Shown: piece after piece, positions 1-64,000 of the stretch
Layout: the number at the start of each line of letters is the position of its first letter
Numbering within the stretch: position 1 is the stretch's first letter
Assembly (NCBI GenBank): GCA_016926255.1
Contig: JAFGOY010000011.1
Location: forward strand, 1 to 64,000
Reading direction: 5' to 3'
DNA: 64,000 nucleotides
DNA from: Anaerolineae bacterium
GTDB lineage: Bacteria; Chloroflexota; Anaerolineae; Aggregatilineales; UBA3940
Made by a program: the position numbers and the translations under genes
The notes under the pieces: generated by a model
The model's database searches: none
The model's input: only the letters and a program-made list of their open reading frames with translations
Told to the model about the DNA's origin: nothing

Positions 1-170
1 TAAAAGATATAGCGACTTACTATCCGACGCGGTGCTTTTTCGGCATTTTTGGCGATTATACGATTCGGGTAGGTGCTGTTTCCCGTCATTGCGATGATCG
101 TCAATATGTTTTTGATGCAATCACACCTTTTCCCTATCCCGGCGACTTTCAAATCATTTTTATCCATGCT
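1..170. other. Left-edge sequence, possible 5' extension of the PD40 gene
   Basis: No separate gene is visible here. The reading frame of the following PD40 protein stays open on the plus strand up to position 3, so the window may cut that gene. The translated extension shows no signal peptide or repeat, and the ATG at 171 gives a sensible short cytoplasmic tail in front of the membrane segment, so I treat this stretch as leader or intergenic DNA. Confidence 0.4.
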
Positions 171-2090
171 ATGATTCACGACATGTTACTGAGACTTTTT
201 CGCATAGTCGACCGGTTGAGCCAGCTTCTTGTCAAAGAGTTTGTCTGGCTGGGTAATATAGTTTTGAGATTCGGTGGAAGGCTTTCCTCTCGTGTTTTCC
301 GGCGAGACTCGGAGATTTCTTCACCTGATACTGACTCGGCACGTAGTGATCGCCGGGTCAGTTCTTTGAGTATTGCCATTGTCGGGCTGCTGGCGTTGGT
401 CACATTTCTGGTGATCTGGGGGACGAGCGCTCAGGCGGAAGGCAGCGCGGTTGTCCAGTTCTTCTCGATTGGTGCAACGCCACAGCCGAAAGTCAACGGC
501 AGTCTGTCCAGCGCCCCGCTCGACAGCCAGGCGTCGACTCTCTCGGAAAGTTCAGGAACGCTTATCTTTTCGATGGTCGTCGGAGCGCAGCGCGACCTGT
601 TCGCTCTGTCACCGGGGCAAACCGCGCCGGTTCGCCTCACCAACACGGCAGCTGATGAACGCAGCCCGTCCTGGAGTCCAAGCGGGAATGCCATCGCTTA
701 CGCTTCCCGGCGTGATGGCAACTGGGAACTGTATATTTTGGATGTCCAGAACGGATCGAGCACTCGTGTAACCTACGACCTGGCTTATGAGAGTGATCCA
801 TCCTGGAGTCCTGACGGCCAGTGGCTGGCTTATGAAGGCTACTATGATGGCAACCTCGATATCTACATCATCAAGGCCGACGGCAGTGAAGGCCCCTACC
901 GACTGACGCAAAACCCAGAACCGGATTTCGCCCCCGCCTGGACGACCGACCCCGCCGGACGCGAGATCGCCTACGCATCGATTCGAAATGGACTCCAGGA
1001 AATCTATATCCTGTCACTGGACGATCCGAGTGAAACCCGCGCGCTGAACGTCTCCAACACCCGCGAAACGGTCGACGATTCACCTGCCTGGTCACCAGAT
1101 GCTGACTGGCTTGCCTACAGTGTCGAGCAGAACGGCGCTTCGATGATCAATGTGGCACCGGTTGGCGGAGAAGACTCGACGATAAAGGTCGCCGGTCAGG
1201 GGTATACGCCGACCTGGTCGCCGGATGGAGAGAGAGTGTTCTTTGTTGCCGATCACCAATCCGGCAGCCTGATTATCTCGACTCGCCATACCACCTGGGA
1301 AACTTCAGCGCAGACCTTCTCGCTTCCCTCATATGTGCGCGATCTCGATCTATCTCCAGCTTCGTTCCCGATTGTCACACAGGGAGAAGTTGCCCAGGCT
1401 GCAAACGATCCACTGGTTCCCGCGTTCGAGGAAGCGCTGGTTTCCGCGCCACAGTCCGATCAGGAGGTGTCCTATCGGCTGGTAACACTCGATGTCGTTT
1501 CACCCTCGCCCTATCTGAGCGACCGCGTGGACGGCTCTTTCGTCGCACTTCGCGAAAATGTCACCCGCCTCGCCGGGTGGGATTTCCTGGGCAACCTCGA
1601 CGGCGCACTGTGGGAAATCGACCGCAACCCTGAACCCGGCCAGGATAATCAAAACTGGCATAAAGCCGGGCGAGCTTTTGACATCGTCCAGGCGTACAAT
1701 CTGAGTGATCCGCCGATGATCGAACTGGTTCCCGAGCAGAACGGCGCTGACTTGACCTGGCGCATGTATGTCAGGTGCGCTGCGCAGGACGGCTCCCAGG
1801 GGGAGCCGATGCGCCGCCTTCCCTGGGATTTCGCGGCCAGGACGGGCACAGATGTATCCGCTTATGAAAACGGTGGTCGCTACAAAGACTCGATCCCGGC
1901 TGGCTACTACATCGACTTCACCGCGCTGGCTTCCTATTACGGCTGGCGCCCGGCCCCCTCTGATAGTTCATGGCGGAACAACTGGTCAGGTGTCCTGTTC
2001 TGGCAATATGAAAATCACGGTGACCTTGATTGGTGGTCGGCGATGCTCGAACTCTATACCCGGCAAGTTCTTGAGGATGCATTTAGTTAG
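171..2090 (+). CDS. Membrane-anchored PD40/TolB-like beta-propeller protein
   Basis: The 639-residue product has a basic N-terminal tail, one membrane segment at about residues 64-84, and then an extracytoplasmic region. Residues about 130-390 hold repeated PD40 blades, each with a W-S-P-D/S-G turn followed by an aliphatic-A-Y strand, as in TolB-type propellers. The C-terminal part (about 420-639) is a separate Trp-rich domain that I do not recognise; it reads as an extracellular globular module. Such propellers bind protein or peptidoglycan partners; no enzymatic residues are obvious. An M23 peptidase follows 42 bp downstream in the same direction and is probably co-transcribed, which suggests a joint role at the cell wall. 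ATG at 171 is the first in the window, and 183 is an alternative. The frame is open to the left edge. Confidence 0.75.
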   Translation: MIHDMLLRLFRIVDRLSQLLVKEFVWLGNIVLRFGGRLSSRVFRRDSEISSPDTDSARSDRRVSSLSIAIVGLLALVTFLVIWGTSAQAEGSAVVQFFSIGATPQPKVNGSLSSAPLDSQASTLSESSGTLIFSMVVGAQRDLFALSPGQTAPVRLTNTAADERSPSWSPSGNAIAYASRRDGNWELYILDVQNGSSTRVTYDLAYESDPSWSPDGQWLAYEGYYDGNLDIYIIKADGSEGPYRLTQNPEPDFAPAWTTDPAGREIAYASIRNGLQEIYILSLDDPSETRALNVSNTRETVDDSPAWSPDADWLAYSVEQNGASMINVAPVGGEDSTIKVAGQGYTPTWSPDGERVFFVADHQSGSLIISTRHTTWETSAQTFSLPSYVRDLDLSPASFPIVTQGEVAQAANDPLVPAFEEALVSAPQSDQEVSYRLVTLDVVSPSPYLSDRVDGSFVALRENVTRLAGWDFLGNLDGALWEIDRNPEPGQDNQNWHKAGRAFDIVQAYNLSDPPMIELVPEQNGADLTWRMYVRCAAQDGSQGEPMRRLPWDFAARTGTDVSAYENGGRYKDSIPAGYYIDFTALASYYGWRPAPSDSSWRNNWSGVLFWQYENHGDLDWWSAMLELYTRQVLEDAFS

Positions 2091-2132
2091 TCGACATCGT
2101 CCGGTCAATTTTTTGAATGAGGTTTTACCGGT

Positions 2133-3260
2133 ATGAAACGGATGCAGGGTGTTATCGTCTTCTTTCTGATTGCGATCCTCGCCACACTCCTGTTTGTTGT
2201 TCGCCTGCCAGACTCCAGCCAGGGAACGATCAACCGTGCGCAGGTGGCCCTTCCCCCATTATCAACACCCAAGGCCGATGTAGTCCCACAGTCCGGAACC
2301 AATGGAAATACACTCTCCCAGAATGGCGAAGAAGCCGGGGGCGAGCATGTGATTGAGATGGCCTCCGAACCCAATCCCCCAGCGGTTCCCCAGGAGGCTT
2401 TTTACGCCTCCGAACTCGAAATTTCCGGCGATTCTCAGGAAACTTCGTCAGGAGAAGCATCTACCGACGGCTGGAATCCGCCGCCACTGGCCGTTCCCCT
2501 CGCCCGCCATCCCAACGATCATTACTGGTTTGTGCGACCCGTCACCTCCAACTATGACAATGCCGGGCTTGACTGGTATTCCTATGGCTCCGATGGGCCA
2601 AGCGACGATTTCCGTGTTCATCATGGCATCGACATGTCAAACCCGATTGGCGTCGAGGTTCACGCTGCCGGAGACGGCACCGTCATCTGGGCCGGGCGCG
2701 GACATGTCAATGAGTATGAGAGCATATCCTCGTATGGGAACTGTGTTGTCATCGAACACGACCTGGGCTATCGTGGAAAGGTGATCTATACCCTCTATGC
2801 CCATCTTTCATCCACGCTGATCCAGAAAGGCGACCGCGTTGAAGCCGGGCAGGTGATCGGATTGATCGGCGCGACCGGGCAGGTAACCGGACCTCATGTT
2901 CACTTTGAGGTGCGCATCGACCGGAATTCATACTACGCGGTCAGAAATCCCGATCTATGGATTGCTCCCTACACGGGCAGCGGGACAATCGCCGGTTATC
3001 TCGCCTACGATGACGGCAGAGCGGCCAGCGACGTCGAGGTTACCGTCCGCGACATAGAAACCGGCGATGATGTTCTCCATACCTGGACGTATGCCAGCTA
3101 TGGCGTCAACACCGACGATGCCTGGCGAGAAAATTTCGTTATTCCCAATGTCCCGGTTGGTCGCTACCTGGTGTTTGCCAATTACGGGTCTGACCGCTGG
3201 GCAGGTGAGATCAACGTCCTCGAAGGGGTCACCAACTGGGTCGACATGGAGCTTCGCTAA
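2133..3260 (+). CDS. M23 family metalloendopeptidase with C-terminal beta-sandwich domain
   Basis: The 375-residue product has an N-terminal membrane segment (about 5-23), a Pro/Ser/Glu-rich linker to about residue 130, and a LytM/M23 domain. The zinc ligands are present: H164 and D167 in H-H-G-I-D, and the H-V-H-F motif with H255 and H257. H224 in Y-A-H-L is also conserved. This is the catalytic set of lysostaphin-type Gly/D-Ala endopeptidases that cut peptidoglycan cross-links outside the membrane. Residues 285-375 form an extra beta-rich domain resembling carboxypeptidase-regulatory folds, which could aid substrate or surface binding. It sits 42 bp behind the PD40 protein and 96 bp before relA, which has its own promoter. 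The family assignment is firm; the substrate is not known. Confidence 0.88.
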   Translation: MKRMQGVIVFFLIAILATLLFVVRLPDSSQGTINRAQVALPPLSTPKADVVPQSGTNGNTLSQNGEEAGGEHVIEMASEPNPPAVPQEAFYASELEISGDSQETSSGEASTDGWNPPPLAVPLARHPNDHYWFVRPVTSNYDNAGLDWYSYGSDGPSDDFRVHHGIDMSNPIGVEVHAAGDGTVIWAGRGHVNEYESISSYGNCVVIEHDLGYRGKVIYTLYAHLSSTLIQKGDRVEAGQVIGLIGATGQVTGPHVHFEVRIDRNSYYAVRNPDLWIAPYTGSGTIAGYLAYDDGRAASDVEVTVRDIETGDDVLHTWTYASYGVNTDDAWRENFVIPNVPVGRYLVFANYGSDRWAGEINVLEGVTNWVDMELR

Positions 3261-3288
3261 ATCGTCTGCCATTATTCACAAACGCCCA

Positions 3289-3317
3289 TTGCACCGACTG
3301 TTCCACTGATTTATACT
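3289..3317 (+). promoter_or_regulatory. Sigma70-type promoter of the relA/spoT gene
   Basis: TTGCAC at 3289-3294 and TATACT at 3312-3317 are separated by 17 bp. The predicted start of transcription lies near 3324, leaving a leader of about 33 nt before the ATG at 3357. Confidence 0.5.
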
Positions 3318-3356
3318 GACATACAAGCACCGGTTTAGTCGTTTTCAGGTACAGGG

Positions 3357-5534
3357 ATGACGATCAATACAGTTCCAACATTTGAGGAGTTTGTCAGCGG
3401 GTACAATGATCTGCAAGTCCGCGATCGAACCATCCTTCAACGTGCTTACAACCTCGCGATCAGCGCCCACCAGGGACAGAAACGTGCATCGGGCGAAGAC
3501 TACGTCATTCACTGCGTCGAAGTAGCTCGTCTCTTGATCGAGCTGGGGCTGGACACTTCTGTCATCGCTGCCGGGCTGCTCCACGATATTGTCGAAGATA
3601 CGTCAATCACCCTCGAAGATTTACGTGAGGAGTTCGGGGAGGAAATTGCCGGGCTGGTTGGCGGCGTGACCAAGATGGATCAGCTAACCCTCTCGACTGA
3701 GGACAAGCCGGAAGGCAAACCCCGCGACCGGGAAGCTGAGTACCTGCGCAAAACGCTGCTGGCGATGAACGACGATGTGCGGGTGATCTTGATCAAGCTG
3801 GCCGACCGTCTGCACAATATGCGGACGCTGGGACACCTTTCGTCGGAGAGGCAGATTCGCAATGCTCGTGAGACTATCGAGATTTTTGCCCCGCTTGCCA
3901 GCCGGCTGGGTATCTGGCAGCTTAAATGGGAACTCGAAGACCTGTCCTTTCGCTACCTGGAGCCTGACCGTTACAAACAGATCGCCAAATTAATCGACGA
4001 GCGCCGCGACGACCGTGATCGGTATATGGAGCGCTTGATCGAACGCATCGGGAATACCCTTGAACAGAACCATATTGAGGCGTCCGTAAAAGGGCGTCCC
4101 AAACATATTTACAGCATCTGGCGCAAGATGGAGCGAAAACAGCTTCCCTTTGACCTGATTTTCGACGTGCGGGCCATCCGGGTGCTGGTCCCCGACGTGC
4201 TGACCTGCTACCAGACCCTCGCCGTCATTCACCAGACCTGGCGACCGATTGCCGGAGAGTTTGACGACTACATCGCCGCACCCAAAGACAATTTCTACCA
4301 ATCGCTGCATACGGCAGTCATCCTTGAGGACGGCAAGACGCTGGAAGTTCAAATCCGCACGCCTGAAATGGACGAGCACGCCGAATACGGTGTTGCCGCC
4401 CACTGGCGTTACAAGGAATCAGGGAGCCGCCGCGGCAGCCCGGATGAGGCCTATGAGCGTCGGATCAAGCACCTCCGCGATATGATGGAGGTCGATCAGA
4501 CCATCTCAGACGCAAATGAATACCTGGATTTGCTGCGCAGCGATGTTTTCCAGGATCGGGTGTATGTCTTCACACCTCGCGGCGATATTATTGATCTGCC
4601 GAGCGGAGCAACGCCCATCGACTTTGCCTACCATATCCATACCGACATCGGCAACCGCTGCCGGGGCGCGAAGGTGAACGGCAAGCTTGTTCCACTCGAC
4701 TATGCACTCCAGGTCGGCGACCGCGTCGAAATCGTGACGTCAAAGCGGGGTGGCCCCAGCCGTGACTGGCTCAATCCCAGCCTGGGATATATCCACACAA
4801 AGCGGGCGGCGGCAAAAATCCGCCAGTGGTTCCGTCGCCAGGATCGCGACAAGATGATCGGCCTGGGCCGCGAAATCCTCGACCGCGAACTGCGGCGTAT
4901 GGCCATCGAGAAGATGTCGCACGAGCAGGTCGCGGAGATGTTTGGGATCGAGAAAACGGACGAGCTTCTGGCCCAGATCGGCTTTGGCGACGTACACCCC
5001 CAGCAGATCGCTACAAAAATCCTGGAACTCGAACGGGAATCGAAGAACATACTTACCGAAGCGATGGCCAGGCCGCCCGCACCGGTATCGAAGTCGACGC
5101 AGGATGTTTATGTGCAGGGCGCTGCCGGTATGCTGATCAACATGGCGGGCTGCTGTAACCCGGTTCAGGGTGACGAAATCGTCGGCTATATTACGCGCGG
5201 GCGCGGCGTGACCGTCCACCGTGCCGACTGCCACAACGTATTGAACCTGAACAATGAACGCCTGATCAAAGTCGAGTGGGGTTCCGAGCCGGAAGCACGC
5301 TACCGGGTGCCGGTATTGATCAAAGCCTATGACCGCGAAGGACTGATGCGCGATATCGGCACTGTCGTGGCCGATGAGCATATCAGCGTCAGCGACGTAA
5401 GCATTCGCATTCAAGATCATATCGCCAGGTTTAGCGTTACGATGGAAGTTCAAAGTGCGGCGCAGCTCAGCGATGTACTGTCCCGCATCACGCGCCTGCC
5501 CAATGTAATCGAGGCAAACCGGGTCAGTTCTTAA
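3357..5534 (+). CDS. relA: Bifunctional (p)ppGpp synthetase/hydrolase RelA/SpoT
   Basis: The 725-residue product has the full long-Rel architecture. The HD hydrolase domain covers about residues 25-180, with H52 and the H-D-I-V-E-D motif at 76-81 intact. The synthetase domain follows (about 235-350), containing the R-P-K-H-I-Y-S-I-W helix and the K-D-N-F-Y-Q-S-L-H-T motif. TGS is at about 395-455, a Cys-containing zinc-finger region at about 585-640 (A-G-C-C-N-P and H-R-A-D-C-H) and ACT at about 650-723. Both catalytic halves look complete, so the enzyme should make and degrade (p)ppGpp in the cytoplasm, controlling growth under starvation. It has its own promoter and is followed after 25 bp by an unrelated TIM-barrel gene that may share the transcript. 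Length and motifs match single-Rel bacteria. Confidence 0.96.
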   Translation: MTINTVPTFEEFVSGYNDLQVRDRTILQRAYNLAISAHQGQKRASGEDYVIHCVEVARLLIELGLDTSVIAAGLLHDIVEDTSITLEDLREEFGEEIAGLVGGVTKMDQLTLSTEDKPEGKPRDREAEYLRKTLLAMNDDVRVILIKLADRLHNMRTLGHLSSERQIRNARETIEIFAPLASRLGIWQLKWELEDLSFRYLEPDRYKQIAKLIDERRDDRDRYMERLIERIGNTLEQNHIEASVKGRPKHIYSIWRKMERKQLPFDLIFDVRAIRVLVPDVLTCYQTLAVIHQTWRPIAGEFDDYIAAPKDNFYQSLHTAVILEDGKTLEVQIRTPEMDEHAEYGVAAHWRYKESGSRRGSPDEAYERRIKHLRDMMEVDQTISDANEYLDLLRSDVFQDRVYVFTPRGDIIDLPSGATPIDFAYHIHTDIGNRCRGAKVNGKLVPLDYALQVGDRVEIVTSKRGGPSRDWLNPSLGYIHTKRAAAKIRQWFRRQDRDKMIGLGREILDRELRRMAIEKMSHEQVAEMFGIEKTDELLAQIGFGDVHPQQIATKILELERESKNILTEAMARPPAPVSKSTQDVYVQGAAGMLINMAGCCNPVQGDEIVGYITRGRGVTVHRADCHNVLNLNNERLIKVEWGSEPEARYRVPVLIKAYDREGLMRDIGTVVADEHISVSDVSIRIQDHIARFSVTMEVQSAAQLSDVLSRITRLPNVIEANRVSS

Positions 5535-5559
5535 TCCTTACACCAGAAAGGGAAATCCT

Positions 5560-6642
5560 ATGGCGCTGGAAGGCAAAGGCTTGTACATGTGGAAAATCCA
5601 CAACTGCGAGGGCGGCAGCGTCTCGGCGATTGTGCAGCGCGCCAAAGATGCCGGGTTGAGTCACGTCTTGATCAAAATTGCTGACGGCCCACGTGCCTAC
5701 AATGTCGATCTGGCGGAGGCACTCGTTGAGGCATTGAAGGGATCAGGTATTGCGACCTGGGGCTGGCAGTTTGTCTATGGTGATGAACCGTTTGGCGAAG
5801 CCGACATCGCCGTCCACCGCGTGAAAACGCTCAACCTTGACGGGTTTGTCGTCAACGCCGAGGTTGATTACAAGGGCAAGCACGCGGCAGCATTGGCCTA
5901 TATGGACAGCCTCCGCTCGCGGATTCCCGGCGTGCCGATTGCCCTGAGTTCCTTCCGCTACCCGCGCTACCATACCACGCTGCCCTGGACCGAGTTCCTC
6001 AGCCAGTGTGATTACAATATGCCGCAGGTTTACTGGATACAGGCTTCCAATCCTGCCCAGCAAACCGACAGTTGCATTGCGCAGTTCCAGAATGTCTACC
6101 CGATCCGCCCGATCATCGTGACCGGGGCCGCCTACGAGGAATGGGGCTGGCGACCGACCACCGGGCAGGTGAAGGAATTCCTCAGCCACGCCAAAGAAAT
6201 CGGGATTACGGCGGCCAATTTCTGGAGCTGGGATTACGCAGGCAGTGCTGCGGGCAGCGACCTGTGGGAGACAATCGCCAATTTTGATTGGCCGGTGAGC
6301 AAGCCTGCCGTCGACATCGTCGAGCGGCTGGTTTTCCTAATGAACGACCGCGACCTGGATGGGATTATTGCCCTCTACCAGAAGAACGCCGTCCTGGTGA
6401 CCTCCAAAACAACTATTCAGGGCCGGACAGCGATTCGAGCCTATTACAAAGATTTACTCAAGACGCAGCTTCCGCATTCCAAGATCAAAGTGGAAACCCG
6501 CGTCGTTCAGGACAATATCCGCCACTTCAAGTGGGATGCCACCGGCGCGACCAATGGAAAGTCGGTGGATGATGGGCAGGATACCATCGGCACGCGTCAG
6601 GGGCTGATCCAATATCACAGCAGCGTCTACCGGATTGTTTGA
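5560..6642 (+). CDS. TIM-barrel glycosidase-like protein fused to an NTF2/SnoaL-like domain
   Basis: The 360-residue product has two parts. Residues 1-245 resemble the TIM-barrel found in GH25-like and DUF4015-like proteins: successive beta-alpha units with Lys, Asp and Glu at strand ends (K-I-A-D-G near 44, N-A-E-V-D near 98, Y-N-M-P-Q-V-Y near 150, N-F-W-S-W near 220). Residues 250-360 look like an NTF2/SnoaL cone, with a Y-x-x-N-A-V-L-V-T start. No signal peptide is seen, so a cytoplasmic product is likely unless export is non-classical. A GGGAAA stretch sits before the ATG. A strong hairpin terminator follows. Substrate unknown. A pairing of these two folds is unusual; domain assignment is by pattern only. 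Confidence 0.55.
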   Translation: MALEGKGLYMWKIHNCEGGSVSAIVQRAKDAGLSHVLIKIADGPRAYNVDLAEALVEALKGSGIATWGWQFVYGDEPFGEADIAVHRVKTLNLDGFVVNAEVDYKGKHAAALAYMDSLRSRIPGVPIALSSFRYPRYHTTLPWTEFLSQCDYNMPQVYWIQASNPAQQTDSCIAQFQNVYPIRPIIVTGAAYEEWGWRPTTGQVKEFLSHAKEIGITAANFWSWDYAGSAAGSDLWETIANFDWPVSKPAVDIVERLVFLMNDRDLDGIIALYQKNAVLVTSKTTIQGRTAIRAYYKDLLKTQLPHSKIKVETRVVQDNIRHFKWDATGATNGKSVDDGQDTIGTRQGLIQYHSSVYRIV

Positions 6643-6664
6643 TTGAGCCGGTAAGTACAAACAA

Positions 6665-6699
6665 AAAAGAGTCCCTTGCCAGCAAGCAGGGACTCTTTT
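6665..6699. terminator. Bidirectional terminator between convergent genes
   Basis: A perfect 12-bp stem (6665-6676 with 6688-6699) encloses an 11-nt loop. The A-run on the left arm and the T-run on the right arm make it usable for both the plus-strand TIM-barrel gene and the minus-strand plsX. Confidence 0.85.
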
Positions 6700-6713
6700 G
6701 CTTTAACCAGGCT

Positions 6714-7718
6714 TTATAACGTCGAGACACCTTCCCTGATCGCCTCGATGACGTTTCCCTCTACAGCCCTGCGTGCCTGCCCGACAGCATTCTTGATCGC
6801 CCGGCCATTTGAGCGCCCATGCGCAACGATCACGATGCCGTCCAGTCCGAGTAAGGGCGCGCCGCCGACCTCGAAGGGATCGGTGTGTTTGGAAACGCGC
6901 GCGAAGGCAGGTTTAGCCAGCATCCCCCCCACGCTGGTGATCACCCCGGCCTTGATTTCCTTCTTGATTAATTTGCTGACCATACTGGCGGTCGACTCGA
7001 TGCTTTTGATGAACACGTTCCCGGTAAACCCGTCGTGGATGACGATGTCGGTCTCCCCGGCGAGCACTTCTTTAGGCTCCATGTTGCCGACATAGTTCAC
7101 AGCACTCTGGCCGCGCATCAGCGGGATCGTCCCTTTGATGAGTTCGTTCCCTTTGCCCTCCTCCTCGCCGTTGCTGAGAAGCGCCACACGCGGGTTTTCG
7201 ATTCCCATCGCCTGTTTTGCAAAAATACTCGTCATAAAAGCGAACTGGAGCAGGTACTCGGGCCTGCAATCGGCGTTGGCCCCAATGTCGCCAGCCATGA
7301 CCATGCCGGTCAGGTTCGGGAAGATGGCTGTCAGCACCGGTCGCTTGACACCTTTCATTCGTCGGAGTGGGCCAAGCGTCGCCACCGCCAGCACGCCGCC
7401 GGTGTTGCCTGCCGTCACATAGGCATCGGCATCTCCATTTTTGACCAGGCTCATCCCGACGTGCATCGACGAGTCGGGTTTGCCCCGCACCACGTCGGAA
7501 GGTTTGTCGGTCATCTCAATTACTTCACTGGCATGGACAACTTCGATATTCAGCCCGGTAATATCATGTTTCGCGAGTTCGGGCCTGATCAAATCCTCTT
7601 TGCCCACCAGGATGATCGTGTCGTTCCATTCCCTGGCAGCGAACACCGCTCCTTCAACATCTGGCGCAGGATAGGAGTCGCTTCCCATCGCATCGACGAC
7701 AATACGCATCTGAGTCAT
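6714..7718 (-). CDS. plsX: Phosphate acyltransferase PlsX
   Basis: The 334-residue product matches PlsX in length and pattern: the start I-V-V-D-A-M-G-S-D, the K-P-D-S-S-M region, the T-A-G-N-T-G-G motif near residue 100 and D-G-F-T-G-N-V near 225. PlsX converts acyl-ACP and phosphate to acyl-phosphate at the membrane surface, the first step of phosphatidic acid synthesis with PlsY. Neither plsY nor fab genes are adjacent. It lies 18 bp downstream of the LON-domain gene on the same strand, so the two are probably one transcript that ends at the shared terminator. ATG at 7718 starts the canonical N-terminus. Confidence 0.95.
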   Translation of the reverse strand: MTQMRIVVDAMGSDSYPAPDVEGAVFAAREWNDTIILVGKEDLIRPELAKHDITGLNIEVVHASEVIEMTDKPSDVVRGKPDSSMHVGMSLVKNGDADAYVTAGNTGGVLAVATLGPLRRMKGVKRPVLTAIFPNLTGMVMAGDIGANADCRPEYLLQFAFMTSIFAKQAMGIENPRVALLSNGEEEGKGNELIKGTIPLMRGQSAVNYVGNMEPKEVLAGETDIVIHDGFTGNVFIKSIESTASMVSKLIKKEIKAGVITSVGGMLAKPAFARVSKHTDPFEVGGAPLLGLDGIVIVAHGRSNGRAIKNAVGQARRAVEGNVIEAIREGVSTL

Positions 7719-7736
7719 TCTCCTTATGGTTATTGG

Positions 7737-8435
7737 CTAATTGGGTGAAAAGAAGGTCGACGTATCCTGATTCGGATAGCCCAGCCTGATCATATGATCC
7801 AGCAAAACCATCTCCCGCTTGAGTAGTTCCTGCCCGATGGCGAGCATGGCTTGCAGATCGCTGGCTTCTAATATTTTTTGCTTGTCTTTCATCGGGAACG
7901 GTACCAGGATCGACAGGAAATAGGCCAGCGCCATCCCGTCATCGGGAATTTCGTTAAAAGTCTCTTCGACATCCGATGCAGACGCCAGTACTGCCAGGTA
8001 CTCGCTCAACATGGGCCGGAGTTGGGCAACCAGTGTATCGACTCCCGGCTGGTCGATCCCCTCGATCGGAAAATCCTCAACCATCGCTTCCAGATACGGC
8101 TTCTCCTGCAGGAGATTGTGAATACGAAATCGCTGGTAGCCGACCGCCTGGATATTCATCCGGCCATCGTCAAGGCGCTCATAATGGGTGACATAGGCCG
8201 TCGTGCCGACATCAAAGGGCGTGGCCGGTCCGCCGACTTCGCGGCCCTCGCGGATCAGCGTCACGCCGAACGGTTTGTTCTCGGCGACACAGCGCCCGAT
8301 CATCAGCCGGTAGCGCGGTTCGAAGATGTGGAGCGGCAGCACCATCCCGGGGAAAAGCACCGTTTCGAGTGGAAATAATGGGAGTTTATATAAGTCGCTC
8401 AATGTCTGCTTTCCTGATCGTGGCCCAGGCTGCAT
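7737..8435 (-). CDS. LON substrate-binding domain protein (LonN-like)
   Basis: The 232-residue product (start taken at ATG 8435) begins with the typical L-P-L-F-P-L-E-T-V-L-F-P-G strand pattern of the Lon N-terminal substrate-binding domain (PF02190), continuing with H-I-F-E-P-R-Y. The ATPase and protease parts of Lon are absent, as in the many stand-alone LON-domain proteins whose role is likely substrate or adaptor binding. An in-frame upstream ATG at 8504 would add 23 residues, but it lies inside the divergent tRNA-Leu promoter and adds only basic residues, so I reject it. Probably co-transcribed with plsX. The molecular partner is unknown. Confidence 0.85.
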   Translation of the reverse strand: MQPGPRSGKQTLSDLYKLPLFPLETVLFPGMVLPLHIFEPRYRLMIGRCVAENKPFGVTLIREGREVGGPATPFDVGTTAYVTHYERLDDGRMNIQAVGYQRFRIHNLLQEKPYLEAMVEDFPIEGIDQPGVDTLVAQLRPMLSEYLAVLASASDVEETFNEIPDDGMALAYFLSILVPFPMKDKQKILEASDLQAMLAIGQELLKREMVLLDHMIRLGYPNQDTSTFFSPN

Positions 8436-8484
8436 GAAGTAAATCCGGGCGGGTCGCCTTGCCCGCTTTTTTGCACGGAATTCA

Positions 8485-8512
8485 TTGACAGCGCCTGCCA
8501 GCATGCTATAAT
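8485..8512 (+). promoter_or_regulatory. Promoter of tRNA-Leu(GAG)
   Basis: A perfect TTGACA at 8485-8490 and TATAAT at 8507-8512 are separated by 16 bp and end 14 bp before the mature tRNA. Confidence 0.85.
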
Positions 8513-8526
8513 GGGTGGCACCTATT

Positions 8527-8608
8527 GCCCCGGTGGCGGAATTGGCATACGCGGCAGGTTGAGGGCCTGTGCCCTATGGGCGTGGAGGTTCGAGTCCTCT
8601 CCGGGGCA
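8527..8608 (+). tRNA. tRNA-Leu, anticodon GAG
   Basis: The 7-bp acceptor stem pairs GCCCCGG (8527-8533) with CCGGGGC (8601-8607). The anticodon stem is 8554-8558 with 8566-8570 around the loop TTGAGGG, giving GAG at 8561-8563. A long class II variable arm and a standard T-arm (GTTCGAGTC) fit tRNA-Leu. CCA is not encoded. Confidence 0.95.
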
Positions 8609-8620
8609 TTACTTAAGATA

Positions 8621-8643
8621 ACGCGCAAAAGCGCGTTTTTTTT
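8621..8643 (+). terminator. Terminator of tRNA-Leu(GAG)
   Basis: The stem ACGCGC/GCGCGT (8621-8626 with 8631-8636), with an AAAA loop, is followed directly by a run of eight T residues. Confidence 0.85.
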
Positions 8644-8685
8644 CTTTTTCTACCTGGATTTTACCACAATACTGCATGAATTGGA

Positions 8686-11112
8686 TTACTCGGGGCGTTC
8701 AGCCTGGAGCATGGCACTCAACCGGGCGACCAACCCGATCAGGTCGGCGGTATAGGCGACGACGTAGTCCTGCGCCATATCGTAGGCAAGATCAATTCGA
8801 CCGGCCTCAATCAGTGGTTTGACGTGCGGGCGAAAATCGCGCATGGTGACGATTAGCCGCCCGTCGTCGTCGGACATGAATCCCCAGGCGAGGGCTTTGG
8901 TATTGCCGTCGTCTTTGGCCGTCATGAAGCGTTTCAGCGTTGAGCCTTCCACCACCCGCCCCACATTCGAGTAGACCTCGTCACCGCGAATGATCTCGTT
9001 CAACGAACTGAATTGTTCGGGGATTTCCTTGAGCAGTGTCTGGAGCCAGATCGGAAGGCCAACCAGCAGGTCGATGATCGCGACTGAAAAACTTTCGCCG
9101 CGAATGGCGACTGCTTTGTTTGCGTCGAGAATGTGGCTGAAGGCACGCAGGTTGCCGACCAGCAGCGTGCGCTTGAGCACGAACTTCTGGAAGGCGGCGA
9201 TCCCCTCCGGCGTGTTGGGCGGCTCGATCTTGCGGTAGTCCTGATAAGCGTCCCAGGTATCATCCCATATCCAGACCAGACTGTCGGCCAGGTTGCGGAA
9301 GGTGATCGGGTAGAGCCTCTCGGCGGGATCGGTTGGGGAGGCATCGACCGGGATCAGCAGGGCCGGGTTGGTGATCCGCCCGCGTTCCAGCGAGTGATCG
9401 ATTGACCGGCTGGCGCGGACTTCGGTTTTAGTCACGGCCCTGGCCTGAAATTCGTCGATTTCTTTCTGCACCCCTGGCGATGGCCGGTAATGGGCAGCGT
9501 GGAAAATGCGGGTGATTACCAGCAGGTCGTTGACGGTCAGGCGCGTTCCGGCTTTTGACAGCATCTTGCGCAGGTTCAGTATGTTTGAAATATCAAAAAT
9601 GGTTGTCTCGGCGGAGATTTCGGGCACCTGGCGTAGGGCGCGGGCCTCGTCGAGAAACTGCGGCGTGGCGGCGAAGGTCAGACGGGCCGGCGGCTCGGCC
9701 TCGGTTGGGGCGATGGTCGTGCAGCGCTCGCACCACATGACGGCGGCATTGGTCAATACTTCAGCCATCGCCAGCGACCAGGTGCCATCGAAAAAGATAT
9801 GCGACTGGTCAAAGATCAGGCTGCTTTCCGTGCGGGAGATCGTCAGGGCGTGGTCACCGACACCACGCTGAGTCCGGCGCAGCTCGGCCAGCGTCCGGTC
9901 CCTGGGCCGTTCGTCCCAGTTGATGATCAGCGGCGCATTCGATAACTGTTTGAGTGTTCGAAGAGTCTCCGGCGGCAGCATCGAGCGGAGCCGTTTTTGT
10001 GCCCGGCGGGGCGTTTCGGCCAGCAGGATGTCGACGGTTTCTTCGCCACCAACCGGACCGGTAGAGGAATTCTGTTCCAGAATGGCCTGAAGCTGCCCCA
10101 TGACACGGCCCGCCGGGGGCATATCGAGGTAGCCAAGCGGATCACCGGTTCGACGAAATATCTGGTCCCGGTTGATCACCAGGCTGTCACCTGAAGACGA
10201 ATAAGGTCGCTCATTCCTGAACAGCAGCTTCGACTGTTGGCCTGAGTATTCGTAGATGATCGGATCGCCGTCGTCGTCGTGGGCGATCAGGTCGATCAGG
10301 TAGTACTGTCCACCGACAATGATCCCAATGCGGGCATCCCAGAGAGGAATCGGGCGTTTGATGTTGGTATATCTGAGCGGGATCATCGTCGCCAGCATCG
10401 ACATCTGCCGCTGGAAGGCTTCGGGCTTCTTCTCGGAAAGCTTCCGGTGGTGATCCTGAACTTCCTGACGGATGTCGGACGGCAGGGCGTTGATGCGCGG
10501 CGTGATGAAGTTCTCGAAATCCGAGCGGCGGATGTCGGCATAAGTGCCGTTGAGAGGTGCACTATACGGGCGGATGACCTCCCACTGCCGCTGCAGCCGC
10601 CGGAAAAGCTCGTCGTTCAAAAAACCGGCCTTGACGGCAGCTTCGTCGACCAGTTTTAGCGTGAACCACTCATCCCAGATAGTGTCCATCAGGTCATCGT
10701 AGTTCCACAGAAACTGGATCGCCGCCATTACCCAGGCCGAGAGATCGTCGAGTTCGGTAGCCGACTCAGGCCGGTTTTCGTGGTAGCCAGTTGTTTCGTT
10801 GGTGAACCGGGCCAGGTCTTCGCGCAGGCTGGTATGCAGATACCACTGCCAGGCCCCTTCGGGATGCTGGCGCGGCTTTTGGGTGACGGCGGTGCGAATT
10901 CGCTGGTAGACATCGAGGAAAATTGAGGGAACGACAATCAGCGAGCCATACAGCAGCAGGTCACGATAGGTAAGGCGCTTCAGGTGTAAGGTTTGCGTCT
11001 CGGAACGGGGTTGAACGTGCCGGGCACGAAGCAGCGAGTTCCCACTTTGAACCAACCCTCTCCAGGTTGTAGAAGAATAATAAGATTCAAGGGGTTCAGA
11101 TTCGACAGACAT
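8686..11112 (-). CDS. Large protein, putative divergent carnitine/choline-type acyltransferase
   Basis: This 808-residue protein is not one I recognise by name. Around residue 438 it has S-H-I-F-F-D-G, fitting the H-x-x-x-D-G catalytic motif of CoA-dependent acyltransferases. The surroundings also match the carnitine acyltransferase layout: a T-P-R-R helix (about 367), E-T-L-R-T-L-K-Q-L then L-I-I-N-W-D-E (382-401), then a strand leading into the His. Near the C-terminus a G-F-M-S-D-D-D-G-R-L-I-V-T-M strand resembles the last core strands of that family. The N-terminal third is helical with a hydrophobic stretch at about 52-66. Carnitine-type enzymes are rare in bacteria, so this is inference from one motif and its context. 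It is monocistronic or first before nothing obvious; its 3' end lies 43 bp from the tRNA-Leu terminator. The alternative is an uncharacterised family. Confidence 0.45.
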   Translation of the reverse strand: MSVESEPLESYYSSTTWRGLVQSGNSLLRARHVQPRSETQTLHLKRLTYRDLLLYGSLIVVPSIFLDVYQRIRTAVTQKPRQHPEGAWQWYLHTSLREDLARFTNETTGYHENRPESATELDDLSAWVMAAIQFLWNYDDLMDTIWDEWFTLKLVDEAAVKAGFLNDELFRRLQRQWEVIRPYSAPLNGTYADIRRSDFENFITPRINALPSDIRQEVQDHHRKLSEKKPEAFQRQMSMLATMIPLRYTNIKRPIPLWDARIGIIVGGQYYLIDLIAHDDDGDPIIYEYSGQQSKLLFRNERPYSSSGDSLVINRDQIFRRTGDPLGYLDMPPAGRVMGQLQAILEQNSSTGPVGGEETVDILLAETPRRAQKRLRSMLPPETLRTLKQLSNAPLIINWDERPRDRTLAELRRTQRGVGDHALTISRTESSLIFDQSHIFFDGTWSLAMAEVLTNAAVMWCERCTTIAPTEAEPPARLTFAATPQFLDEARALRQVPEISAETTIFDISNILNLRKMLSKAGTRLTVNDLLVITRIFHAAHYRPSPGVQKEIDEFQARAVTKTEVRASRSIDHSLERGRITNPALLIPVDASPTDPAERLYPITFRNLADSLVWIWDDTWDAYQDYRKIEPPNTPEGIAAFQKFVLKRTLLVGNLRAFSHILDANKAVAIRGESFSVAIIDLLVGLPIWLQTLLKEIPEQFSSLNEIIRGDEVYSNVGRVVEGSTLKRFMTAKDDGNTKALAWGFMSDDDGRLIVTMRDFRPHVKPLIEAGRIDLAYDMAQDYVVAYTADLIGLVARLSAMLQAERPE

Positions 11113-11251
11113 GACGTTTCGATTCGCTCACTTAGCTCACTACAGCCCGCCGCTGCGGGGGAGTTTACTTTTCAATCCTAGCATTTAGTGAATTTGGGTG
11201 CCAGCGTGAGAACACTCAAAACGAGATTTGAAAGCATACCGTAACAGCCAG

Positions 11252-12205
11252 CTATTGGACGGCTCGGATCGCGGCAAGAAGCATATCGGGCCGATGCCGG
11301 TATGTGTCCCACGCCGACCGCCCGGCGGCGATATCGGCGACAAGCAGCGACAGCACATGATTGATCGGTGCAAGGCGCTTCTGATTCCGGGTGGCCTGCG
11401 CGACCGCGCCGTTGAACCAGGCTGCCTCGCTCTGCTTGTCGCCTGCACGCAGCCCGGCCAGCAGCGGCGGTTCACCCGATTCCCACATCGATCGGACGTG
11501 GCCGATCAACTGCGGGCGCAGCATCCACTGTGGACGTCGCTGCAGCCAGCGGCTCAACTGGGCGGCAGGAATGCCGGGCGAATCCACAAGCGGAACACCC
11601 AGCAGGTCGATGATCCATTGGGCTTCCCGGAGAGCCATCCACTCGATACCAAACAGATGAATATCACGCAGTACATCGGTTGGGGTCATATCCAGGATCG
11701 CCGAAGTCGCATTCCCGGCAAGCTGAACAAAGAGTCGGCTCCATTCAAGCGAATCGGCACGCTCGACGGTCGAAACTGGCACCTGTGCAGCATCAAAAGC
11801 GCTTCGTACAACGCCCGCTGCCGGGGAATCCTCCGCGAGAACCAGTGTTCCGGGCCATTTTTTGGCCAGAACGCCCTGTTCCGGCATGGAGAATCGCCCG
11901 GATAGGTGCCCGACCACAACCTGATCGCGGCCAAAAGCAGATCGCAGCGAATCCGCATTGCCGACGCCGTGCTGGAAGGTCGCCACCGGTGGCATTTGAT
12001 CGAAATGCTTTTGAAGTTCGAATATCACCGGGACGGTTTCATAGGATTTCGCAGCAAAGGCGATCCAGTCGTAAGACTCGCCGGGGAATAACGCTTCTTC
12101 CAGGTGATCGGTGAATCCCGTCGAGGTGATTGTATGTCCGGCTGATGACAGCCATATGGCTAAAGCCCTGCCAACCGGTTCGGTGCCGATGATCAAAATC
12201 CGCAT
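11252..12205 (-). CDS. Ketopantoate reductase (ApbA/PanE)-like dehydrogenase
   Basis: The 317-residue product opens with a Rossmann strand and G-T-E-P-V-G in the place of the usual G-x-G-x-x-G, then A-A-K-S-Y-E-T (the K of the family V-K-A/S-x-x-T motif) and F-Q-H-G-V-G-N, equivalent to the Q-N-G-x-G-N motif. The C-terminal helical half with N-x-x-S-A-I near residue 180 also fits ApbA/PanE. The family reduces 2-dehydropantoate to pantoate with NADPH in coenzyme A synthesis. No other pan gene is nearby and the nucleotide motif deviates, so the true substrate is uncertain. ATG 12205 gives the canonical start. Confidence 0.75.
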   Translation of the reverse strand: MRILIIGTEPVGRALAIWLSSAGHTITSTGFTDHLEEALFPGESYDWIAFAAKSYETVPVIFELQKHFDQMPPVATFQHGVGNADSLRSAFGRDQVVVGHLSGRFSMPEQGVLAKKWPGTLVLAEDSPAAGVVRSAFDAAQVPVSTVERADSLEWSRLFVQLAGNATSAILDMTPTDVLRDIHLFGIEWMALREAQWIIDLLGVPLVDSPGIPAAQLSRWLQRRPQWMLRPQLIGHVRSMWESGEPPLLAGLRAGDKQSEAAWFNGAVAQATRNQKRLAPINHVLSLLVADIAAGRSAWDTYRHRPDMLLAAIRAVQ

Positions 12206-12268
12206 TCAGGTTTCCTACCTCACTCAACTGCATGCAGCGTGATCATAGCGTTTGAGCAGGCAAAAATA

Positions 12269-12296
12269 AAAAGAGCGCGGCGAACCACGCTCTTTT
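12269..12296 (-). terminator. Terminator of the parvulin gene
   Basis: A 9-bp stem (12269-12277 with 12288-12296) encloses a 10-nt loop. Read on the minus strand it is followed by TTTTTATTTTTG. Confidence 0.8.
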
Positions 12297-12320
12297 CGTG
12301 TCCGGTGTTTGTCCGGTTGA

Positions 12321-13556
12321 TTATGGCAGATCGGGAATGTAACTCGCCAAATTGGGGATGTACTCGATATCTGCATTGATCTGCCATTGGAGAACAGTGG
12401 CTTCGAACAGATCGCTTCGCTGCTGGAGCTGTTCGTAGTAAAGCGTGGGATACTCATCATCCCGATCATACAGTTTGATGATATGCCAGCCGTAATCGCT
12501 CTGAACCGGCTCGCTGACCTCGCCGACATCCAGAGCGAAAGCTGCCTCCTCGAACGGTTCGACCATCTGTCCCCGGCCAAACCATCCCAGGTCACCACCT
12601 CGATAAGCGGTGCTTGCATCGATGGAGACCTCCGCAGCGATGGTTTCGAATTCCTCACCCGCGGCGAGCCGGTCGAGGACGGCCTGGGCCTCTTCCTCGG
12701 TCTCGACGAGGATATGCGAGGCAAGAAGCATTGTTTTTGTCTCGTCGATATCGTATTCCATTGCTTCGGTTACCAGTCTCTCCCGATAGGTGGCACCAGC
12801 CCAATCGATCAGGAGTTCTCTGATCCGCTCGATCTCCAGACCGGTTGCAGCACTGGCTTCTTCGAGAAAACTATCTAATGTCTCGGTGTAGACTTCTTCG
12901 GACATCGGGATAGGGGTGACTGTTGCTGTGGGCGTCAGGGTGATGGTTGGAACTTCTGTCGGTCCACTTGGGGTCTGGGTGGGAGTCGCGGTAAGGGTCG
13001 GCGTGACCCCCGGTTCAAGGGTGTTCGTCGGCCTGGGCGTACGGGTATAGACAAAGGTTGGGGATGCCGTTGGCGTCATGTCGTTTTCGACGGAGGTTGG
13101 CCAGGGGGTAAAGGTCGGTTCCGGATCGCCGGAGTCAAAACCGACGGCCAGTTCTAACTGCTCAACAGCTTCCTCTTCGGTGACGGTAATGCCCAATTCA
13201 TCGGCTTTTTCCTTGATCAGTTCCTCTCGAATGATCGAATCAAGCACTGTCTGCCCAAAAATTTGGGCGGATGTGCCGACATCAGCCGTTGGCTGGTAGC
13301 CGTATTGGAAGTAATACTCGAACTTAACCCGATCCTGGAAATCGGATACGGAGACTTCTTTGCCGTTGATCGTTACTACCGGACGATTGGGTTTAAAAAC
13401 CTTTTCGTTGAGGATGGAGTAGGAGATCAACCCGATCACCGCAGCGGCCACAACACCAACGCCGATCAATATGGCGCGTTGGGCACGCCGTTCCCGTTCG
13501 ATACGGGAAACCTGGCGACGGGTCAATCCTGATTTTTGTGCGGGACGCTTCGCCAT
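12321..13556 (-). CDS. Membrane-anchored parvulin-type peptidyl-prolyl isomerase with Thr/Pro-rich insert
   Basis: The 411-residue product has a basic N-tail, one membrane segment (about 28-48), a SurA/PrsA-like helical N-domain (about 55-140), a Thr/Pro-rich low-complexity stretch (about 144-217), more helix, and a PpiC rotamase domain (about 276-363) with S-H-I-L-V, G-G-D-L-G-W-F and G-W-H-I-I-K motifs. Such proteins assist folding of exported proteins on the outer face of the membrane. The T/P insert interrupts the chaperone domain, probably as a surface loop or glycosylation target. It lies just downstream of rpsR on the same strand and takes the place where rplI is often found. It ends at a clear terminator. 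Confidence 0.88.
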   Translation of the reverse strand: MAKRPAQKSGLTRRQVSRIERERRAQRAILIGVGVVAAAVIGLISYSILNEKVFKPNRPVVTINGKEVSVSDFQDRVKFEYYFQYGYQPTADVGTSAQIFGQTVLDSIIREELIKEKADELGITVTEEEAVEQLELAVGFDSGDPEPTFTPWPTSVENDMTPTASPTFVYTRTPRPTNTLEPGVTPTLTATPTQTPSGPTEVPTITLTPTATVTPIPMSEEVYTETLDSFLEEASAATGLEIERIRELLIDWAGATYRERLVTEAMEYDIDETKTMLLASHILVETEEEAQAVLDRLAAGEEFETIAAEVSIDASTAYRGGDLGWFGRGQMVEPFEEAAFALDVGEVSEPVQSDYGWHIIKLYDRDDEYPTLYYEQLQQRSDLFEATVLQWQINADIEYIPNLASYIPDLP

Positions 13557-13634
13557 AGATTTAATGGCTCCTTATGAAAAAAGGTGAAGGGCCTAGACCA
13601 CAGTCTAAGCCCGGAGTTTCTGTCGGTTGGGCTA

Positions 13635-13958
13635 CTATCCGTGGATATGCTCAGCCGTAAACGGTAAAAGTGCCACATGGCGGGCACGCTTGATGGCGGC
13701 AGCCACTGCTCGCTGGTGCTTGGCGCAGGTTCCCGACTGGCGGCGCGGAAGGATCCGCCCCCGGTTGTCGATGTAGCGCCTCAGCAATTCGTAGTTTTTG
13801 TAGTCAATCCTGGTGACTTTGTCGACGCAGAAGTTGCAGACCCGGTTGCGGCGGCCACCATAGCGCCGTCCGCCGCCGCGTCGCCCTCCGCCTCGAGACC
13901 GGTCTGAACTGTCGTCGTCTTCCAGAGAATCATCTCTGATCTGATGTTCATCGTTCAC
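13635..13958 (-). CDS. rpsR: Small ribosomal subunit protein bS18
   Basis: The 107-residue product has the bS18 core from about residue 38 to the end: C-N-F-C, D-Y-K-N, L-R-R-Y-I, G-R-I-L-P-R-R and C-A-K-H-Q-R, with the cysteines and His arranged as a zinc-ribbon type S18. Ahead of it is a 35-residue extension, first acidic (about 8-18), then Gly/Arg-rich (about 21-37), resembling an RGG tail. Typical S18 is about 75-90 residues, so the extension is unusual though not unique. It is the last gene of rpsF-ssb-rpsR, the standard bacterial order. Confidence 0.95.
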
Positions 13959-14003
13959 TGTAAATATCTCCTGATACTACTTAGCTTGCAGGCTTGATAC
14001 AGC

Positions 14004-14408
14004 CTAGAAAGCGTAATCTTCTTCGTTACTTTCCGACTCTACGTCAAGGTCTGGGCCGGAAGGTGGCCCGCCCCGGCGCTCGCCTAAAACGATCATCTCG
14101 CTGGCGACCACTTCGGTGCGGTAGTGTTTCTTACCTTCTTCATCTTCCCACCCCCGTGTTTGCAGACGGCCCTCGACGTAAACTTGCTGCCCTTTTTTAA
14201 GATATTGACTGCATATCTCGGCGAGATTGCCCCACGCGACCACGTTGAACCATTCCGATTCTTCGTGACGTTCTCCTTCGCCCGAGGTCCAGGTACGTGT
14301 GGTAACGACGCTGAATGAGGTAACCGGGCGACCGCCGGGCGTGTAGCGCATCTCTGGATCGCGACCGAGATTTCCAATGATCATGACTTTGTTAAGTCCT
14401 CTGCTCAT
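14004..14408 (-). CDS. ssb: Single-stranded DNA-binding protein
   Basis: The 134-residue product has the OB-fold of bacterial SSB (M-I-I-G-N-L-G-R-D-P-E near residue 10, W-F-N-V-V-A-W near 50, Y-V-E-G-R-L near 75) and an acidic tail ending in D-Y-A-F, the usual partner-binding tip in slightly altered form. It binds ssDNA as a tetramer during replication and repair. It lies between rpsF and rpsR, 56 bp and 45 bp away, in the conserved operon. Confidence 0.96.
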   Translation of the reverse strand: MSRGLNKVMIIGNLGRDPEMRYTPGGRPVTSFSVVTTRTWTSGEGERHEESEWFNVVAWGNLAEICSQYLKKGQQVYVEGRLQTRGWEDEEGKKHYRTEVVASEMIVLGERRGGPPSGPDLDVESESNEEDYAF

Positions 14409-14464
14409 TATCCCTCTCCTCGTGGGTGAAACGTGGCAAGGCGAACTCTGGTGAATCCGGCCTG

Positions 14465-14773
14465 TTAGCTGGCCGGTGCTTCTGGCTTTTCGTCAGCGCG
14501 GGTGATCATATAACGCAGGACATTTTCCGAAATGCCCATCACACGTTCCAACTCGACGGGGGCCGTCGTTGGCAGATCAAGTGTATAGACCACATAGTAG
14601 CCGTCACGATGGCCTTCGATTTCATAAGCCAGACGGCGCGTGCCCCAGTGATCCGCTTCGACGATCTTACCGCCGTTTGTCTCGATCCAACCTTTGACCG
14701 TTTCCAACTGCGTGGCAAGATCATCTTCGGACAGATCGGCACGGACAACAAGCATCAACTCATATGTGCGCAT
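14465..14773 (-). CDS. rpsF: Small ribosomal subunit protein bS6
   Basis: The 102-residue product fits bS6: the start R-T-Y-E-L-M-L-V-V, a central W-G-T-R-R-L-A-Y-E-I strand and Y-Y-V-V-Y, then the R-x-M-G-I-S-E-N-V-L-R-Y helix. It binds 16S rRNA together with bS18, encoded two genes downstream. It is the first gene of the operon; a GAGAACC region lies before the ATG. No confident promoter was found in the 220 bp up to tRNA-Met. Confidence 0.95.
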   Translation of the reverse strand: MRTYELMLVVRADLSEDDLATQLETVKGWIETNGGKIVEADHWGTRRLAYEIEGHRDGYYVVYTLDLPTTAPVELERVMGISENVLRYMITRADEKPEAPAS

Positions 14774-14954
14774 AAAACAGGTTCTCCTTTCCTTGGGTTT
14801 GCCCTGTCTTTTCTTCGAGGCTGAAGATTGACACGGCGGAAAGACTCATTATGGTATTGTGAGCCAATTCGACGTAAGTTTATCGTGTAGGGCGTGTTTC
14901 AGCAACGAATTGTATAACAGGCCAACGGTCAGGCTGTTTCATTGGGAATTATTC

Positions 14955-14983
14955 TTGTTTCCGTATCAGCCAGTTGCTATAAT
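14955..14983 (+). promoter_or_regulatory. Promoter of tRNA-Met
   Basis: TTGTTT at 14955-14960, 17 bp spacer, and TATAAT at 14978-14983, placed 11 bp before the mature tRNA. Confidence 0.7.
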
Positions 14984-14994
14984 AGTGCTTGCAT

Positions 14995-15066
14995 GGCGAT
15001 GTAGCTCAAAGGCAGAGCAACGGACTCATAAGCCGTGGGTTACTGGTTCAAGTCCAGTCATCGCCA
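14995..15066 (+). tRNA. tRNA-Met (CAT), elongator type
   Basis: The acceptor stem pairs GGCGATG (14995-15001) with CATCGCC (15059-15065). The anticodon loop CTCATAA carries CAT at 15027-15029. The T-arm is TTCAAGT. The anticodon stem ACGGA/GCCGT has an A-G mismatch next to the loop. The acceptor and loop fit elongator Met rather than initiator; an Ile reading after lysidine modification cannot be excluded from sequence. CCA is not encoded. Confidence 0.92.
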
Positions 15067-15071
15067 CTCAG

Positions 15072-15097
15072 AAAAACGCTCCACATGGAGCGTTTTT
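15072..15097 (+). terminator. Terminator of tRNA-Met
   Basis: An 11-bp stem (15072-15082 with 15087-15097) with an ACAT loop, its right arm ending in a run of T. Confidence 0.85.
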
Positions 15098-15139
15098 TGT
15101 GTATAATGTCTGTGGTCAACCAACAGCCTGGAGCAGGCA

Positions 15140-15655
15140 GTGAGAAATATGACACAGCAAAGGCAGCAGATCATTGTAATCGCCACCCTGATGGCACTGT
15201 GTATTCTGTTCAATGTGTTTAACCTGATTAGGAATGGCCTGGTCTTCGTCCAGAGTCTTCCATCAAACACCCTCGAAGATTATCATGCCGAGGCATACCC
15301 GCCCGAACGCTTCCAGATTCTCCTGTATCTTGATGAGAATTTTCGAAACTGGCGGTTGGTAGCTCCTTCTGAAGAATTTGTTGATAAGGAACTGCAAATC
15401 TTCCCACTTATGTTCATAGAGGCAGGCGGGCAGATGGGAATAGACTATCACGATTATGACGTGCTCCTGACCGATAGCGAAGCCGCTGTACTGCAAGATT
15501 ATGAACATGTGTGGTTTGAAAATGGCGATGATATCGACATTTATGTCGTTTTTTCTGATGAACCAGAAACCTCGAAAAGGAACTGGTTAGCCATGTATAA
15601 CCACTCACTCTATATAATTCCCCAGTCACTGGTACCAACAAGGATGCTGGAATGA
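15140..15655 (+). CDS. Hypothetical membrane-anchored protein
   Basis: The 171-residue product has one N-terminal membrane segment (about 10-30) and a soluble remainder of about 140 residues, acidic and rich in aromatic residues, probably outside the membrane. I recognise no family. The GTG at 15140 is chosen because GGAG stands 6 nt upstream; the ATG at 15149 lacks such a site. It overlaps the next gene by 4 bp (ATGA), so the two are translationally coupled and likely act together. Base composition looks more AT-rich than the flanking operons. Confidence 0.65.
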   Translation: MRNMTQQRQQIIVIATLMALCILFNVFNLIRNGLVFVQSLPSNTLEDYHAEAYPPERFQILLYLDENFRNWRLVAPSEEFVDKELQIFPLMFIEAGGQMGIDYHDYDVLLTDSEAAVLQDYEHVWFENGDDIDIYVVFSDEPETSKRNWLAMYNHSLYIIPQSLVPTRMLE

Positions 15656-17136
15656 TGGCACAGGTCTGGTTCGTCGTCGGCTTATATATATTGGGCGTGC
15701 TGATCGGCCTGATGTTCGCCAAACATGTCCCTATTCCATTTATCGTAGCGACCGGTATTCTATGGGGATCGCTGGCTTACAGTCTGCTGGCCTTCGTTAC
15801 ATTGGTCCTCGATGTTTATCACCCGTTGGTGATGCTCATCGTTCTGGGCTTGCTGGGCGTTTTTCTGATCATACAGAATATCCGCCAGGGAGCATTCAAT
15901 CTTGACAGGCAGGCGCTAACCTGGTTGGTTGGCGTGTTTTGCGTGTTTTTTCTGGCCGCATTTGTGCTTGAAAGGCACAACATCAGCAAGGCTGCCGGTC
16001 TTGACCCGCAATCGCAGATACTGGTAGGGCGCTCACTGGCCAGGGAAGGTTTTGCAGCCTGGAATTCGCAGCAGTTATCTTCCTGGGGATTCTTACTGGT
16101 GTCTATCCAGTCAGTCAGTGTTTTTCTGGGTATTGATTACATACACATCTTCCAGCCGCTCTGCGGCATTACATTTCTGCTGACCTTTTCCACCGGGCTT
16201 TATTATGTGTTGGCAGAGCAAATCAACGAGCGCAGAACAGTGTTCCTTATCGTCGGAGCCTGCACATTGCTACTGTTCAGCACCTATGGGATTGTTCTGC
16301 AAATGGAGTTCATCAACACGAATCTGATCTCCGCGATGTATTTGTTCACAGCATTTATCGCTTTCTGGATGGGGCTGAAAAGGCAGAAGCATTCCTGGCT
16401 GACGATTGCAATGCTGGCGTTGACCGGGTTCACGCTGGCGCGTACCGAAGCGCCGGTTTTTGCGCTGATTATGATGACGCTCGTACTTAGCGTCGGCAAG
16501 TTGTCTTATCGAGAACGTTTGATCTTTTTTCTGCCATATTTATCGATATTCATTTTGCGATATTTATATATGGTTTTAACCGCGGGCACGGGCAGCATTA
16601 TATTAAACAGTCCCCGGATGCTAGGCGTATTGGGCTTGCTTATTGTCTTTACACTGCTGGTGCTTGGGTCTGGCATCAAGTTTGTTGAGACGAAAATCCT
16701 TCCACGGCTTCATATCGTCATGATCACCGTTCTCGGTGCAGCATTGGCAACCGTGATCGCAGTTCGACCAGGCCCGATGTTGGAAGCGATCCGCAGCTTT
16801 TTCCTGAATTTATTATTCCTTATCAGCTTCTGGGGCGTGATCTGGTATTTCTTTCTCGTCCAGATGATCCTGTCAGGATACCAGCCCTCATTTGAATACG
16901 AAAGATTGTTCACGGTCTATATTCTGGGCTTCCTCCTGGTATTGTTGGCAATGGCTTATTTCCGTGTGCCATACGGTTATTACTGGCACGATTCATCAAA
17001 CCGAATCTCCACGCATATCGCGCCTATCATTCTTTTATATCTTGCAATGAAATATAGCTGGGGATTGTTTGCCCGGCCTGAACCGGCTCGAATCCTCGAT
17101 CAGTCGGATTCTTCAGATTGTGAATTGTCTTCCTGA
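15652..17136 (+). CDS. Hypothetical polytopic membrane protein
   Basis: The 494-residue product is almost entirely hydrophobic, with some 11-13 membrane segments and a loop of about 60 residues after residue 100 (E-R-H-N-I-S-K region) facing one side. The layout recalls GT-C type glycosyltransferases or O-antigen ligase/polymerase-like proteins, but I see no Asp-Asp/Glu loop motif that would settle it. It is coupled to the preceding single-span protein by an ATGA overlap. Its 3' end overlaps the convergent DUF4129 gene by 37 bp. Composition is more AT-rich than its surroundings. Confidence 0.6.
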   Translation: MMAQVWFVVGLYILGVLIGLMFAKHVPIPFIVATGILWGSLAYSLLAFVTLVLDVYHPLVMLIVLGLLGVFLIIQNIRQGAFNLDRQALTWLVGVFCVFFLAAFVLERHNISKAAGLDPQSQILVGRSLAREGFAAWNSQQLSSWGFLLVSIQSVSVFLGIDYIHIFQPLCGITFLLTFSTGLYYVLAEQINERRTVFLIVGACTLLLFSTYGIVLQMEFINTNLISAMYLFTAFIAFWMGLKRQKHSWLTIAMLALTGFTLARTEAPVFALIMMTLVLSVGKLSYRERLIFFLPYLSIFILRYLYMVLTAGTGSIILNSPRMLGVLGLLIVFTLLVLGSGIKFVETKILPRLHIVMITVLGAALATVIAVRPGPMLEAIRSFFLNLLFLISFWGVIWYFFLVQMILSGYQPSFEYERLFTVYILGFLLVLLAMAYFRVPYGYYWHDSSNRISTHIAPIILLYLAMKYSWGLFARPEPARILDQSDSSDCELSS

Positions 17137-18674
17137 TGGCCCGCTCTCTGTAACGCGGCTCTCAGGCGTTTCCACGCTTCTTTTGCTGACGGCGGCTCGG
17201 TTTCGAGCGGCTGCGGGCTGTAGCGCGCTTCGATAAACGCCCCGGTCAGGCTCTCGATCTCTTCCTCGTTCTCCGTCAATTTTGCCGCGAGTGACAGTTG
17301 GTATTCATATGGAGTTTGTGATGGCCTGCGACCCAGCCCGGCATTTGAGGCGCGATGTAGTATGCTGAGATAGTAATAGCGAACACGTTCGCCTGGCGTC
17401 ATCCGGCTTAGCCGAATGACTTCCCATCCGGTTCGATCAACTCCCGGCTGCCTGCCGCGAAGCCTTTCGGGAATGATTTTTGGAAGCCGCTCACCGACAA
17501 TCCTGGCTGCCCGACTCAGGCGTTCCGTCAGCGTTTTCCAGAATCGGGTGATTGCCTGCCAGAACCGGGTATGCCTGAATTTCTCCAGGAACTCAGGATT
17601 GTCTTTGAGAACGCTGTAGACAACATAGATCAGCACCAGTGATGCAATAATCCACGATGCTACTGCCCGGATCGCCACCCAGTTCCAATCGAGGTAAAAG
17701 GGAGTCCGGACTGCTTCTTCTGCCGGGAGGATATCTGCGATGTCCCGTTCGACGGCGGGTTCTATGGGTTCGGGTTCACCAAGCAGGTGGAAGGGAAGCG
17801 AGAACAGCAGGACGATCAGATAGTTGAGCACAAACATTATGATCGTCAGGATACGATTCAGAATATCAAAGGTCTGTCGAAGGACATCGAGCAGACCGCC
17901 GGTGTAACCGGTGGGCATCAAAAAGGCAATCATCGTCGCCAGTCCGATCAGCGCCAGGCTGCGGTACAGCCAGCGTGAGCGAGTATGCCCGACAATCCGC
18001 GTTTTTTGAATATTCCACTGCCGTTGGAGATGGTCGTAGTTGACCTGGCTGAGCAGGACAAGCGAGACCAGGAAGTAAACCGGCAGGTATAACGACAGTC
18101 CGGTTCCTTTCGGTGCATTGATAGGTGCGTACTGGAGAAAACCGGCCAGGGCCAGAATCAGAAATCCCCCGGCGAAAATATTTTGCATGACTTTTGTGTA
18201 AGGCGACACATAATCTGCAGTAATGACTTCCCTGTACTTCAAGATCGAAAGGTCTCGAATTCTGGAGAATTGGTCAGCCAGCGCGCTAATAACCGTCCAG
18301 AGCAGAATGCAGACAGCAAATACGATCAACGAAGCGGGGGAGATGGCGAACAGGTCAAATCGTTGATCCTGACTCCGGAACAGATGATATAAGAATTCCC
18401 CGGACTTGGTCAGAACAATGAGGAAGGAAATCTGGGAAAAGGCAATCCAGTACCGGCGCACTCCCCGGACTCTGTTCCTGACGATAAAAGTCCGGATGTA
18501 GAATGTTTGAAGCGTGGTGATGATCCCGACGATCATCAGATAGGGGCCGATATCAAGAGTGAAAGCCTGGCACAGCCGGATGACAGGGATCAGGCAGCAC
18601 CCGACCAGTCCGGCAACTATTACGGGATAAAAGAACTGGTGTCGCCAGTCGGTGTTAGGTGGATCAATGCTCAT
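17100..18674 (-). CDS. Polytopic membrane protein with C-terminal DUF4129 domain
   Basis: The 524-residue product has about nine membrane segments between residues 10 and 360 and a cytoplasmic C-terminal domain (about 430-510) with R-x-R-Y-Y-Y-L-S-I-L and T-P-Y-E-Y-Q-L-S-L motifs, as in DUF4129. In most bacteria DUF4129 ends a protein that also carries a transglutaminase core; no Cys-His-Asp transglutaminase domain is visible here. It is the last gene of the MoxR-DUF58-DUF4129 operon, overlapping DUF58 by 4 bp. The system is thought to help assemble or activate surface protein complexes; exact role unknown. Confidence 0.8.
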   Translation of the reverse strand: MSIDPPNTDWRHQFFYPVIVAGLVGCCLIPVIRLCQAFTLDIGPYLMIVGIITTLQTFYIRTFIVRNRVRGVRRYWIAFSQISFLIVLTKSGEFLYHLFRSQDQRFDLFAISPASLIVFAVCILLWTVISALADQFSRIRDLSILKYREVITADYVSPYTKVMQNIFAGGFLILALAGFLQYAPINAPKGTGLSLYLPVYFLVSLVLLSQVNYDHLQRQWNIQKTRIVGHTRSRWLYRSLALIGLATMIAFLMPTGYTGGLLDVLRQTFDILNRILTIIMFVLNYLIVLLFSLPFHLLGEPEPIEPAVERDIADILPAEEAVRTPFYLDWNWVAIRAVASWIIASLVLIYVVYSVLKDNPEFLEKFRHTRFWQAITRFWKTLTERLSRAARIVGERLPKIIPERLRGRQPGVDRTGWEVIRLSRMTPGERVRYYYLSILHRASNAGLGRRPSQTPYEYQLSLAAKLTENEEEIESLTGAFIEARYSPQPLETEPPSAKEAWKRLRAALQRAGHQEDNSQSEESD

Positions 18675-19846
18675 AATCTATGCTCGATATCGTTCTCTGT
18701 CCAGACCTCATAAACCGGCAAGCCGGGCGAAACCGGTTGGTTGTGCGATTCGGCGTCGGGGTAGACAAGGATCAGCGCCACCGCCAGCCCGGATTTCTGG
18801 AGCGTTGCAAGGGTATTTTGCAGATTTTCGTCGTTTTTTCCCGTTATGGCGACAACTGTGCTCCCCCAGGAAAGCTGCATACTTCGGCTGTGGAGTGTTT
18901 CGGCGAACTGAGACCCGTCCGTCAACCGAACCTGCGCCAGTGTTTCCAATATAGACAGCAGATAGCCCCGCCCAGGGCGCGGCGGATAAAGCATCGAGAT
19001 CAGGGAGCCGTCTTCTGGATCGTAAGATTCGAGTGACAGCCCGGCGGCCAATCCTTCGTGCTCGCAGATGTGATGGGCCAGCGAGGCGGCAGTCGTGATC
19101 GCCAGTTCAGAGGCATAATGCCGGTAGCGGAAATTGTAGCTTTCTCGATCCAGGTCGAGACAGATCAGCGTTTCCCTGGCAACCGCTGCTTTGTATTGTT
19201 TGACCAGCATCTGGCCGGATCGAGCAGTGGCCGTCCAGTGGATGCGACGCGGTGAGTCGCCGGGAATGTAATCGCGCAGTCCGGTGACGTGCGTTGGGTC
19301 TTCGAACAGGGAAGTGGCTGCCGGGAGTGAGGCCAGGGGCGAGTTCGTAGGAAGCCCCAGGCGCTGCAAGGGGATAATTTTGGGGAAAACCGTCAGGTAT
19401 TCGGCGTCCAGGTGAGCTTCGGGCTGATTCAGAATACCTAGAGGGTCATTGACTTTTATTTGCAGCGGACCAACAGCGTATTTGCCACGTTTCTGGCAGT
19501 TCAGTGTGTAGTCGGTGCGATATGTCTGTGCGGCGACGAGGGCAACTGCTTCGCGAACGCGCTGCGAAGCGGCCAGTTCCGGCGGCAGGCTCTCGTAGAT
19601 GGCAAGGCCGGGCGTGGGCAGCAGGCCGGGATTGGTCACCATGAGTTCGACGTTGATCTTTTCGCCGAGAAAGGCGTGTGTTGTGAAATCGCGACGGGCT
19701 TTGAGGTTTCGATGGGTATGCTGTACCCACAGGCGTGAGAGAAGGTAGACCGCTGCAAATAGATAGACGATGTTAAAAAACAGGTCGATCCGCAGCAGTA
19801 TGGCGACCAGAAGTAGCAAAGCCAGGAAGCGAAGATAATTCCGCAT
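18671..19846 (-). CDS. DUF58 domain protein
   Basis: The 391-residue product has two N-terminal membrane segments (about 5-40), a beta-rich extracytoplasmic part, and the DUF58 signature D-Y-x-P-G-D-S-P-R-R-I-H-W near residue 195, followed by a von Willebrand A-like fold with L-D-L-D-R-E-S and a region near 335 with the W-G-S-T-V-V-A-I strand. It is the usual partner of MoxR ATPases. It overlaps MoxR by 1 bp and the DUF4129 gene by 4 bp, indicating a tight operon. Confidence 0.9.
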   Translation of the reverse strand: MRNYLRFLALLLLVAILLRIDLFFNIVYLFAAVYLLSRLWVQHTHRNLKARRDFTTHAFLGEKINVELMVTNPGLLPTPGLAIYESLPPELAASQRVREAVALVAAQTYRTDYTLNCQKRGKYAVGPLQIKVNDPLGILNQPEAHLDAEYLTVFPKIIPLQRLGLPTNSPLASLPAATSLFEDPTHVTGLRDYIPGDSPRRIHWTATARSGQMLVKQYKAAVARETLICLDLDRESYNFRYRHYASELAITTAASLAHHICEHEGLAAGLSLESYDPEDGSLISMLYPPRPGRGYLLSILETLAQVRLTDGSQFAETLHSRSMQLSWGSTVVAITGKNDENLQNTLATLQKSGLAVALILVYPDAESHNQPVSPGLPVYEVWTENDIEHRL

Positions 19847-20805
19847 TATTTTGACCAGTGCCCAACATCTAATTCAGCCTGCTCGACAATCCGGCTCAGA
19901 ATCTCGACGGCGGTTCGTCCGCGAAGCTGGCTTTCTGGCCTGACGATCAGGCGATGGGCAAGTGTGTACGGGGCCAGGAATTTGATGTCGTCGGGAATCA
20001 CGTAGTCGCGTCCGCGAAGCGCAGCCAGCGCCTGCCCGCACTTGTAGAGGGCAAGCGACCCGCGCGTGCTGGCTCCAAGTGCCAGATCGGAATGTTCGCG
20101 GGTGGCCCGGACGATATTCAGAATATACTGTTCCAGCGTCTCGTCGATGTGAACATCGGTGATCGTGTCATGCAGCGGTTGGAGCATGGCCCCATCGACC
20201 ACCTGGCCGATGGTCTCGATGGGGTGCTGCTTTCTCAGGTTGCGCAGGACGGTGATTTCGTCAGCTGGTTCCAGGTAGCCCAGCGACAGGCGCATCAGGA
20301 ACCGGTCGATCTGCGCCTCCGGGAGCGGGAACGTCCCTTCCAACTCGATGGGGTTCTGGGTGGCGAGGACGAGAAACGGGGCGGGCAGATCGTAGGTCAC
20401 GCCGTCGATGGTGACCTGCTGTTCAGCCATTGCCTCAAGCAGCGCCGACTGCGTGCGCGGCGTCGCCCGGTTGATCTCATCGGCCAGGAGCAGGTTTGTG
20501 AAGACCGGCCCGGCGCGAAATTCGAAATCGGCGGTTTTCTGGCTGTAGATGCTGACTCCGGTGACGTCATTGGGCATCAGGTCCGGCGTACACTGAATCC
20601 TGCCGAATTTCAGCCCTAAACTCGCTGCTACCGCGCGGGCCAGCATGGTTTTGCCTGTACCGGGCACGTCCTCGATCAGCACATGGCCGTGAACCAGCAT
20701 GGCAACAAGTAAAAGTTCGATGCGCTCGCGTTTTCCAACAATGACCGACTCGACATTGTCGGTGACGCGCTCAGCGAAGCTGGTGACGACAGATACTTTA
20801 TTCAT
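19846..20805 (-). CDS. MoxR family AAA+ ATPase
   Basis: The 319-residue product shows Walker A (E-D-V-P-G-T-G-K-T, near residue 50), Walker B (L-L-L-A-D-E-I-N-R-A), the sensor N in A-T-Q-N-P-I and the arginine-rich lid, all typical of MoxR. It is a cytoplasmic chaperone-like ATPase that acts on the DUF58 partner and on metal- or surface-complex assembly. First gene of the three-gene operon. ATG 20805 is preceded by AGAGGGT within the expected distance. Confidence 0.95.
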   Translation of the reverse strand: MNKVSVVTSFAERVTDNVESVIVGKRERIELLLVAMLVHGHVLIEDVPGTGKTMLARAVAASLGLKFGRIQCTPDLMPNDVTGVSIYSQKTADFEFRAGPVFTNLLLADEINRATPRTQSALLEAMAEQQVTIDGVTYDLPAPFLVLATQNPIELEGTFPLPEAQIDRFLMRLSLGYLEPADEITVLRNLRKQHPIETIGQVVDGAMLQPLHDTITDVHIDETLEQYILNIVRATREHSDLALGASTRGSLALYKCGQALAALRGRDYVIPDDIKFLAPYTLAHRLIVRPESQLRGRTAVEILSRIVEQAELDVGHWSK

Positions 20806-20948
20806 GTGTTGACCCTCTATCAGTGTATTGAGATGGTGGCCTGTTCAGTCTAGCATTGTGAACCTGTTTAGACAAAATCGCAGGCATAAAGCATTTCGGA
20901 GAGTCTTGTGATAGACTGGCGAAAGAAGGGGTAGATGGGGGTGAACCA

Positions 20949-21998
20949 ATGACATCGCTAAAGATCGACGTTCAGGATATGCTTGATTTTCTGGTTGGAC
21001 TGCTCAATACGCCCAGCCCAACCGGTTTTCACGAGCAGGCTGTTGCCTACTGCCAGCAGGCGTTTGCCGATCTGCCGTGTTCGTTTTCGATAAGCCGCAA
21101 GGGGGAACTGGTCGGGCTGTGGAATGGTCAGGACGACAGCCGTCCGCGTGCACTGACTGCCCATGTCGATACACTGGGAGCGATGGTCGCACAGATCGCG
21201 GATAACGGTCGGCTGAAGCTGACCCAGTTAGGCGGCTGGGCATGGGGATCGGTCGAGGGTGAAGGGGTGACCGTTTTCACCCGGAGCGGCAAGCGCTGCC
21301 GGGGTTCGATCATGCCGGTAAAGGCATCGGTCCATATATTTGGCGAAGCCGCCACAAAGTTTGAGCGCAAGTCGGACGCCTACGAAGTCCGGCTGGACAC
21401 CCGCACCCACAGGAAAAAGGACACCCTGGCACTGGATATCGACGTGGGCGATTATGTCGCTTTCGATCCCAGAGTGGAAGTCGGGGATGCCGGGTTCATT
21501 CGCTCGCGCCATCTCGACGACAAGGCCGGGGTTGCCTGCATCTACGGCGCGGTGAAAGCATTGGCCGCCGCCGGGCTGACTCCCGCGCAGCGAACGACGA
21601 TCCACATCAGCCATTACGAGGAAGTCGGGCATGGCGGTGCCTCCGGGTTCCCCGACGATCTCCATGAACTGGTCGTGGTCGATCTGGCGGTGGTGGGGCC
21701 GGAGCAAAACTGCGACGAGTTCAGCGTTGGGATATGTGCAAAGGATAACCAGGGGCCTTATCATATCGATCTCTTACGCCGGTTGATCCACCTGGCTGAA
21801 GACAAACAAATTCCGTTCAGGGTCGGGACCTACCCCTATTATGGCTCCGATGGCGAAGCCTACTGGTTTGCCGGTGGCGAAGCCGCGGTCGGATTGATTG
21901 GCCCCGGCGTTGACTCATCGCATCACTACGAGCGAACACACATTGACGGACTGGCGGCAACCGCCGAATTGATCGGTCAATACCTGCTGAGCTCGTAA
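20949..21998 (+). CDS. M42 family metallopeptidase (glutamyl aminopeptidase/deblocking type)
   Basis: The 349-residue product has the binuclear zinc set of M42 aminopeptidases: H72 and D74 in T-A-H-V-D-T, D190 in H-L-D-D-K-A-G, E224/E225 in Y-E-E-V-G-H-G, D245 in V-V-V-D-L and the terminal His in S-S-H-H-Y-E-R-T-H (about 327). Residues about 80-180 form the inserted PDZ-like dimerisation domain. Such enzymes form large tetrahedral cytoplasmic assemblies that trim peptides. A GGGGTGA region precedes the ATG. Next to it lies a dipeptidase, so the pair may serve peptide turnover. Confidence 0.92.
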   Translation: MTSLKIDVQDMLDFLVGLLNTPSPTGFHEQAVAYCQQAFADLPCSFSISRKGELVGLWNGQDDSRPRALTAHVDTLGAMVAQIADNGRLKLTQLGGWAWGSVEGEGVTVFTRSGKRCRGSIMPVKASVHIFGEAATKFERKSDAYEVRLDTRTHRKKDTLALDIDVGDYVAFDPRVEVGDAGFIRSRHLDDKAGVACIYGAVKALAAAGLTPAQRTTIHISHYEEVGHGGASGFPDDLHELVVVDLAVVGPEQNCDEFSVGICAKDNQGPYHIDLLRRLIHLAEDKQIPFRVGTYPYYGSDGEAYWFAGGEAAVGLIGPGVDSSHHYERTHIDGLAATAELIGQYLLSS

Positions 21999-22123
21999 TT
22001 TTTTAACATTATACAGTACTATACGAAGCAAAATCGCGTTTCGTGTAAAGAATCGGGCAGTCTATACGGAATTTCGCTGATTTCGTATAATTCCCCAGCC
22101 CTGAAACATGCAACGGAGCCGCT

Positions 22124-23200
22124 ATGTTGATTTTGGACGCCCATCAAGATATCGCCTGGAACATCATCACCCTGGACAGAGACTACCGGCGCGGAGCACG
22201 GCAGATCAGACAGATCGAAAACGGAACGGAAATCCCAAATTGGGTCGGAGAGGCGCTCCTGGGAAAACCGGAGTGGATCGAAGGCGAGATCGGGTTGATT
22301 TTTGCGACAATTTTCGTCACACCGGAGCGATTCAGACGCGGCTCGTGGGACTCTGTTTGTTATCGAGACACTGACGGAGCCTATTATCATGCGAAAAGGC
22401 AGCTCGATGCCTATTGCCGGCTTGTCGAGAGCGATGATCATCTCCAACTGGTGCTGACTCAGGGCGATCTGGCGGCGATTTTGCAGGATTGGGGGGACAA
22501 AGACCTCGATCTCGACGAGCGGCGGATTGGTCTGGTGCTGCTGATGGAAGGCGCCGACCCGATCCGCGATCCCGATCAGGTGGAAGAATGGTATGGATGG
22601 GGGCTGCGGGCGATCGGGCTGGCCTGGGAAGAAACCCGCTACGCCGGAGGAGCCCACGAACCGGGGTCGATCAGCGCTGACGGCCTGCTCCTGATGCAGT
22701 CGATGCAAACGCTGGGCATGATCCTCGATTTGAGCCACATCGCCGAGGAAGCCTACTGGCAGGCGCTGGATCGATACGATGGCCCTGTTTTCGTCAGCCA
22801 TGCCACGCCCCGGCGATTTTATCCTAACCCACGCGCGCTTTCCGACGAGATGATCGAGGCGCTGGCCGAACGCGGCGGGGTGATTGGGATCGCATTGTGC
22901 AATCAATTCCTAAAACCAGGGCTGCACATTGACGATCCGAAAGAGAGCGTGACGATCAGAGATGTGGCCTATGCCGTCGATCATGTCTGTCAGCTAACCG
23001 GTAGCGTCGAGCATGTGGGGATCGGCAGCGACCTGGATGGCACGTTTGGGCGCAGACACGCCCCGGCGGAGATCGATACGGTCGCCGATTTGCAGAAGAT
23101 CGCGGTGCCGCTCCGTGAAATGGGCTACTCGGAGCCGGAAATCAGCGCGATTTTCAATGGAAACATGCTCCGTATATTGAAAAAGGGGCTGCCGGAGTGA
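22124..23200 (+). CDS. M19 family (renal-type) dipeptidase
   Basis: The 358-residue product has the M19 pattern: D-A-H-Q-D near residue 5 (H and D zinc ligands), M-E-G-A-D-P-I (Glu bridging ligand), L-D-L-S-H near 205, and V-S-H-A-T-P-R near 227, then H-V-G-I-G-S-D-L-D-G near 305, the last conserved Asp-containing strand. These enzymes hydrolyse dipeptides, some with D-amino acids. No signal peptide is seen. A TATAAT at 22086-22091 lies 32 bp upstream of the ATG as a likely -10 element. It stands 125 bp behind the M42 gene. Confidence 0.92.
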   Translation: MLILDAHQDIAWNIITLDRDYRRGARQIRQIENGTEIPNWVGEALLGKPEWIEGEIGLIFATIFVTPERFRRGSWDSVCYRDTDGAYYHAKRQLDAYCRLVESDDHLQLVLTQGDLAAILQDWGDKDLDLDERRIGLVLLMEGADPIRDPDQVEEWYGWGLRAIGLAWEETRYAGGAHEPGSISADGLLLMQSMQTLGMILDLSHIAEEAYWQALDRYDGPVFVSHATPRRFYPNPRALSDEMIEALAERGGVIGIALCNQFLKPGLHIDDPKESVTIRDVAYAVDHVCQLTGSVEHVGIGSDLDGTFGRRHAPAEIDTVADLQKIAVPLREMGYSEPEISAIFNGNMLRILKKGLPE

Positions 23201-23271
23201 CGATGGGCGGGTAAGCGTGCTAGAATAGGGCAGTATTCATTGTTGGTGATCATTAGGAGACCAACTGGCTG

Positions 23272-23682
23272 ATGAGTCGGCTCTCGCAGATGGGTGTTTT
23301 CTGTATCGTCCTGGGCGGCGTTGTGTTTTTCCTGGGGATGTTCCCCTCGGCGGTTGACGCCGACAGCGTGCCCGGAATCGGTATTACTCAAATCCTGGCT
23401 ATGCTGGCCGGGCTGTTCCTGTTGATACTGGGTGGATACGTCGTCGCCTTTGCGATGTTCAGGCGGGGCCGCCCGGCAACGTTGATCAGCAGTATCGGTG
23501 TTCGCCTGGGGCTGACCGGTATGGTGTTCGCCACTGCTGCAACAATGGCCGACGCGCTGGGCTTTGGCTCTCATTCGGCAGGCCGCGGTCTTCTCTTCGG
23601 CTGGCTGCAAGCTGGCGGCATGCTGATCGGATTTGGCATCGCTGCGCTGGGTGTGTTGGTCTACGGTATGTCACGCTCGTAG
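23272..23682 (+). CDS. Small four-span membrane protein
   Basis: The 136-residue product has about four membrane segments (near 5-25, 38-60, 75-95, 105-130) and no recognised motif. A TAGAAT at 23221-23226 may be its -10 element. It touches the next small membrane gene, and both precede a membrane glycosyltransferase, so a shared envelope role is possible but unproven. Confidence 0.6.
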   Translation: MSRLSQMGVFCIVLGGVVFFLGMFPSAVDADSVPGIGITQILAMLAGLFLLILGGYVVAFAMFRRGRPATLISSIGVRLGLTGMVFATAATMADALGFGSHSAGRGLLFGWLQAGGMLIGFGIAALGVLVYGMSRS

Positions 23683-23683
23683 G

Positions 23684-24094
23684 GTGAGCGAAAAAGTGAG
23701 TGAACCGGTGGTCGAGAATAGTAAGACTAAAACACCAAGATCGGCTGTACAGCAGGTTGTATTGGCCATGATGATGGTCGGTGTGGCTGTTGTCTTTATC
23801 CTGATCGATCGCGATCCGGGTTGGCGGGCCTACCTGATCAGCGGTGGGGTGGCACTCTTATTCCTGGGGGCGTCGCTGGCAATGTGGCATCGAAGCAACT
23901 GGCTTGGCGTGCTGGCTCTGGCCGTCCTGTATACTGCGATGCTCTGGGATGAAGCCCGCCCGGCGAGCGGCATCATCGGGGCGCTGCTTGCCTTTTTCAG
24001 TGCGTGGATGACCTATTCACAGGAACACAACCCGGACCCGGCTGAATTTAAATCGCCGAGTGATGAACTAGAAGGAGACATCATCATCGAATGA
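23684..24094 (+). CDS. Small membrane protein of unknown function
   Basis: The 136-residue product (GTG at 23684; a GTG at 23696 with GGTGAG 7 nt ahead is equally likely) has about four membrane segments in residues 20-110 and an acidic C-terminal tail. I recognise no family. It overlaps the downstream glycosyltransferase start by 4 bp, so the two are translationally coupled. Confidence 0.6.
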   Translation: MSEKVSEPVVENSKTKTPRSAVQQVVLAMMMVGVAVVFILIDRDPGWRAYLISGGVALLFLGASLAMWHRSNWLGVLALAVLYTAMLWDEARPASGIIGALLAFFSAWMTYSQEHNPDPAEFKSPSDELEGDIIIE

Positions 24095-25272
24095 CCTGGT
24101 TATGGATTGGCTATGTGCTGCTCATCACAGTGTTTTTTGCCTGGATCGCGCTGGTTGGTCTTCGATTCAAGGGGAACCTGACACAGGAAACACTCCCCGC
24201 GAACCCGCCATCAGTCTCGACGATTGTTCCGGCCCGCAACGAAGAACGGAATATCGTCCGCTGCGTCGAGGGGCTGCTTCAGCAGGATTACGCACCTCTG
24301 GAGATGGTCTTCGTTGACGATGATTCGCGGGATGCAACGCCCAATATCCTTGCCCATTTCGCGAAGGGCGATTCGCGGATCAGGGTGATCGGAACCGGCG
24401 GGAAGCCTGGCGACTGGAACGGGAAACAGTGGGCGTGCCATTCGGGATATGAGGCGGCGACCGGCGATTGGCTGTGTTTCATGGATGCCGATACTTATGC
24501 CGAACCGGACCTGATCAGCAGAACAGTGGCTTTTGCGCTGGCGAACAATATCGATTTTCTGACCATGCAGCCCTGGTATGAAATCCGCGAACTGTGGGAG
24601 CGGATCGTTTTGCCGGTGGGCCTGCCCCCGCTGCTGCTCGCCTCCCCGCCGCACCGGGTCAACAATCCTGATGACCCGATGGTGATGGCGAACGGGCAGT
24701 TCATCCTCGTCCGGCGCGAAGTCTATGAAAACGCAGGAGGCCATGCCGGAGTACGAAGCAAGATGATGGATGACTTCTCGCTTGCCGAAAAGGTGTATGA
24801 GTCGAGGCATCGCATTTATATTGTCGACGGCACCGACGTGATGCGGGTGCGTCTGTATGCCAACCTGCGTGAAATCTGGAACGGCTGGCTGAAGGCCGCC
24901 GTAGAGATCAGCGGCGGATGGGCTAAAACGCTGGGTATCTTTGCGATCAACCTGCTGACGAATATCGTGCCGTTTGTCGTGCTGATCGTCGCACTGCTGA
25001 CGGGAAATCAGGATGCAGCGGTCATCATGGGGCTGTCGATCCTCGGCGTGATGATCTACTATGGCGCGATCAGAATGCTCGCTTTCCGCGCGCCGCCCTG
25101 GTCGGCGGTGACCTATCCGCTGGGTGGATTGATCGTAACTGGAATGATGCTGGACGGGATGTTCAGGCTGGCGACCGGTCGCGAGATCAAGTGGAAAGAC
25201 CGCCCGGTGATGGGCACCCCGGAAGTTCCGGTGGAACGTATTATCGGGAACCGCGAGCTTCCCAGGGCTTAA
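24091..25272 (+). CDS. GT2 family membrane glycosyltransferase
   Basis: The 393-residue product has an N-terminal membrane segment (about 2-22), a GT-A domain with S-T-I-V-P-A-R-N-E-E, V-D-D-D-S-R-D and the D-x-D equivalent M-D-A-D-T near residue 130, and two or three C-terminal membrane segments (about 285-350). The G-K-x-W-A-C-H-S-G stretch is like glycosyltransferases of carotenoid or membrane-lipid glucosylation (CruC-type), but substrate is not decidable. It probably uses a nucleotide sugar at the inner membrane face. It follows two small membrane proteins with overlapping starts. Confidence 0.82.
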   Translation: MTWLWIGYVLLITVFFAWIALVGLRFKGNLTQETLPANPPSVSTIVPARNEERNIVRCVEGLLQQDYAPLEMVFVDDDSRDATPNILAHFAKGDSRIRVIGTGGKPGDWNGKQWACHSGYEAATGDWLCFMDADTYAEPDLISRTVAFALANNIDFLTMQPWYEIRELWERIVLPVGLPPLLLASPPHRVNNPDDPMVMANGQFILVRREVYENAGGHAGVRSKMMDDFSLAEKVYESRHRIYIVDGTDVMRVRLYANLREIWNGWLKAAVEISGGWAKTLGIFAINLLTNIVPFVVLIVALLTGNQDAAVIMGLSILGVMIYYGAIRMLAFRAPPWSAVTYPLGGLIVTGMMLDGMFRLATGREIKWKDRPVMGTPEVPVERIIGNRELPRA

Positions 25273-25321
25273 AGCGCGGGCGGCTCACAACAAATATGAA
25301 CTGTTTAGAAAGCGAACCCGT

Positions 25322-26446
25322 TTGTGGCAGTCTGGTAGCCTGAGAGTCGCCCGTGTGGGCGGCATTGCCATCGATATACATTTTACATTTGTGCTGGTTC
25401 TTGCCTGGGGAGCCTGGCAGGGCTGGTCACAATATGGCGGCGTGTGGGGCGCAAGCTACGGTCTGCTGACGATTCTCCTGGTATTCGGCGCGATTGTAGC
25501 TCACGAACTGGGGCACAGTCTCCAGGCGCTGGCTTTTGGCCTGCGGGCGCGTCGAATCCTTCTCCTGCCGGTCGGCGGGCTGGCCCAACTGGACGACAAT
25601 CCATCGTCGGCGTGGCAGGAACTATTGATCGCACTGGCCGGGCCGCTGACCAGCCTGCTGCTGGCCCTGGTTTTGGGTGGGATCGTCTACCTCATCCAAC
25701 CTTTTTCGCTCGTCGGATGGCAGGATACACTCCTCTACCAGACTCCCCCCGGCCCGGTCTCCGCACTGCGCTACCTGTTCTGGACGAACGTGGTGTTGTT
25801 TTTCTTCAATATGCTGCCCGCCTTCCCGATGGACGGCGGGCGGATCGTCCGCTCGGCGATTGCGCTGTGGGGCGATTACGAGGCGGCGACAGTAGTCGCG
25901 GCCTGGCTGGGGCGGATCATGGCGCTGGGGATGGTTGTCGCCGGGGTGATCAACTGGCGAACCGGGGCAGTTGACCTCAACCCGGCGCTGCTGATCATGG
26001 CCCCGGTCGTGTTTTTGGGCGCGGTCGAAGAGGAATCGACGGTGCGACGCAGGCGAGCGCTGCTGCGGGTAACCGCCGGAGAAGTCTGCCGGGCACCGGC
26101 CAGCGTTGCCTCTCCCTGGGACCCGGTCACACGGAAAATCGTGCAGGGTGTTCGCGGCGATGGGCAGATGCTCCCGGTCGTGGTTGGCGAGCGGTTGGTA
26201 GGGATCGTCACCGCGCAGGATTTGCGGGGTGTTGGTTCGCGCCAGGACAATCCGACCATCGCTCATGTGATGCAGACCAGTTGCCCGGCGTTATCCTCCA
26301 ATGATACGCTGTGGGTCGCCGTCCAGGAGATGACGACCAGCCAGCTTTCGACGCTCCCGGTGGTCAACGGCGAAAAGCTGTTAGGAGTTGTCGGTTTACA
26401 TGAAATTCAACAGGCGGCCCGTCTCGCAAGGCGCAGGCGGCGCTGA
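25322..26446 (+). CDS. Site-2 protease (M50) with two CBS domains
   Basis: The 374-residue product has the intramembrane zinc protease core: H-E-L-G-H (H61, E62, H65) in the second membrane segment and N-M-L-P-A-F-P-M-D-G-G-R near residues 162-174, with D as third ligand. A C-terminal region (about 245-370) holds a CBS pair, as in the group III site-2 proteases, likely sensing adenine nucleotides. It cleaves membrane-embedded regulators or remnant peptides. The start is TTG at 25322, which places the usual short N-terminus in front of the first segment; no strong ribosome site is seen, so the start is uncertain. Confidence 0.9.
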   Translation: MWQSGSLRVARVGGIAIDIHFTFVLVLAWGAWQGWSQYGGVWGASYGLLTILLVFGAIVAHELGHSLQALAFGLRARRILLLPVGGLAQLDDNPSSAWQELLIALAGPLTSLLLALVLGGIVYLIQPFSLVGWQDTLLYQTPPGPVSALRYLFWTNVVLFFFNMLPAFPMDGGRIVRSAIALWGDYEAATVVAAWLGRIMALGMVVAGVINWRTGAVDLNPALLIMAPVVFLGAVEEESTVRRRRALLRVTAGEVCRAPASVASPWDPVTRKIVQGVRGDGQMLPVVVGERLVGIVTAQDLRGVGSRQDNPTIAHVMQTSCPALSSNDTLWVAVQEMTTSQLSTLPVVNGEKLLGVVGLHEIQQAARLARRRRR

Positions 26447-26475
26447 CCCTCACCCTGAACAGGAGATTCCCTCGT

Positions 26476-27801
26476 ATGGCGAAAGACAATAAACAAATCC
26501 CCGGCCCGCTGGCAAAAAAGATCATCAATCGGGACGCCGAAGTGATGTCCCCCTCCCTGCCGCGCTCCTACCCGCTGGTGATCGACCATGCGAGCGGAGT
26601 CGAAGTGTGGGACGTGGACGGCAATCGCTTTCTCGACTTCATGACCGGCATCGCCGTAACCGGCACTGGCCACAGCCACCCGAAAGTCGTCGAGGCGATC
26701 AAGGCGCAGGCGGATCGATTTTTGCATATCTGCCTCTCCGATTTCCGGTACGAGGTGGCGGTCGAACTGGCGGAAAAGCTCGACGAGATCGCCCCGTTCC
26801 CCGAAATCGGGCAGACGGTGCTGACGAACTCCGGTGCGGAAGCAGTCGAGGCAGCAATTAAGCTGGCCCGCCACGCGACCGGGAAGCAGACTTTTATCGC
26901 GTTTTATGGCGCGTTTCACGGGCGCACGCTGGGCGCGCTTTCGCTGACGGCCAGCAAGTATCGCCAGAAAGAAGGCTTTGCTCCCTTCATGCCGGGGGTG
27001 ATTCACGTGCCGTACCCCGATCCGTATCACCCGGTGCTGCATATCAGCGATGAACAGGATGTCGGGCTGGCGGTGGTCGACTATATTGAAAATGTTGTAC
27101 TGGCTAAGGAAGTCCCGCCCTGCGAAGTGGCGGCGATCTTTATCGAGCCGATTCTGGGCGAAGGTGGCTATATCGTCCCGCCCGACAGTTTCTTCCCGGC
27201 GCTGCGCGATCTGTGTGATCGGAACGAGATTCTGCTCGTCGCCGACGAGGTACAGAGCGGGATGGGACGCACCGGTAAGTGGTGGGCGATTGAACACTTC
27301 GGCGTGGAGCCGGACATCATCACCAGCGCGAAAGGCTTAGCCAGCGGGATGCCGCTTGGCGCGGTGATCGCCCGCAAGAGTGTGATGAAATGGCCGCCCG
27401 GAACTCACGGCAGCACGTTCGGCGGCAACCCGGTTTCCTGCGCGGCGGCGCTGGCGACCCTTCACCTGCTCGAAGACGGGCTGATCGACAATGCGGCGCG
27501 GATGGGCGACTATTTGATCGGCAAACTGCATGAAATGGCGCAGCGGTATCCATCGATTGGCGATATTCGCGGCAAGGGACTGATGATCGGCGTCGAACTC
27601 GTCAAAGATCGGGAGGCGCGCACCCCGGACAAGGAACTCCGCGACCAGATCATCGACGAGGCATTTGTCAATGGGCTGCTGCTGCTCGGCGCGGGCGACA
27701 GCGTGATCCGGTTGATGCCCCCGCTACTCGTCGACGAAAATGATGTCAATGAGGCGCTCGGAATCCTGGAGGCCGTGCTGGAAAAGCTGGAATCAGCCTA
27801 G
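26476..27801 (+). CDS. Class III pyridoxal-phosphate aminotransferase (GABA/ornithine type)
   Basis: The 441-residue product has the class III set: T-N-S-G-A-E-A at 117-123 (phosphate contact), F-H-G-R at 147-150, D-E-V-Q at 257-260 (Asp pairing the pyridine N) and the Schiff-base K286 in T-S-A-K-G-L-A-S-G-M-P-L-G. The N-terminal P-G-P-x-x-K and S-P-S-L-P-R-S-Y-P pattern is closer to 4-aminobutyrate or ornithine aminotransferases of archaeal and Chloroflexi type than to ArgD. The amino donor is not certain. AGGAG lies 8 nt before ATG. It ends before a strong terminator. Confidence 0.88.
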   Translation: MAKDNKQIPGPLAKKIINRDAEVMSPSLPRSYPLVIDHASGVEVWDVDGNRFLDFMTGIAVTGTGHSHPKVVEAIKAQADRFLHICLSDFRYEVAVELAEKLDEIAPFPEIGQTVLTNSGAEAVEAAIKLARHATGKQTFIAFYGAFHGRTLGALSLTASKYRQKEGFAPFMPGVIHVPYPDPYHPVLHISDEQDVGLAVVDYIENVVLAKEVPPCEVAAIFIEPILGEGGYIVPPDSFFPALRDLCDRNEILLVADEVQSGMGRTGKWWAIEHFGVEPDIITSAKGLASGMPLGAVIARKSVMKWPPGTHGSTFGGNPVSCAAALATLHLLEDGLIDNAARMGDYLIGKLHEMAQRYPSIGDIRGKGLMIGVELVKDREARTPDKELRDQIIDEAFVNGLLLLGAGDSVIRLMPPLLVDENDVNEALGILEAVLEKLESA

Positions 27802-27823
27802 CCGCCGCATCAGAAAAACATTA

Positions 27824-27858
27824 GAAGAGGCGCACCGATTGGTGCGTTTCTTCTTTTT
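27824..27858 (+). terminator. Terminator of the aminotransferase gene
   Basis: A 13-bp stem with two G-T pairs (27824-27836 with 27841-27853), a GATT loop and a TTTTTC tail. It separates the aminotransferase transcript from the histidine kinase gene and shows that the kinase start must lie downstream. Confidence 0.8.
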
Positions 27859-27874
27859 CAGGCTTATGGCGTGT

Positions 27875-27880
27875 TACAAT
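27875..27880 (+). promoter_or_regulatory. Candidate -10 element of the histidine kinase, near-leaderless
   Basis: TACAAT at 27875-27880 stands 6 nt before the ATG at 27887. If used, the transcript would start at or next to the start codon. The -35 box is poor. Confidence 0.35.
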
Positions 27881-27886
27881 CAGAGC

Positions 27887-29458
27887 ATGTTCTCGAATGT
27901 GATGATACGCCACCTGATCCGGCAGCGCGATCATATGCTGGAATTATCACGGACACTAACCTCGCAGCTCAGCCTGAACGAGGTTCTCCGGCGTATCCTG
28001 CGCTCGGCGACCGAACTGCTAGACGGGCACGCCGGGCTGATCGCGCTGGCCGACGACGGCAGTGATACTTTCACGGTGCGGGCCAGCTATGGGATTCAGC
28101 CCACCGTTCTGAAACACTTCGCACCGCTGCTGACCGATATTCCCCACAGCGACCCGGAGAGCTTCGTCATTCCAGAGCTGGATCGCAAGATGAAGCTGGT
28201 CGCACAGGCCGCCGGAATGGGGCTGCACCAGGTAATCGCCCTGCCGATGGTGATCGGCAGCGAGATGCTGGGCGTCGTCTATATTTTCCTGGCAAGCGGC
28301 GGTCAGTTCTCGCCGGACGGCGTGCAGCTTCTCCAGAGTTTCGCCGATCAAGCGGCTATCGCCGTACAAAATGCGCGGCTCTTCGAGCAGATTTCTACCG
28401 AAAAGATCCGGCTGGATGCAATCCTCAGGCACAGCGCCGACGGGATCATGATCCTCGACACCAGCCTGAAGATCGAAACGTTCAACCTTGCTCTAGCCCG
28501 GCTGACCGGCTGGACGGTCGAAGAAGCGATCGGGAAGCATCACGAAGAAGTGATTACGTGGGCCAGCCGTGAACCCGGTATGGATTTGATCCGGGCGGTG
28601 GCCGGAGGCTGGCCGCTCAGCGAGGCAAGCGTCCTCTACGTGGAAGGTGATCTGAGGCACGTCGGCGGTTCGACGCGCAGCGTGGGAGTTACCTATGCAC
28701 CGCTGTTCAGCGGCGACGGCCAGCTTCGCAATATCATCGCCAATGTACGCGACATCACCAAGTTCCGCGAGGCAGAAGAAGCCAAGACGACCTTCATCTC
28801 GATGATCTCGCACGAATTAAAGACCCCCGTTTCGGTGATCAAGGGTTATGCCAGCACACTCAACCGTGATGACGTGGAGTGGGATTCGGATACGGTGGAA
28901 CGCGGGCTGACGGTGATCGACGAAGAAACGGACAAACTGGCCGAGTTGATCGACAACCTGCTTGATGTCTCCCGTTTACAGATCGGGACCTTCAAACTGG
29001 ATTACGGCCCGGTATCGATCGACAATCTGGCCAAAAAGATCGTCGAAATGATGCGGACACAGACGGCGATCCATACGATTACAGTCGATTTCCCAGAGGA
29101 TTTCCCGATCATTCAGGGGGATAGCAGGCGGCTGGGACAGGTGCTTTCGAACCTGCTGAATAACGCGATCAAGTATTCGCCCGAAGGCGGCACGATCTCG
29201 GTCGGTGGGCGGGTGGTCGAAAATAGTGTCGAAGTTTATGTCTCAGATGAGGGGATTGGGCTGACCGAGGAAGAACAGGTGTTGATATTCGACCGCTTTT
29301 ACCGGGTCGACAATGCTTTGTCTCGAAAAACACAGGGAGCGGGGTTAGGATTGTATATTGTGCGCTCGATTGTCGAAAGTCACGGCGGGCGCATCTGGGT
29401 TGAAAGTCAACCCGGTGTGGGAACAACCTTCACGTTTTCGCTGCCCCTGTCACAGTGA
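27887..29458 (+). CDS. GAF-PAS sensor histidine kinase
   Basis: The 523-residue product contains a GAF domain (about 25-165), a PAS domain (about 180-300), the H-box S-H-E-L-K-T-P (His near 313), N-box N-L-L-N-N-A-I-K-Y-S, G1 D-E-G-I-G-L and G2 G-A-G-L-G-L-Y, i.e. a complete HisKA-HATPase core. No membrane segment is visible, so it senses a cytoplasmic signal. No response regulator is adjacent; the nearest one is at 53494. I choose ATG 27887, because an open frame reaching back to 27740 crosses the terminator and the preceding gene; ATG 27866 is possible. Confidence 0.9.
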   Translation: MFSNVMIRHLIRQRDHMLELSRTLTSQLSLNEVLRRILRSATELLDGHAGLIALADDGSDTFTVRASYGIQPTVLKHFAPLLTDIPHSDPESFVIPELDRKMKLVAQAAGMGLHQVIALPMVIGSEMLGVVYIFLASGGQFSPDGVQLLQSFADQAAIAVQNARLFEQISTEKIRLDAILRHSADGIMILDTSLKIETFNLALARLTGWTVEEAIGKHHEEVITWASREPGMDLIRAVAGGWPLSEASVLYVEGDLRHVGGSTRSVGVTYAPLFSGDGQLRNIIANVRDITKFREAEEAKTTFISMISHELKTPVSVIKGYASTLNRDDVEWDSDTVERGLTVIDEETDKLAELIDNLLDVSRLQIGTFKLDYGPVSIDNLAKKIVEMMRTQTAIHTITVDFPEDFPIIQGDSRRLGQVLSNLLNNAIKYSPEGGTISVGGRVVENSVEVYVSDEGIGLTEEEQVLIFDRFYRVDNALSRKTQGAGLGLYIVRSIVESHGGRIWVESQPGVGTTFTFSLPLSQ

Positions 29459-29531
29459 TAGCGTGTGTGTTACAATCGCCGCCCTGGAAACAAATAACTA
29501 GAACCAGGGTGGCCTGAAAGGACTCCTTATT

Positions 29532-30875
29532 ATGGCAAGACCAATTCAGCAGACGATTACCTGCCCGCAGTGCGGTCAGCCCTTCCCTGCGATCATGGAA
29601 CAGCTTCTCGACGTGGGGATTGACCCGGGTGTGAAAGACCGGCTCCTGAGCGGACGGGTGAATGTGATCTCCTGCCCCCACTGTGGATATCAGGGCGCGG
29701 TATCGACGCCTATTATGTATCACGACCCTGACAAGCAAATGGCGATTATTCACGTACCGATGGAACTCAACCTCTCGACCAGCGACCGTGAGCGGATCAT
29801 AGGCGATATGACCAACGCGATTATGAAGTCGCTGCCGGAAGACGCGCCAAAGGGCTACCTGCTCCAACCGTCGATGGCGCTCACCATGCAGGGATTGGTC
29901 GAGCAAATCCTGGAAGCAGACGGGATCACCCGTGAAATGCTTGACGCCGAGCGAAAGAAGATCGAACTACTTGGCGAACTGGTCGAGGCAAAGTCGGATG
30001 AAGTCGACCGGCTCCTGGATGAAAACTTCGACCTGTTTGACCGCTCGTTCCTGGAAATGCTCTCTTATATGGCCCAATCCGCTTCGCAAAGCGGGGACAG
30101 CCGCACATCGCTGCGACTCCTGAACATCCGGCAGCGCCTGATGGAAACGACCGAGGCAGGCCAGGAGATGCTCGAAGAGCAGCAGGCATTGATCGAAGCC
30201 AGCGAGGAAATCCAGGAACTTGGCGAGGGAATCACCCGTGAACAGTACGTCGACCTGATCGCCAATGCAGCATATAACCCCAAAAAGGTGCAGGCATTGG
30301 CGGCGTTAGGACGAGTTTTTCTCGATTACACGACTTTCCAACTGCTCACCGAGCGGATTGAGGCAGCCGAATCGGATGAAGAAGCCGGGGCGCTTGCCGA
30401 CGCGCGCGAAACACTCCTGGCAATCTCCGCCGAATACGAAAAACACTCGCGGGCGATTATCGAGCAGGCGGTCACCACACTGAAATCGATCTTGCAGTCG
30501 TCCGACATCAAGGCAGCGATCCATGCCAACCTGAACAGAATCGACCAGACTTTTCTGTCTGTTCTTCAGGCCAACCTGGAAGAATCGCAGCGCAGCGGCA
30601 ACGTCGAAATATCGAGGCGATTGCAGGAGGTGCGCGACGAGGTGCTCCAGCTTCTCGAACAGGCCGCGCCACCGGAAGTCAGGCTGCTCAACCAGCTTCT
30701 GGCAGTCGAAACCGACGAGGAGGCAATCGCCGTGCTCGCCGAAAACAGCGGCGGAGTGACGGAGGAACTGCTCGCCATCATGGAAGACCTGGCGCAGCAG
30801 CTCCGGCAGGGGGGCAATGAAGAGTCGGCTAAGCGGCTGGATACAATTGTCGACCAGGCCCGAACGATGGTCTGA
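29532..30875 (+). CDS. CpXC domain protein with long helical region
   Basis: The 447-residue product begins with the CpXC domain: two Cys pairs, C11/C14 and C48/C51, in C-P-x-C-G contexts, followed by a beta-rich part to about residue 130. The remaining 300 residues are Glu/Leu/Ala-rich helices with coiled-coil character. CpXC proteins are frequent in Chloroflexota and Firmicutes; function unknown, though the Cys pairs suggest zinc binding. No membrane segment or signal peptide is seen. TACAAT at 29471-29476 may be its -10. It converges on the PBP gene across a shared terminator. Confidence 0.8.
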   Translation: MARPIQQTITCPQCGQPFPAIMEQLLDVGIDPGVKDRLLSGRVNVISCPHCGYQGAVSTPIMYHDPDKQMAIIHVPMELNLSTSDRERIIGDMTNAIMKSLPEDAPKGYLLQPSMALTMQGLVEQILEADGITREMLDAERKKIELLGELVEAKSDEVDRLLDENFDLFDRSFLEMLSYMAQSASQSGDSRTSLRLLNIRQRLMETTEAGQEMLEEQQALIEASEEIQELGEGITREQYVDLIANAAYNPKKVQALAALGRVFLDYTTFQLLTERIEAAESDEEAGALADARETLLAISAEYEKHSRAIIEQAVTTLKSILQSSDIKAAIHANLNRIDQTFLSVLQANLEESQRSGNVEISRRLQEVRDEVLQLLEQAAPPEVRLLNQLLAVETDEEAIAVLAENSGGVTEELLAIMEDLAQQLRQGGNEESAKRLDTIVDQARTMV

Positions 30876-30895
30876 CAGAGAACCACAGACACACA

Positions 30896-30923
30896 AAAAG
30901 CGCGGCCTGCTGGCCGCGTTTTG
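30896..30923. terminator. Bidirectional terminator between CpXC and PBP genes
   Basis: The 7-bp CGCGGCC/GGCCGCG stem (30901-30907 with 30912-30918), TGCT loop, is extended by an A-run and T-run on either side, so it can serve both strands. Confidence 0.85.
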
Positions 30924-30925
30924 AT

Positions 30926-32323
30926 TCAGGGGATGGCATTGAGGGCCGCCGCGAGTGCCCGCCCGCCGACTCGGGCGGCTTCGCTTGCGGTGGGGGTATC
31001 TTCCAGGAGAACCGCGACGGCAACTGATGCGTCGGGACTGTATGCCGAATAGCCGATGAACCAGGCGTTCAATTCGCCTTCTGGCCCGGCCATCGCCAGC
31101 CCGGTATGCCCCGCGACCGTAAACCTGGGAATGCTTGCCCTCTGTGAAGCACCTTCGTTGACCGAGCGGAGCATCAGCCCCTCAATAGTATCGGCGCTGG
31201 CCCGGCTGAGTGTCCCACGCGGAAGGCCGTCGGCGGGGACCAGCTGCCAGACTGCCCCGGGTTTCCGGGTTGCCAGCACAAGCTGCAAGGGCGGCATCTG
31301 CCCGTGATCAGCGAATGCGGCGGCGACCATAGCCATCTGCAAGGGGCTGACGGTCAGGCTGCTCTGCCCGATTCCGGTCAGGGTGAGTTCTTTCTCAATT
31401 GCAAAAGCATCCAAATCGGCGGATTCGGTCGGCAGGGCAAAGATAGGTGGTTCAGTCAGGCCAAAATCGACGATGGCCGTCTCCAACCGGTGAGTGCCAA
31501 GCTTTGCAGCAATCTGCCGGAATGGTTCGGGGCAGCCCTCAACGTAGGCATCCCCCAGCGTGTCGACATAACTGACATTGGCCGCACAGGGGAAAAAGCT
31601 GCCGTCTACGGTAGTGATGACTGTCCCTCGCCACTGCTCATCAGGACTGGCAATGCCGTTGTTCAGCGCCGCACCCAGGACCACGCTTTGCAGACTTTCG
31701 CCGGGTTGGTAAAGACCCTGCGTGGCCCGGTTCAGGAGCGCCGCGTCGGGGTCGGTCGAGAGCGTCTCCCAGTTCTCGTCAAGCGCCGCTGGGTCGAACG
31801 TCGGCTGGCTGGCAAGCGCCAGTATCTGCCCGTCCGGCACGTGGATAACGATGACTGCCCCGGTGTAACCTTCAAGGGCTTCATTTACTGCTTGCTGGAC
31901 CTCAATGTCGAGGCTGATCTGTACATCGGAGCCAACCTGCTGGCGGTGCAGTAAATCCTGTAGAACCGCCTCGGAATAAGTCACCTGGCCGCCGCCCCGT
32001 AGCTGATCGTCGTAGGCAGATTCGATCCCACCGACACCATAGCGCAGGCTGTAGTAGCCAACTACAGGTGCGGCTGATGGATAGTAGTAAACACGCTGGC
32101 TTGATCCATCCTCCGGATCGATGACGGTTTCAGCAAGCACCACCCCGTTGCGGTCGAGAATCTGGCCGCGCTGGATTTGCTGTTCGGCCAGCACCTGGCG
32201 GGGATTGTCGTCACGGGTGACCAGATCGACTCCCTGGACAAGTGTCCAGTAGCTCAGGGACAGCGCGATGATCACGAAGACCGCCAGCAGCCCGGCGGCC
32301 AGACGGCGCAGTGAAGAAGTCAT
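30926..32323 (-). CDS. Class B penicillin-binding protein, catalytic motifs degenerate
   Basis: The 465-residue product starts at ATG 32323, overlapping ftsW as ATGA. It has one membrane segment (about 6-28), the PBP N-domain with R-G-x-I-L-D-R-N-G-V-V-L-A (52-64), and a transpeptidase-like domain (about 150-460). Framework residues are kept (L-L-N-R-A-T-Q-G-L-Y-Q-P-G at 196-208; A-W-F-I-G-Y at 420-425), so the fold is certain. The active site is not: the S-x-x-K position reads E209-S-L-Q212, S-x-N reads G-C-P (263-265) and K-T-G reads H406-T-G. All three motifs are lost, so peptide cross-linking is unlikely. I infer a structural or activating partner for the SEDS glycan polymerase encoded immediately upstream. 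Position corresponds to pbpA of the actinobacterial rodA-pbpA operon. Confidence 0.85.
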   Translation of the reverse strand: MTSSLRRLAAGLLAVFVIIALSLSYWTLVQGVDLVTRDDNPRQVLAEQQIQRGQILDRNGVVLAETVIDPEDGSSQRVYYYPSAAPVVGYYSLRYGVGGIESAYDDQLRGGGQVTYSEAVLQDLLHRQQVGSDVQISLDIEVQQAVNEALEGYTGAVIVIHVPDGQILALASQPTFDPAALDENWETLSTDPDAALLNRATQGLYQPGESLQSVVLGAALNNGIASPDEQWRGTVITTVDGSFFPCAANVSYVDTLGDAYVEGCPEPFRQIAAKLGTHRLETAIVDFGLTEPPIFALPTESADLDAFAIEKELTLTGIGQSSLTVSPLQMAMVAAAFADHGQMPPLQLVLATRKPGAVWQLVPADGLPRGTLSRASADTIEGLMLRSVNEGASQRASIPRFTVAGHTGLAMAGPEGELNAWFIGYSAYSPDASVAVAVLLEDTPTASEAARVGGRALAAALNAIP

Positions 32324-33708
32324 GCGCTTAGCTCCTGGGTCGTATCGACGGTTGGCATTGGCTGTGTTTTGCGCCGCAGCCTGACCCGTGTTTCGAGGTC
32401 GGAGATGCGCAGCAGCAGCCCGGCCATGATGAAGCTGGACAGCAGCGAACTCCCCCCATAGCTGACGAAGGGAACTGTCACGCCGGTGAGAGGGATCAGC
32501 TTGAGGACGCCGCCCATGATCAGGATCGACTGGATTCCCAGTGACACCCCGATCCCGGTTGCAAGCAGCGCCCGGAAGGGATGGTCGGCGGCGCGGGCGG
32601 CGATTCGCAGCGCCCGGATAACCAGAATCGCAAGGCAGGCAGTCACGCCGACAGCCCCCAGCAGCCCCCATTCTTCGGCGATGGCGGCGAAAACGAAGTC
32701 GGAGTGGACGACCGGGATAAACCCCGGGTTTCCAAGGCCGACGCCCTGCCCGAAAATTCCGCCGGAGGCAACGGCGATCAGCGATTGGACGATCTGAAAG
32801 GCCCGGTCACCGGCTTCTGGCCAGGGATTCCACCAGGCATCGACGCGCAGGCGGACAACATCGAACATCGCGTATCCGGCTAATCCGGCGATCAGGAGCA
32901 TGATCAACCCGACCCCAAGATAGCCCGGCTGCCCGGTCGACACGTAAAGCATCGCCAGGAAAATGAGGAAAAACAGCGACGCCGCGCCCAGATCGCGCTG
33001 CCAGACGAGCAGAATCATGCAGAATCCCCACATCAACAGCATCGGGCCGGTGTAGGCCGGGGCAGGCAGGTTCCAGCGCCCGATCTTGACCGGGGTGGTG
33101 ACGATGATCTCGCTTTTGTCGGCGAGATAGCTTGCCAGGAAGACAACCAGCAGCAGCTTAAGGATTTCGGAGGGCTGGAAATAGAAAATCCCAAAGCCGA
33201 GCCACAGGCGCGGAGCGTAGATGTCACCGGAGGGGTTAACGCCCCAGAAAAGCGTGGCGGCCAGAATCAGCAGCCCCAACAGCAACCATGTATAGCGAAA
33301 GCGGCGCAGGATACGCAGACTTGGCGGGAGGAATGCCATCAGCAGCCCCGCCGCTGACGAGATCACAAGCCAGATCATCTGGCGGAGGGCGAACGGTGGT
33401 GCGAGGCGGGCGACGAGCGTCAGGCCCCAGCCGGACAGCAGTCCGATCACGGGCAGGATGACCGGATCGCGCCGGGGAAGCAACCGGTTGAGCATCACGT
33501 GGAGGGCGATCACACACGCGGCCCATACGATCACCGGCCAGGAGGCATACCAGGGCTGTTCCAGGGCGAACTGCAATGCCACGCGGTTCAAAATGACAAA
33601 AATCGCCGCGAAGACAATCAAAACGCGCTCCCGGCGGATGCCGGGGGTAGATGGAACCGTTTCACCGATAGACATCAGTGTATATAGTCCCGGTGCAGCC
33701 TCAGTCAA
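32320..33708 (-). CDS. ftsW: SEDS family glycan polymerase (FtsW/RodA type)
   Basis: The 462-residue product has about 12 membrane segments and the SEDS hallmark P-L-T-G-V-T-V-P-F-V-S-Y-G-G-S-S in its C-terminal part (about 420-435), with the extended N-terminus of actinobacterial-type RodA/FtsW. SEDS proteins polymerise lipid II into glycan and need a class B PBP partner. Here that partner is encoded next door with a 4-bp overlap. The start overlaps the end of mtnP by 8 bp. FtsW versus RodA cannot be separated by sequence alone; context with FHA proteins resembles RodA of Actinobacteria. Confidence 0.93.
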   Translation of the reverse strand: MTEAAPGLYTLMSIGETVPSTPGIRRERVLIVFAAIFVILNRVALQFALEQPWYASWPVIVWAACVIALHVMLNRLLPRRDPVILPVIGLLSGWGLTLVARLAPPFALRQMIWLVISSAAGLLMAFLPPSLRILRRFRYTWLLLGLLILAATLFWGVNPSGDIYAPRLWLGFGIFYFQPSEILKLLLVVFLASYLADKSEIIVTTPVKIGRWNLPAPAYTGPMLLMWGFCMILLVWQRDLGAASLFFLIFLAMLYVSTGQPGYLGVGLIMLLIAGLAGYAMFDVVRLRVDAWWNPWPEAGDRAFQIVQSLIAVASGGIFGQGVGLGNPGFIPVVHSDFVFAAIAEEWGLLGAVGVTACLAILVIRALRIAARAADHPFRALLATGIGVSLGIQSILIMGGVLKLIPLTGVTVPFVSYGGSSLLSSFIMAGLLLRISDLETRVRLRRKTQPMPTVDTTQELSA

Positions 33709-34573
33709 AGTGCCTGCCGATCAGCGGACGTAAGCGCTCCATCACTTCGGGTGGAATTTTGCGCGGGTCGGTGATCGTCGCCCCGGCCAGTGCATTCTTG
33801 CACTCGCAGGTGCGCGCTGCTTTGGAGAGCATGACCATCAGTTCTGCGAGCGCATTTTGCGCGATCTCCAGGTTCTTGTTGAAAGTCCTGACCACCATGT
33901 CGACCGTCACTGCTTCCTCGCTCTCGTGCCAGACATCATAATCGGTGACGTGGGCCATCACCGCGTAGCACATTTCGGCTTCGCGGGCGAGGAACGCTTC
34001 CGGCGAGGTAGTCATCCCGATGATCGACATGCCCCAGGAGCGGTAGACATTGCTTTCTGCCTTAGTCGAGAAGCGCGGGCCTTCGATGGTGATGAACGCG
34101 CCGCCTTCCTTGACCTTTCCGCCCACCTTTTTGACAGCTTCGCTCACCATACCGCCCGTCCTAGTGCAGACGGGATCGGCGGTACCGACGTGAACGGCAA
34201 ATCCCTCACCGAAAAAGGAGGATTTGCGTCCTTTAGTATTGTCGTAAAGCTGGTCAGGAATGACGATATGGCCGGGTTCGTAGTCTTCACGCAGGGAGCC
34301 GCAGGCGCTAACCGCGATGCAGGTTTCGACGCCGAGCATTTTCAGCGCGAAGATGTTTGCCCGGTAGGGCACCTCGCCTGGCAGGTGGATATGACCGCGC
34401 CCGTGACGGGGAATAAACGCGACACGGACACCGTTGAGTGTCCCAATGATGATCGAATCGGAAGGGGAACCAAACGGCGTCTCGATATCGCGCTCTTCGA
34501 TATCGGTCAGTTCGGGCATCCGGTACAGCCCTGATCCCCCTATCACACCAATCCGAACCGGGGTTTCTGCCAT
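33701..34573 (-). CDS. mtnP: S-methyl-5'-thioadenosine phosphorylase
   Basis: The 290-residue product matches MTA phosphorylase: G-V-I-G-G-S-G-L-Y at 8-16, P-R-H-G-R-G-H-x-H near 56-64 (phosphate site), A-C-G-S-L-R near 95, E-G-P-R-F-S-T near 165 and M-T-T-S-P-E-A near 190, and T-D-Y-D-V-W near 220. It splits methylthioadenosine into adenine and methylthioribose-1-phosphate in methionine salvage. It lies oddly inside a cell-wall cluster, between the FHA genes and ftsW, whose start codon overlaps its end. An AAGGAGAA site precedes ATG 34573. Confidence 0.94.
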   Translation of the reverse strand: MAETPVRIGVIGGSGLYRMPELTDIEERDIETPFGSPSDSIIIGTLNGVRVAFIPRHGRGHIHLPGEVPYRANIFALKMLGVETCIAVSACGSLREDYEPGHIVIPDQLYDNTKGRKSSFFGEGFAVHVGTADPVCTRTGGMVSEAVKKVGGKVKEGGAFITIEGPRFSTKAESNVYRSWGMSIIGMTTSPEAFLAREAEMCYAVMAHVTDYDVWHESEEAVTVDMVVRTFNKNLEIAQNALAELMVMLSKAARTCECKNALAGATITDPRKIPPEVMERLRPLIGRHFD

Positions 34574-34608
34574 AGTGTACTTCTCCTTAATTCGTCAAGC
34601 AGGCTCGC

Positions 34609-35049
34609 CTATCCGCACTCAAACATCAGCCTGACCCGCCCGATCTCGATCACGTCACCTGCTGAAATGACGACCCCATTGACGACATCGACTCCATTCA
34701 GGCGTGTCCCGTTGCGGCTGTTCTGGTCTTCGAGCCACCACTGGCCGTTCTTGATACTGATGATTGCATGACGGTTACTGGCGAAGCTGTCGGGGAGGAT
34801 GATCGTGTTGACCGGCCCCCGCCCCAGCAGAGTTTCCTTCTCGAGGGGAAACTGCATACCGGCTTTGAGTGGAACGGCGCCGTCACATTCAACGACGATC
34901 AACCGGGCGGCGATTTTCGCATCGGGCTGCATCTGCTGTCCGGCCAGTCGGATATCCTGCCAACCGTACCATAACAACAGGCCCAAAAAGAGATACAGTG
35001 CCACAATAATGGCCATGCGAAGTATTAGTAAAAAGACATCAAGAGACAT
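34609..35049 (-). CDS. FHA domain membrane protein (FhaB-like)
   Basis: The 146-residue product has an N-terminal membrane segment (about 8-29) and a cytoplasmic FHA domain (about 55-145) with L-L-G-R-G, S-x-x-H replaced by S-N-R-H, and the N-S-R-N-G-T-x-L-N-G strand. FHA domains bind phosphothreonine on Ser/Thr kinase substrates. The layout equals FhaB/FipA of Actinobacteria. It overlaps the upstream FHA gene by 11 bp. A Ser/Thr kinase occurs in this window at 45884-47746 but not in this cluster. Confidence 0.88.
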   Translation of the reverse strand: MSLDVFLLILRMAIIVALYLFLGLLLWYGWQDIRLAGQQMQPDAKIAARLIVVECDGAVPLKAGMQFPLEKETLLGRGPVNTIILPDSFASNRHAIISIKNGQWWLEDQNSRNGTRLNGVDVVNGVVISAGDVIEIGRVRLMFECG

Positions 35050-35851
35050 GATTTCCCGTCTGCTGCTCGGTTTGACCGGGTGCCGACTGCGTTTTTTCCA
35101 GCGTTTCGGCCCCGGGATCGTCGTCGGCCACGTCTTCCTCGACGTAGATCAGAGAGTGGTTTGCCAGCGTGATGACATCGCCGGGCTGCAGGATATGTTC
35201 CTGGACGGGGTTGGCATTGACCAGTGTGCCCTGTTTGCTGGTCAGATCGAAGAGGACGTAGCGACCGAAACGCAGACGAATCTGGATATGATGGCGGGAG
35301 ATTTCCGGCTCGTCGAGGATTAGATGGTTGTCACGCTGCCGCCCAATATTGAGCACCGGCTCGGCCAGTGGGATATGGCGCTCTCCGTCGACGATCAGCG
35401 CCGCCTTCGGTGGTTCCGGACCGGCCTGATTTTCCTGTATTTTCAGCGGCATCGCCTGAGTAGTCTCGACTTTTGGCCTGGTGTGCTGGGCGCTGACCGT
35501 GATGTCATGCGGCTCGACCGTCAGATCGGCCAGCAGCCGGATTCTGGGCCGGGAGATCAACTTCAGATCGGCTGAACGGGCCATTTTGACCAGTTCATCA
35601 GCCAGTTGATCGACCAAGTCGGCACCGCTGGCTAAGATTTCTTCGTGATCCTGCGGGTTCAGGCGCACGATGTACACGTCCGGGGCGAGCAGATCGCCGG
35701 TTTCAGTCTCCTGCGAGCGATCTTCCATGGCATGGGCCAGCCGGGTCAGTACATCACGCGGGTGAAGTCGGTCGGCGAACAGCCGAGCGAACCCCCCTTC
35801 GACGAGGCGCTGTATCTGGTCTTCAAGACGGGAGAAGCGTTCATTTACCAT
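35039..35851 (-). CDS. FHA domain protein with DUF3662 N-domain (FhaA-like)
   Basis: The 270-residue product has an N-terminal DUF3662 domain (about 1-110; pattern R-F-S-R-L-E-D-x-I-x-x-L-V-E-G, then P-R-D-V-L-T-R-L) and a C-terminal FHA domain (about 160-245) with I-G-R-Q-R-D-N, S-R-H-H and T-S-K-Q-G-T-L-V-N. The same order is found in mycobacterial FhaA, which regulates peptidoglycan synthesis through MviN and RodA/PbpA. I chose ATG 35851 because TATAAT on this strand (35862-35867) lies just upstream; ATG 35881 would lie before that element. First gene of the cell-wall cluster. Confidence 0.88.
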   Translation of the reverse strand: MVNERFSRLEDQIQRLVEGGFARLFADRLHPRDVLTRLAHAMEDRSQETETGDLLAPDVYIVRLNPQDHEEILASGADLVDQLADELVKMARSADLKLISRPRIRLLADLTVEPHDITVSAQHTRPKVETTQAMPLKIQENQAGPEPPKAALIVDGERHIPLAEPVLNIGRQRDNHLILDEPEISRHHIQIRLRFGRYVLFDLTSKQGTLVNANPVQEHILQPGDVITLANHSLIYVEEDVADDDPGAETLEKTQSAPGQTEQQTGNHVS

Positions 35852-35928
35852 ATGTCGGGCATTATAGCCCACGCCCTCCAAAAGAACCAGAGTCGTCGTT
35901 TGTGTGTGGGTGATTCGACAACAAAACG

Positions 35929-35957
35929 TTGCCTTTCATTTCAGGTTGCGGTAGAAT
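35929..35957 (+). promoter_or_regulatory. Promoter of tRNA-Gln
   Basis: TTGCCT at 35929-35934 and TAGAAT at 35952-35957 with 17 bp spacing, 13 bp before the tRNA. Confidence 0.65.
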
Positions 35958-35970
35958 CCCCTCCACTCTG

Positions 35971-36042
35971 TGGGGGATAGTTTAATCGGCAGAACAGTGG
36001 TCTCTGGAACCATTAGTCGGGGTTCAAATCCCTGTCCCCCAG
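35971..36042 (+). tRNA. tRNA-Gln, anticodon CTG
   Basis: The acceptor stem pairs TGGGGGA (35971-35977) with TCCCCCA (36035-36041), discriminator G. The anticodon stem is 35997-36001 with 36009-36013 around CTCTGGA; CTG lies at 36004-36006. The T-arm GGTTCAAATCC is standard. CCA is not encoded. Confidence 0.93.
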
Positions 36043-36059
36043 CTAAAGTACCACAGATG

Positions 36060-36083
36060 CGCCACCATCAGGGTGGCGTTTTT
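36060..36083 (+). terminator. Terminator of tRNA-Gln
   Basis: Stem CGCCACC/GGTGGCG (36060-36066 with 36072-36078), 5-nt loop, followed by TTTTTG. galE starts 29 bp further on, so part of its transcription may come from read-through. Confidence 0.8.
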
Positions 36084-36111
36084 GTTTGATCAATCACTAG
36101 GAGAGCGAAAC

Positions 36112-37092
36112 GTGAGAGCATTTGTGACCGGCGGCGCAGGATATATCGGGAGTATTGTTGCCCGTCAGCTGCTCGACAGCGGCCATGAGGTGACGGTTTA
36201 CGACAGTCTGGCAAAAGGCTACCGGGAGGCCGTCCCGGCGCGGGCCAAATTTATTCAGGGTGACATTCTTGACGAAGCCAGTCTATCGGCGGCACTCGGC
36301 AGCGGCAAATTCGATGCCGTTCTGCATTTCGCTGCGCTGATCGAAGCAGGCGAATCGATGATCGATCCGGGGCGCTTCTTCAAAAACAACGTCACCGGCA
36401 GTGCCACGCTGATCGATGCGGCGGTCAAGAGCGGTGTGCGAAAGTTCGTTTTCTCCTCGACGGCGGGTCTGTATGCCAGTAAAGATACTCCGCTGAATGA
36501 AGATGATCCGCTTGGCCCGGCGAGCGTCTACGGCGAAACCAAGCTGATGGTCGAGAAGATGCTGGGATGGTATCACGAGGTCTACGACCTGCGGTATGCT
36601 GCGCTGCGCTACTTCAATGCCGCCGGGGGATTCTCCGACCGGGGTGAGGCGCACCAGCCGGAAAGCCACCTGATCCCGATTGTCTTACAGGTTGCGCTGG
36701 GGCAGCGCGAGCATGTTTCGATCTATGGCGAGGATTACCCCACCCCGGACGGCTCGTGCGTCCGCGACTATATTCACATTGCCGATCTTGCGTCGGCGCA
36801 CCTGCTGGCATTGGAGGCGCTCGAAGATCGCCCGGTGATGACCTACAACCTGGGCAACGGCGAGGGATACTCGGTGAAAGAAGTGATCGAGACGGCGCGG
36901 AAGGTGACCGGCCACCCGATCCCGGCGGTTACTGCACCCCGGCGGCCCGGCGATGCGGCCCGGCTGGTGGCCGACGCCTCGCGGATCAGCATCGATCTCG
37001 GCTGGGAACCGCGTATCCCGGCGCTGGAGACGATCATCGCCAGTGCGTGGGAATGGCACAGCCGTCACCCGGAAGGATATTCGACGGAATAG
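36112..37092 (+). CDS. galE: UDP-glucose 4-epimerase
   Basis: The 326-residue product is a short-chain epimerase with G-G-A-G-Y-I-G-S at the N-terminus, the catalytic S-S-T-A (S about 123) and Y-G-E-T-K (Y and K about 146 and 150), and the GalE-specific C-V-R-D-Y-I-H-I near 222 and N-L-G-N-G-x-G-Y-S-V. It interconverts UDP-glucose and UDP-galactose for surface polysaccharides. GTG 36112 is chosen: AGGAG is 8 nt upstream, while an earlier in-frame ATG (36073) lies inside the tRNA-Gln terminator. It likely supplies sugars to the glycosyltransferases in this window. Confidence 0.92.
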   Translation: MRAFVTGGAGYIGSIVARQLLDSGHEVTVYDSLAKGYREAVPARAKFIQGDILDEASLSAALGSGKFDAVLHFAALIEAGESMIDPGRFFKNNVTGSATLIDAAVKSGVRKFVFSSTAGLYASKDTPLNEDDPLGPASVYGETKLMVEKMLGWYHEVYDLRYAALRYFNAAGGFSDRGEAHQPESHLIPIVLQVALGQREHVSIYGEDYPTPDGSCVRDYIHIADLASAHLLALEALEDRPVMTYNLGNGEGYSVKEVIETARKVTGHPIPAVTAPRRPGDAARLVADASRISIDLGWEPRIPALETIIASAWEWHSRHPEGYSTE

Positions 37093-37153
37093 GGCGGCGC
37101 TTCACCAACTCCCGTATTAGGATAAAAATCATCGGTTTACCTGATGAATGCTA

Positions 37154-37183
37154 TTGTTTCACCCGTCAGCCGGGGATTATGAT
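37154..37183 (+). promoter_or_regulatory. Candidate promoter of hypABCD
   Basis: TTGTTT at 37154-37159 and TATGAT at 37178-37183 are 18 bp apart, about 37 bp before the hypA ATG. Moderate match only. Confidence 0.4.
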
Positions 37184-37219
37184 CATGGGCAGGATAAATC
37201 AGACCGGCACGGAGAATTG

Positions 37220-37588
37220 ATGCACGAAGCCGCGATCACCGAACAGCTATTAGAACTGACCCTGCGCCACGCCGAAGAAGCGGGTGCAATAAAGGTGACC
37301 CGGTTGAACCTGGTGATCGGTGAGTTCTCGTCGGTGGTTGGCGAATCGGTTGAATTTTACTTTGAGATCATGGCAAAGGGCGGCATCGCCGAAGGAGCAG
37401 AACTGCACTTCGAACGGGTCCCCGGCCTTTTGACCTGCCTGGCCTGTGAAAAACAATTCCCGATGCACGATTATGACGGTCAATGCCCTTTTTGCGGCGA
37501 AATCCGCGCACAGATCGCCGATGGTGACCAGTTCCGGCTGGACAGTATCGAGGTGGAAGGACCAGAATCCGATGGCAAAGACGGTTAA
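37220..37588 (+). CDS. hypA: Hydrogenase/urease nickel incorporation protein HypA
   Basis: The 122-residue product begins M-H-E-A-A-I, with the nickel-binding His2-Glu3 of HypA, and holds a zinc site of two Cys pairs (C-L-A-C near 73-76 and C-P-F-C near 90-93). It hands nickel to NiFe-hydrogenase precursors together with HypB. ATG 37220 has GGAGAATT just before it; an open frame further upstream is not needed. It overlaps hypB by 17 bp. Confidence 0.92.
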   Translation: MHEAAITEQLLELTLRHAEEAGAIKVTRLNLVIGEFSSVVGESVEFYFEIMAKGGIAEGAELHFERVPGLLTCLACEKQFPMHDYDGQCPFCGEIRAQIADGDQFRLDSIEVEGPESDGKDG

Positions 37589-38237
37589 AGTCGCAGTAGA
37601 AGAACAGATCACAAGCAGCAACGACCAGATCGCAGCAGCAAACAGGGCTAAACTGGCCGAAGCGGGTGTCTTTTCGATCAACCTGATGGCCTCGCCGGGT
37701 GGCGGAAAGACATCGCTGATCCTGCGCACCGTCAAGGCATTGAAGGGTGAGATGCGGCTGGCGGCGGTCGACGGTGACGTGGTAATGGTCGACGTGGAGA
37801 AGATCGCGGCGCAGGGGATTCCGGTCGAACTGGTCAACACCGGCGGCGACTGCCATCTGCAAGCCCACATGATCGCCAATGTGCTGCCTAAATTCGATCT
37901 GGAATCGATTGATATGTTGATCATCGAGAACGTCGGGAACCTGATCTGCCCGGCAGCGTGGAACCTCGGCGCGGACAAAAAGGTGGTGATCGCCAGCGTG
38001 CCCGAAGGCGACGACAAACCCTATAAGTACCCGGCAATGTTCCGGGGTGCGGATGTGCTGCTGCTCAATAAGATCGATTATCTGGCCGTGCAGGATTTCG
38101 ACGTGGAGTACTTCAAGCGCGGCGTCGAGGCCCTGAATAACGACGTGGCCTTTTTCCCAGTGTCCTGCCGGACGGGCGAAGGACTCGATGCCTGGTTCGA
38201 CTGGGTACGCGGGCAGGTTCAACGTAAGAAGGCATAA
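37572..38237 (+). CDS. hypB: Hydrogenase nickel incorporation GTPase HypB
   Basis: The 221-residue product has the P-loop A-S-P-G-G-G-K-T-S at 40-48, D-G-D near 75, the G-D-C-H-L metal-site motif near 101, E-N-V-G-N-L near 120 and N-K-I-D near 165, all of HypB. The nickel-storing His-rich N-terminus of some HypB proteins is absent, as is the N-terminal C-C-G. It provides GTP-driven nickel delivery with HypA. Start ATG 37572 lies inside hypA, indicating coupled translation. Confidence 0.94.
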   Translation: MAKTVKVAVEEQITSSNDQIAAANRAKLAEAGVFSINLMASPGGGKTSLILRTVKALKGEMRLAAVDGDVVMVDVEKIAAQGIPVELVNTGGDCHLQAHMIANVLPKFDLESIDMLIIENVGNLICPAAWNLGADKKVVIASVPEGDDKPYKYPAMFRGADVLLLNKIDYLAVQDFDVEYFKRGVEALNNDVAFFPVSCRTGEGLDAWFDWVRGQVQRKKA

Positions 38238-38254
38238 CCCTGAGAGAGTGTACT

Positions 38255-38518
38255 ATGTGCCTGGGAATCCCCGGAAAAATCGAAGAAATCTGCGAGACTG
38301 ACGGCCTACCAATGGCGAAAGTCAACTTTGGCGGGATTGTCAAGGAGACGTGCCTCGCCTATGTGCCCGAAGCAGAGATCGGTAACTATGTGCTGGTGCA
38401 TGTCGGGTTCGCGCTGAACGTGATCGACGAGCAGGAGGCGCTGGAAACGCTCGACCTGCTGCGCGAGATCGACGCGCTGGGCGAAGAACTCGGCGAAACG
38501 CCCGCCCCGGCTGAATAA
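38255..38518 (+). CDS. hypC: Hydrogenase maturation chaperone HypC
   Basis: The 87-residue product starts M-C-L-G-I-P-G-K, with the catalytic Cys2 used to shuttle the Fe(CN)2CO group from HypD to the hydrogenase large subunit. The rest (V-N-F-G-G, Y-V-L-V-H-V-G-F-A) fits the HypC beta-barrel. It lies 17 bp after hypB and 9 bp before hypD. Confidence 0.95.
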   Translation: MCLGIPGKIEEICETDGLPMAKVNFGGIVKETCLAYVPEAEIGNYVLVHVGFALNVIDEQEALETLDLLREIDALGEELGETPAPAE

Positions 38519-38527
38519 GATCGACCG

Positions 38528-39622
38528 ATGAAATACCTGACCGAATACCGTGACGCGGATAAAGTGCGGGCGCTGCTCGACGAGATCGAGAAGACAGTGA
38601 CCCGTCCCTGGGTGCTGATGGAAATCTGCGGGGGGCAGACGCACAGCATCATCCGGCACGGGTTCGACCGGCTGCTGCCGCCTGAAATCGAGTTGGTTCA
38701 CGGGCCGGGCTGCCCGGTCTGTGTGACTCCGCTCGAACTGATCGACAAAGCCTTGATGATCGCTTCCCGCCCGGAGGTGATCTTCACCTCCTTCGGCGAT
38801 ATGCTGCGCGTCCCTGGCTCGGATCGGGACCTGTTTCACGTCAAATCGGCGGGAGGAGACGTCAGGATCGTCTATTCGCCGCTCGACTGCCTGAAAATCG
38901 CCCGCGAAAACCCGGACAAAGAGGTCGTTTTCTTCGGGGTAGGCTTCGAGACGACCGCCCCGGCCAACGCGATGGCAGTTCAACAGGCGAAAATCCAGGG
39001 TATCGACAATTTTTCGATGCTGGTTTCACACGTCAGGGTGCCGCCTGCTATCGAGGCGCTGCTGAGTTCGCCGGAGAACCGGATACAGGCTTTCCTCGCG
39101 GCGGGCCACGTCTGCACGGTGATGGGCACCTGGGAATACGACCCACTGGTGGAGAAGTTCAACGTGCCCATCGTGGTAACCGGCTTCGAGCCGGTCGACC
39201 TGGCGCGGGGAATCCTGCGGGCCGTAAGGCAGCTGGAACAGGGCCGGGCCGAAGTCGAAAATGCGTATGAACGGCTTGTCGTCCGCGAGGGGAACAAACC
39301 CGCCCAGCAGGTGATCGATACGGTGTTCGAAACCTGTGATAGAAAATGGCGCGGGGTCGGGATGATCCCTGATTCGGGCTGGCGACTGCGCGAGGAATAC
39401 GCAGCCTACGATGCCGAGAAGAAATTCGAAGTCGGGGTGCTGGAAGTCAGCGAATCCCCACTGTGCCAGGCCGGGCTGGTACTTCAGGGGCGGCTCAAGC
39501 CGAACGAGTGCCCCGCTTTTGGAAAAGAATGCACGCCGAGGACTCCGCTCGGCGCGCCGATGGTCAGCAGCGAAGGGGCCTGCGCTGCCTATTATCAATT
39601 TGGGCGATTGGGCGATTCTTAA
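38528..39622 (+). CDS. hypD: Hydrogenase maturation protein HypD
   Basis: The 364-residue product has the HypD motifs: E-I-C-G-G-Q-T-H near residue 38 (Cys for Fe binding), G-P-G-C-P-V-C-V-T near 62-70, G-F-E-T-T-A-P near 145, and C-terminal Cys residues for the [4Fe-4S] cluster (E-C-P-A-F-G-K-E-C near 335-343). It is the scaffold for Fe(CN)2CO assembly with HypC. The operon stops here: hypE and hypF, needed for cyanide ligand synthesis, are not in this window, nor are hydrogenase genes. Confidence 0.95.
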
Positions 39623-39693
39623 TTTATCCGCGAATTGCGCCAATTACACGAATTTTTAACCGATCGCTACCGCTCTCCGAATGAATTTCAGGC

Positions 39694-40614
39694 TCAACCT
39701 TCCAAATCCAGGTACAGGGTATAGGTGAAATCGTCTTCCTGTGAGTCATCGTAATCGACCTGTCCGGTGATCTGCAGGCGGCCATCGCTGAGCACTTTCA
39801 ACTGCTGGGTTTCGGTGCGCTCGTCGTTGGCCCCCGGCCCGACACCCGTCCAGGTCAGCGAGATGATCCCATCGTCGGCATCGGACGAGGGCGAGGAGGC
39901 TTCGCCCCAGTCGGTGCTGTCCGTCCAGAGATGGGCGTAGAACATCCCGCCTTCTTCGCGGGTTGTCACCCGTGTGACGCGGGCGTCCTCTTCGTCGGTG
40001 CTCCACGCGCCGATGAAATCGACCCAGGCGGGGACCGGCGTAGCGGTGGAAGGCACGACGACGATTTCGACGTACATGTGCGGCCCGACCCACGAGCCAT
40101 CGGGAGCGATGATCTGCCAGTTGCCGAGGTACTCGCCCGGTTCGTCGGGCGCGGTGAATTCGACGGTGATGTCGGTGGTTTCCAGGGGTGAGGTTGAGGG
40201 CACGTCGACGGTATCCGGCCCGCCCAGTTGATCGCCGCCCCAGAAGTAAAGCTGCGTGCCGTAAGGCCAGGATAGGCAGCCGATGTTGCGAACTCGCCAG
40301 GTCTTTTCGAAGGTGTTGCCGGAGGGAATCTCGGTTTTGTCGGGAATGGTGACATCCTCGACGAACTCCGACCAGTACCCGCAGCCGGTCGGCGAGGCGA
40401 CGATAGTCGGGGTGGCAGTTTCAGCAGGTTCTTCAGTTGCTGCGCTGTCGGGGGTCAGTAGGGTTGGATCGATGAAGAAAGTGATGGTCGGGGCCTGTGT
40501 CGGCTGGCTTTGCTTAACGGCACCCAGGTTGCAGGCGGAAAACACGATCATGGCAAGCAGAATGCTGCCCAATGCGAAAAAGAAACCCTTACGACTCAAG
40601 AACTTCTTTATCAC
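39694..40614 (-). CDS. Lipoprotein with NBR1-Ig-like domain
   Basis: The 306-residue product has a lipoprotein signal (basic start, hydrophobic core about 11-24, lipobox V-F-S-A-C with Cys near 28), a Pro/Thr-rich linker, and an NBR1-type Ig domain (about 80-185; F-E-K-T-W-R-V-R-N-I-G-x-x-x-W, then P-G-E-Y-x-x-x-W-Q-I). This Ig family (FN3-like, PF16158) is frequent in secreted Chloroflexi proteins. The last 110 residues form a separate beta-rich domain. Start GTG 40614 is favoured by GGGAGGG 6 nt ahead; an earlier ATG exists at 40641. Presumed anchored outside the cytoplasmic membrane; binding partner unknown. Confidence 0.8.
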   Translation of the reverse strand: MIKKFLSRKGFFFALGSILLAMIVFSACNLGAVKQSQPTQAPTITFFIDPTLLTPDSAATEEPAETATPTIVASPTGCGYWSEFVEDVTIPDKTEIPSGNTFEKTWRVRNIGCLSWPYGTQLYFWGGDQLGGPDTVDVPSTSPLETTDITVEFTAPDEPGEYLGNWQIIAPDGSWVGPHMYVEIVVVPSTATPVPAWVDFIGAWSTDEEDARVTRVTTREEGGMFYAHLWTDSTDWGEASSPSSDADDGIISLTWTGVGPGANDERTETQQLKVLSDGRLQITGQVDYDDSQEDDFTYTLYLDLEG

Positions 40615-40688
40615 AGCGATCCCTCCCGGTAATTTACGCAAAAATCTAACACATTCACCGTAGCATGAATAACAATCGATAGCAAATA

Positions 40689-41450
40689 TTAGCTGGCCGG
40701 TTTAGCCATTGTTACCCGGCGTGTTCCCTCCATTTGCTTGAACGATGATCCCTGCATGACGTGCCGGGCCGCCAGCACCGGGTCGGTGACGACCGTCCCG
40801 CACAGTAGATCGACACCGCAGTCGAAAAACAGTGGTGAAAACAGGGTCGATGGCCCTAACAGGATGACCGTTGCCGCAGGGTTCCACAGTTTTGCCAGAC
40901 CATCAAAGGTCTCATTGACCAGCGTCAGAGAGGTGACGGCAACGATTTCGGCCTGGGGAAGCACAAAAGGGGCTGCAGACGCCGGGAGATCTCCCGGCGC
41001 GGGGTTCAATTCGAGCACCCAGAGCGTTTCGGCTACCGCCTGTAGATCCTCAACAAATGGGAAATGGCCGATCATCGCCACTTTTTCCCCCTGCCCCCGT
41101 TCGAGAAGAACGTCGCGGGCGTTCAGATCGACAATATCGGCCTCGTCGGGGGTGATCAGCGCGTTGATCGCCGCGAATCCGACCGCACGCTCCGGCCCGG
41201 AGGATGATTTTACCAGTGAGGCCAGTTCGTGGGCCGATTTCAGATGCAGAAATCCGCCGTCGGCGACCGATCCGTGCCCATGACCGCCCGGCTCATCGTC
41301 GGACAGGACAGTTTTTGCCAGCCCACACAGGGATGATTCACCTGTTGAACCGGCATCAAGACAAACCATCGTCCATTTGATGCCGATATGGACCGATTCG
41401 ACGGGGCGATCAGGCGGCAGGTTCTTAAGCAAATCGTCTATGATAGGCAT
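40689..41450 (-). CDS. DUF364-like putative heavy-metal chelation protein
   Basis: The 253-residue product fits the DUF4213/DUF364 family: an N-terminal small domain, an A-I-N-A-L segment near residue 95, G-H-F-P-F-V near 128, an E-x-N-P-x-x-G-D-L-P stretch near 152, and the end motif G-P-S-T-L-F-S-P-L-F-F-D-x-G-V-D near 205. Relatives are linked to metal or cobalamin-related chelation, without firm proof. The gene stands alone, with no operon partner on its strand. ATG 41450 is the natural start. Confidence 0.7.
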   Translation of the reverse strand: MPIIDDLLKNLPPDRPVESVHIGIKWTMVCLDAGSTGESSLCGLAKTVLSDDEPGGHGHGSVADGGFLHLKSAHELASLVKSSSGPERAVGFAAINALITPDEADIVDLNARDVLLERGQGEKVAMIGHFPFVEDLQAVAETLWVLELNPAPGDLPASAAPFVLPQAEIVAVTSLTLVNETFDGLAKLWNPAATVILLGPSTLFSPLFFDCGVDLLCGTVVTDPVLAARHVMQGSSFKQMEGTRRVTMAKPAS

Positions 41451-41805
41451 AAAAAGACCTTTCAGAGGGCGGGAGACACGAAAAGGCGCTCTTGTATCGA
41501 CATTAGGGCGGAAATGACCTGATTTCAGACTGCGTGCGCCTGGCAGAATTGTTCTTGATTGTTAGCTGGAATGAGCTTCCGAAGGATATTCAGAAGCCCG
41601 GTTTCGACGCCCCTACCCCGGCAGAACTGCTTGCAGAAGCCGACGGCAGGTCGAAATGCGCCCCGTTACCCGGTAAGTGTATCACACATTCCCGCCGAAA
41701 AAATGTCTCCGGGGGCGATAGATGGTATAATTCCGCCGTTGATGTGGCAAAAACAAAAAGTTGCCCATGGCCAGAACGTCAAAACTATCTGAAAACTTCT
41801 TCATT
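41451..41805. other. Intergenic region with one -10 element
   Basis: Between the divergent DUF364-like and M23 genes. A TATAAT at 41726-41731 on the plus strand is the likely -10 of the M23 gene, though no matching -35 is seen. A short open frame (41534-41809) has no recognisable product and no ribosome site. Otherwise I see nothing in it. Confidence 0.5.
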
Positions 41806-42756
41806 ATGAAACGCTTTCGACCAGTATTATGGGTGATGGCGGCCCTGGTCGCCGTCCTCCTGGTAGTTCCTGCCCAACCTGCAAAGGCGGCGCCTATTGC
41901 GCCGGGCATCTCGATCACCATCACGCCGACAAATCTACTCCCCGGACAGGCAGGCTATGTATTTGTCACCGGTGGGCATCCCCTGAACGTGAGCGTTACG
42001 CTTGACGGGCAGCCGATGGATGTCTTCTGGACGGGCGAAGGCTATCTGGCGCTCTATGCCTTTCACCATGACGCGCAATCCGGCGAATACGAACTGGCTG
42101 TCGATGCCACCGACCCGCGCACCGGGCAGCGGTTGATCCAATACGCGACAATCGTCGTTCAATCCTATAGCTATTTGAATGAAGAACTCTATCTCGATTC
42201 TCGCCTGAGCGAGCGGCTGTACGATCCCGTGTTGAATGCACAGGAAACGGCCCGCCTGCAAGATATCTATGCGGCCCGGACGCAGATCAACCCCTGGGGA
42301 TGGCCGTTTGTCAACCCGGCACCGGGAGCGCCGATCACCTCGCAGTATGGAGCAAATCGATCCTATAACGGCGGCCTGTTGGAGAGCTATCATTCCGGCA
42401 CCGATTTCCGGCGCTATAACGGCGAAGAAATCCTGGCGACGGCTGCCGGGCGTGTGGTTTCGGCGGAATTTTTCGAAATCCGGGGGAACGTGGTCATCAT
42501 CGATCACGGCTATGGCATTTATTCGCTGTATGCCCATCTCTCCGAAATGTATGTTGAGAAGGGAGACATAGTGAGCGGCGGGCAGTTGATCGCCGGAGCC
42601 GGGGGAACCGGGCGGGCAATGGGGCCTCATCTTCACTTCGAGATCATCGTCAACGGTTGCCCGATCGATGCAATGAAATGGCTAGAACTGATGCCGGGCT
42701 ACGTCGAGCCGCTCGACCTGACCGATGTCTCCGACGACAGTGAGAAATCAGGCTAA
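41806..42756 (+). CDS. Secreted M23 family metalloendopeptidase
   Basis: The 316-residue product starts with a cleavable signal peptide (basic M-K-R, hydrophobic 8-21, A-K-A-A cut near 28). A beta-sandwich of about 100 residues follows, then the LytM domain (about 180-300) with H196 and D200 in H-S-G-T-D, H244 in Y-A-H-L, and H275/H277 in H-L-H-F. All zinc and catalytic ligands are present, so it should cut peptidoglycan cross-bridges outside the cell. ATG 41806 is chosen for its signal peptide; ATG 41767 would add 13 residues. It ends at a clear terminator. It is the second M23 enzyme in the window. Confidence 0.88.
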   Translation: MKRFRPVLWVMAALVAVLLVVPAQPAKAAPIAPGISITITPTNLLPGQAGYVFVTGGHPLNVSVTLDGQPMDVFWTGEGYLALYAFHHDAQSGEYELAVDATDPRTGQRLIQYATIVVQSYSYLNEELYLDSRLSERLYDPVLNAQETARLQDIYAARTQINPWGWPFVNPAPGAPITSQYGANRSYNGGLLESYHSGTDFRRYNGEEILATAAGRVVSAEFFEIRGNVVIIDHGYGIYSLYAHLSEMYVEKGDIVSGGQLIAGAGGTGRAMGPHLHFEIIVNGCPIDAMKWLELMPGYVEPLDLTDVSDDSEKSG

Positions 42757-42784
42757 GATCGGCCTGGATCAAAGAAGTTAGCCG

Positions 42785-42817
42785 AAGCCATCTCCGAAAA
42801 ATGGGGATGGCTTTTTC
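42785..42817 (+). terminator. Terminator of the second M23 gene
   Basis: Stem AGCCATCTCC/GGGGATGGCT (42786-42795 with 42803-42812), 7-nt loop, followed by TTTT. Confidence 0.75.
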
Positions 42818-42934
42818 GTTTTCCGGGCATTCCAATGCGTTTTCTACATGTATCTGCTATCATCAGAATACAAGAAAGCATCCACACACTACCGGTTGAG
42901 GTCAACAGTCGAAAGCTTCAGGAGCTTTGCGCCT

Positions 42935-44764
42935 ATGAGTGATACCCAACACACCGAAAAGATCTCCAGTGAAGACGAGCAACGAACAATCATCAACGAC
43001 TTTCAAATAGTCATTGCTACCGTCAACGGCACCGGCAGCCAGACGGCAAATACCATACTGCTGAGATCCCTGTTTCGAATGGGGATTCCGGTCTGCGGAA
43101 AAAATATCTTTCCTTCGAATATCCAGGGATTACCAACCTGGTTCACCGTTCGAGTCAGCAAAGATGGGTACATTGCACGCAAAGAGACGAGCGAGGTGCT
43201 GGTTGCAATGAACCAGGTGACTATCGGCGAGGATATCGACACCCTCCCGGCGGGGGGCGTGTGTATCTACCCGGCTGATTGGAAGGTCACCGAGCGGGCC
43301 GATATCCACATGTACCCCGTGCCGGTAAAAGAACTGCTCAAAAGCGCCGATGTGCCATCGAACCTTCGCGACTACGTATCCAATATGGTGTATGTAGGCA
43401 CGCTGGCCGCGTTGATCGAGATCGAACTGGTCGAGATCGAAGAAGCGCTGAAGTTTCACTTTTCCGGAAAGACCAAAGCCGCCGAGATGAATATGACGGT
43501 GGTCAGGGCTGCCTACGACTGGGCGATGGATCACCTCCCGGCAATCAATCCCTACCGGGTGGAACGTCTCGATCTGACAAAAAACATGATCATGCTGGAC
43601 GGAAACTCCGCCGGGGCGCTGGGGGCGATCTTCGGGGGGGTGACGCTTGTCGCCTGGTACCCGATCACCCCGTCGACGACGCTGGTCGATGCGCTGCGGG
43701 AGTATGTTCAGGAGATGCGTCTCGACCCGGAGACAGGAAAGTCTACCTGTGCGGTTGTACAGGCGGAAGACGAACTTGCGGCAATCGGGATGGTAATCGG
43801 TGCGGGCTGGGCCGGTGGCCGGGCGATGACCGCCACTTCCGGCCCCGGAATGTCGCTGATGTCCGAGTTCGCCGGGCTGTCATATTTCGCCGAGATCCCC
43901 GCCGTAATCTGGAATGTTCAGCGGGTTGGTCCCTCGACCGGGATGCCGACGCGGACTTCTCAGGGGGATGTGCTGTCCGCCTATTTTCTCGGTCATGGCG
44001 ATTCGAAACATATTGTGCTGCTGCCCAATAATCTAAATGAGGCGTTCGAGTTCGGATGGCGGGCTTTGGACCTTGCTGACCGGTTCCAGACGCTGGTGCT
44101 GGTTCTGAGCGATCTCGACCTGGGGATGAACCCCTGGATGAGCGAACCGTTCAAATATCCCGACGAACCCATCGATCGGGGGAAGGTGTTCACTGCCAAA
44201 GACCTTGAACGGCTGGGGACTTTCTCGCGATATAAAGACGTGGACGGGGATGGAATCGCCTACCGGACGCTGCCCGGAACGAAACACCCACTGGCCGCTT
44301 ATTTTACACGCGGGACGAGTCACGACGAGCACGCTATCTACAGCGAACGCCCGGAACACTGGGTTGCTAACACTGAACGGTTGAACCGGAAGTTTGATAC
44401 GGCCCGCTCGAAGGTGCCCGCCCCGGTGATCAACGAAGTGGACGGCGCACAGATCGGGGTGATCGCATATGGCACCACCCATCCCGCCGTTGTCGAAGGT
44501 CGTGATCTGTTGCGGCGAAAGGCTGTCAAGTTCGATTATTTGCGCCTTCGCGCCTTACCTCCAGGGGAAGACGTGCGAAAGTTCATCGAAAAGCACCCGC
44601 GCTGCTATGTGTTCGAAAACAACAGCGACGGGCAGATGGCAAAAATATTACAGACCGAATACCCGGAATACGCCAGCAAGATAGTATCTCTCGCTCACCT
44701 CGATGGCCTCCCACTGACCGCCGAGCGGTTGGTGACGCTTCTACTGCAAAAGGAGAATGCATAA
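42935..44764 (+). CDS. korA: 2-oxoacid:ferredoxin oxidoreductase, fused gamma-alpha subunit
   Basis: The 609-residue product begins (about 20-190) with the gamma domain, recognisable by G-T-G-S-Q-T-A-N at 32-39, and continues with the alpha (pyrimidine-binding) domain from about residue 215 (G-N-S-A-G-A-L-G-A, Y-P-I-T-P-S-T, A-E-D-E-L-A-A-I-G, T-S-G-P-G-M-S-L-M). This gamma-alpha fusion is typical of KorA/VorA type enzymes that make or use acyl-CoA with ferredoxin. The start ATG 42935 has AGGAG 10 nt upstream; a longer frame to 42848 has no site. It is followed directly by the beta subunit gene with a 1-bp overlap. Confidence 0.92.
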   Translation: MSDTQHTEKISSEDEQRTIINDFQIVIATVNGTGSQTANTILLRSLFRMGIPVCGKNIFPSNIQGLPTWFTVRVSKDGYIARKETSEVLVAMNQVTIGEDIDTLPAGGVCIYPADWKVTERADIHMYPVPVKELLKSADVPSNLRDYVSNMVYVGTLAALIEIELVEIEEALKFHFSGKTKAAEMNMTVVRAAYDWAMDHLPAINPYRVERLDLTKNMIMLDGNSAGALGAIFGGVTLVAWYPITPSTTLVDALREYVQEMRLDPETGKSTCAVVQAEDELAAIGMVIGAGWAGGRAMTATSGPGMSLMSEFAGLSYFAEIPAVIWNVQRVGPSTGMPTRTSQGDVLSAYFLGHGDSKHIVLLPNNLNEAFEFGWRALDLADRFQTLVLVLSDLDLGMNPWMSEPFKYPDEPIDRGKVFTAKDLERLGTFSRYKDVDGDGIAYRTLPGTKHPLAAYFTRGTSHDEHAIYSERPEHWVANTERLNRKFDTARSKVPAPVINEVDGAQIGVIAYGTTHPAVVEGRDLLRRKAVKFDYLRLRALPPGEDVRKFIEKHPRCYVFENNSDGQMAKILQTEYPEYASKIVSLAHLDGLPLTAERLVTLLLQKENA

Positions 44765-45795
44765 TGGCCTCCTCAGTTCGTGAAAATGAGATCGGCCTGG
44801 AACGCGGAGACTACGCGGGACGTCCGACGACGCTTTGCAAGGGCTGCGGGCACAACTCGATCTCCAACCAGATCATCTCGGTCGCCTATGATATGTCGAT
44901 TGACCCGACACGGGTGATCAAGCTGAGCGGCATCGGCTGTTCAAGTAAATCACCCGCCTATTTCATGAGCCGCTCACACGGGTTCAATGCCCTGCACGGG
45001 CGTATGCCTGCCGTCGCAACAGGCGCGACAACGGTCAACAAAGACCTGATCGCCATTGGCGTCAGCGGTGATGGCGATACGGGGAGCATCGGGCTGGGAC
45101 AGTTCAAACACATGGTGCGACGCAATATCCCGGTCGTCTATATCGTGGAGAACAACGGCGTTTACGCTCTGACCAAAGGGCAGTTCTCGGCGACGGCTGA
45201 CCAGGGCCAGCAGTTGAAATACGCCGGGGTCAACGAACTGCCGCCTATCGACATCTGCCTGGAAGCAATCGCCGCCGAAGCATCGTTCGTCGCCCGGTCT
45301 TTTGCCGGTGATCCCGGCCAGGTGCGCGAACTGCTGAAAGCGGCGCTCAGCCACCGGGGAACGGCGGTGATCGATATCATCAGCCCGTGTGTGACTTTTA
45401 ACAACCACGAAACATCGACCAAGAGCTATCCCTGGGGAAAGCAGCACCAGGAAGTACTGCAAGACATCACCTATATCCCCTATGCCGATCCGATCATGGT
45501 CGACTATTCTGCCGGGGCGGTGATCGTCGTCGAGATGCATGACCGCTCGCACCTGTGGCTGCAAAAGATCGAAGCTAGCCGCCACGATCCAACCAACAAA
45601 ATAGCATCACTCAACCTGCTGGAAGAATCACGGGAGAAGAACCTGTTCCCGACGGGACTGATTTACGTGGACGAAAATCGGCCCGCCTTCAACGAGGTGA
45701 GCCATCTGGTCGACGAGCCGCTGGTTTCCCTGCCAGATGAAAAACTGCGCCCGCCGCGTGAGGCACTTGATCAGGTGATCGCAAAACTGTCGTGA
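44764..45795 (+). CDS. korB: 2-oxoacid:ferredoxin oxidoreductase, beta subunit
   Basis: The 343-residue product has C-K-G-C-G-H at 25-30 and G-I-G-C at 56-59 (cluster cysteines), H-G-R at 78-80, and the thiamine-diphosphate motif G-D-G-D at 102-105 with the following E-N-N near 131. It is the TPP and [4Fe-4S] carrying beta subunit and pairs with the fused gamma-alpha protein. No delta ferredoxin subunit is encoded beside it, so an external ferredoxin is needed. Substrate probably 2-oxoglutarate or branched oxoacids; pyruvate cannot be excluded. Confidence 0.93.
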   Translation: MASSVRENEIGLERGDYAGRPTTLCKGCGHNSISNQIISVAYDMSIDPTRVIKLSGIGCSSKSPAYFMSRSHGFNALHGRMPAVATGATTVNKDLIAIGVSGDGDTGSIGLGQFKHMVRRNIPVVYIVENNGVYALTKGQFSATADQGQQLKYAGVNELPPIDICLEAIAAEASFVARSFAGDPGQVRELLKAALSHRGTAVIDIISPCVTFNNHETSTKSYPWGKQHQEVLQDITYIPYADPIMVDYSAGAVIVVEMHDRSHLWLQKIEASRHDPTNKIASLNLLEESREKNLFPTGLIYVDENRPAFNEVSHLVDEPLVSLPDEKLRPPREALDQVIAKLS

Positions 45796-45883
45796 GTGTT
45801 GGCTATGCCACAGTATAAAAATTACATTTACTATACCCTGTACTCGAGCATTTAACAGAAGCAATCAACTGCAAAAGACAGGG

Positions 45884-47746
45884 TCAGTGGGTGAGGGCAC
45901 AACGAAACCCAATCCCGTTAAACTCAATTTCCGGATCGAACATACTCCGGTTTGCAGCCTGAGCGGAGCCCGGAAAATAGTCGTACCAACCACTGCCCCG
46001 CAGTACACGGCTGCTGCCACTGGTTGGCCCTTGAGGATTTACCGCTCCATTTGCCAGCGTTTCGTAGTAGTTGGGATCATACCAATCATTAATCCATTCC
46101 AATACATTGCCACCCAGATTATAAACTCCTACCCACGAAACTCCCTCTGCCCTGCTCCCTGCTTGCCAGGTCCGATGGCTTGAATTGTTCCCGTAAACCA
46201 AATTATCCGCGTTAAAGTCATTTCCCCAGGGATAGATCAGGTTGTCAGGCCCACGTGCCGCATATTCCCATTCCGCTTCGGTTGGCAGTCGCGCTTCTCG
46301 GTACAGGCAGTAGCGTGCAGCGTCAAGCCAATTAACTTCTTCCCGTGGAAGATCGTTGTCTGTCCAGTAGCCCGAAGAGCCATATTGTCCGTTGGTCACC
46401 TCGTAGACATCAATCCAGAACGGTTCCTCAAAACAGACTTGATGAACAGGACTTTCATCAGGGCTGCCGTTCTCGGCTCCCATCTGGAAGCAACCTGCTG
46501 GTACCAGGGCCATTTCTATACCGTTTTTTGCCTCAATGTAGGGTGTCCACTCATCATTATTGCTGACTCCTTCACAGGCAGATTCGGGTAGGCCAGCATC
46601 GCGGCATAACGACAAGGGATCATATGTCGGTTCTTCAGTCGGTGCTGGTTCTTCGAGGGCGGGCTCAGGTTGAGAAGGCTCTCTATTTAAAATACGAGTT
46701 AAAATACGAGGAAGAAACAACACACCAATGAATAGGATCGCAATGGTGGCAAAACCACCAACCCATACCACCGGTGAGATTCTGCGTTTGGGTGGCACCG
46801 GTGCCGTTTCCACGGGTGGGACGTCTCTCCTCTCAACTGAGGTAATGGGAACATCTATCGTCGCCGCGTCTGGTTGGGCCGTGCTCACCGATTGGTAATC
46901 CGGCTTTACTGGAATGATTTCACCTGCTGTAAAAGTGCCTGCCATCGCCTGGCGAAGCTCAACTGTGATATCACCTGCCCGCTGGATACGTTCTGCCGGG
47001 TCTTTTGCCAGAGCGTGGGCAACAATTTGCTGTACAGCCACCGGAAGATCAGGGCGGTGTAAATGAATGTCCGGAATGGGCTGGGAAAGATGCGCCATCA
47101 GCAACCCCATCGGAGTATCGGCCAGGTAAGGGCGGCGGCCTGTCAGCATTTCAAATAAGGTGATTCCCAGTGCGTATACATCAACGAGGTGTGTCACCCC
47201 ACCACTCTGACCGATTTCCGGGGCGATATATGCGGGGGTGCCAACGAACCCGCTGCCGGTTAGCTGCGCGGTCGCTTCGGTGAGTTTCACAATGCCGAAG
47301 TCTGACAGGTAAGCATCACCAGCACCGTCGAAAAGGATGTTCTGTGGTTTTACATCGCGATGAATGACCCCATGCTGGTGTGCCCAGTCAAGCGCCGCAC
47401 CAACCCGCTCCAGTATGGCGGCTGTATCATCCAGGGACAATGGCCCCTGTACAATCTTCTCTGCAAGAGAACCACCTGCCATGTAGCGCATTACAAAATA
47501 GGGTTGACCATCTACATCACCAAAGTCGTGAACCGGGACAATTGCCGAGTGTTCAAGCGCCGCGATGGCCCTTGCTTCGCGCTCAAAACGTTCGCGGAAA
47601 GTTGTTTCGAACATGAACTCATGAGGGAGTACTTTTAGCGCTACTTCTCGCCCGAAACGTGGGTCGTGAGCTTTATAAACGATCGCCATGCCGCCCCGGC
47701 CCAATTCCTCGACGATGGTGTATCGTCCAAATGATTCACGTGTCAT
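45884..47746 (-). CDS. Ser/Thr protein kinase fused to an FGE-like domain
   Basis: The 620-residue product has an N-terminal kinase domain (about 8-270) with G-R-G-G-M, K38, H129-R-D, D149-F-G and a Thr/Ser-rich activation loop, so it should be active. A linker leads to a membrane segment (about 325-346), a Pro/Glu-rich stretch, and an extracellular formylglycine-generating-enzyme-like domain (about 408-618) with P-A-G-C-F-x-M-G, W-I-D-V-Y-E-V-T-N, L-P-T-E-A-E-W-E-Y-A-A-R-G, G-N-V-L-E-W and G-F-R-C-A. The active-site Cys pair of true FGE is missing from the R-G-S-G-W strand region, so this domain more likely senses a ligand. It could phosphorylate targets read by the FHA proteins at 34.6-35.9 kb. 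A TATAAT on this strand (47800-47805) is a possible -10. Confidence 0.92.
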   Translation of the reverse strand: MTRESFGRYTIVEELGRGGMAIVYKAHDPRFGREVALKVLPHEFMFETTFRERFEREARAIAALEHSAIVPVHDFGDVDGQPYFVMRYMAGGSLAEKIVQGPLSLDDTAAILERVGAALDWAHQHGVIHRDVKPQNILFDGAGDAYLSDFGIVKLTEATAQLTGSGFVGTPAYIAPEIGQSGGVTHLVDVYALGITLFEMLTGRRPYLADTPMGLLMAHLSQPIPDIHLHRPDLPVAVQQIVAHALAKDPAERIQRAGDITVELRQAMAGTFTAGEIIPVKPDYQSVSTAQPDAATIDVPITSVERRDVPPVETAPVPPKRRISPVVWVGGFATIAILFIGVLFLPRILTRILNREPSQPEPALEEPAPTEEPTYDPLSLCRDAGLPESACEGVSNNDEWTPYIEAKNGIEMALVPAGCFQMGAENGSPDESPVHQVCFEEPFWIDVYEVTNGQYGSSGYWTDNDLPREEVNWLDAARYCLYREARLPTEAEWEYAARGPDNLIYPWGNDFNADNLVYGNNSSHRTWQAGSRAEGVSWVGVYNLGGNVLEWINDWYDPNYYETLANGAVNPQGPTSGSSRVLRGSGWYDYFPGSAQAANRSMFDPEIEFNGIGFRCALTH

Positions 47747-47849
47747 GGTGCCCAGCCTTAATTGGTAAAGGAATTTATGATGTGGGAATCATGACAGACA
47801 TTATACAGGAATGTCAGATAGGCGTGAAATTACTGGCAGGGGACATTCG

Positions 47850-48482
47850 TCAGTAATCGGCGTAAAGACCCCCGGTTTCTTCGAGCCAATCGGCGATCCG
47901 GTCGGTGGCGGCCTCGATATTGTTGTCGGAGACATCAAGATGCAGGGTCGGCAGGATCGACTCTCCGATCAGGCGATCCATCAGCTTCTGCTCCTCGACG
48001 AATATCGACAGGTCATCATATTGGGAGGGCTTTCCGGAGACTTTCAGACGTTCGGCGCGGGCAGCTTCGAAAGATTCGGGGGTGCGGGTGCAGTAGACCA
48101 GCCGGAACCCGATAGGAGCCAGCCGCTGTTCAAGCCAGCGGAAGGGATAATCTTTCTGATAGATTGTAAGCTGGTAGGCGCGGGTCGATATGTGGAAGCG
48201 GTCGATGATCCACGAGTAGTAACGCTGAAGTTCGAATAACCTCGCCCAGACATGATAGGTTTCCATCGCCAGGGCTTCTTCCTGCGGTTCGAAGTTGATC
48301 AGCCCCCGCCCCCATGGATAATTGGTAAACGCACACCATTCACCGGAAACAAGCGGTGAGTGATAACGGTACTTTCGCGGCCCGACAATGCGTGGGTGCT
48401 CGTTCAGGGCGAAGGCGATATCGGTTTTGAACGTCAGCCGGGTGCCTTCGAGTATGATTTTTGGGCAGAGCTTGTTCCCCAT
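47850..48482 (-). CDS. Protein with degenerate P-loop, nucleoside/nucleotide kinase-like
   Basis: The 210-residue product starts like a nucleotide or deoxynucleoside kinase (K-I-I-L-E-G, then helix), but the Walker A sequence is G13-T-R-L-T-F-K19-T20, with Phe in place of the last Gly. A D-R-F-H-I-S-T-R-A-Y stretch near residue 95 recalls the D-R-S/F-x-x-S motif of thymidylate and deoxynucleoside kinases, and a C-terminal helix-rich part fits that fold. Catalysis is uncertain. I do not recognise a named family. It lies 103 bp upstream of the kinase-FGE gene, in the same orientation, with its own start. Confidence 0.55.
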   Translation of the reverse strand: MGNKLCPKIILEGTRLTFKTDIAFALNEHPRIVGPRKYRYHSPLVSGEWCAFTNYPWGRGLINFEPQEEALAMETYHVWARLFELQRYYSWIIDRFHISTRAYQLTIYQKDYPFRWLEQRLAPIGFRLVYCTRTPESFEAARAERLKVSGKPSQYDDLSIFVEEQKLMDRLIGESILPTLHLDVSDNNIEAATDRIADWLEETGGLYADY

Positions 48483-48564
48483 CTCACGATCCTTAATTTG
48501 ATGATCAAATTGGGCAATAGATTACCGCCAGTGCGAATTTGTCACAAACCGCATGCGGGTTTTA

Positions 48565-48593
48565 TTGCGACAGGTATTCGGGTACGATACAAT
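48565..48593 (+). promoter_or_regulatory. Promoter of tRNA-His
   Basis: TTGCGA at 48565-48570 and TACAAT at 48588-48593, spacing 17 bp, 12 bp before the tRNA. Confidence 0.7.
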
Positions 48594-48605
48594 ATCGCTG
48601 GCTAT

Positions 48606-48678
48606 GGTGGATGTAGCTCAATGGCAGAGCGCCGCACTGTGGATGCGGATGTTGTGGGTTCAAATCCCATCATCCACC
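48606..48678 (+). tRNA. tRNA-His, anticodon GTG
   Basis: The extra G at position -1 (48606) faces discriminator C (48678), the mark of tRNA-His. The acceptor stem is GTGGATG (48607-48613) with CATCCAC (48671-48677). The anticodon stem CCGCA/TGCGG encloses CTGTGGA, GTG at 48639-48641. CCA is not encoded. Confidence 0.95.
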
Positions 48679-48692
48679 CCTGAACAAAAACC

Positions 48693-48724
48693 AAAACCCC
48701 GCAGCCTGTGCTGTGGGGTTTTTT
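48693..48724. terminator. Terminator of tRNA-His, also usable by the convergent gene
   Basis: AAAACCCC-G-CAG (48693-48704) pairs with CTG-T-GGGGTTTT (48711-48722), with one G-T pair, a 6-nt loop and more T after it. The A-run on the left makes it usable for the minus-strand gene at 48751. Confidence 0.75.
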
Positions 48725-48750
48725 CGTTGTCCTGATACCAGTAAAACCGC

Positions 48751-49038
48751 TTATTCTTCTGCTTCTTCCGGTGCTTCCTCTACAACAACCCTGGTCTTCC
48801 GGGCTTTGGGCTTGGGTTTGGCCGGGGGTGCTTCCCCGGTTCCCTTTTCTTCCAGGCGATCAATCGCGCCGTCGACCACACTTCTCATCGCGAGCAAAAA
48901 CTCACGGCGCGCTTCCCGCCCATACTGCCAGAATTCCCTGGGAACCAGGCTTCCCACCTGCTTGACCGAAGCCTTTGTCGCCGCCTTCATGTGCTTGGAA
49001 AACTCAGATTTCTTCACCGTGACGGTTTCTTCAGCCAT
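48751..49038 (-). CDS. Small charged conserved-type hypothetical protein
   Basis: The 95-residue product has a helical core (about 10-65: V-P-R-E-F-W-Q-Y-G-R-E-A-R-R-E-F) and a Pro/Lys then Glu-rich tail. No signal peptide or membrane segment. The helix-rich, Ala/Lys-rich design is compatible with a scaffold or phasin-like protein, but I cannot name it. ATG 49038 has GGAG 8 nt upstream (minus strand), which supports that it is real. Confidence 0.6.
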   Translation of the reverse strand: MAEETVTVKKSEFSKHMKAATKASVKQVGSLVPREFWQYGREARREFLLAMRSVVDGAIDRLEEKGTGEAPPAKPKPKARKTRVVVEEAPEEAEE

Positions 49039-49201
49039 AGGTTACTCCTGTCAACAACAAAAATAGTTAGTGAACTTTGATCTACCAGTAAACGTCAATA
49101 CAAGGATACTACCAGTACGGGTGTAATTTTCTATCAATATATACGTCTTGGGGGGCAAAAAGGTTCCAAAGAAAGGGGAAAATTACGGGTGATATGTTAT
49201 T

Positions 49202-49221
49202 CCCGGCGCTGAAGCACCGGG
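49202..49221. repeat. REP-like palindrome
   Basis: CCCGG-C-GC-TGAA-GC-A-CCGGG forms a stem with one mismatch, followed by CTAAAG. Its form resembles short dispersed palindromes and IS200/IS605-family end hairpins seen in many genomes. One copy only is visible here, in the gap between the small hypothetical gene and hisS. Confidence 0.35.
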
Positions 49222-49243
49222 CTAAAGATCGCACGATATACCA

Positions 49244-49292
49244 ACAAAAAAGGAGACCCGGCCACTCCTGGCAAGACGCCAGAGGTGGCCGG
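49244..49292 (-). terminator. Terminator of hisS
   Basis: A long stem, 49258-49265 with 49285-49292 plus an inner 5-bp stem 49268-49272 with 49278-49282, separated by one internal mismatch. On the minus strand it is followed by a CC-TTTTTT stretch at 49245-49252. Confidence 0.8.
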
Positions 49293-49301
49293 ACTCATAC
49301 T

Positions 49302-50912
49302 TTACCAGCTGCGGATGGCGTTCGCCACTTCACTGCGGGGGACATTGCGCTGCTCGCTGTCTTTGCGAGTCTCGCCCAGCCTGCGAACGGTCACCTCACC
49401 GGCGGCGATTTCGTCTGGGCCGAGGACGATCACAAAGGGAATACCCTTCGCCGATGCATAGCCGATCTGGTCGCCGAGGCGATCACCAGCCTCAAAATAG
49501 AGTGCCGTTTTGACCCCCGTTTTGCGGAGTTCGGCAGCCAGCTTCATCGATTTGGGGAGAGTCTCGGCGCTGAAAGCGGTCACCAGCACTTCAGCGGTGG
49601 TCGAACGGATGTCGGCGGGGAACATGTTCAGTTCGTCCATCGCGTCGATGATCCGCTCGATGCCCAGGCTGGTGCCGGTCGCCGGGTAGGAGGTTTCGGA
49701 GAAGAGGCCGATCAGTTCATCGTAGCGGCCTCCCCCGACAATCGAGGGCATGGCTTTGGGTTCGGTGATCGTCGTCTCGAAGATCGGACCGGTGTAGTAA
49801 GCTAATCCGCGCACCATCGCAAAGTTGAGGCGGGTACATTTGCGGGGAACGCCCATCGCGTCGAGCGCGGCGAAAAGGGCGCGGAGTTCTTCGATCCCTT
49901 CGACGGCTTTGGGGTAACCGGACATCTCGGCGGAAAGATCGTCGAGAATGCCTTCGACCGGGCCGTCGATCAGGAGCAAATCCATCAGCCGGTCGACGAC
50001 ATCGCCGGGGATGATAGTCGACTGCCTGCCATAATAGTCACGAAGCTGCGGGGCAAGCGCCTGAACAATATCGCGGGTGGCCGATTGGATTTCGTTGCCG
50101 GGAATCTCCCGGTCGATGGCGTCCTGAACCTGTGCTTGCAGCGGCACAAGCACCACTTCGGCGAGATCGGCGGACAGGTTTTCCTTCTCGACGAGGTGAG
50201 CCTGCATCTCGTCGAAAGGTAGTTTGCCCTGGATTCCCAGCCGGGCGGCCCGTTGAAGCGGCTGCACCGGGTCGTCGGGGACGCCGACCATCAGCAGCTC
50301 GCGGCGAACCCCCTCTTCGCCGATCTTGTCGAACTTGTCGATGGAGCGGTAGAGGCCTGGGAGCAGATCATCGGGGACACCGGCATACTGGCCGATGCCG
50401 TCGATCAGCTTGCGGTTGTTGATCGAAATGGTGAACTTGGTAAAGCCGAGCCGGTTCAGCACCTCGTAGATCACGGTGACGATCTCGGCATCGGCGAGGA
50501 TGCTGTTTGTGCCGACGATATCGACATCGCACTGGAAGAACTCGCGGTAGCGGCCCTTCTGCGGGCGGTCGGCGCGCCAGACGGGAGCGATCTGGTATCG
50601 CTTGAACGGGCGCGGCAGATCGGGATACATGGCGACCACGCGCGAGAGCGGCACGGAAAGGTCGTAGCGGAGGGCGAACTCGTCGCCGGGCTCGCTGCCA
50701 TACCATGTCTTGTAGATCAACCGCTCGGCATCGGGGCCGTATTTGCCCATCAGCGTTTCGGAAAGCTCTACCGCCGATGTTTGCAGCGGCTCGAACCCGA
50801 ACTCCTCGAAGACTTCCGCCACCAGATCGAGGACGTACTGGCGCTTCAGCATTTGCTCAGGAAGAATATCACGCATCCCTGCCGGGATGCGGGGTGGGAC
50901 TATCTCAGGCAT
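49302..50912 (-). CDS. hisS: Histidyl-tRNA synthetase
   Basis: The 536-residue product is a class II HisRS: motif 1 region with P-A-G-M-R-D-I-L-P (11-19), motif 2 with F-K-R-Y-Q-I-A-P-V-W-R-A-D and G-R-Y-R-E-F-x-Q-C-D, R-G-L-A-Y-Y-T-G near residue 373 (histidine-binding; the usual Asp is Ala), motif 3 G-T-S-L-G-I-E-R-I, and the anticodon-binding domain from about 440. It is about 100 residues longer than common HisRS (about 420-430), owing to a helical insertion at about residues 215-330. Such longer forms occur in some lineages. It lies 0.6 kb from tRNA-His on the other strand, separated by the small hypothetical gene and terminators. Confidence 0.95.
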   Translation of the reverse strand: MPEIVPPRIPAGMRDILPEQMLKRQYVLDLVAEVFEEFGFEPLQTSAVELSETLMGKYGPDAERLIYKTWYGSEPGDEFALRYDLSVPLSRVVAMYPDLPRPFKRYQIAPVWRADRPQKGRYREFFQCDVDIVGTNSILADAEIVTVIYEVLNRLGFTKFTISINNRKLIDGIGQYAGVPDDLLPGLYRSIDKFDKIGEEGVRRELLMVGVPDDPVQPLQRAARLGIQGKLPFDEMQAHLVEKENLSADLAEVVLVPLQAQVQDAIDREIPGNEIQSATRDIVQALAPQLRDYYGRQSTIIPGDVVDRLMDLLLIDGPVEGILDDLSAEMSGYPKAVEGIEELRALFAALDAMGVPRKCTRLNFAMVRGLAYYTGPIFETTITEPKAMPSIVGGGRYDELIGLFSETSYPATGTSLGIERIIDAMDELNMFPADIRSTTAEVLVTAFSAETLPKSMKLAAELRKTGVKTALYFEAGDRLGDQIGYASAKGIPFVIVLGPDEIAAGEVTVRRLGETRKDSEQRNVPRSEVANAIRSW

Positions 50913-50976
50913 AGAATGATTCCTTTTATGTAGTATCGCGCCGCAAGGGTAAAACAGAATGCGGGTCGTGTCAATA

Positions 50977-51612
50977 TCAAGCCGATAAGATACCCCGGTT
51001 TTTCAAATCCTCGCGCAGCGCGTCGGCGGTGGTGAAGACAATCGAGGGGATTCCGAGCGTCTCGGCAGCGTCGGTGTTGCGTTTGAGATCGTCGATGAAG
51101 AGCGCCTGTTTCGGCTGGATGTGCAGCCGGTCAAGTGCAATCTGGTAAATCTCCGGCTCCGGCTTGGCAAAACCGACCTCGGCGGAACTGATCACCTTAT
51201 CGAAAAGACCGCCAAAGCCGCGCCGCTGAACCAGGTAACCGGCAAAACCCTGCCGAGAGGTATTGCTCAGGACGGCCAGACGGCAGACCGGTTGTAATTC
51301 ACGGAGCAGGGCGTCCATGCCGGGCATCAAGCCCCAGTAGGCGAACAATCTCGATTTGAATGCAGCTCGATCCTCAAACGTCATGATCCCCAGCGCCGCC
51401 AGCCGCTCGGCCCAGAAATCGGCATGAGATAGCCGTCCGCGCTTGGCATCTTCCCAACCCTGGCTGAGGTAAATATGATTCCAGAGATCGGTGCCCTGAT
51501 CGAACCCATAGCCACGTGCCAGCCGGGTGAGGTTAGCATCGAAAGCGTCGTCATCGATTGGGCCGACCAGCACACGCCCATAGTCAAAAATGATAGCTTC
51601 AGGTAATGGCAT
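50977..51612 (-). CDS. HAD superfamily phosphatase, tandem copy 2
   Basis: The 211-residue product is a HAD-IA hydrolase: motif I I-I-F-D-Y-G (the second Asp replaced by Gly in the common F-D-x-G subclass), motif II L-S-N-T-S near residue 120, K near 150 in G-F-A-K-P-E-P and motif IV F-I-D-D-L near 180. Substrate unknown; these often dephosphorylate sugar or nucleotide phosphates. ATG 51612 overlaps the upstream HAD gene by 14 bp, so both are translated together. Confidence 0.86.
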   Translation of the reverse strand: MPLPEAIIFDYGRVLVGPIDDDAFDANLTRLARGYGFDQGTDLWNHIYLSQGWEDAKRGRLSHADFWAERLAALGIMTFEDRAAFKSRLFAYWGLMPGMDALLRELQPVCRLAVLSNTSRQGFAGYLVQRRGFGGLFDKVISSAEVGFAKPEPEIYQIALDRLHIQPKQALFIDDLKRNTDAAETLGIPSIVFTTADALREDLKNRGILSA

Positions 51613-52222
51613 CAGTCTTCTCACTTATCCACACATTCAGCAGATTTTCCAGTTCAAGGCCGGGCATAAACCGTACGGCTCTCATCCCAAGCGACCGCGC
51701 GCCTTTTACGTTTTCCTCGAAATCGTCGACAAAAAAGGCGTCTTGCGGTTCCACCGATAATTCGGTAAGAACGGCTTCGTAGGCTGCCGGGTCGGGCTTT
51801 GTGATCCCGATCTCAGCTGAGATTACCTGAGCATCGAACAATCCGCCAAGACCTTCCCCGGCAATGAGGTCAGCAAGGTCGGTGGTGTAGTTGCTCAGCA
51901 GGCCAACGAGCAGTCCCCGTTTTCGCATTTTACGGATCAGATCGACCAGCGAACGATCCAGGCGATCCCCGCTGTAGAAGTCGGCGCGGAGTTCGGATAG
52001 CAATTCGGGGGTCAGGTTCAGTTCACCGCCTACCCCATCCCAGTATACATCGAGGGTGATCTTCCCCTGCTGCGCCAGTCGCCAATGAGCGCTTCCGTGG
52101 ACAACCGATTCGACCGATCCACGCGCCAATCCCAAGCGATCATCCCAGGAAAAACGCGGTGTGTAATCTTCGGTACACATCAGCACCCCACCCCAGTCAA
52201 ATATGACGGCCAGATTTCGCAT
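51599..52222 (-). CDS. HAD superfamily phosphatase, tandem copy 1
   Basis: The 207-residue product carries F-D-W-G-G-V (motif I), L-L-S-N-Y-T (motif II), I-T-K-P-D-P and F-V-D-D-F-E (motif IV), i.e. the same subclass as the next gene. The two share the cap layout and seem to be a tandem duplication that has diverged. ATG 52222 (R-N-L-A-V-I-F-D-W) gives the typical start; an ATG 15 nt earlier is possible. First gene of a two-gene unit. Confidence 0.86.
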   Translation of the reverse strand: MRNLAVIFDWGGVLMCTEDYTPRFSWDDRLGLARGSVESVVHGSAHWRLAQQGKITLDVYWDGVGGELNLTPELLSELRADFYSGDRLDRSLVDLIRKMRKRGLLVGLLSNYTTDLADLIAGEGLGGLFDAQVISAEIGITKPDPAAYEAVLTELSVEPQDAFFVDDFEENVKGARSLGMRAVRFMPGLELENLLNVWISEKTDAIT

Positions 52223-52457
52223 AGTCCTGCATTCCAATGCACCAAAGCACGCGGCAGATTTCGTGTATTGCGAGAATGCTTCGTGTACTCATCCTTCACA
52301 TTACATTCACCATACCCCTCGATCCTGCCCCACCCCGGCTTTCTCTCCCGTATTTTACAGCCCCGGAGGATCAGAATCCAGTGGTAATGTGATCGTGTGA
52401 GCCTTTTGCGAGTTGTGCTATATTGAGGATCGATACAGAAGATTGAGAAAGATACGA

Positions 52458-53396
52458 ATGACATTCTGGCAGAGTAAAAAGGTTCTGGTCACTGGCGGGG
52501 GTGGGTTTCTCGGCTCCTATATTGTCAATGGGCTGCATGAACGTGGGGCGAAACAGGTGATAGTTCCCCGCAGCAAAGATGCAGACCTGCGTCAGCAGGA
52601 TGTGGTGCGCCGGGTGCTGGCCGACAGCTGCCCGGATATGGTGATTCACCTCGCGGCAGTGGTAGGCGGAATCGGGGCTAACGCCGCACAACCGGCCACC
52701 TTTTTCTACGACAACCTGATTATGGGCGTCACGCTGATGCACGAAGCCTGGGTGTCAAATGTTAAAAAATTCGTGACGGTGGGAACGGTCTGCGCCTATC
52801 CCAAGTATACACCGATCCCATTCAAGGAGGCGGATCTCTGGAACGGGTACCCGGAAGAAACCAACGCACCCTACGGACTGGCAAAAAAGATGCTGCTGGT
52901 TCAGGGACAGGCTTATCACCGGCAGTATGGATTCAATGCCATTTACCTGCTGCCCACCAATCTGTATGGGCCGGGCGACAGTTTCGATCCGCAGACTTCA
53001 CATGTCATCCCGGCGCTGATCCGCAAATTCGTCGAGGGACAGCGGTCGGGGGCCGAGTCGGTCGTGGTATGGGGCAGCGGCCAGCCAACCCGCGACTTTC
53101 TGTATGTTCGGGACGGGGCTGAGGCGATCCTGCTGGCCGCCGAACGATATGACGACATGGAACCGGTCAATATCGGGTCGGGGAGTGAAACCAGCATCAA
53201 GGACCTGGCGGAGATGATCGCCGGGTATGTTGGCTATGAGGGCCAGATAGTATGGGATCGAAGCCGCCCGGATGGACAACCGCGCCGTATGCTCGATATA
53301 CAGCGGGCGCAGGAGGGCTTTGGTTTCCAACCGCATACCTTTTTTGAAGAAGGGCTGCGTAAAACAATTGACTGGTACCGGGCCAACGGATTATGA
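52458..53396 (+). CDS. fcl: GDP-L-fucose synthase-like NAD(P)-dependent epimerase/reductase
   Basis: The 312-residue product has the Rossmann start [16 protein letters not shown], the catalytic Y-G-L-A-K (Tyr/Lys near 139 and 143) preceded by T-V-C-A-Y-P, and the [12 protein letters not shown] sequence, all like GDP-fucose synthase (Fcl/WcaG). The reaction would be GDP-4-keto-6-deoxymannose to GDP-fucose, but no GDP-mannose dehydratase is beside it, so another nucleotide-sugar substrate is possible. ATG 52458 is chosen after the A-rich GAAAG stretch; an earlier frame extension is not supported. Confidence 0.85.
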
Positions 53397-53493
53397 CGCG
53401 CCTTGATGTTCAGTGTCTTTGTGAGAATCCTGCCCAGTCGATATACTTCTGGTACTGTTCAACCGATCCCGGAAGCATATTGGAGATGAAAGA

Positions 53494-54153
53494 ATGAGTC
53501 GACAGCGGATCATCATCGTCGACGATCACGAGATAGTCAGGCTTGGGTTACGAACCCTCCTTGAACGCCATCCTGATTTCGAGGTCGTGGCCGAAGCTGG
53601 CAACGGGCGTGAAGCATTGGAGAAAATCCCGGTTTTCAATCCCGACGTGGTCGTGCTCGATATCCGCTTACCAGGGATGAGCGGCGTGGAGGTCTGCCAG
53701 ACGATCACCGACAACTACCCCGATACCAAGGTGATCATGCTGACGAGTTATGCCGAAGACGAGATGCTTTTTGCGGCTATAAGAGCCGGGGCTGCGGGTT
53801 ATGTCCTCAAGCAGATCGGCGGCGACGACCTGGTAGGGGCTATCGAGGCGGTGGGACGCGGTGAAGCACTGCTCGACCCCAGTCTGACGCAGCGGGTCTT
53901 CGAAGAAGTCCGCAAAGCACAGCGCGAAGAAGAAGCCTCGGCATTTGCCGAACTGACCAATCAGGAAATGCAGGTCTTACAGCTTGTATCGGAGGGCAAG
54001 ACCAACCGCGAGATCGCCGAAGCGCTCTATCTCGGTGAGGGAACTGTTCGCAATTACGTCAGCAATATTCTTGGTAAGCTGGGCGTTGCAAACCGGGCGG
54101 AAGCCGCCGCCTACGCCGTCCAGCATAATCTCAAAGATTATTTAACCTCCTGA
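53494..54153 (+). CDS. LuxR/NarL-type response regulator
   Basis: The 219-residue product has a receiver domain (acidic pocket D10/D11, phospho-acceptor D56, T and K in L-T-S-Y and L-K-Q) and a C-terminal LuxR helix-turn-helix (about 150-210; [25 protein letters not shown]). It binds DNA as a dimer after phosphorylation. The cognate kinase is not next to it. GGAG lies 9 nt before ATG 53494. It is followed by the convergent DUF971 gene. Confidence 0.94.
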
Positions 54154-54179
54154 CAACCAGAGAGTAATGTAGCAGGCCG

Positions 54180-54527
54180 TTATTGTTGTGTGCATTCAGC
54201 ACAGGGACAAATCCGCCGCAGGTATTCCCACGAGTAGAATCCCGAATCGTGCCCGTCGCTCCATACAAATTGCAGTGCATAGTTACCGGCAAGCTGCATC
54301 CCCTCGACCTGATATGAGCGAACCGGCTGCAAACTCAGCAGATCAGGATCGTGATCAGGCCCCATGAACTCGTGCCCACCCCGGCAGGTTGCACACGGGC
54401 AGGCTTCACGCAGTTCGTCAAGTGGATAGTGGCTGGTATGCCCGTCCTGCCAATCAATTTGCAGCTCGTGTTTTTCACGATTCAGCACAATGTTGGCCGG
54501 ACGAGGTTTTGATCGATTATCTACCAT
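54180..54527 (-). CDS. DUF971 domain protein (gamma-butyrobetaine-hydroxylase-like N-domain)
   Basis: The 115-residue product has the DUF971 pattern: L-Q-I-D-W-Q-D-G-H, Y-P-L-D-E-L-R, C-P-C-A-T-C-R and a C-terminal C-P-C-A-E-C. The Cys and His residues can bind a metal. The family also forms an N-terminal part of gamma-butyrobetaine hydroxylases and occurs with Fe-S assembly proteins. Start ATG 54527 has AAGGAG 8 nt upstream; an ATG at 54575 lacks this. Confidence 0.86.
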   Translation of the reverse strand: MVDNRSKPRPANIVLNREKHELQIDWQDGHTSHYPLDELREACPCATCRGGHEFMGPDHDPDLLSLQPVRSYQVEGMQLAGNYALQFVWSDGHDSGFYSWEYLRRICPCAECTQQ

Positions 54528-54632
54528 TGCTGTTATCTCCTTTTTGCAAAACCCCTGAGTTATTATCATGCACATCTGGGTTAAGTCTTAAGCCTGGGGT
54601 TACAGGGTTGAGTGTTTTTTTTATTTTGTATC

Positions 54633-54661
54633 TTGTGTAAGAAAAATATAGATGGTATGAT
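54633..54661 (+). promoter_or_regulatory. Candidate promoter of the BTAD regulator
   Basis: TTGTGT at 54633-54638 and TATGAT at 54656-54661, 17 bp apart, in an AT-rich divergent intergenic region. The leader before ATG 54737 would be about 70 nt. Confidence 0.55.
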
Positions 54662-54736
54662 GAGTGCGATCCTAGATTGCTCGTAAGAATGATGATCTGT
54701 AAATAGTATATGTTATGGTCCACAAGGAAGCATAAA

Positions 54737-56017
54737 ATGAGTCTCAAAGAGTTGGTTTATCCCTCAATCGAGACCCTGGCTGCTCACTACACCTCCAACA
54801 AGTTGCTCCTCATACACCCCAGCAGCCGATACCGGACCCTCCTCATTGCTGCACTGCTCGATTCGCCTCCCTGCCCCCTTTTTTACTACAGTCTGGGAGT
54901 GACGGATGTCAGTCTGGCACAACTGCTGACCGGTCTGGCTCACGATCTTGCCGATCAAAGCCCGACCTTTGGACGAAGACTCAATCAGGTGCGCAGTAAC
55001 TATCCTGATGACTTCGATCAGCTTGCCGCAGCACTGGCGGAGGATCTGGCGGAATTGAGTGAGGGCGATTATCTCCTCATTCTGGATGAATATGACCGGG
55101 CGGATAATATTCCAGAAATCCAAACGTTTGTTGAATATCTCCTTGACTATCTCCCTGATAACTGCCATCTCCTGATCAATAGTCGATCACTGCCCCGCCT
55201 CCCCTGGGTAGCTCTGGTAGCAAAGCATCAAGCCGTTGTGTTAAAAGATTCTCAACTGTTAACCAGCGGGTTTTATTCGGAAAGTTTATCGGAAAACCCT
55301 AATGTCGAGGTATTTGCCCTGGGGCCTGGTTATGTAATGGTTAATGGCCAGCATGTTACAACGTGGGAAGGTCACTTACCTCGTCTCCTTTTCTTCTTCT
55401 CGCTCGACCGGCCAATGGTAACCCGTGCGGATATTTGCCAAGCCTTCTGGCCTGACCTGCCCCTTGACCAGGCGGTAAATGTCTTTCATGTGACAAAGCG
55501 CCGTCTTCACAAGGCCCTGGGGTTCGATGTGTTAGTGCACAAGGGTGGACACTATCGCGTCAATCCGGCGTTGAAACTCCAATACGACGTGCTGGAGTTT
55601 GTCGGAAGTTTGGTCGAGGCACGTGGCGCTTCTGGTGAAGACGCGGCCCCCCACTGGCAGTATGCGATTGATCTGTATCGAGGTGACTATCTACAAGGCC
55701 ACGACGATCCCTGGATCGTCTCGCGGCGCGCCGACTTCCGTGAGGGGTATCTCGAATCACTCACCGAGATGGGACATATCCGCGCCGAGCAGGGCCAATA
55801 CGAGATAGCCCTCGGTTTGTTCTTACGAGCCGTTAGCGAAGCTGGCAACCGAGAGGATCTACACCGCGAAGTGTTAAAACTATACGGCAAGCTTGGACGC
55901 CGGGGGGAAGCTGCCGAACACTACCAGAATCTCATGATAGAACTGGAAGAACGCTATAAGATTGCCCCAGCGCCTGAAACGCAGGCAATCTACCAGGATA
56001 TAATCAGCGATTCTTGA
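54737..56017 (+). CDS. BTAD/SARP-type transcription regulator with degenerate MalT-like NTPase part
   Basis: The 426-residue product has three parts. Residues 1-180 resemble the NTPase domain of MalT/STAND regulators: a Walker-B-like Y-L-L-I-L-D-E-Y-D at 112-120 and the sensor-like N-S-R-S-L-P-R-L-P-W at 148-157 are kept, but the Walker A site reads H-P-S-S-R-Y-R-T (27-34), with no Gly or Lys, so nucleotide hydrolysis is doubtful. Residues 190-280 are an OmpR/SARP winged helix, and 285-426 a BTAD tetratricopeptide domain. It should bind DNA near AT-rich promoters. ATG 54737 has AAGGA 8 nt ahead. A strong terminator follows. The gene appears more AT-rich than neighbours. Confidence 0.8.
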   Translation: MSLKELVYPSIETLAAHYTSNKLLLIHPSSRYRTLLIAALLDSPPCPLFYYSLGVTDVSLAQLLTGLAHDLADQSPTFGRRLNQVRSNYPDDFDQLAAALAEDLAELSEGDYLLILDEYDRADNIPEIQTFVEYLLDYLPDNCHLLINSRSLPRLPWVALVAKHQAVVLKDSQLLTSGFYSESLSENPNVEVFALGPGYVMVNGQHVTTWEGHLPRLLFFFSLDRPMVTRADICQAFWPDLPLDQAVNVFHVTKRRLHKALGFDVLVHKGGHYRVNPALKLQYDVLEFVGSLVEARGASGEDAAPHWQYAIDLYRGDYLQGHDDPWIVSRRADFREGYLESLTEMGHIRAEQGQYEIALGLFLRAVSEAGNREDLHREVLKLYGKLGRRGEAAEHYQNLMIELEERYKIAPAPETQAIYQDIISDS

Positions 56018-56045
56018 GTCGTGTTAATAACTACGAGCAATCTGG

Positions 56046-56076
56046 CGCGCCCCAGTTTTATCGGGGCGCGTTTTCG
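56046..56076 (+). terminator. Terminator of the BTAD regulator gene
   Basis: An 8-bp GC stem CGCGCCCC/GGGGCGCG (56046-56053 with 56063-56070), 9-nt loop, then TTTTCG. Confidence 0.8.
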
Positions 56077-56109
56077 TTTGGCGGCAGGCTGCTGCGGGGC
56101 TTTACCGAT

Positions 56110-57366
56110 TTAGCTGTTCAACACTTCCTGATAAAGCTGCCCCACCCGTGCCCCGATCAGTTCCCAGTCGTACTGCTGGGCATACTCAACCGCCGCCGCT
56201 GACATTTCCCGCCGGAGTGTCGTATTTTCCAGCAGCAGACGGATTTTCCCTGCGAGTTCCTCCGGGTGACTGGCCGGGACGTGGAACCCCGTTACGCCGT
56301 CCTGCACCAGATAGGCCAACCCGCCGACCTCCGATGCGACGACCGGCGTCCCGCAGGCCATCGCTTCCAGGGCGACCATACCAAACGATTCATAGTAGGA
56401 AGGCATCATCACCATTTCGGCAGCGGCGTAATAGGTCGGGAGCATCGCCTGGCATTTTGCGCCAAGAAATGAGATGCACTTACTCACTTCAAGCTGGTCG
56501 GCCAGTGCCATCAGCCGGGCGAGTTCGGTCCCTTCTTCTTCGGCATCGTCCAGCGTTCCGCCGATGATCGACAGCCTCAGGTTTCCGGCACAGTCAGGGA
56601 TTTCCTCCTTGAGGATCGCCAGTGAGCGCAGCAGTGTTTCGACGCCCTTCAGCGGTTCGATCCGCCCCACAAACAGCAACATTTGTTCGTTGTCGGCCAT
56701 GCCCAATGCTTTGCGGGCTTCGTGGCGCGGCATCGGGCGGAAATGGTGAACGTTCACGCCGGGAGGGACTACCTGAATTTTTCGCATACTCGCGCCATAG
56801 AGCCACATCAGTTGGATGCGCTCGGCGGGCGTGGCAGCGATCAACAGGTCGGCTTGCTGCATGATTTGAGTTTCCACCTCGATTCGCAGAGGCGGCTCTT
56901 TCGCCCCATCGTCCTGGGCGATCCGGTTCTTCATCCTGCCCAGGGTATGGAACATTTGAATGATGGGAACCTGCCAGACGGTGGCTAATTTTGTCGCGGC
57001 TGCACCGGATAACCAGTAGTGACTGTGGATCAGGTCATAGTGGAGCGATTCTTTTTCGGCAAAGGCAAGCACCTGGTCGGCAAATTCAGGCAGGTAGCGG
57101 TAAAGCTCCGGCGGCGACAGATTGAGCGCCCCGCCTGCCGGGATGTGGATCACCCGCGCCCGGTCACCCAGGAGATTGTCGTCCAGATGCGGCGTGCAGG
57201 GGTCCTGCGCACAGGTAAAGACATCGACATCGATACCACGCCGCCCCAATTCAGCCCCCAACTCGCGGACGTAGACATTCATCCCGCCGGTTTTTTTACC
57301 GCCCAGACTTGCCAGCGGGCAGGTGTGGACACTTAACATGGCAACACGTAACGGTCGGTTGGACAA
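56110..57366 (-). CDS. GT4 family glycosyltransferase (MshA-like)
   Basis: The 418-residue product is a GT-B retaining enzyme: N-terminal G-G-x-N-V-Y-V-R-E-L (about 27-36), H-S-H-Y-W-L-S-G near 113, and the C-domain with V-G-R-I-E-P-L-K-G-V-E and the E-S-F-G-M-V-A-L-E-A-M-A-C-G-T-P nucleotide-sugar site near 325-340. It most resembles MshA and sucrose-phosphate-synthase-like transferases. The acceptor is undefined. It probably works with the downstream acetyltransferase-like gene, which is 18 bp away on the same strand. Confidence 0.88.
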   Translation of the reverse strand: MSNRPLRVAMLSVHTCPLASLGGKKTGGMNVYVRELGAELGRRGIDVDVFTCAQDPCTPHLDDNLLGDRARVIHIPAGGALNLSPPELYRYLPEFADQVLAFAEKESLHYDLIHSHYWLSGAAATKLATVWQVPIIQMFHTLGRMKNRIAQDDGAKEPPLRIEVETQIMQQADLLIAATPAERIQLMWLYGASMRKIQVVPPGVNVHHFRPMPRHEARKALGMADNEQMLLFVGRIEPLKGVETLLRSLAILKEEIPDCAGNLRLSIIGGTLDDAEEEGTELARLMALADQLEVSKCISFLGAKCQAMLPTYYAAAEMVMMPSYYESFGMVALEAMACGTPVVASEVGGLAYLVQDGVTGFHVPASHPEELAGKIRLLLENTTLRREMSAAAVEYAQQYDWELIGARVGQLYQEVLNS

Positions 57367-57384
57367 GGGAATCCCTCTCAGCCT

Positions 57385-58392
57385 CTACCGGTGAACGGAA
57401 ATGCGATAGATCGACGTGTCTCTGGCACCCATCCGATACTTGTATATCTCGTCCCCGCGCAGGAAATCGTAACGGGCCAGCCCCTTATCAATCGAGGCTT
57501 CGATGCTGTAAGTCGACAGGACAATTCCGGCGCTCAACCCGGCGAAATCAGAGGGGGCAAGGCCGGAGTTGTAGAGCATCATCCGATCCTGGTAAGCGAA
57601 CTGCCACATCGCCGCCGCCTTCTGACCCTCGACCGTCAGGAACAGCAAATCAAGCAGCCCCTGATCAAACAATGCCTGCCCCATCTCGTGGAAGAATTCC
57701 CGGTGTCCGGGTTCTTTCAGAAATGCGGCTTTCTCGGGCGTGCTAAGCGCCATCAATTCGAGGAAGTCGACGATCTCCGATTCGAGATCATGCCCTGCCC
57801 CGACGACATACCAGGATATATCCTGAGCCTCGGCACGACGGCGCTTGCGGCGCAGCTCGTGGCGCTGCTTCTTGTCGATTGCCCCCAGGTAGTCCTCGAA
57901 GCTGCCGGGGAGATCGAGCACCGGGCAGACTTCCTGTACCTCCTCTGCGACGGCCAATCCGTGTGCCCTGGCGAGATCGGGAAACAGGGTTCTGGTGGGC
58001 GAGTCTTCCGGAACGTTGCACAACTCGATACTGTCCCAGGTGGGGGCATCACCGGAGAGAAGAAAATCGAGCAGGGTGTTGAAAACAGGTTCTTCGGCTC
58101 CCGGCGCGGTGACGATCTCCAGGTAATCGGTCACATCCTCACTGCCGACGATGTTGATCACCCGCTGGCCGTCCCGTTCAGCGATAAACCACGAGCCAAC
58201 GCCGCGCAGCGCCCCGCCGTCGTCACGGACGGTGACGACCGCGAGATCGCCTTCGTGAAGATACTTCCACCAGATGCGCTGCCAGTCGGGTCGCATGAAG
58301 AAGCTCGTCGAGCGTGTTGGAGAAAGCAGATCGTTCCATTCATCGGCAAGCGTGTCAAATATTTCGTCAGACGTGTGGTATTCCGCGATCAC
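57385..58392 (-). CDS. CelD/BcsL-type (FemAB-like) acetyltransferase
   Basis: The 335-residue product matches the GNAT_6 (CelD) fold: N-terminal half with F-F-M-R-P-D-W-Q-R-I-W-W-K-Y, then a central D-x-x-x-x-x-I-D-K-K-Q-R-H-E-L-R-R-K-R-R helix near 190 (typical for this family), E-x-F-x-x-M-G near 250 and C-terminal G-L-A-R-Y-D-F-L-R-G-D-E-I-Y-K. Members modify polysaccharides or envelope substrates. Located upstream of the GT4 gene and likely in one transcript with it. No membrane segment. Confidence 0.85.
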   Translation of the reverse strand: MIAEYHTSDEIFDTLADEWNDLLSPTRSTSFFMRPDWQRIWWKYLHEGDLAVVTVRDDGGALRGVGSWFIAERDGQRVINIVGSEDVTDYLEIVTAPGAEEPVFNTLLDFLLSGDAPTWDSIELCNVPEDSPTRTLFPDLARAHGLAVAEEVQEVCPVLDLPGSFEDYLGAIDKKQRHELRRKRRRAEAQDISWYVVGAGHDLESEIVDFLELMALSTPEKAAFLKEPGHREFFHEMGQALFDQGLLDLLFLTVEGQKAAAMWQFAYQDRMMLYNSGLAPSDFAGLSAGIVLSTYSIEASIDKGLARYDFLRGDEIYKYRMGARDTSIYRISVHR

Positions 58393-58475
58393 AGGTTTTT
58401 TTCCTTGCTGGGGAAAAGAGAAGTCAGTGTTTAGATTCTACAGAGTTGCCGGATGGATTCGCAAACGAAAACAGA

Positions 58476-58919
58476 TCAAAACGGCGGTGGGCTATCGAAG
58501 AAAAGCGACCACCAGATTTGCGGCGGCGTCAGCGGAGTCTGCGGTTGAGCGACGGGGACTTCCTCGACCGGGGCCACCGGTTCGGTGTACAGGGGGATCA
58601 CCAGCTTTTCACCGTCTTTGACCATCTTACCTTCATCGTGCGCCCAGGCTTCGACATAAGCCTGGCTTGCATAGTAGGCTTTGTCGGTTTCAAGCTGCTG
58701 CTGCTCGTCCAGAAGTGTCTCGATCTCGGTTTCAAGACTGCGCTGTTCGGCGACCTTCTGCTGGCCTTCGACGATGCGCTGGGAGAAGTCGATGATCAGG
58801 CGCCCGCCAACGACGACCAGGGCGATCAGGATGATCTGCCAGTTGGTCAACCGCAATCGCTGAAAAGGAGACTTTCGCGGTTCGGGCTGAGATTCGGGTG
58901 ACGTTTGAGCATCGGCCAC
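58476..58919 (-). CDS. Septum formation initiator-like protein (DivIC/FtsB family)
   Basis: The 147-residue product has a polar N-tail, one membrane segment (about 27-43), a coiled-coil region (about 50-85) and then the Y-x-x-x-x-A-Y-V-E-A-W-A-x-x-x-G-K-M-V-K-x-G-E-x-L-V pattern of DivIC/FtsB, with a Pro-rich tail. It would act in the divisome with FtsL and FtsQ, consistent with the ftsW gene of this window being a SEDS partner. The start at 58919 and the terminator at 58937 separate it from tRNA-Leu(CAG). Confidence 0.82.
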   Translation of the reverse strand: MADAQTSPESQPEPRKSPFQRLRLTNWQIILIALVVVGGRLIIDFSQRIVEGQQKVAEQRSLETEIETLLDEQQQLETDKAYYASQAYVEAWAHDEGKMVKDGEKLVIPLYTEPVAPVEEVPVAQPQTPLTPPQIWWSLFFDSPPPF

Positions 58920-58936
58920 AGGAGCTATCCTAAGAC

Positions 58937-58960
58937 AAAAGGCCGGGTATGAACCCAGCC
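58937..58960 (-). terminator. Terminator of tRNA-Leu(CAG)
   Basis: On the minus strand GGC-T-GGGT (loop TCAT) ACCC-G-GCC, then TTTTG. Confidence 0.75.
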
Positions 58961-58973
58961 TGCTTCACTGCTA

Positions 58974-59058
58974 TGCCGAAGGTGGGAGTTGAACCCACAC
59001 GGGCGTAATGCCCACTACGCCCTGAACGTAGCGCGTCTGCCTATTCCGCCACTTCGGC
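58974..59058 (-). tRNA. tRNA-Leu, anticodon CAG
   Basis: Read on the minus strand, GCCGAAG (59058-59052) pairs with CTTCGGC (58981-58975), discriminator A. The anticodon stem CTACG/CGTAG encloses TTCAGGG, anticodon CAG. A long variable arm (GTGGGCATTACGCCC-type stem) fits class II Leu. CCA is not encoded. Confidence 0.94.
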
Positions 59059-59070
59059 TTCACAGTCGAT

Positions 59071-59098
59071 ATTGTACACGCAAGAGGGTGTTTGTCAA
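59071..59098 (-). promoter_or_regulatory. Promoter of tRNA-Leu(CAG)
   Basis: On the minus strand TTGACA (59098-59093) and TACAAT (59076-59071) lie 16 bp apart, 12 bp before the tRNA. Confidence 0.8.
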
Positions 59099-59270
59099 GG
59101 TTAAAATCTCGTATCAGGGAGAAAACAATCAGAGGAAGAGTCGGGCGGTTGTCGATGGACGGCTGTCGAACCGTCTGTTAAAGCACCGTGCAGGCGATAT
59201 AATTGCCTATTATAAACGTTTTCACTTTCATACTCGCTCGCCGTGTCTCATTCCGAAATGGACAACATGC

Positions 59271-61217
59271 ATGGAAAAACGCGACTCGTGGTGGCAGTCA
59301 CTTCAAAACAAATTAGGTCCTGGCAAAACAAAATGGGTTACGATCCTGGCTTTTGCTGTTGGATTCATTTTCCTGAGTTCCACGATCCTTGGGGCAGTGC
59401 TCCCGATCCTTCAGAAGCCCACCGACGAAGCCAGTGTCCTGCCAACACCTTCGGCACAGGATTACCTGGAAACCTGCCGGGAGGCCAATGATCAGGGCGA
59501 TCCGGAGACGGCGCTACTGGCCTGCAATCATGCGCTCTCGCTTGAGCCCGCGCTGGCCGAAGCCTACATGCTGCGCGGGTTGGCTCATGGAAAGCTTGGC
59601 GATGGCGATCAGTCGCTGGCCGATCTGGACAGATCAATCGAACTCGACTTGAACAATGCCGAGGCATATTATCACCGGGCACACCTGTATGTCGTTCTGG
59701 GAGATAACAATCTGGCGCTCATTGATTACAATCAAGCCATTGAACTCGATCCGGACTTTGCCGGGGCATATTTCGAGCGGGGTTTGCTGAGAATGGATAC
59801 CGGCAGCCTTGAGGGTGCCCTGGCTGATTTCGACCAGACTCTGGCGCTCGACGATCAGAACTCCGACGCTTACTACCGTCGCGGTGTGCTCTATATGCGA
59901 AAAGGCGAGATGGAACCGGCCATTGAAGATCTGACGCATGCTATCGAACTGCTGCCGGATACAGCCGAACCTTACTTTACACGGGCCAATGCTTACTATG
60001 CCCAGGGACAATACGACGCGGCAGTTGCTGATTATTCCCGCGTGCTCGATCTCGATCCGGATCATGCTGCCGCTTATGCCAACCGGGGAATCTGCTATCT
60101 TCGCCTTGAAGATTACGAGGCGGCGATTGCCGACTTTGACGCCGTGCTCGAACGCGACCCAACTGATGTGGTATCGCTCAATAATCGGGGGCTGGCTCAC
60201 TCTGACCTGGGTAATTACGAACAGGCGCTGTCCGACTACTCACAGGCAGTCAACCTGGATCCGGGTTATATAGACTCGCTTGAAAACCGGGCTTTGCTTT
60301 ACTATTCCCTCGGAGAGTTCGAATCCGCGCTGGCCGATTGGAATGCGGTGCTCTCCCTCGATCCGAAATACGTAACTGGCTATTATTCTCGCGGACAGGT
60401 GCGCCTCCAGTTGGACGACACAGAAGGGGCCATTGAAGACTGGTCTCAAGCGCTCACCCTCAATTCCGAATTCACCGATGCCTATTTTCAACGGGCGAAT
60501 GCCTACTATGAGCAGGAGGAGGTCGATCTGGCGATCGCCGACTGGCTAACGGTGAATGAACTTGCCCCCGATTTCGCCGATGCGTATTACAATATCGGCA
60601 TGGCCTGCATTATCAAAGGGGAGATGGAAAGCGCCATTGGTTATTTCGAACAGGTGCTTGCACTCGATCCGGAGATGGCACAAGCTTACTATAATCGGGC
60701 AAATGTCTATAACGCGCTTGGCGAATATGATCAGGCGATTGCCGATTACAACCGTGCGGCAGAACTGCTACCCGATGAGCCGCTGGTGTTTTATAACCGG
60801 GCAAACGTCTACTATACAAAGGGTGATTTCGATGCCGCTCTGGCTGACTACAATCAGGTGCTCAGCCTGGACGAGTCGTTTTCTCTGGCCTACTATGGGC
60901 AGGCCAACATCCATTTCAGCCAGGGAGATTATCAGCAGGCGATTGGTGAGTATACCCAGGTGCTTGATATCGACCCTGAGTTTGTGCTGGCTTTCTTCAA
61001 CCGGGCAACCAGCTACCTTTATATAGGGAATCTTTCAGAGGCGTTGTTTGATTACCGCCGCGTTCTCGAACTCAGCGATGATCCTATACTGGTCACCCGT
61101 GCCGGGCAGGCGTGTGAGGTGATCGAGGAGGCACTGGCCGAGGGGAATGAGGAGATAACCCCGGAAGACGAACTGGTTTCGACACCCGTTCCGGAACCAG
61201 CCCTCGATTCTCGGTAG
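59271..61217 (+). CDS. Membrane-anchored tetratricopeptide repeat protein
   Basis: The 648-residue product (start ATG 59271) has one membrane segment (about 22-42), then a continuous array of about 16 TPR units of 34 residues (about 55-615), with A-Y-x-x-R-G/A-x-x-Y and G-D-x-x-x-A-L/I-x-D-x/W-x-x-x-L-x-L-D-P patterns. TPR arrays hold proteins together; no other domain is seen, and the tail is acidic and Pro/Thr-rich. An open frame extends to 58989 but crosses tRNA-Leu and is rejected. A TATAAT at 59198-59203 is a plausible -10. It precedes the secreted repeat protein. Confidence 0.85.
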   Translation: MEKRDSWWQSLQNKLGPGKTKWVTILAFAVGFIFLSSTILGAVLPILQKPTDEASVLPTPSAQDYLETCREANDQGDPETALLACNHALSLEPALAEAYMLRGLAHGKLGDGDQSLADLDRSIELDLNNAEAYYHRAHLYVVLGDNNLALIDYNQAIELDPDFAGAYFERGLLRMDTGSLEGALADFDQTLALDDQNSDAYYRRGVLYMRKGEMEPAIEDLTHAIELLPDTAEPYFTRANAYYAQGQYDAAVADYSRVLDLDPDHAAAYANRGICYLRLEDYEAAIADFDAVLERDPTDVVSLNNRGLAHSDLGNYEQALSDYSQAVNLDPGYIDSLENRALLYYSLGEFESALADWNAVLSLDPKYVTGYYSRGQVRLQLDDTEGAIEDWSQALTLNSEFTDAYFQRANAYYEQEEVDLAIADWLTVNELAPDFADAYYNIGMACIIKGEMESAIGYFEQVLALDPEMAQAYYNRANVYNALGEYDQAIADYNRAAELLPDEPLVFYNRANVYYTKGDFDAALADYNQVLSLDESFSLAYYGQANIHFSQGDYQQAIGEYTQVLDIDPEFVLAFFNRATSYLYIGNLSEALFDYRRVLELSDDPILVTRAGQACEVIEEALAEGNEEITPEDELVSTPVPEPALDSR

Positions 61218-61313
61218 GTGGGGTAAATTATCCCGATATCTTGTTTAAGCCGAGTTTTAAAGAGGTGCATCAGAAAAATAAAACGAAAGGCTAGAAACAC
61301 CCGGGAAAACGTA

Positions 61314-61342
61314 TTGACACATTTAGAATGGGGCTTTATGAT
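61314..61342 (+). promoter_or_regulatory. Promoter of the large repeat protein gene
   Basis: A consensus TTGACA at 61314-61319, 17 bp spacer and TATGAT at 61337-61342. The leader before ATG 61446 would be about 95-100 nt. Confidence 0.8.
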
Positions 61343-61445
61343 AAGAGTGCTGCATGGTCTATGGGGCGCCATGTCACAAGGTCGATAAAGTCACTTCAAC
61401 CTGCACTTGATGTTGCTGACCGGGTTTCTTTACCCGGACACTGCA

Positions 61446-64000
61446 ATGGAGTATGTCCTGGACATCGACGGGTTTTTTTACAAGCGCCAGATTGGAATCA
61501 AGCTATTTGTCTTGCTTCTGATCATTATATGCCTTAGTCTGGCCCTCCCCACCGGGCGCGTCTTTGCGGGCGATGGCGGCGGCGAACCAGATGGTGCAAC
61601 TGCTGGAGAGAGTTCTTCCAGCAGTGATTCTTCATCGTCAAGTGGCAGCTCCTCATCTGACAGTGGCTCTTCGTCTGATGGTAGTTCCTCTTCTAATGAA
61701 GGTTCTTCATCTGATAGTGGCTCTTCGTCTGACAGCGGTTCTTCTCCTGATAGCGGTTCCTCGTCTGGCGAGGGTTCTTCTTCATCTGATAATGGGGATT
61801 CACCTGACAGTGGTTCTTCTTCAAATGAATATGCTTTGTCTGAAGAAGGGACTTCGCCTGACGAAAGCACCTCTTCTGAAGAAGAGACTTCATCTGGCAG
61901 CGGCGATACGCCTGATGAGGGTTCCTCTTCCAACAATGAGGCTCCTTCTGGTGACAGCTCTTCATCCGGCGACGGCTCCTCCCCTGATGAGGGTTCCTCC
62001 GAAGGAAGTAACTCCGATGAGGGAACCATTAATAATGAAGAAGCCGCTGGTAGCGACGACGAAGAAGATGCCGCAGAGAACGAAGAAGAAACTGCTGATG
62101 AGGAAGAAAATGCCGGTGAAGAACTCGGCCCTGACTTGGCCGAACCGGTACCGGTCGAGCCAGACCCGTATGTCACCCATAATGGCAGCAAGCACAGCTT
62201 CACTAAAATACAGGATGCGGTTGATTTCGCTGACGATCACGAACCGGACGATGGCGTCATCTATATCGAGGGCGGCACTTTCAATGAAGATGTCATCATC
62301 GATAATTTTTCCGACCTGACACTTGAAGGCGGCGTCAATGGCGAAGAGACAATCGTTAATGGCACCTTCACTATTTGTAACTCAATAAACATTCTCCTCA
62401 ACAATATCACCTTCCTCGGCGATTTGTTCATTTCGGACTCATCAAATATTTCCATCAAGGGCACCGTCGATGATGACAAGATCACGGCTAACCTGGGCGG
62501 AAACGTCGACAACCTGACGATTGATGGTGGAGATGGCAGTGACGATGTGACGATCAATTTGAACGGCACATCAAACAGCGCCAGAGCCCACGACAGCGGG
62601 CGTTCGCCACCCGACAACGATACGCTGACAATCAACGCCACTGCTGCCAATGAGACGATCTATGTCGCCAACAATACGGTAACGGTTGGCACCGAGTCGG
62701 TGGCTTACAATGGCGTCGAAACAGTTGCGGTCAACGGCATGGCCGGTGACGACCTGCTCGATATCGATTTCGACTCCGGCAACCCTATCCCGGTCGGTGG
62801 GCTGGCTTATGATGGCGGGGATGGCTTCGATACTCTTGCCTCGCATGGTGGCAATTTCTTTGAAACGATCTACCGAGCCACTTCCGCCAGCTCCGGCTCG
62901 ATCAGCTACGACGACTCGCTCGTCACTTACGCCAACATCGAACCGGCGACCTTTGATGGCCCCGGCGGATCGCTGATACTTGACCTGGACGACGGTGGAG
63001 CAGGTGATACCGATACCGTCGACAATGTGACGGTCAGCGATGACAACACCGAATACGTGACCGTCACCGGCACCGGCTTCGAGAATGTCAGCTTCAAGGA
63101 TTACACCTCGGTCACGATCAATACCAATATCGACGACGATAGCGTAGATATAAACTTCGACCAGGCGTTTGGCATGACCTCGCTGACCATCGAGTTGGGT
63201 GATGGCGACGACACGCTGACGCTGACCAGTGTTGCGGCTGGCGTTGACTATCTGTTTGATGGTGGCGCTGGCAGCGAGTCGCTGACGCTCGACCTGGATG
63301 GCGTGCTCGACGATGACGGCACCCCCGATGTCGATACTGTGACAGTAGGCGACGATGATACTGCGTGGGTGACGGTCACCGGCACCGGCTTTATCGATAC
63401 GTACGTTGCCAATATTGAGACGGTTACCGTCCAGACAGCAGACGAAATCGACGTTGTCGAGGTGGATTTCGATCAGGCGTTCGGCATGACCTCGCTGACC
63501 ATTGAGTTGGGTGATGGTGACGAGACACTGACGCTGACCAGCCTCTCGGCTGGCGTCGATTATCTGTTTGACGGCGGTGCTGGCAGTGAGTCTCTGACGC
63601 TCGACCTGGATGGTGTGTTCGACGATGATGGCACTGCCGACAGCGATGTTGTGACAATCGGCAGCGACGCGACCTGGGTATCGGTCACCGGCACCGGCTT
63701 TGTCGATACTTATATTGCCAATATCGAGACGGTCACCATCGATACAGGGGCCAACGCCGATACGGTTACCCTGAACTTCACCAACCGCCATGGAATGACC
63801 AATCTGGTCATTAATACCGGTACTGGTAACGATACGATTGACATCACCGATACACCGTCCGGGATGACCAGCATTACGGCCAACGCGGGGGCAGGCAGCG
63901 ATAGACTCTTCGGCCCGGCACTGGCTTCTACATTTACGATCAGCAGCCTGACCCTGTCCGGCGGTGGGCTGGGCAGCCCGGTTATCTGGTCGGGGATCGA
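61446..64000 (+). CDS. Large secreted Ser/Asp-rich repeat protein, 3' end missing
   Basis: A single frame without a stop runs from ATG 61446 (ATG 61410 is an in-frame alternative) past the window end, at least 851 residues. It has a signal peptide (about 15-40, cut near F-A-G), then about 150 residues of Ser/Asp/Gly low complexity with S-S-S-D-x-G-S units, then an acidic Glu-rich stretch (about 195-225). From about residue 240 it forms beta-rich, Asp/Gly/Thr-rich repeats: a pectate-lyase-like start (I-Q-D-A-V-D-F-A, I-Y-I-E-G-G-T-F), then at least three blocks of about 104 residues (beginning near 63156, 63468 and 63777), each opening with F-D-Q-A-F-G-M-T-S-L-T-I-E-L-G-D-G or a variant. This is typical of giant surface or adhesin-like proteins with calcium-binding Asp loops. 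Function of binding unproven. Confidence 0.8.
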   Translation, partial: MEYVLDIDGFFYKRQIGIKLFVLLLIIICLSLALPTGRVFAGDGGGEPDGATAGESSSSSDSSSSSGSSSSDSGSSSDGSSSSNEGSSSDSGSSSDSGSSPDSGSSSGEGSSSSDNGDSPDSGSSSNEYALSEEGTSPDESTSSEEETSSGSGDTPDEGSSSNNEAPSGDSSSSGDGSSPDEGSSEGSNSDEGTINNEEAAGSDDEEDAAENEEETADEEENAGEELGPDLAEPVPVEPDPYVTHNGSKHSFTKIQDAVDFADDHEPDDGVIYIEGGTFNEDVIIDNFSDLTLEGGVNGEETIVNGTFTICNSINILLNNITFLGDLFISDSSNISIKGTVDDDKITANLGGNVDNLTIDGGDGSDDVTINLNGTSNSARAHDSGRSPPDNDTLTINATAANETIYVANNTVTVGTESVAYNGVETVAVNGMAGDDLLDIDFDSGNPIPVGGLAYDGGDGFDTLASHGGNFFETIYRATSASSGSISYDDSLVTYANIEPATFDGPGGSLILDLDDGGAGDTDTVDNVTVSDDNTEYVTVTGTGFENVSFKDYTSVTINTNIDDDSVDINFDQAFGMTSLTIELGDGDDTLTLTSVAAGVDYLFDGGAGSESLTLDLDGVLDDDGTPDVDTVTVGDDDTAWVTVTGTGFIDTYVANIETVTVQTADEIDVVEVDFDQAFGMTSLTIELGDGDETLTLTSLSAGVDYLFDGGAGSESLTLDLDGVFDDDGTADSDVVTIGSDATWVSVTGTGFVDTYIANIETVTIDTGANADTVTLNFTNRHGMTNLVINTGTGNDTIDITDTPSGMTSITANAGAGSDRLFGPALASTFTISSLTLSGGGLGSPVIWSGI

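Follow-up and report, generated by a model that had tools for sequence, protein, structure and literature searches.

The class B penicillin-binding protein (PBP) encoded in the middle of the window, i.e., the whole 64,000-nucleotide stretch of Chloroflexota DNA analyzed here, contains none of the three motifs of a functional serine D,D-transpeptidase, SxxK, SxN, and KTG. It is probably (we put the probability at roughly 0.72) a pseudo-transpeptidase that is kept to anchor and activate the third SEDS polymerase of its genome, with cross-linking supplied by other enzymes; the binding of the SEDS protein, its activation, and its substrate are what we infer within this reading.

Gene order of the locus

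The genes for an FhaA-like protein, an FhaB-like protein, a nucleoside phosphorylase, the SEDS protein, and the PBP are located in that order and in tight packing on the minus strand (Table 1). The original prediction described a SEDS-PBP pair on the same coding strand with an intact frame and a 4-bp overlap, and the two open reading frames agree, the overlap being ATGA; the three upstream genes were omitted from it.

Table 1. Features of the SEDS-PBP locus in the window.
Feature	Position	Strand	Basis
Class B PBP, PbpA type (pseudo-PBP)	30926..32323	-	465 aa from ATG; ORF and translation; PF00905 and PF21922; AF2 model (pLDDT 91.3); fold match to MtbPbpA
Former KTG site, H406-T-G	31100..31108	-	Codons CAT ACC GGG
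Former SxN site, G263-C264-P265	31529..31537	-	Codons GGC TGC CCC; C264 and P265 near-fixed in full-length dead homologues
C246, conserved with C264 in dead homologues, possible disulphide	31586..31588	-	Both present in 67/71 full-length dead rows
Former SxxK site, E209-S-L-Q212	31688..31699	-	Codons GAA and CAA; alignment to solved PBPs
PbpA dimerisation/pedestal domain, residues 52-134	31922..32170	-	PF21922 match 52-134
TM helix of PBP, residues 2-29	32237..32320	-	Helix 2-29 in AF2 model; hydrophobic sequence
SEDS glycosyltransferase, third of genome	32320..33708	-	PF01098 (1.2e-72); below FtsW and RodA equivalog cut-offs
SEDS catalytic Asp D337 (HSDF), equivalent of TtRodA D255	32698..32700	-	Alignment with 6bar and the D255A mutant 6bas
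Nucleoside phosphorylase (PNP/MTAP type), conserved neighbour	33701..34573	-	PF01048
FhaB-like FHA protein	34609..35049	-	PF00498
FhaA-like protein	35039..35881	-	PF12401 FhaA_N and PF00498

The order fhaA, fhaB, SEDS, and pbpA on one strand is shared with the actinobacterial fhaA-fhaB-pstP-rodA-pbpA-pknA-pknB locus, a region that holds fhaA, fhaB, pstP, rodA, pbpA, and kinase genes (PMC6554272). However, the window carries the nucleoside phosphorylase gene between fhaB and SEDS instead of pstP, has no adjoining kinase genes pknA/pknB, and has a CpXC gene on the other strand after pbpA. This CpXC-domain gene (29532-30875, plus strand) and a GAF-PAS histidine kinase gene (27740-29458, plus strand) converge on the PBP gene. 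A PNP/MTAP-type nucleoside phosphorylase gene likewise separates the FHA genes from SEDS at most loci of the class (L042, L053, L055, L058, L062, L073, and others). Compared with RodA-PbpA of Mycobacterium tuberculosis (3lo7/3un7), the PbpA domain order and fold are alike and the SEDS gene is directly upstream in the window, but the catalytic residues of the PBP are gone.

Loss of the catalytic motifs in a complete fold

Both domain cut-offs and the fold assign the window protein to the PbpA-type class B PBPs, with 114.4 bits for PF00905 (cut-off 22.1) and 48.8 bits for PF21922 (cut-off 27). The AF2 model (pLDDT 91.3) forms a complete PBP fold and superposes on M. tuberculosis PbpA (3lo7) with a Z score of 46.6 and an rmsd of 2.1 Å over 392 aligned residues, consistent with the earlier view that the fold-defining stretches are kept. 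The nearest solved relatives are the PbpA of M. tuberculosis and its actinobacterial kin.

The substitutions originally proposed, ESLQ for SxxK, GCP for SxN, and HTG for KTG, are confirmed by codons and alignment. HMMER places PGESLQS against the SxxK stretch of 4mnr and 4n1x, and direct reading of the codons gives GAA for E209 (31697-31699) and CAA for Q212 (31688-31690). Positions 31690-31715 had been taken to confirm both residues; E209 does lie within them, whereas the Q212 codon falls partly beyond that range. An intact SxxK elsewhere in the domain is excluded because the whole 465-aa protein contains no S-x-x-K, its only lysines being K274, K311, and K354. Some active serine DD-peptidases use HTG. 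HTG alone is therefore weak evidence of inactivity, and it is the lost Ser and Lys that carry the case. A sequencing error or frame slip was also considered and is ruled out by the presence of the same loss in every homologue fetched from the window's order.

Distribution and origin of the loss

Among 155 distinct homologues, SxxK is kept in 62 and absent from 93 (hereafter dead copies), totals that are not a fair census because one locus scan, of named genomes, used a pattern ending in YQ and favoured dead copies. The 62 SxxK-bearing homologues carry SxN or SxD together with KTG or KSG. In the other 93, SxN is also gone and KTG is left in only one, L034; no half-way case at the SxxK site was found among the 155. 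Surveying other Chloroflexota for the same substitutions, a check suggested with the original prediction, returned a clade-wide loss that takes in each homologue fetched from the window's order, the named relatives including Aggregatilineales, Thermoflexales, Promineifilum, Ardenticatenia, and Roseilinea MAGs. Outside the class, the motifs are intact in four homologues from Firmicutes and, L202 aside, in all those fetched from other Chloroflexota classes. To judge from these sequences, loss of SxxK is a clade-wide trait of a large group of uncultured Chloroflexota, and the original prediction, which dealt with one protein, understates it.

With the motif columns left out of the alignment, the PBP tree groups 90 dead rows into a single clade (SH-aLRT 96), which adjoins an intact genus with one fresh loss (L013/L034), and the SEDS tree concurs for 81 rows (support 83). 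A single origin of all losses is ruled out, as L034 represents a separate recent loss beside the intact L013 of the same genus. The trees point to one old loss and at least one further independent loss of SxxK. In L034 and L059 (G006), a GELEELG-type repeat replaces the SxxK-SxN region that is fully intact in the sister species (L013, G075), and KTG is kept. L202 (G193), from outside the class, has a SEDS protein fused to a dead PBP and falls inside the dead clade on the PBP tree but outside it on the SEDS tree; one clade is not rejected by the AU test (p 0.477).

Selection on the dead domain

For 12 close pairs of full-length dead copies, dN/dS was 0.09-0.23 in the transpeptidase domain and 0.06-0.22 in the TM-pedestal part. 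The transpeptidase domain is usually more constrained than the TM-pedestal part in intact pairs, whereas both are alike in dead pairs: the dead domain is relaxed yet under purifying selection. The residue at the former Ser position varies among dead copies (E, A, G, T, L, S, and others), and most full-length dead copies have Pro at the Asn position of SxN. The C246/C264 pair is found in 67 of 71 full-length dead copies vs. 15 of 62 intact ones.

Fusion, truncation, and joint absence

Of the dead PBPs with a visible SEDS partner, 50 of 84 are fused to it in one open frame and 32 adjoin it, compared with a single fusion among 51 intact PBPs. Only one of the 51 fusions seen has a PBP half that is neither dead nor truncated, and parsimony places eight of nine fusion changes within the dead clade. 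In a fold comparison of a modelled natural fusion, the chains listed were all from PBPs. A SEDS protein fused to an intact PBP was observed in L200 (G314), outside the class. In two related genomes (L047 and L049), the dead PBP is located 0.8-0.95 kb from SEDS and does not adjoin it.

The stretch from SxxK to SxN is deleted in 22 homologues, in which the TM helix, the pedestal, and the first transpeptidase strands remain. In G179 (L293:1-1330), a 95% complete draft, the ORF after SEDS is 139 aa long and can be recognised as PBP only over its first ~55-60 residues, which comprise the TM helix and RQDNPR; it is a near TM-only PBP remnant. CpXC and histidine kinase genes follow downstream, as in the window. 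A PBP homologue of the window's order (L061:5527-6992, G146) is split in two frames after the pedestal domain, either because of a true frameshift or through misassembly. In three drafts of the window's order (G150, G157, and G180; 87-94% complete), the two other SEDS were detected but not this PBP or the third SEDS.

A natural SEDS-PBP fusion is already known from the Rhodococcus RHA1 genome, as cited in PMC10449877. It and the engineered RodA-PBP2 fusion (PMC10449877) share with those described here a single polypeptide with SEDS first and PBP second. However, the engineered fusion binds bocillin (PMC10449877), whereas nearly all fusions of the present set have a dead or truncated PBP. No description of natural dead class B PBPs or dead SEDS-PBP fusions was found in the literature searched, a weak negative as subscription papers were poorly covered.

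The SEDS protein and possible cross-linking enzymes

The SEDS protein of the window matches PF01098 with 245.3 bits and scores below the NCBIfam equivalog cut-offs of both FtsW (TIGR02614, 244 against 337.5) and RodA (TIGR02210, 187.9 against 336.7). As one of three SEDS in its genome and below both cut-offs, it was named too specifically when it was called ftsW; three SEDS per genome were found in all six genomes checked. All 134 SEDS have the Asp that corresponds to TtRodA D255, including all 83 beside dead PBPs, and E. coli FtsW cannot function without D297, which has the same H-T-D context (PMC8765783). A dead SEDS, suspected from an NPWPEAGD stretch, is ruled out by the 6bas alignment, which puts the Asp in the intact HSDF. 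The SEDS partner thus looks alive. Among the 20 SEDS joined to truncated PBPs (e.g., L075, L078, and L117), 15 have Arg in place of the conserved Lys of QPSE..K, vs. three of 114 elsewhere.

Three class B and four class A PBPs are encoded elsewhere in the window genome, all seven with SxxK and KTG, along with six YkuD proteins. A pattern check of five further genomes of the class confirmed most of their other PBPs as intact, though not L263 and L265.

Proposed role and alternatives

We propose that the PbpA-type PBP of the Fha-SEDS-PbpA locus lost its acylating Ser and general-base Lys in an ancestor within this Chloroflexota class and is retained as the membrane-anchor and pedestal subunit for a SEDS glycan polymerase that itself has an intact active site. 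As in RodA-PBP2 and FtsW-FtsI, the TM helix and pedestal of the PBP would bind SEDS and control how active it is. The product would be peptidoglycan, and its strands would be cross-linked in trans by L,D-transpeptidases or by the intact class A/B PBPs that the genome encodes at other loci. The window PBP itself would not be acylated by beta-lactams. The tree suggests that the steps ran from an intact pair through a dead and then a fused pair to core-deleted and finally near TM-only forms.

Such a role has precedents in known systems. In RodA-PBP2 and FtsW-FtsI, the class B PBP touches SEDS through its TM helix and the pedestal-ECL4 contact, activating it, and the authors use this to account for how FtsI can be essential even though the cell can do without its transpeptidase activity (PMC8078798). 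The PBP2 TM helix by itself, when fused to RodA, is enough to stimulate it (PMC10449877). In Bacillus subtilis, division proceeds with PBP2B S309A when PBP3 provides the transpeptidation (PMC5656894), and Clostridioides difficile SpoVD is partly independent of catalysis (PMC12713402). These engineered dead class B PBPs (PBP2B S309A and SpoVD S311A) have no transpeptidase activity and still serve a SEDS-linked role, as is proposed for the proteins described here; however, they are laboratory point mutants, whereas the loss in Chloroflexota is natural, ancient, and clade-wide and was followed by fusion and truncation. The pseudo-transpeptidase reading of the original prediction fits the conservation across ~90 genomes, the intact SEDS site, the purifying selection, the repeated fusion, and the repeated loss of the catalytic lobe with TM helix and pedestal kept. 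Its further suggestion of an obligate partner or activator may also hold, being compatible with the joint absence in three genomes of the same order and with the published activation of SEDS by class B PBPs. The natural series of dead, fused, core-deleted, and near TM-only forms is the pattern expected if an anchor or activator role is selected.

A pure anchor, however, does not require a whole transpeptidase fold, and most dead copies keep one under selection, which leaves room for a sensor role, in which the dead domain binds a stem peptide, a nascent strand, or some other ligand in the envelope, does not turn it over, and gates SEDS, perhaps together with the FHA proteins encoded in the same locus. 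We regard this as unlikely, since the residue at the former Ser position varies freely and the cleft region is wholly deleted in many relatives. Slightly less probable still is a SEDS protein that polymerises or moves a substrate other than Lipid II, making a cross-linker useless. Its standing as a third SEDS, below the FtsW and RodA cut-offs and beside two others in every genome checked, would agree with such a substrate, but its conserved residues match RodA and FtsW, and closely related loci pair the same SEDS with intact transpeptidases.

Neutral decay of a redundant PBP gene is strongly disfavoured. Heavy truncation or absence in some lineages and the frameshift-split copy in the same order are what a gene being lost might leave behind, but dN/dS is well below 1 in the dead domain, the frames are open across ~90 genomes with an ancient single origin of the dead clade, and in-frame fusion to SEDS has occurred repeatedly. 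The least probable explanation, one to which we give very little credence, is new chemistry with another nucleophile, e.g., C264, in place of Ser: although C246 and C264 are nearly fixed together in full-length dead copies, their presence in 15 of 62 intact enzymes suggests a disulphide, and both are absent from 22 of 22 truncated relatives.

Implications

Activation of SEDS by class B PBPs apart from transpeptidation has so far been argued mainly from engineered mutants and structures, and evolution appears to have run that experiment across ~90 genomes. A natural SEDS-class B PBP pair with a pseudoenzyme as its PBP half is what the analysis supports in outline, the function of that half being putative. 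A broader picture, which we hold tentatively and at somewhat less than even odds, is that of a third SEDS machine uncoupled from cross-linking, a polymerase that beta-lactams could not acylate and in which the PBP would serve as an allosteric anchor only, on a path from a two-gene synthase through a one-polypeptide polymerase to a near TM-only remnant. The intact pair, dead pair, dead fusion, core-deleted fusion, and near TM-only remnant provide ready constructs for finding how little of a class B PBP suffices for activation. The pseudo-transpeptidase reading predicts that these bacteria would possess a peptidoglycan synthase complex beyond the reach of beta-lactam acylation.
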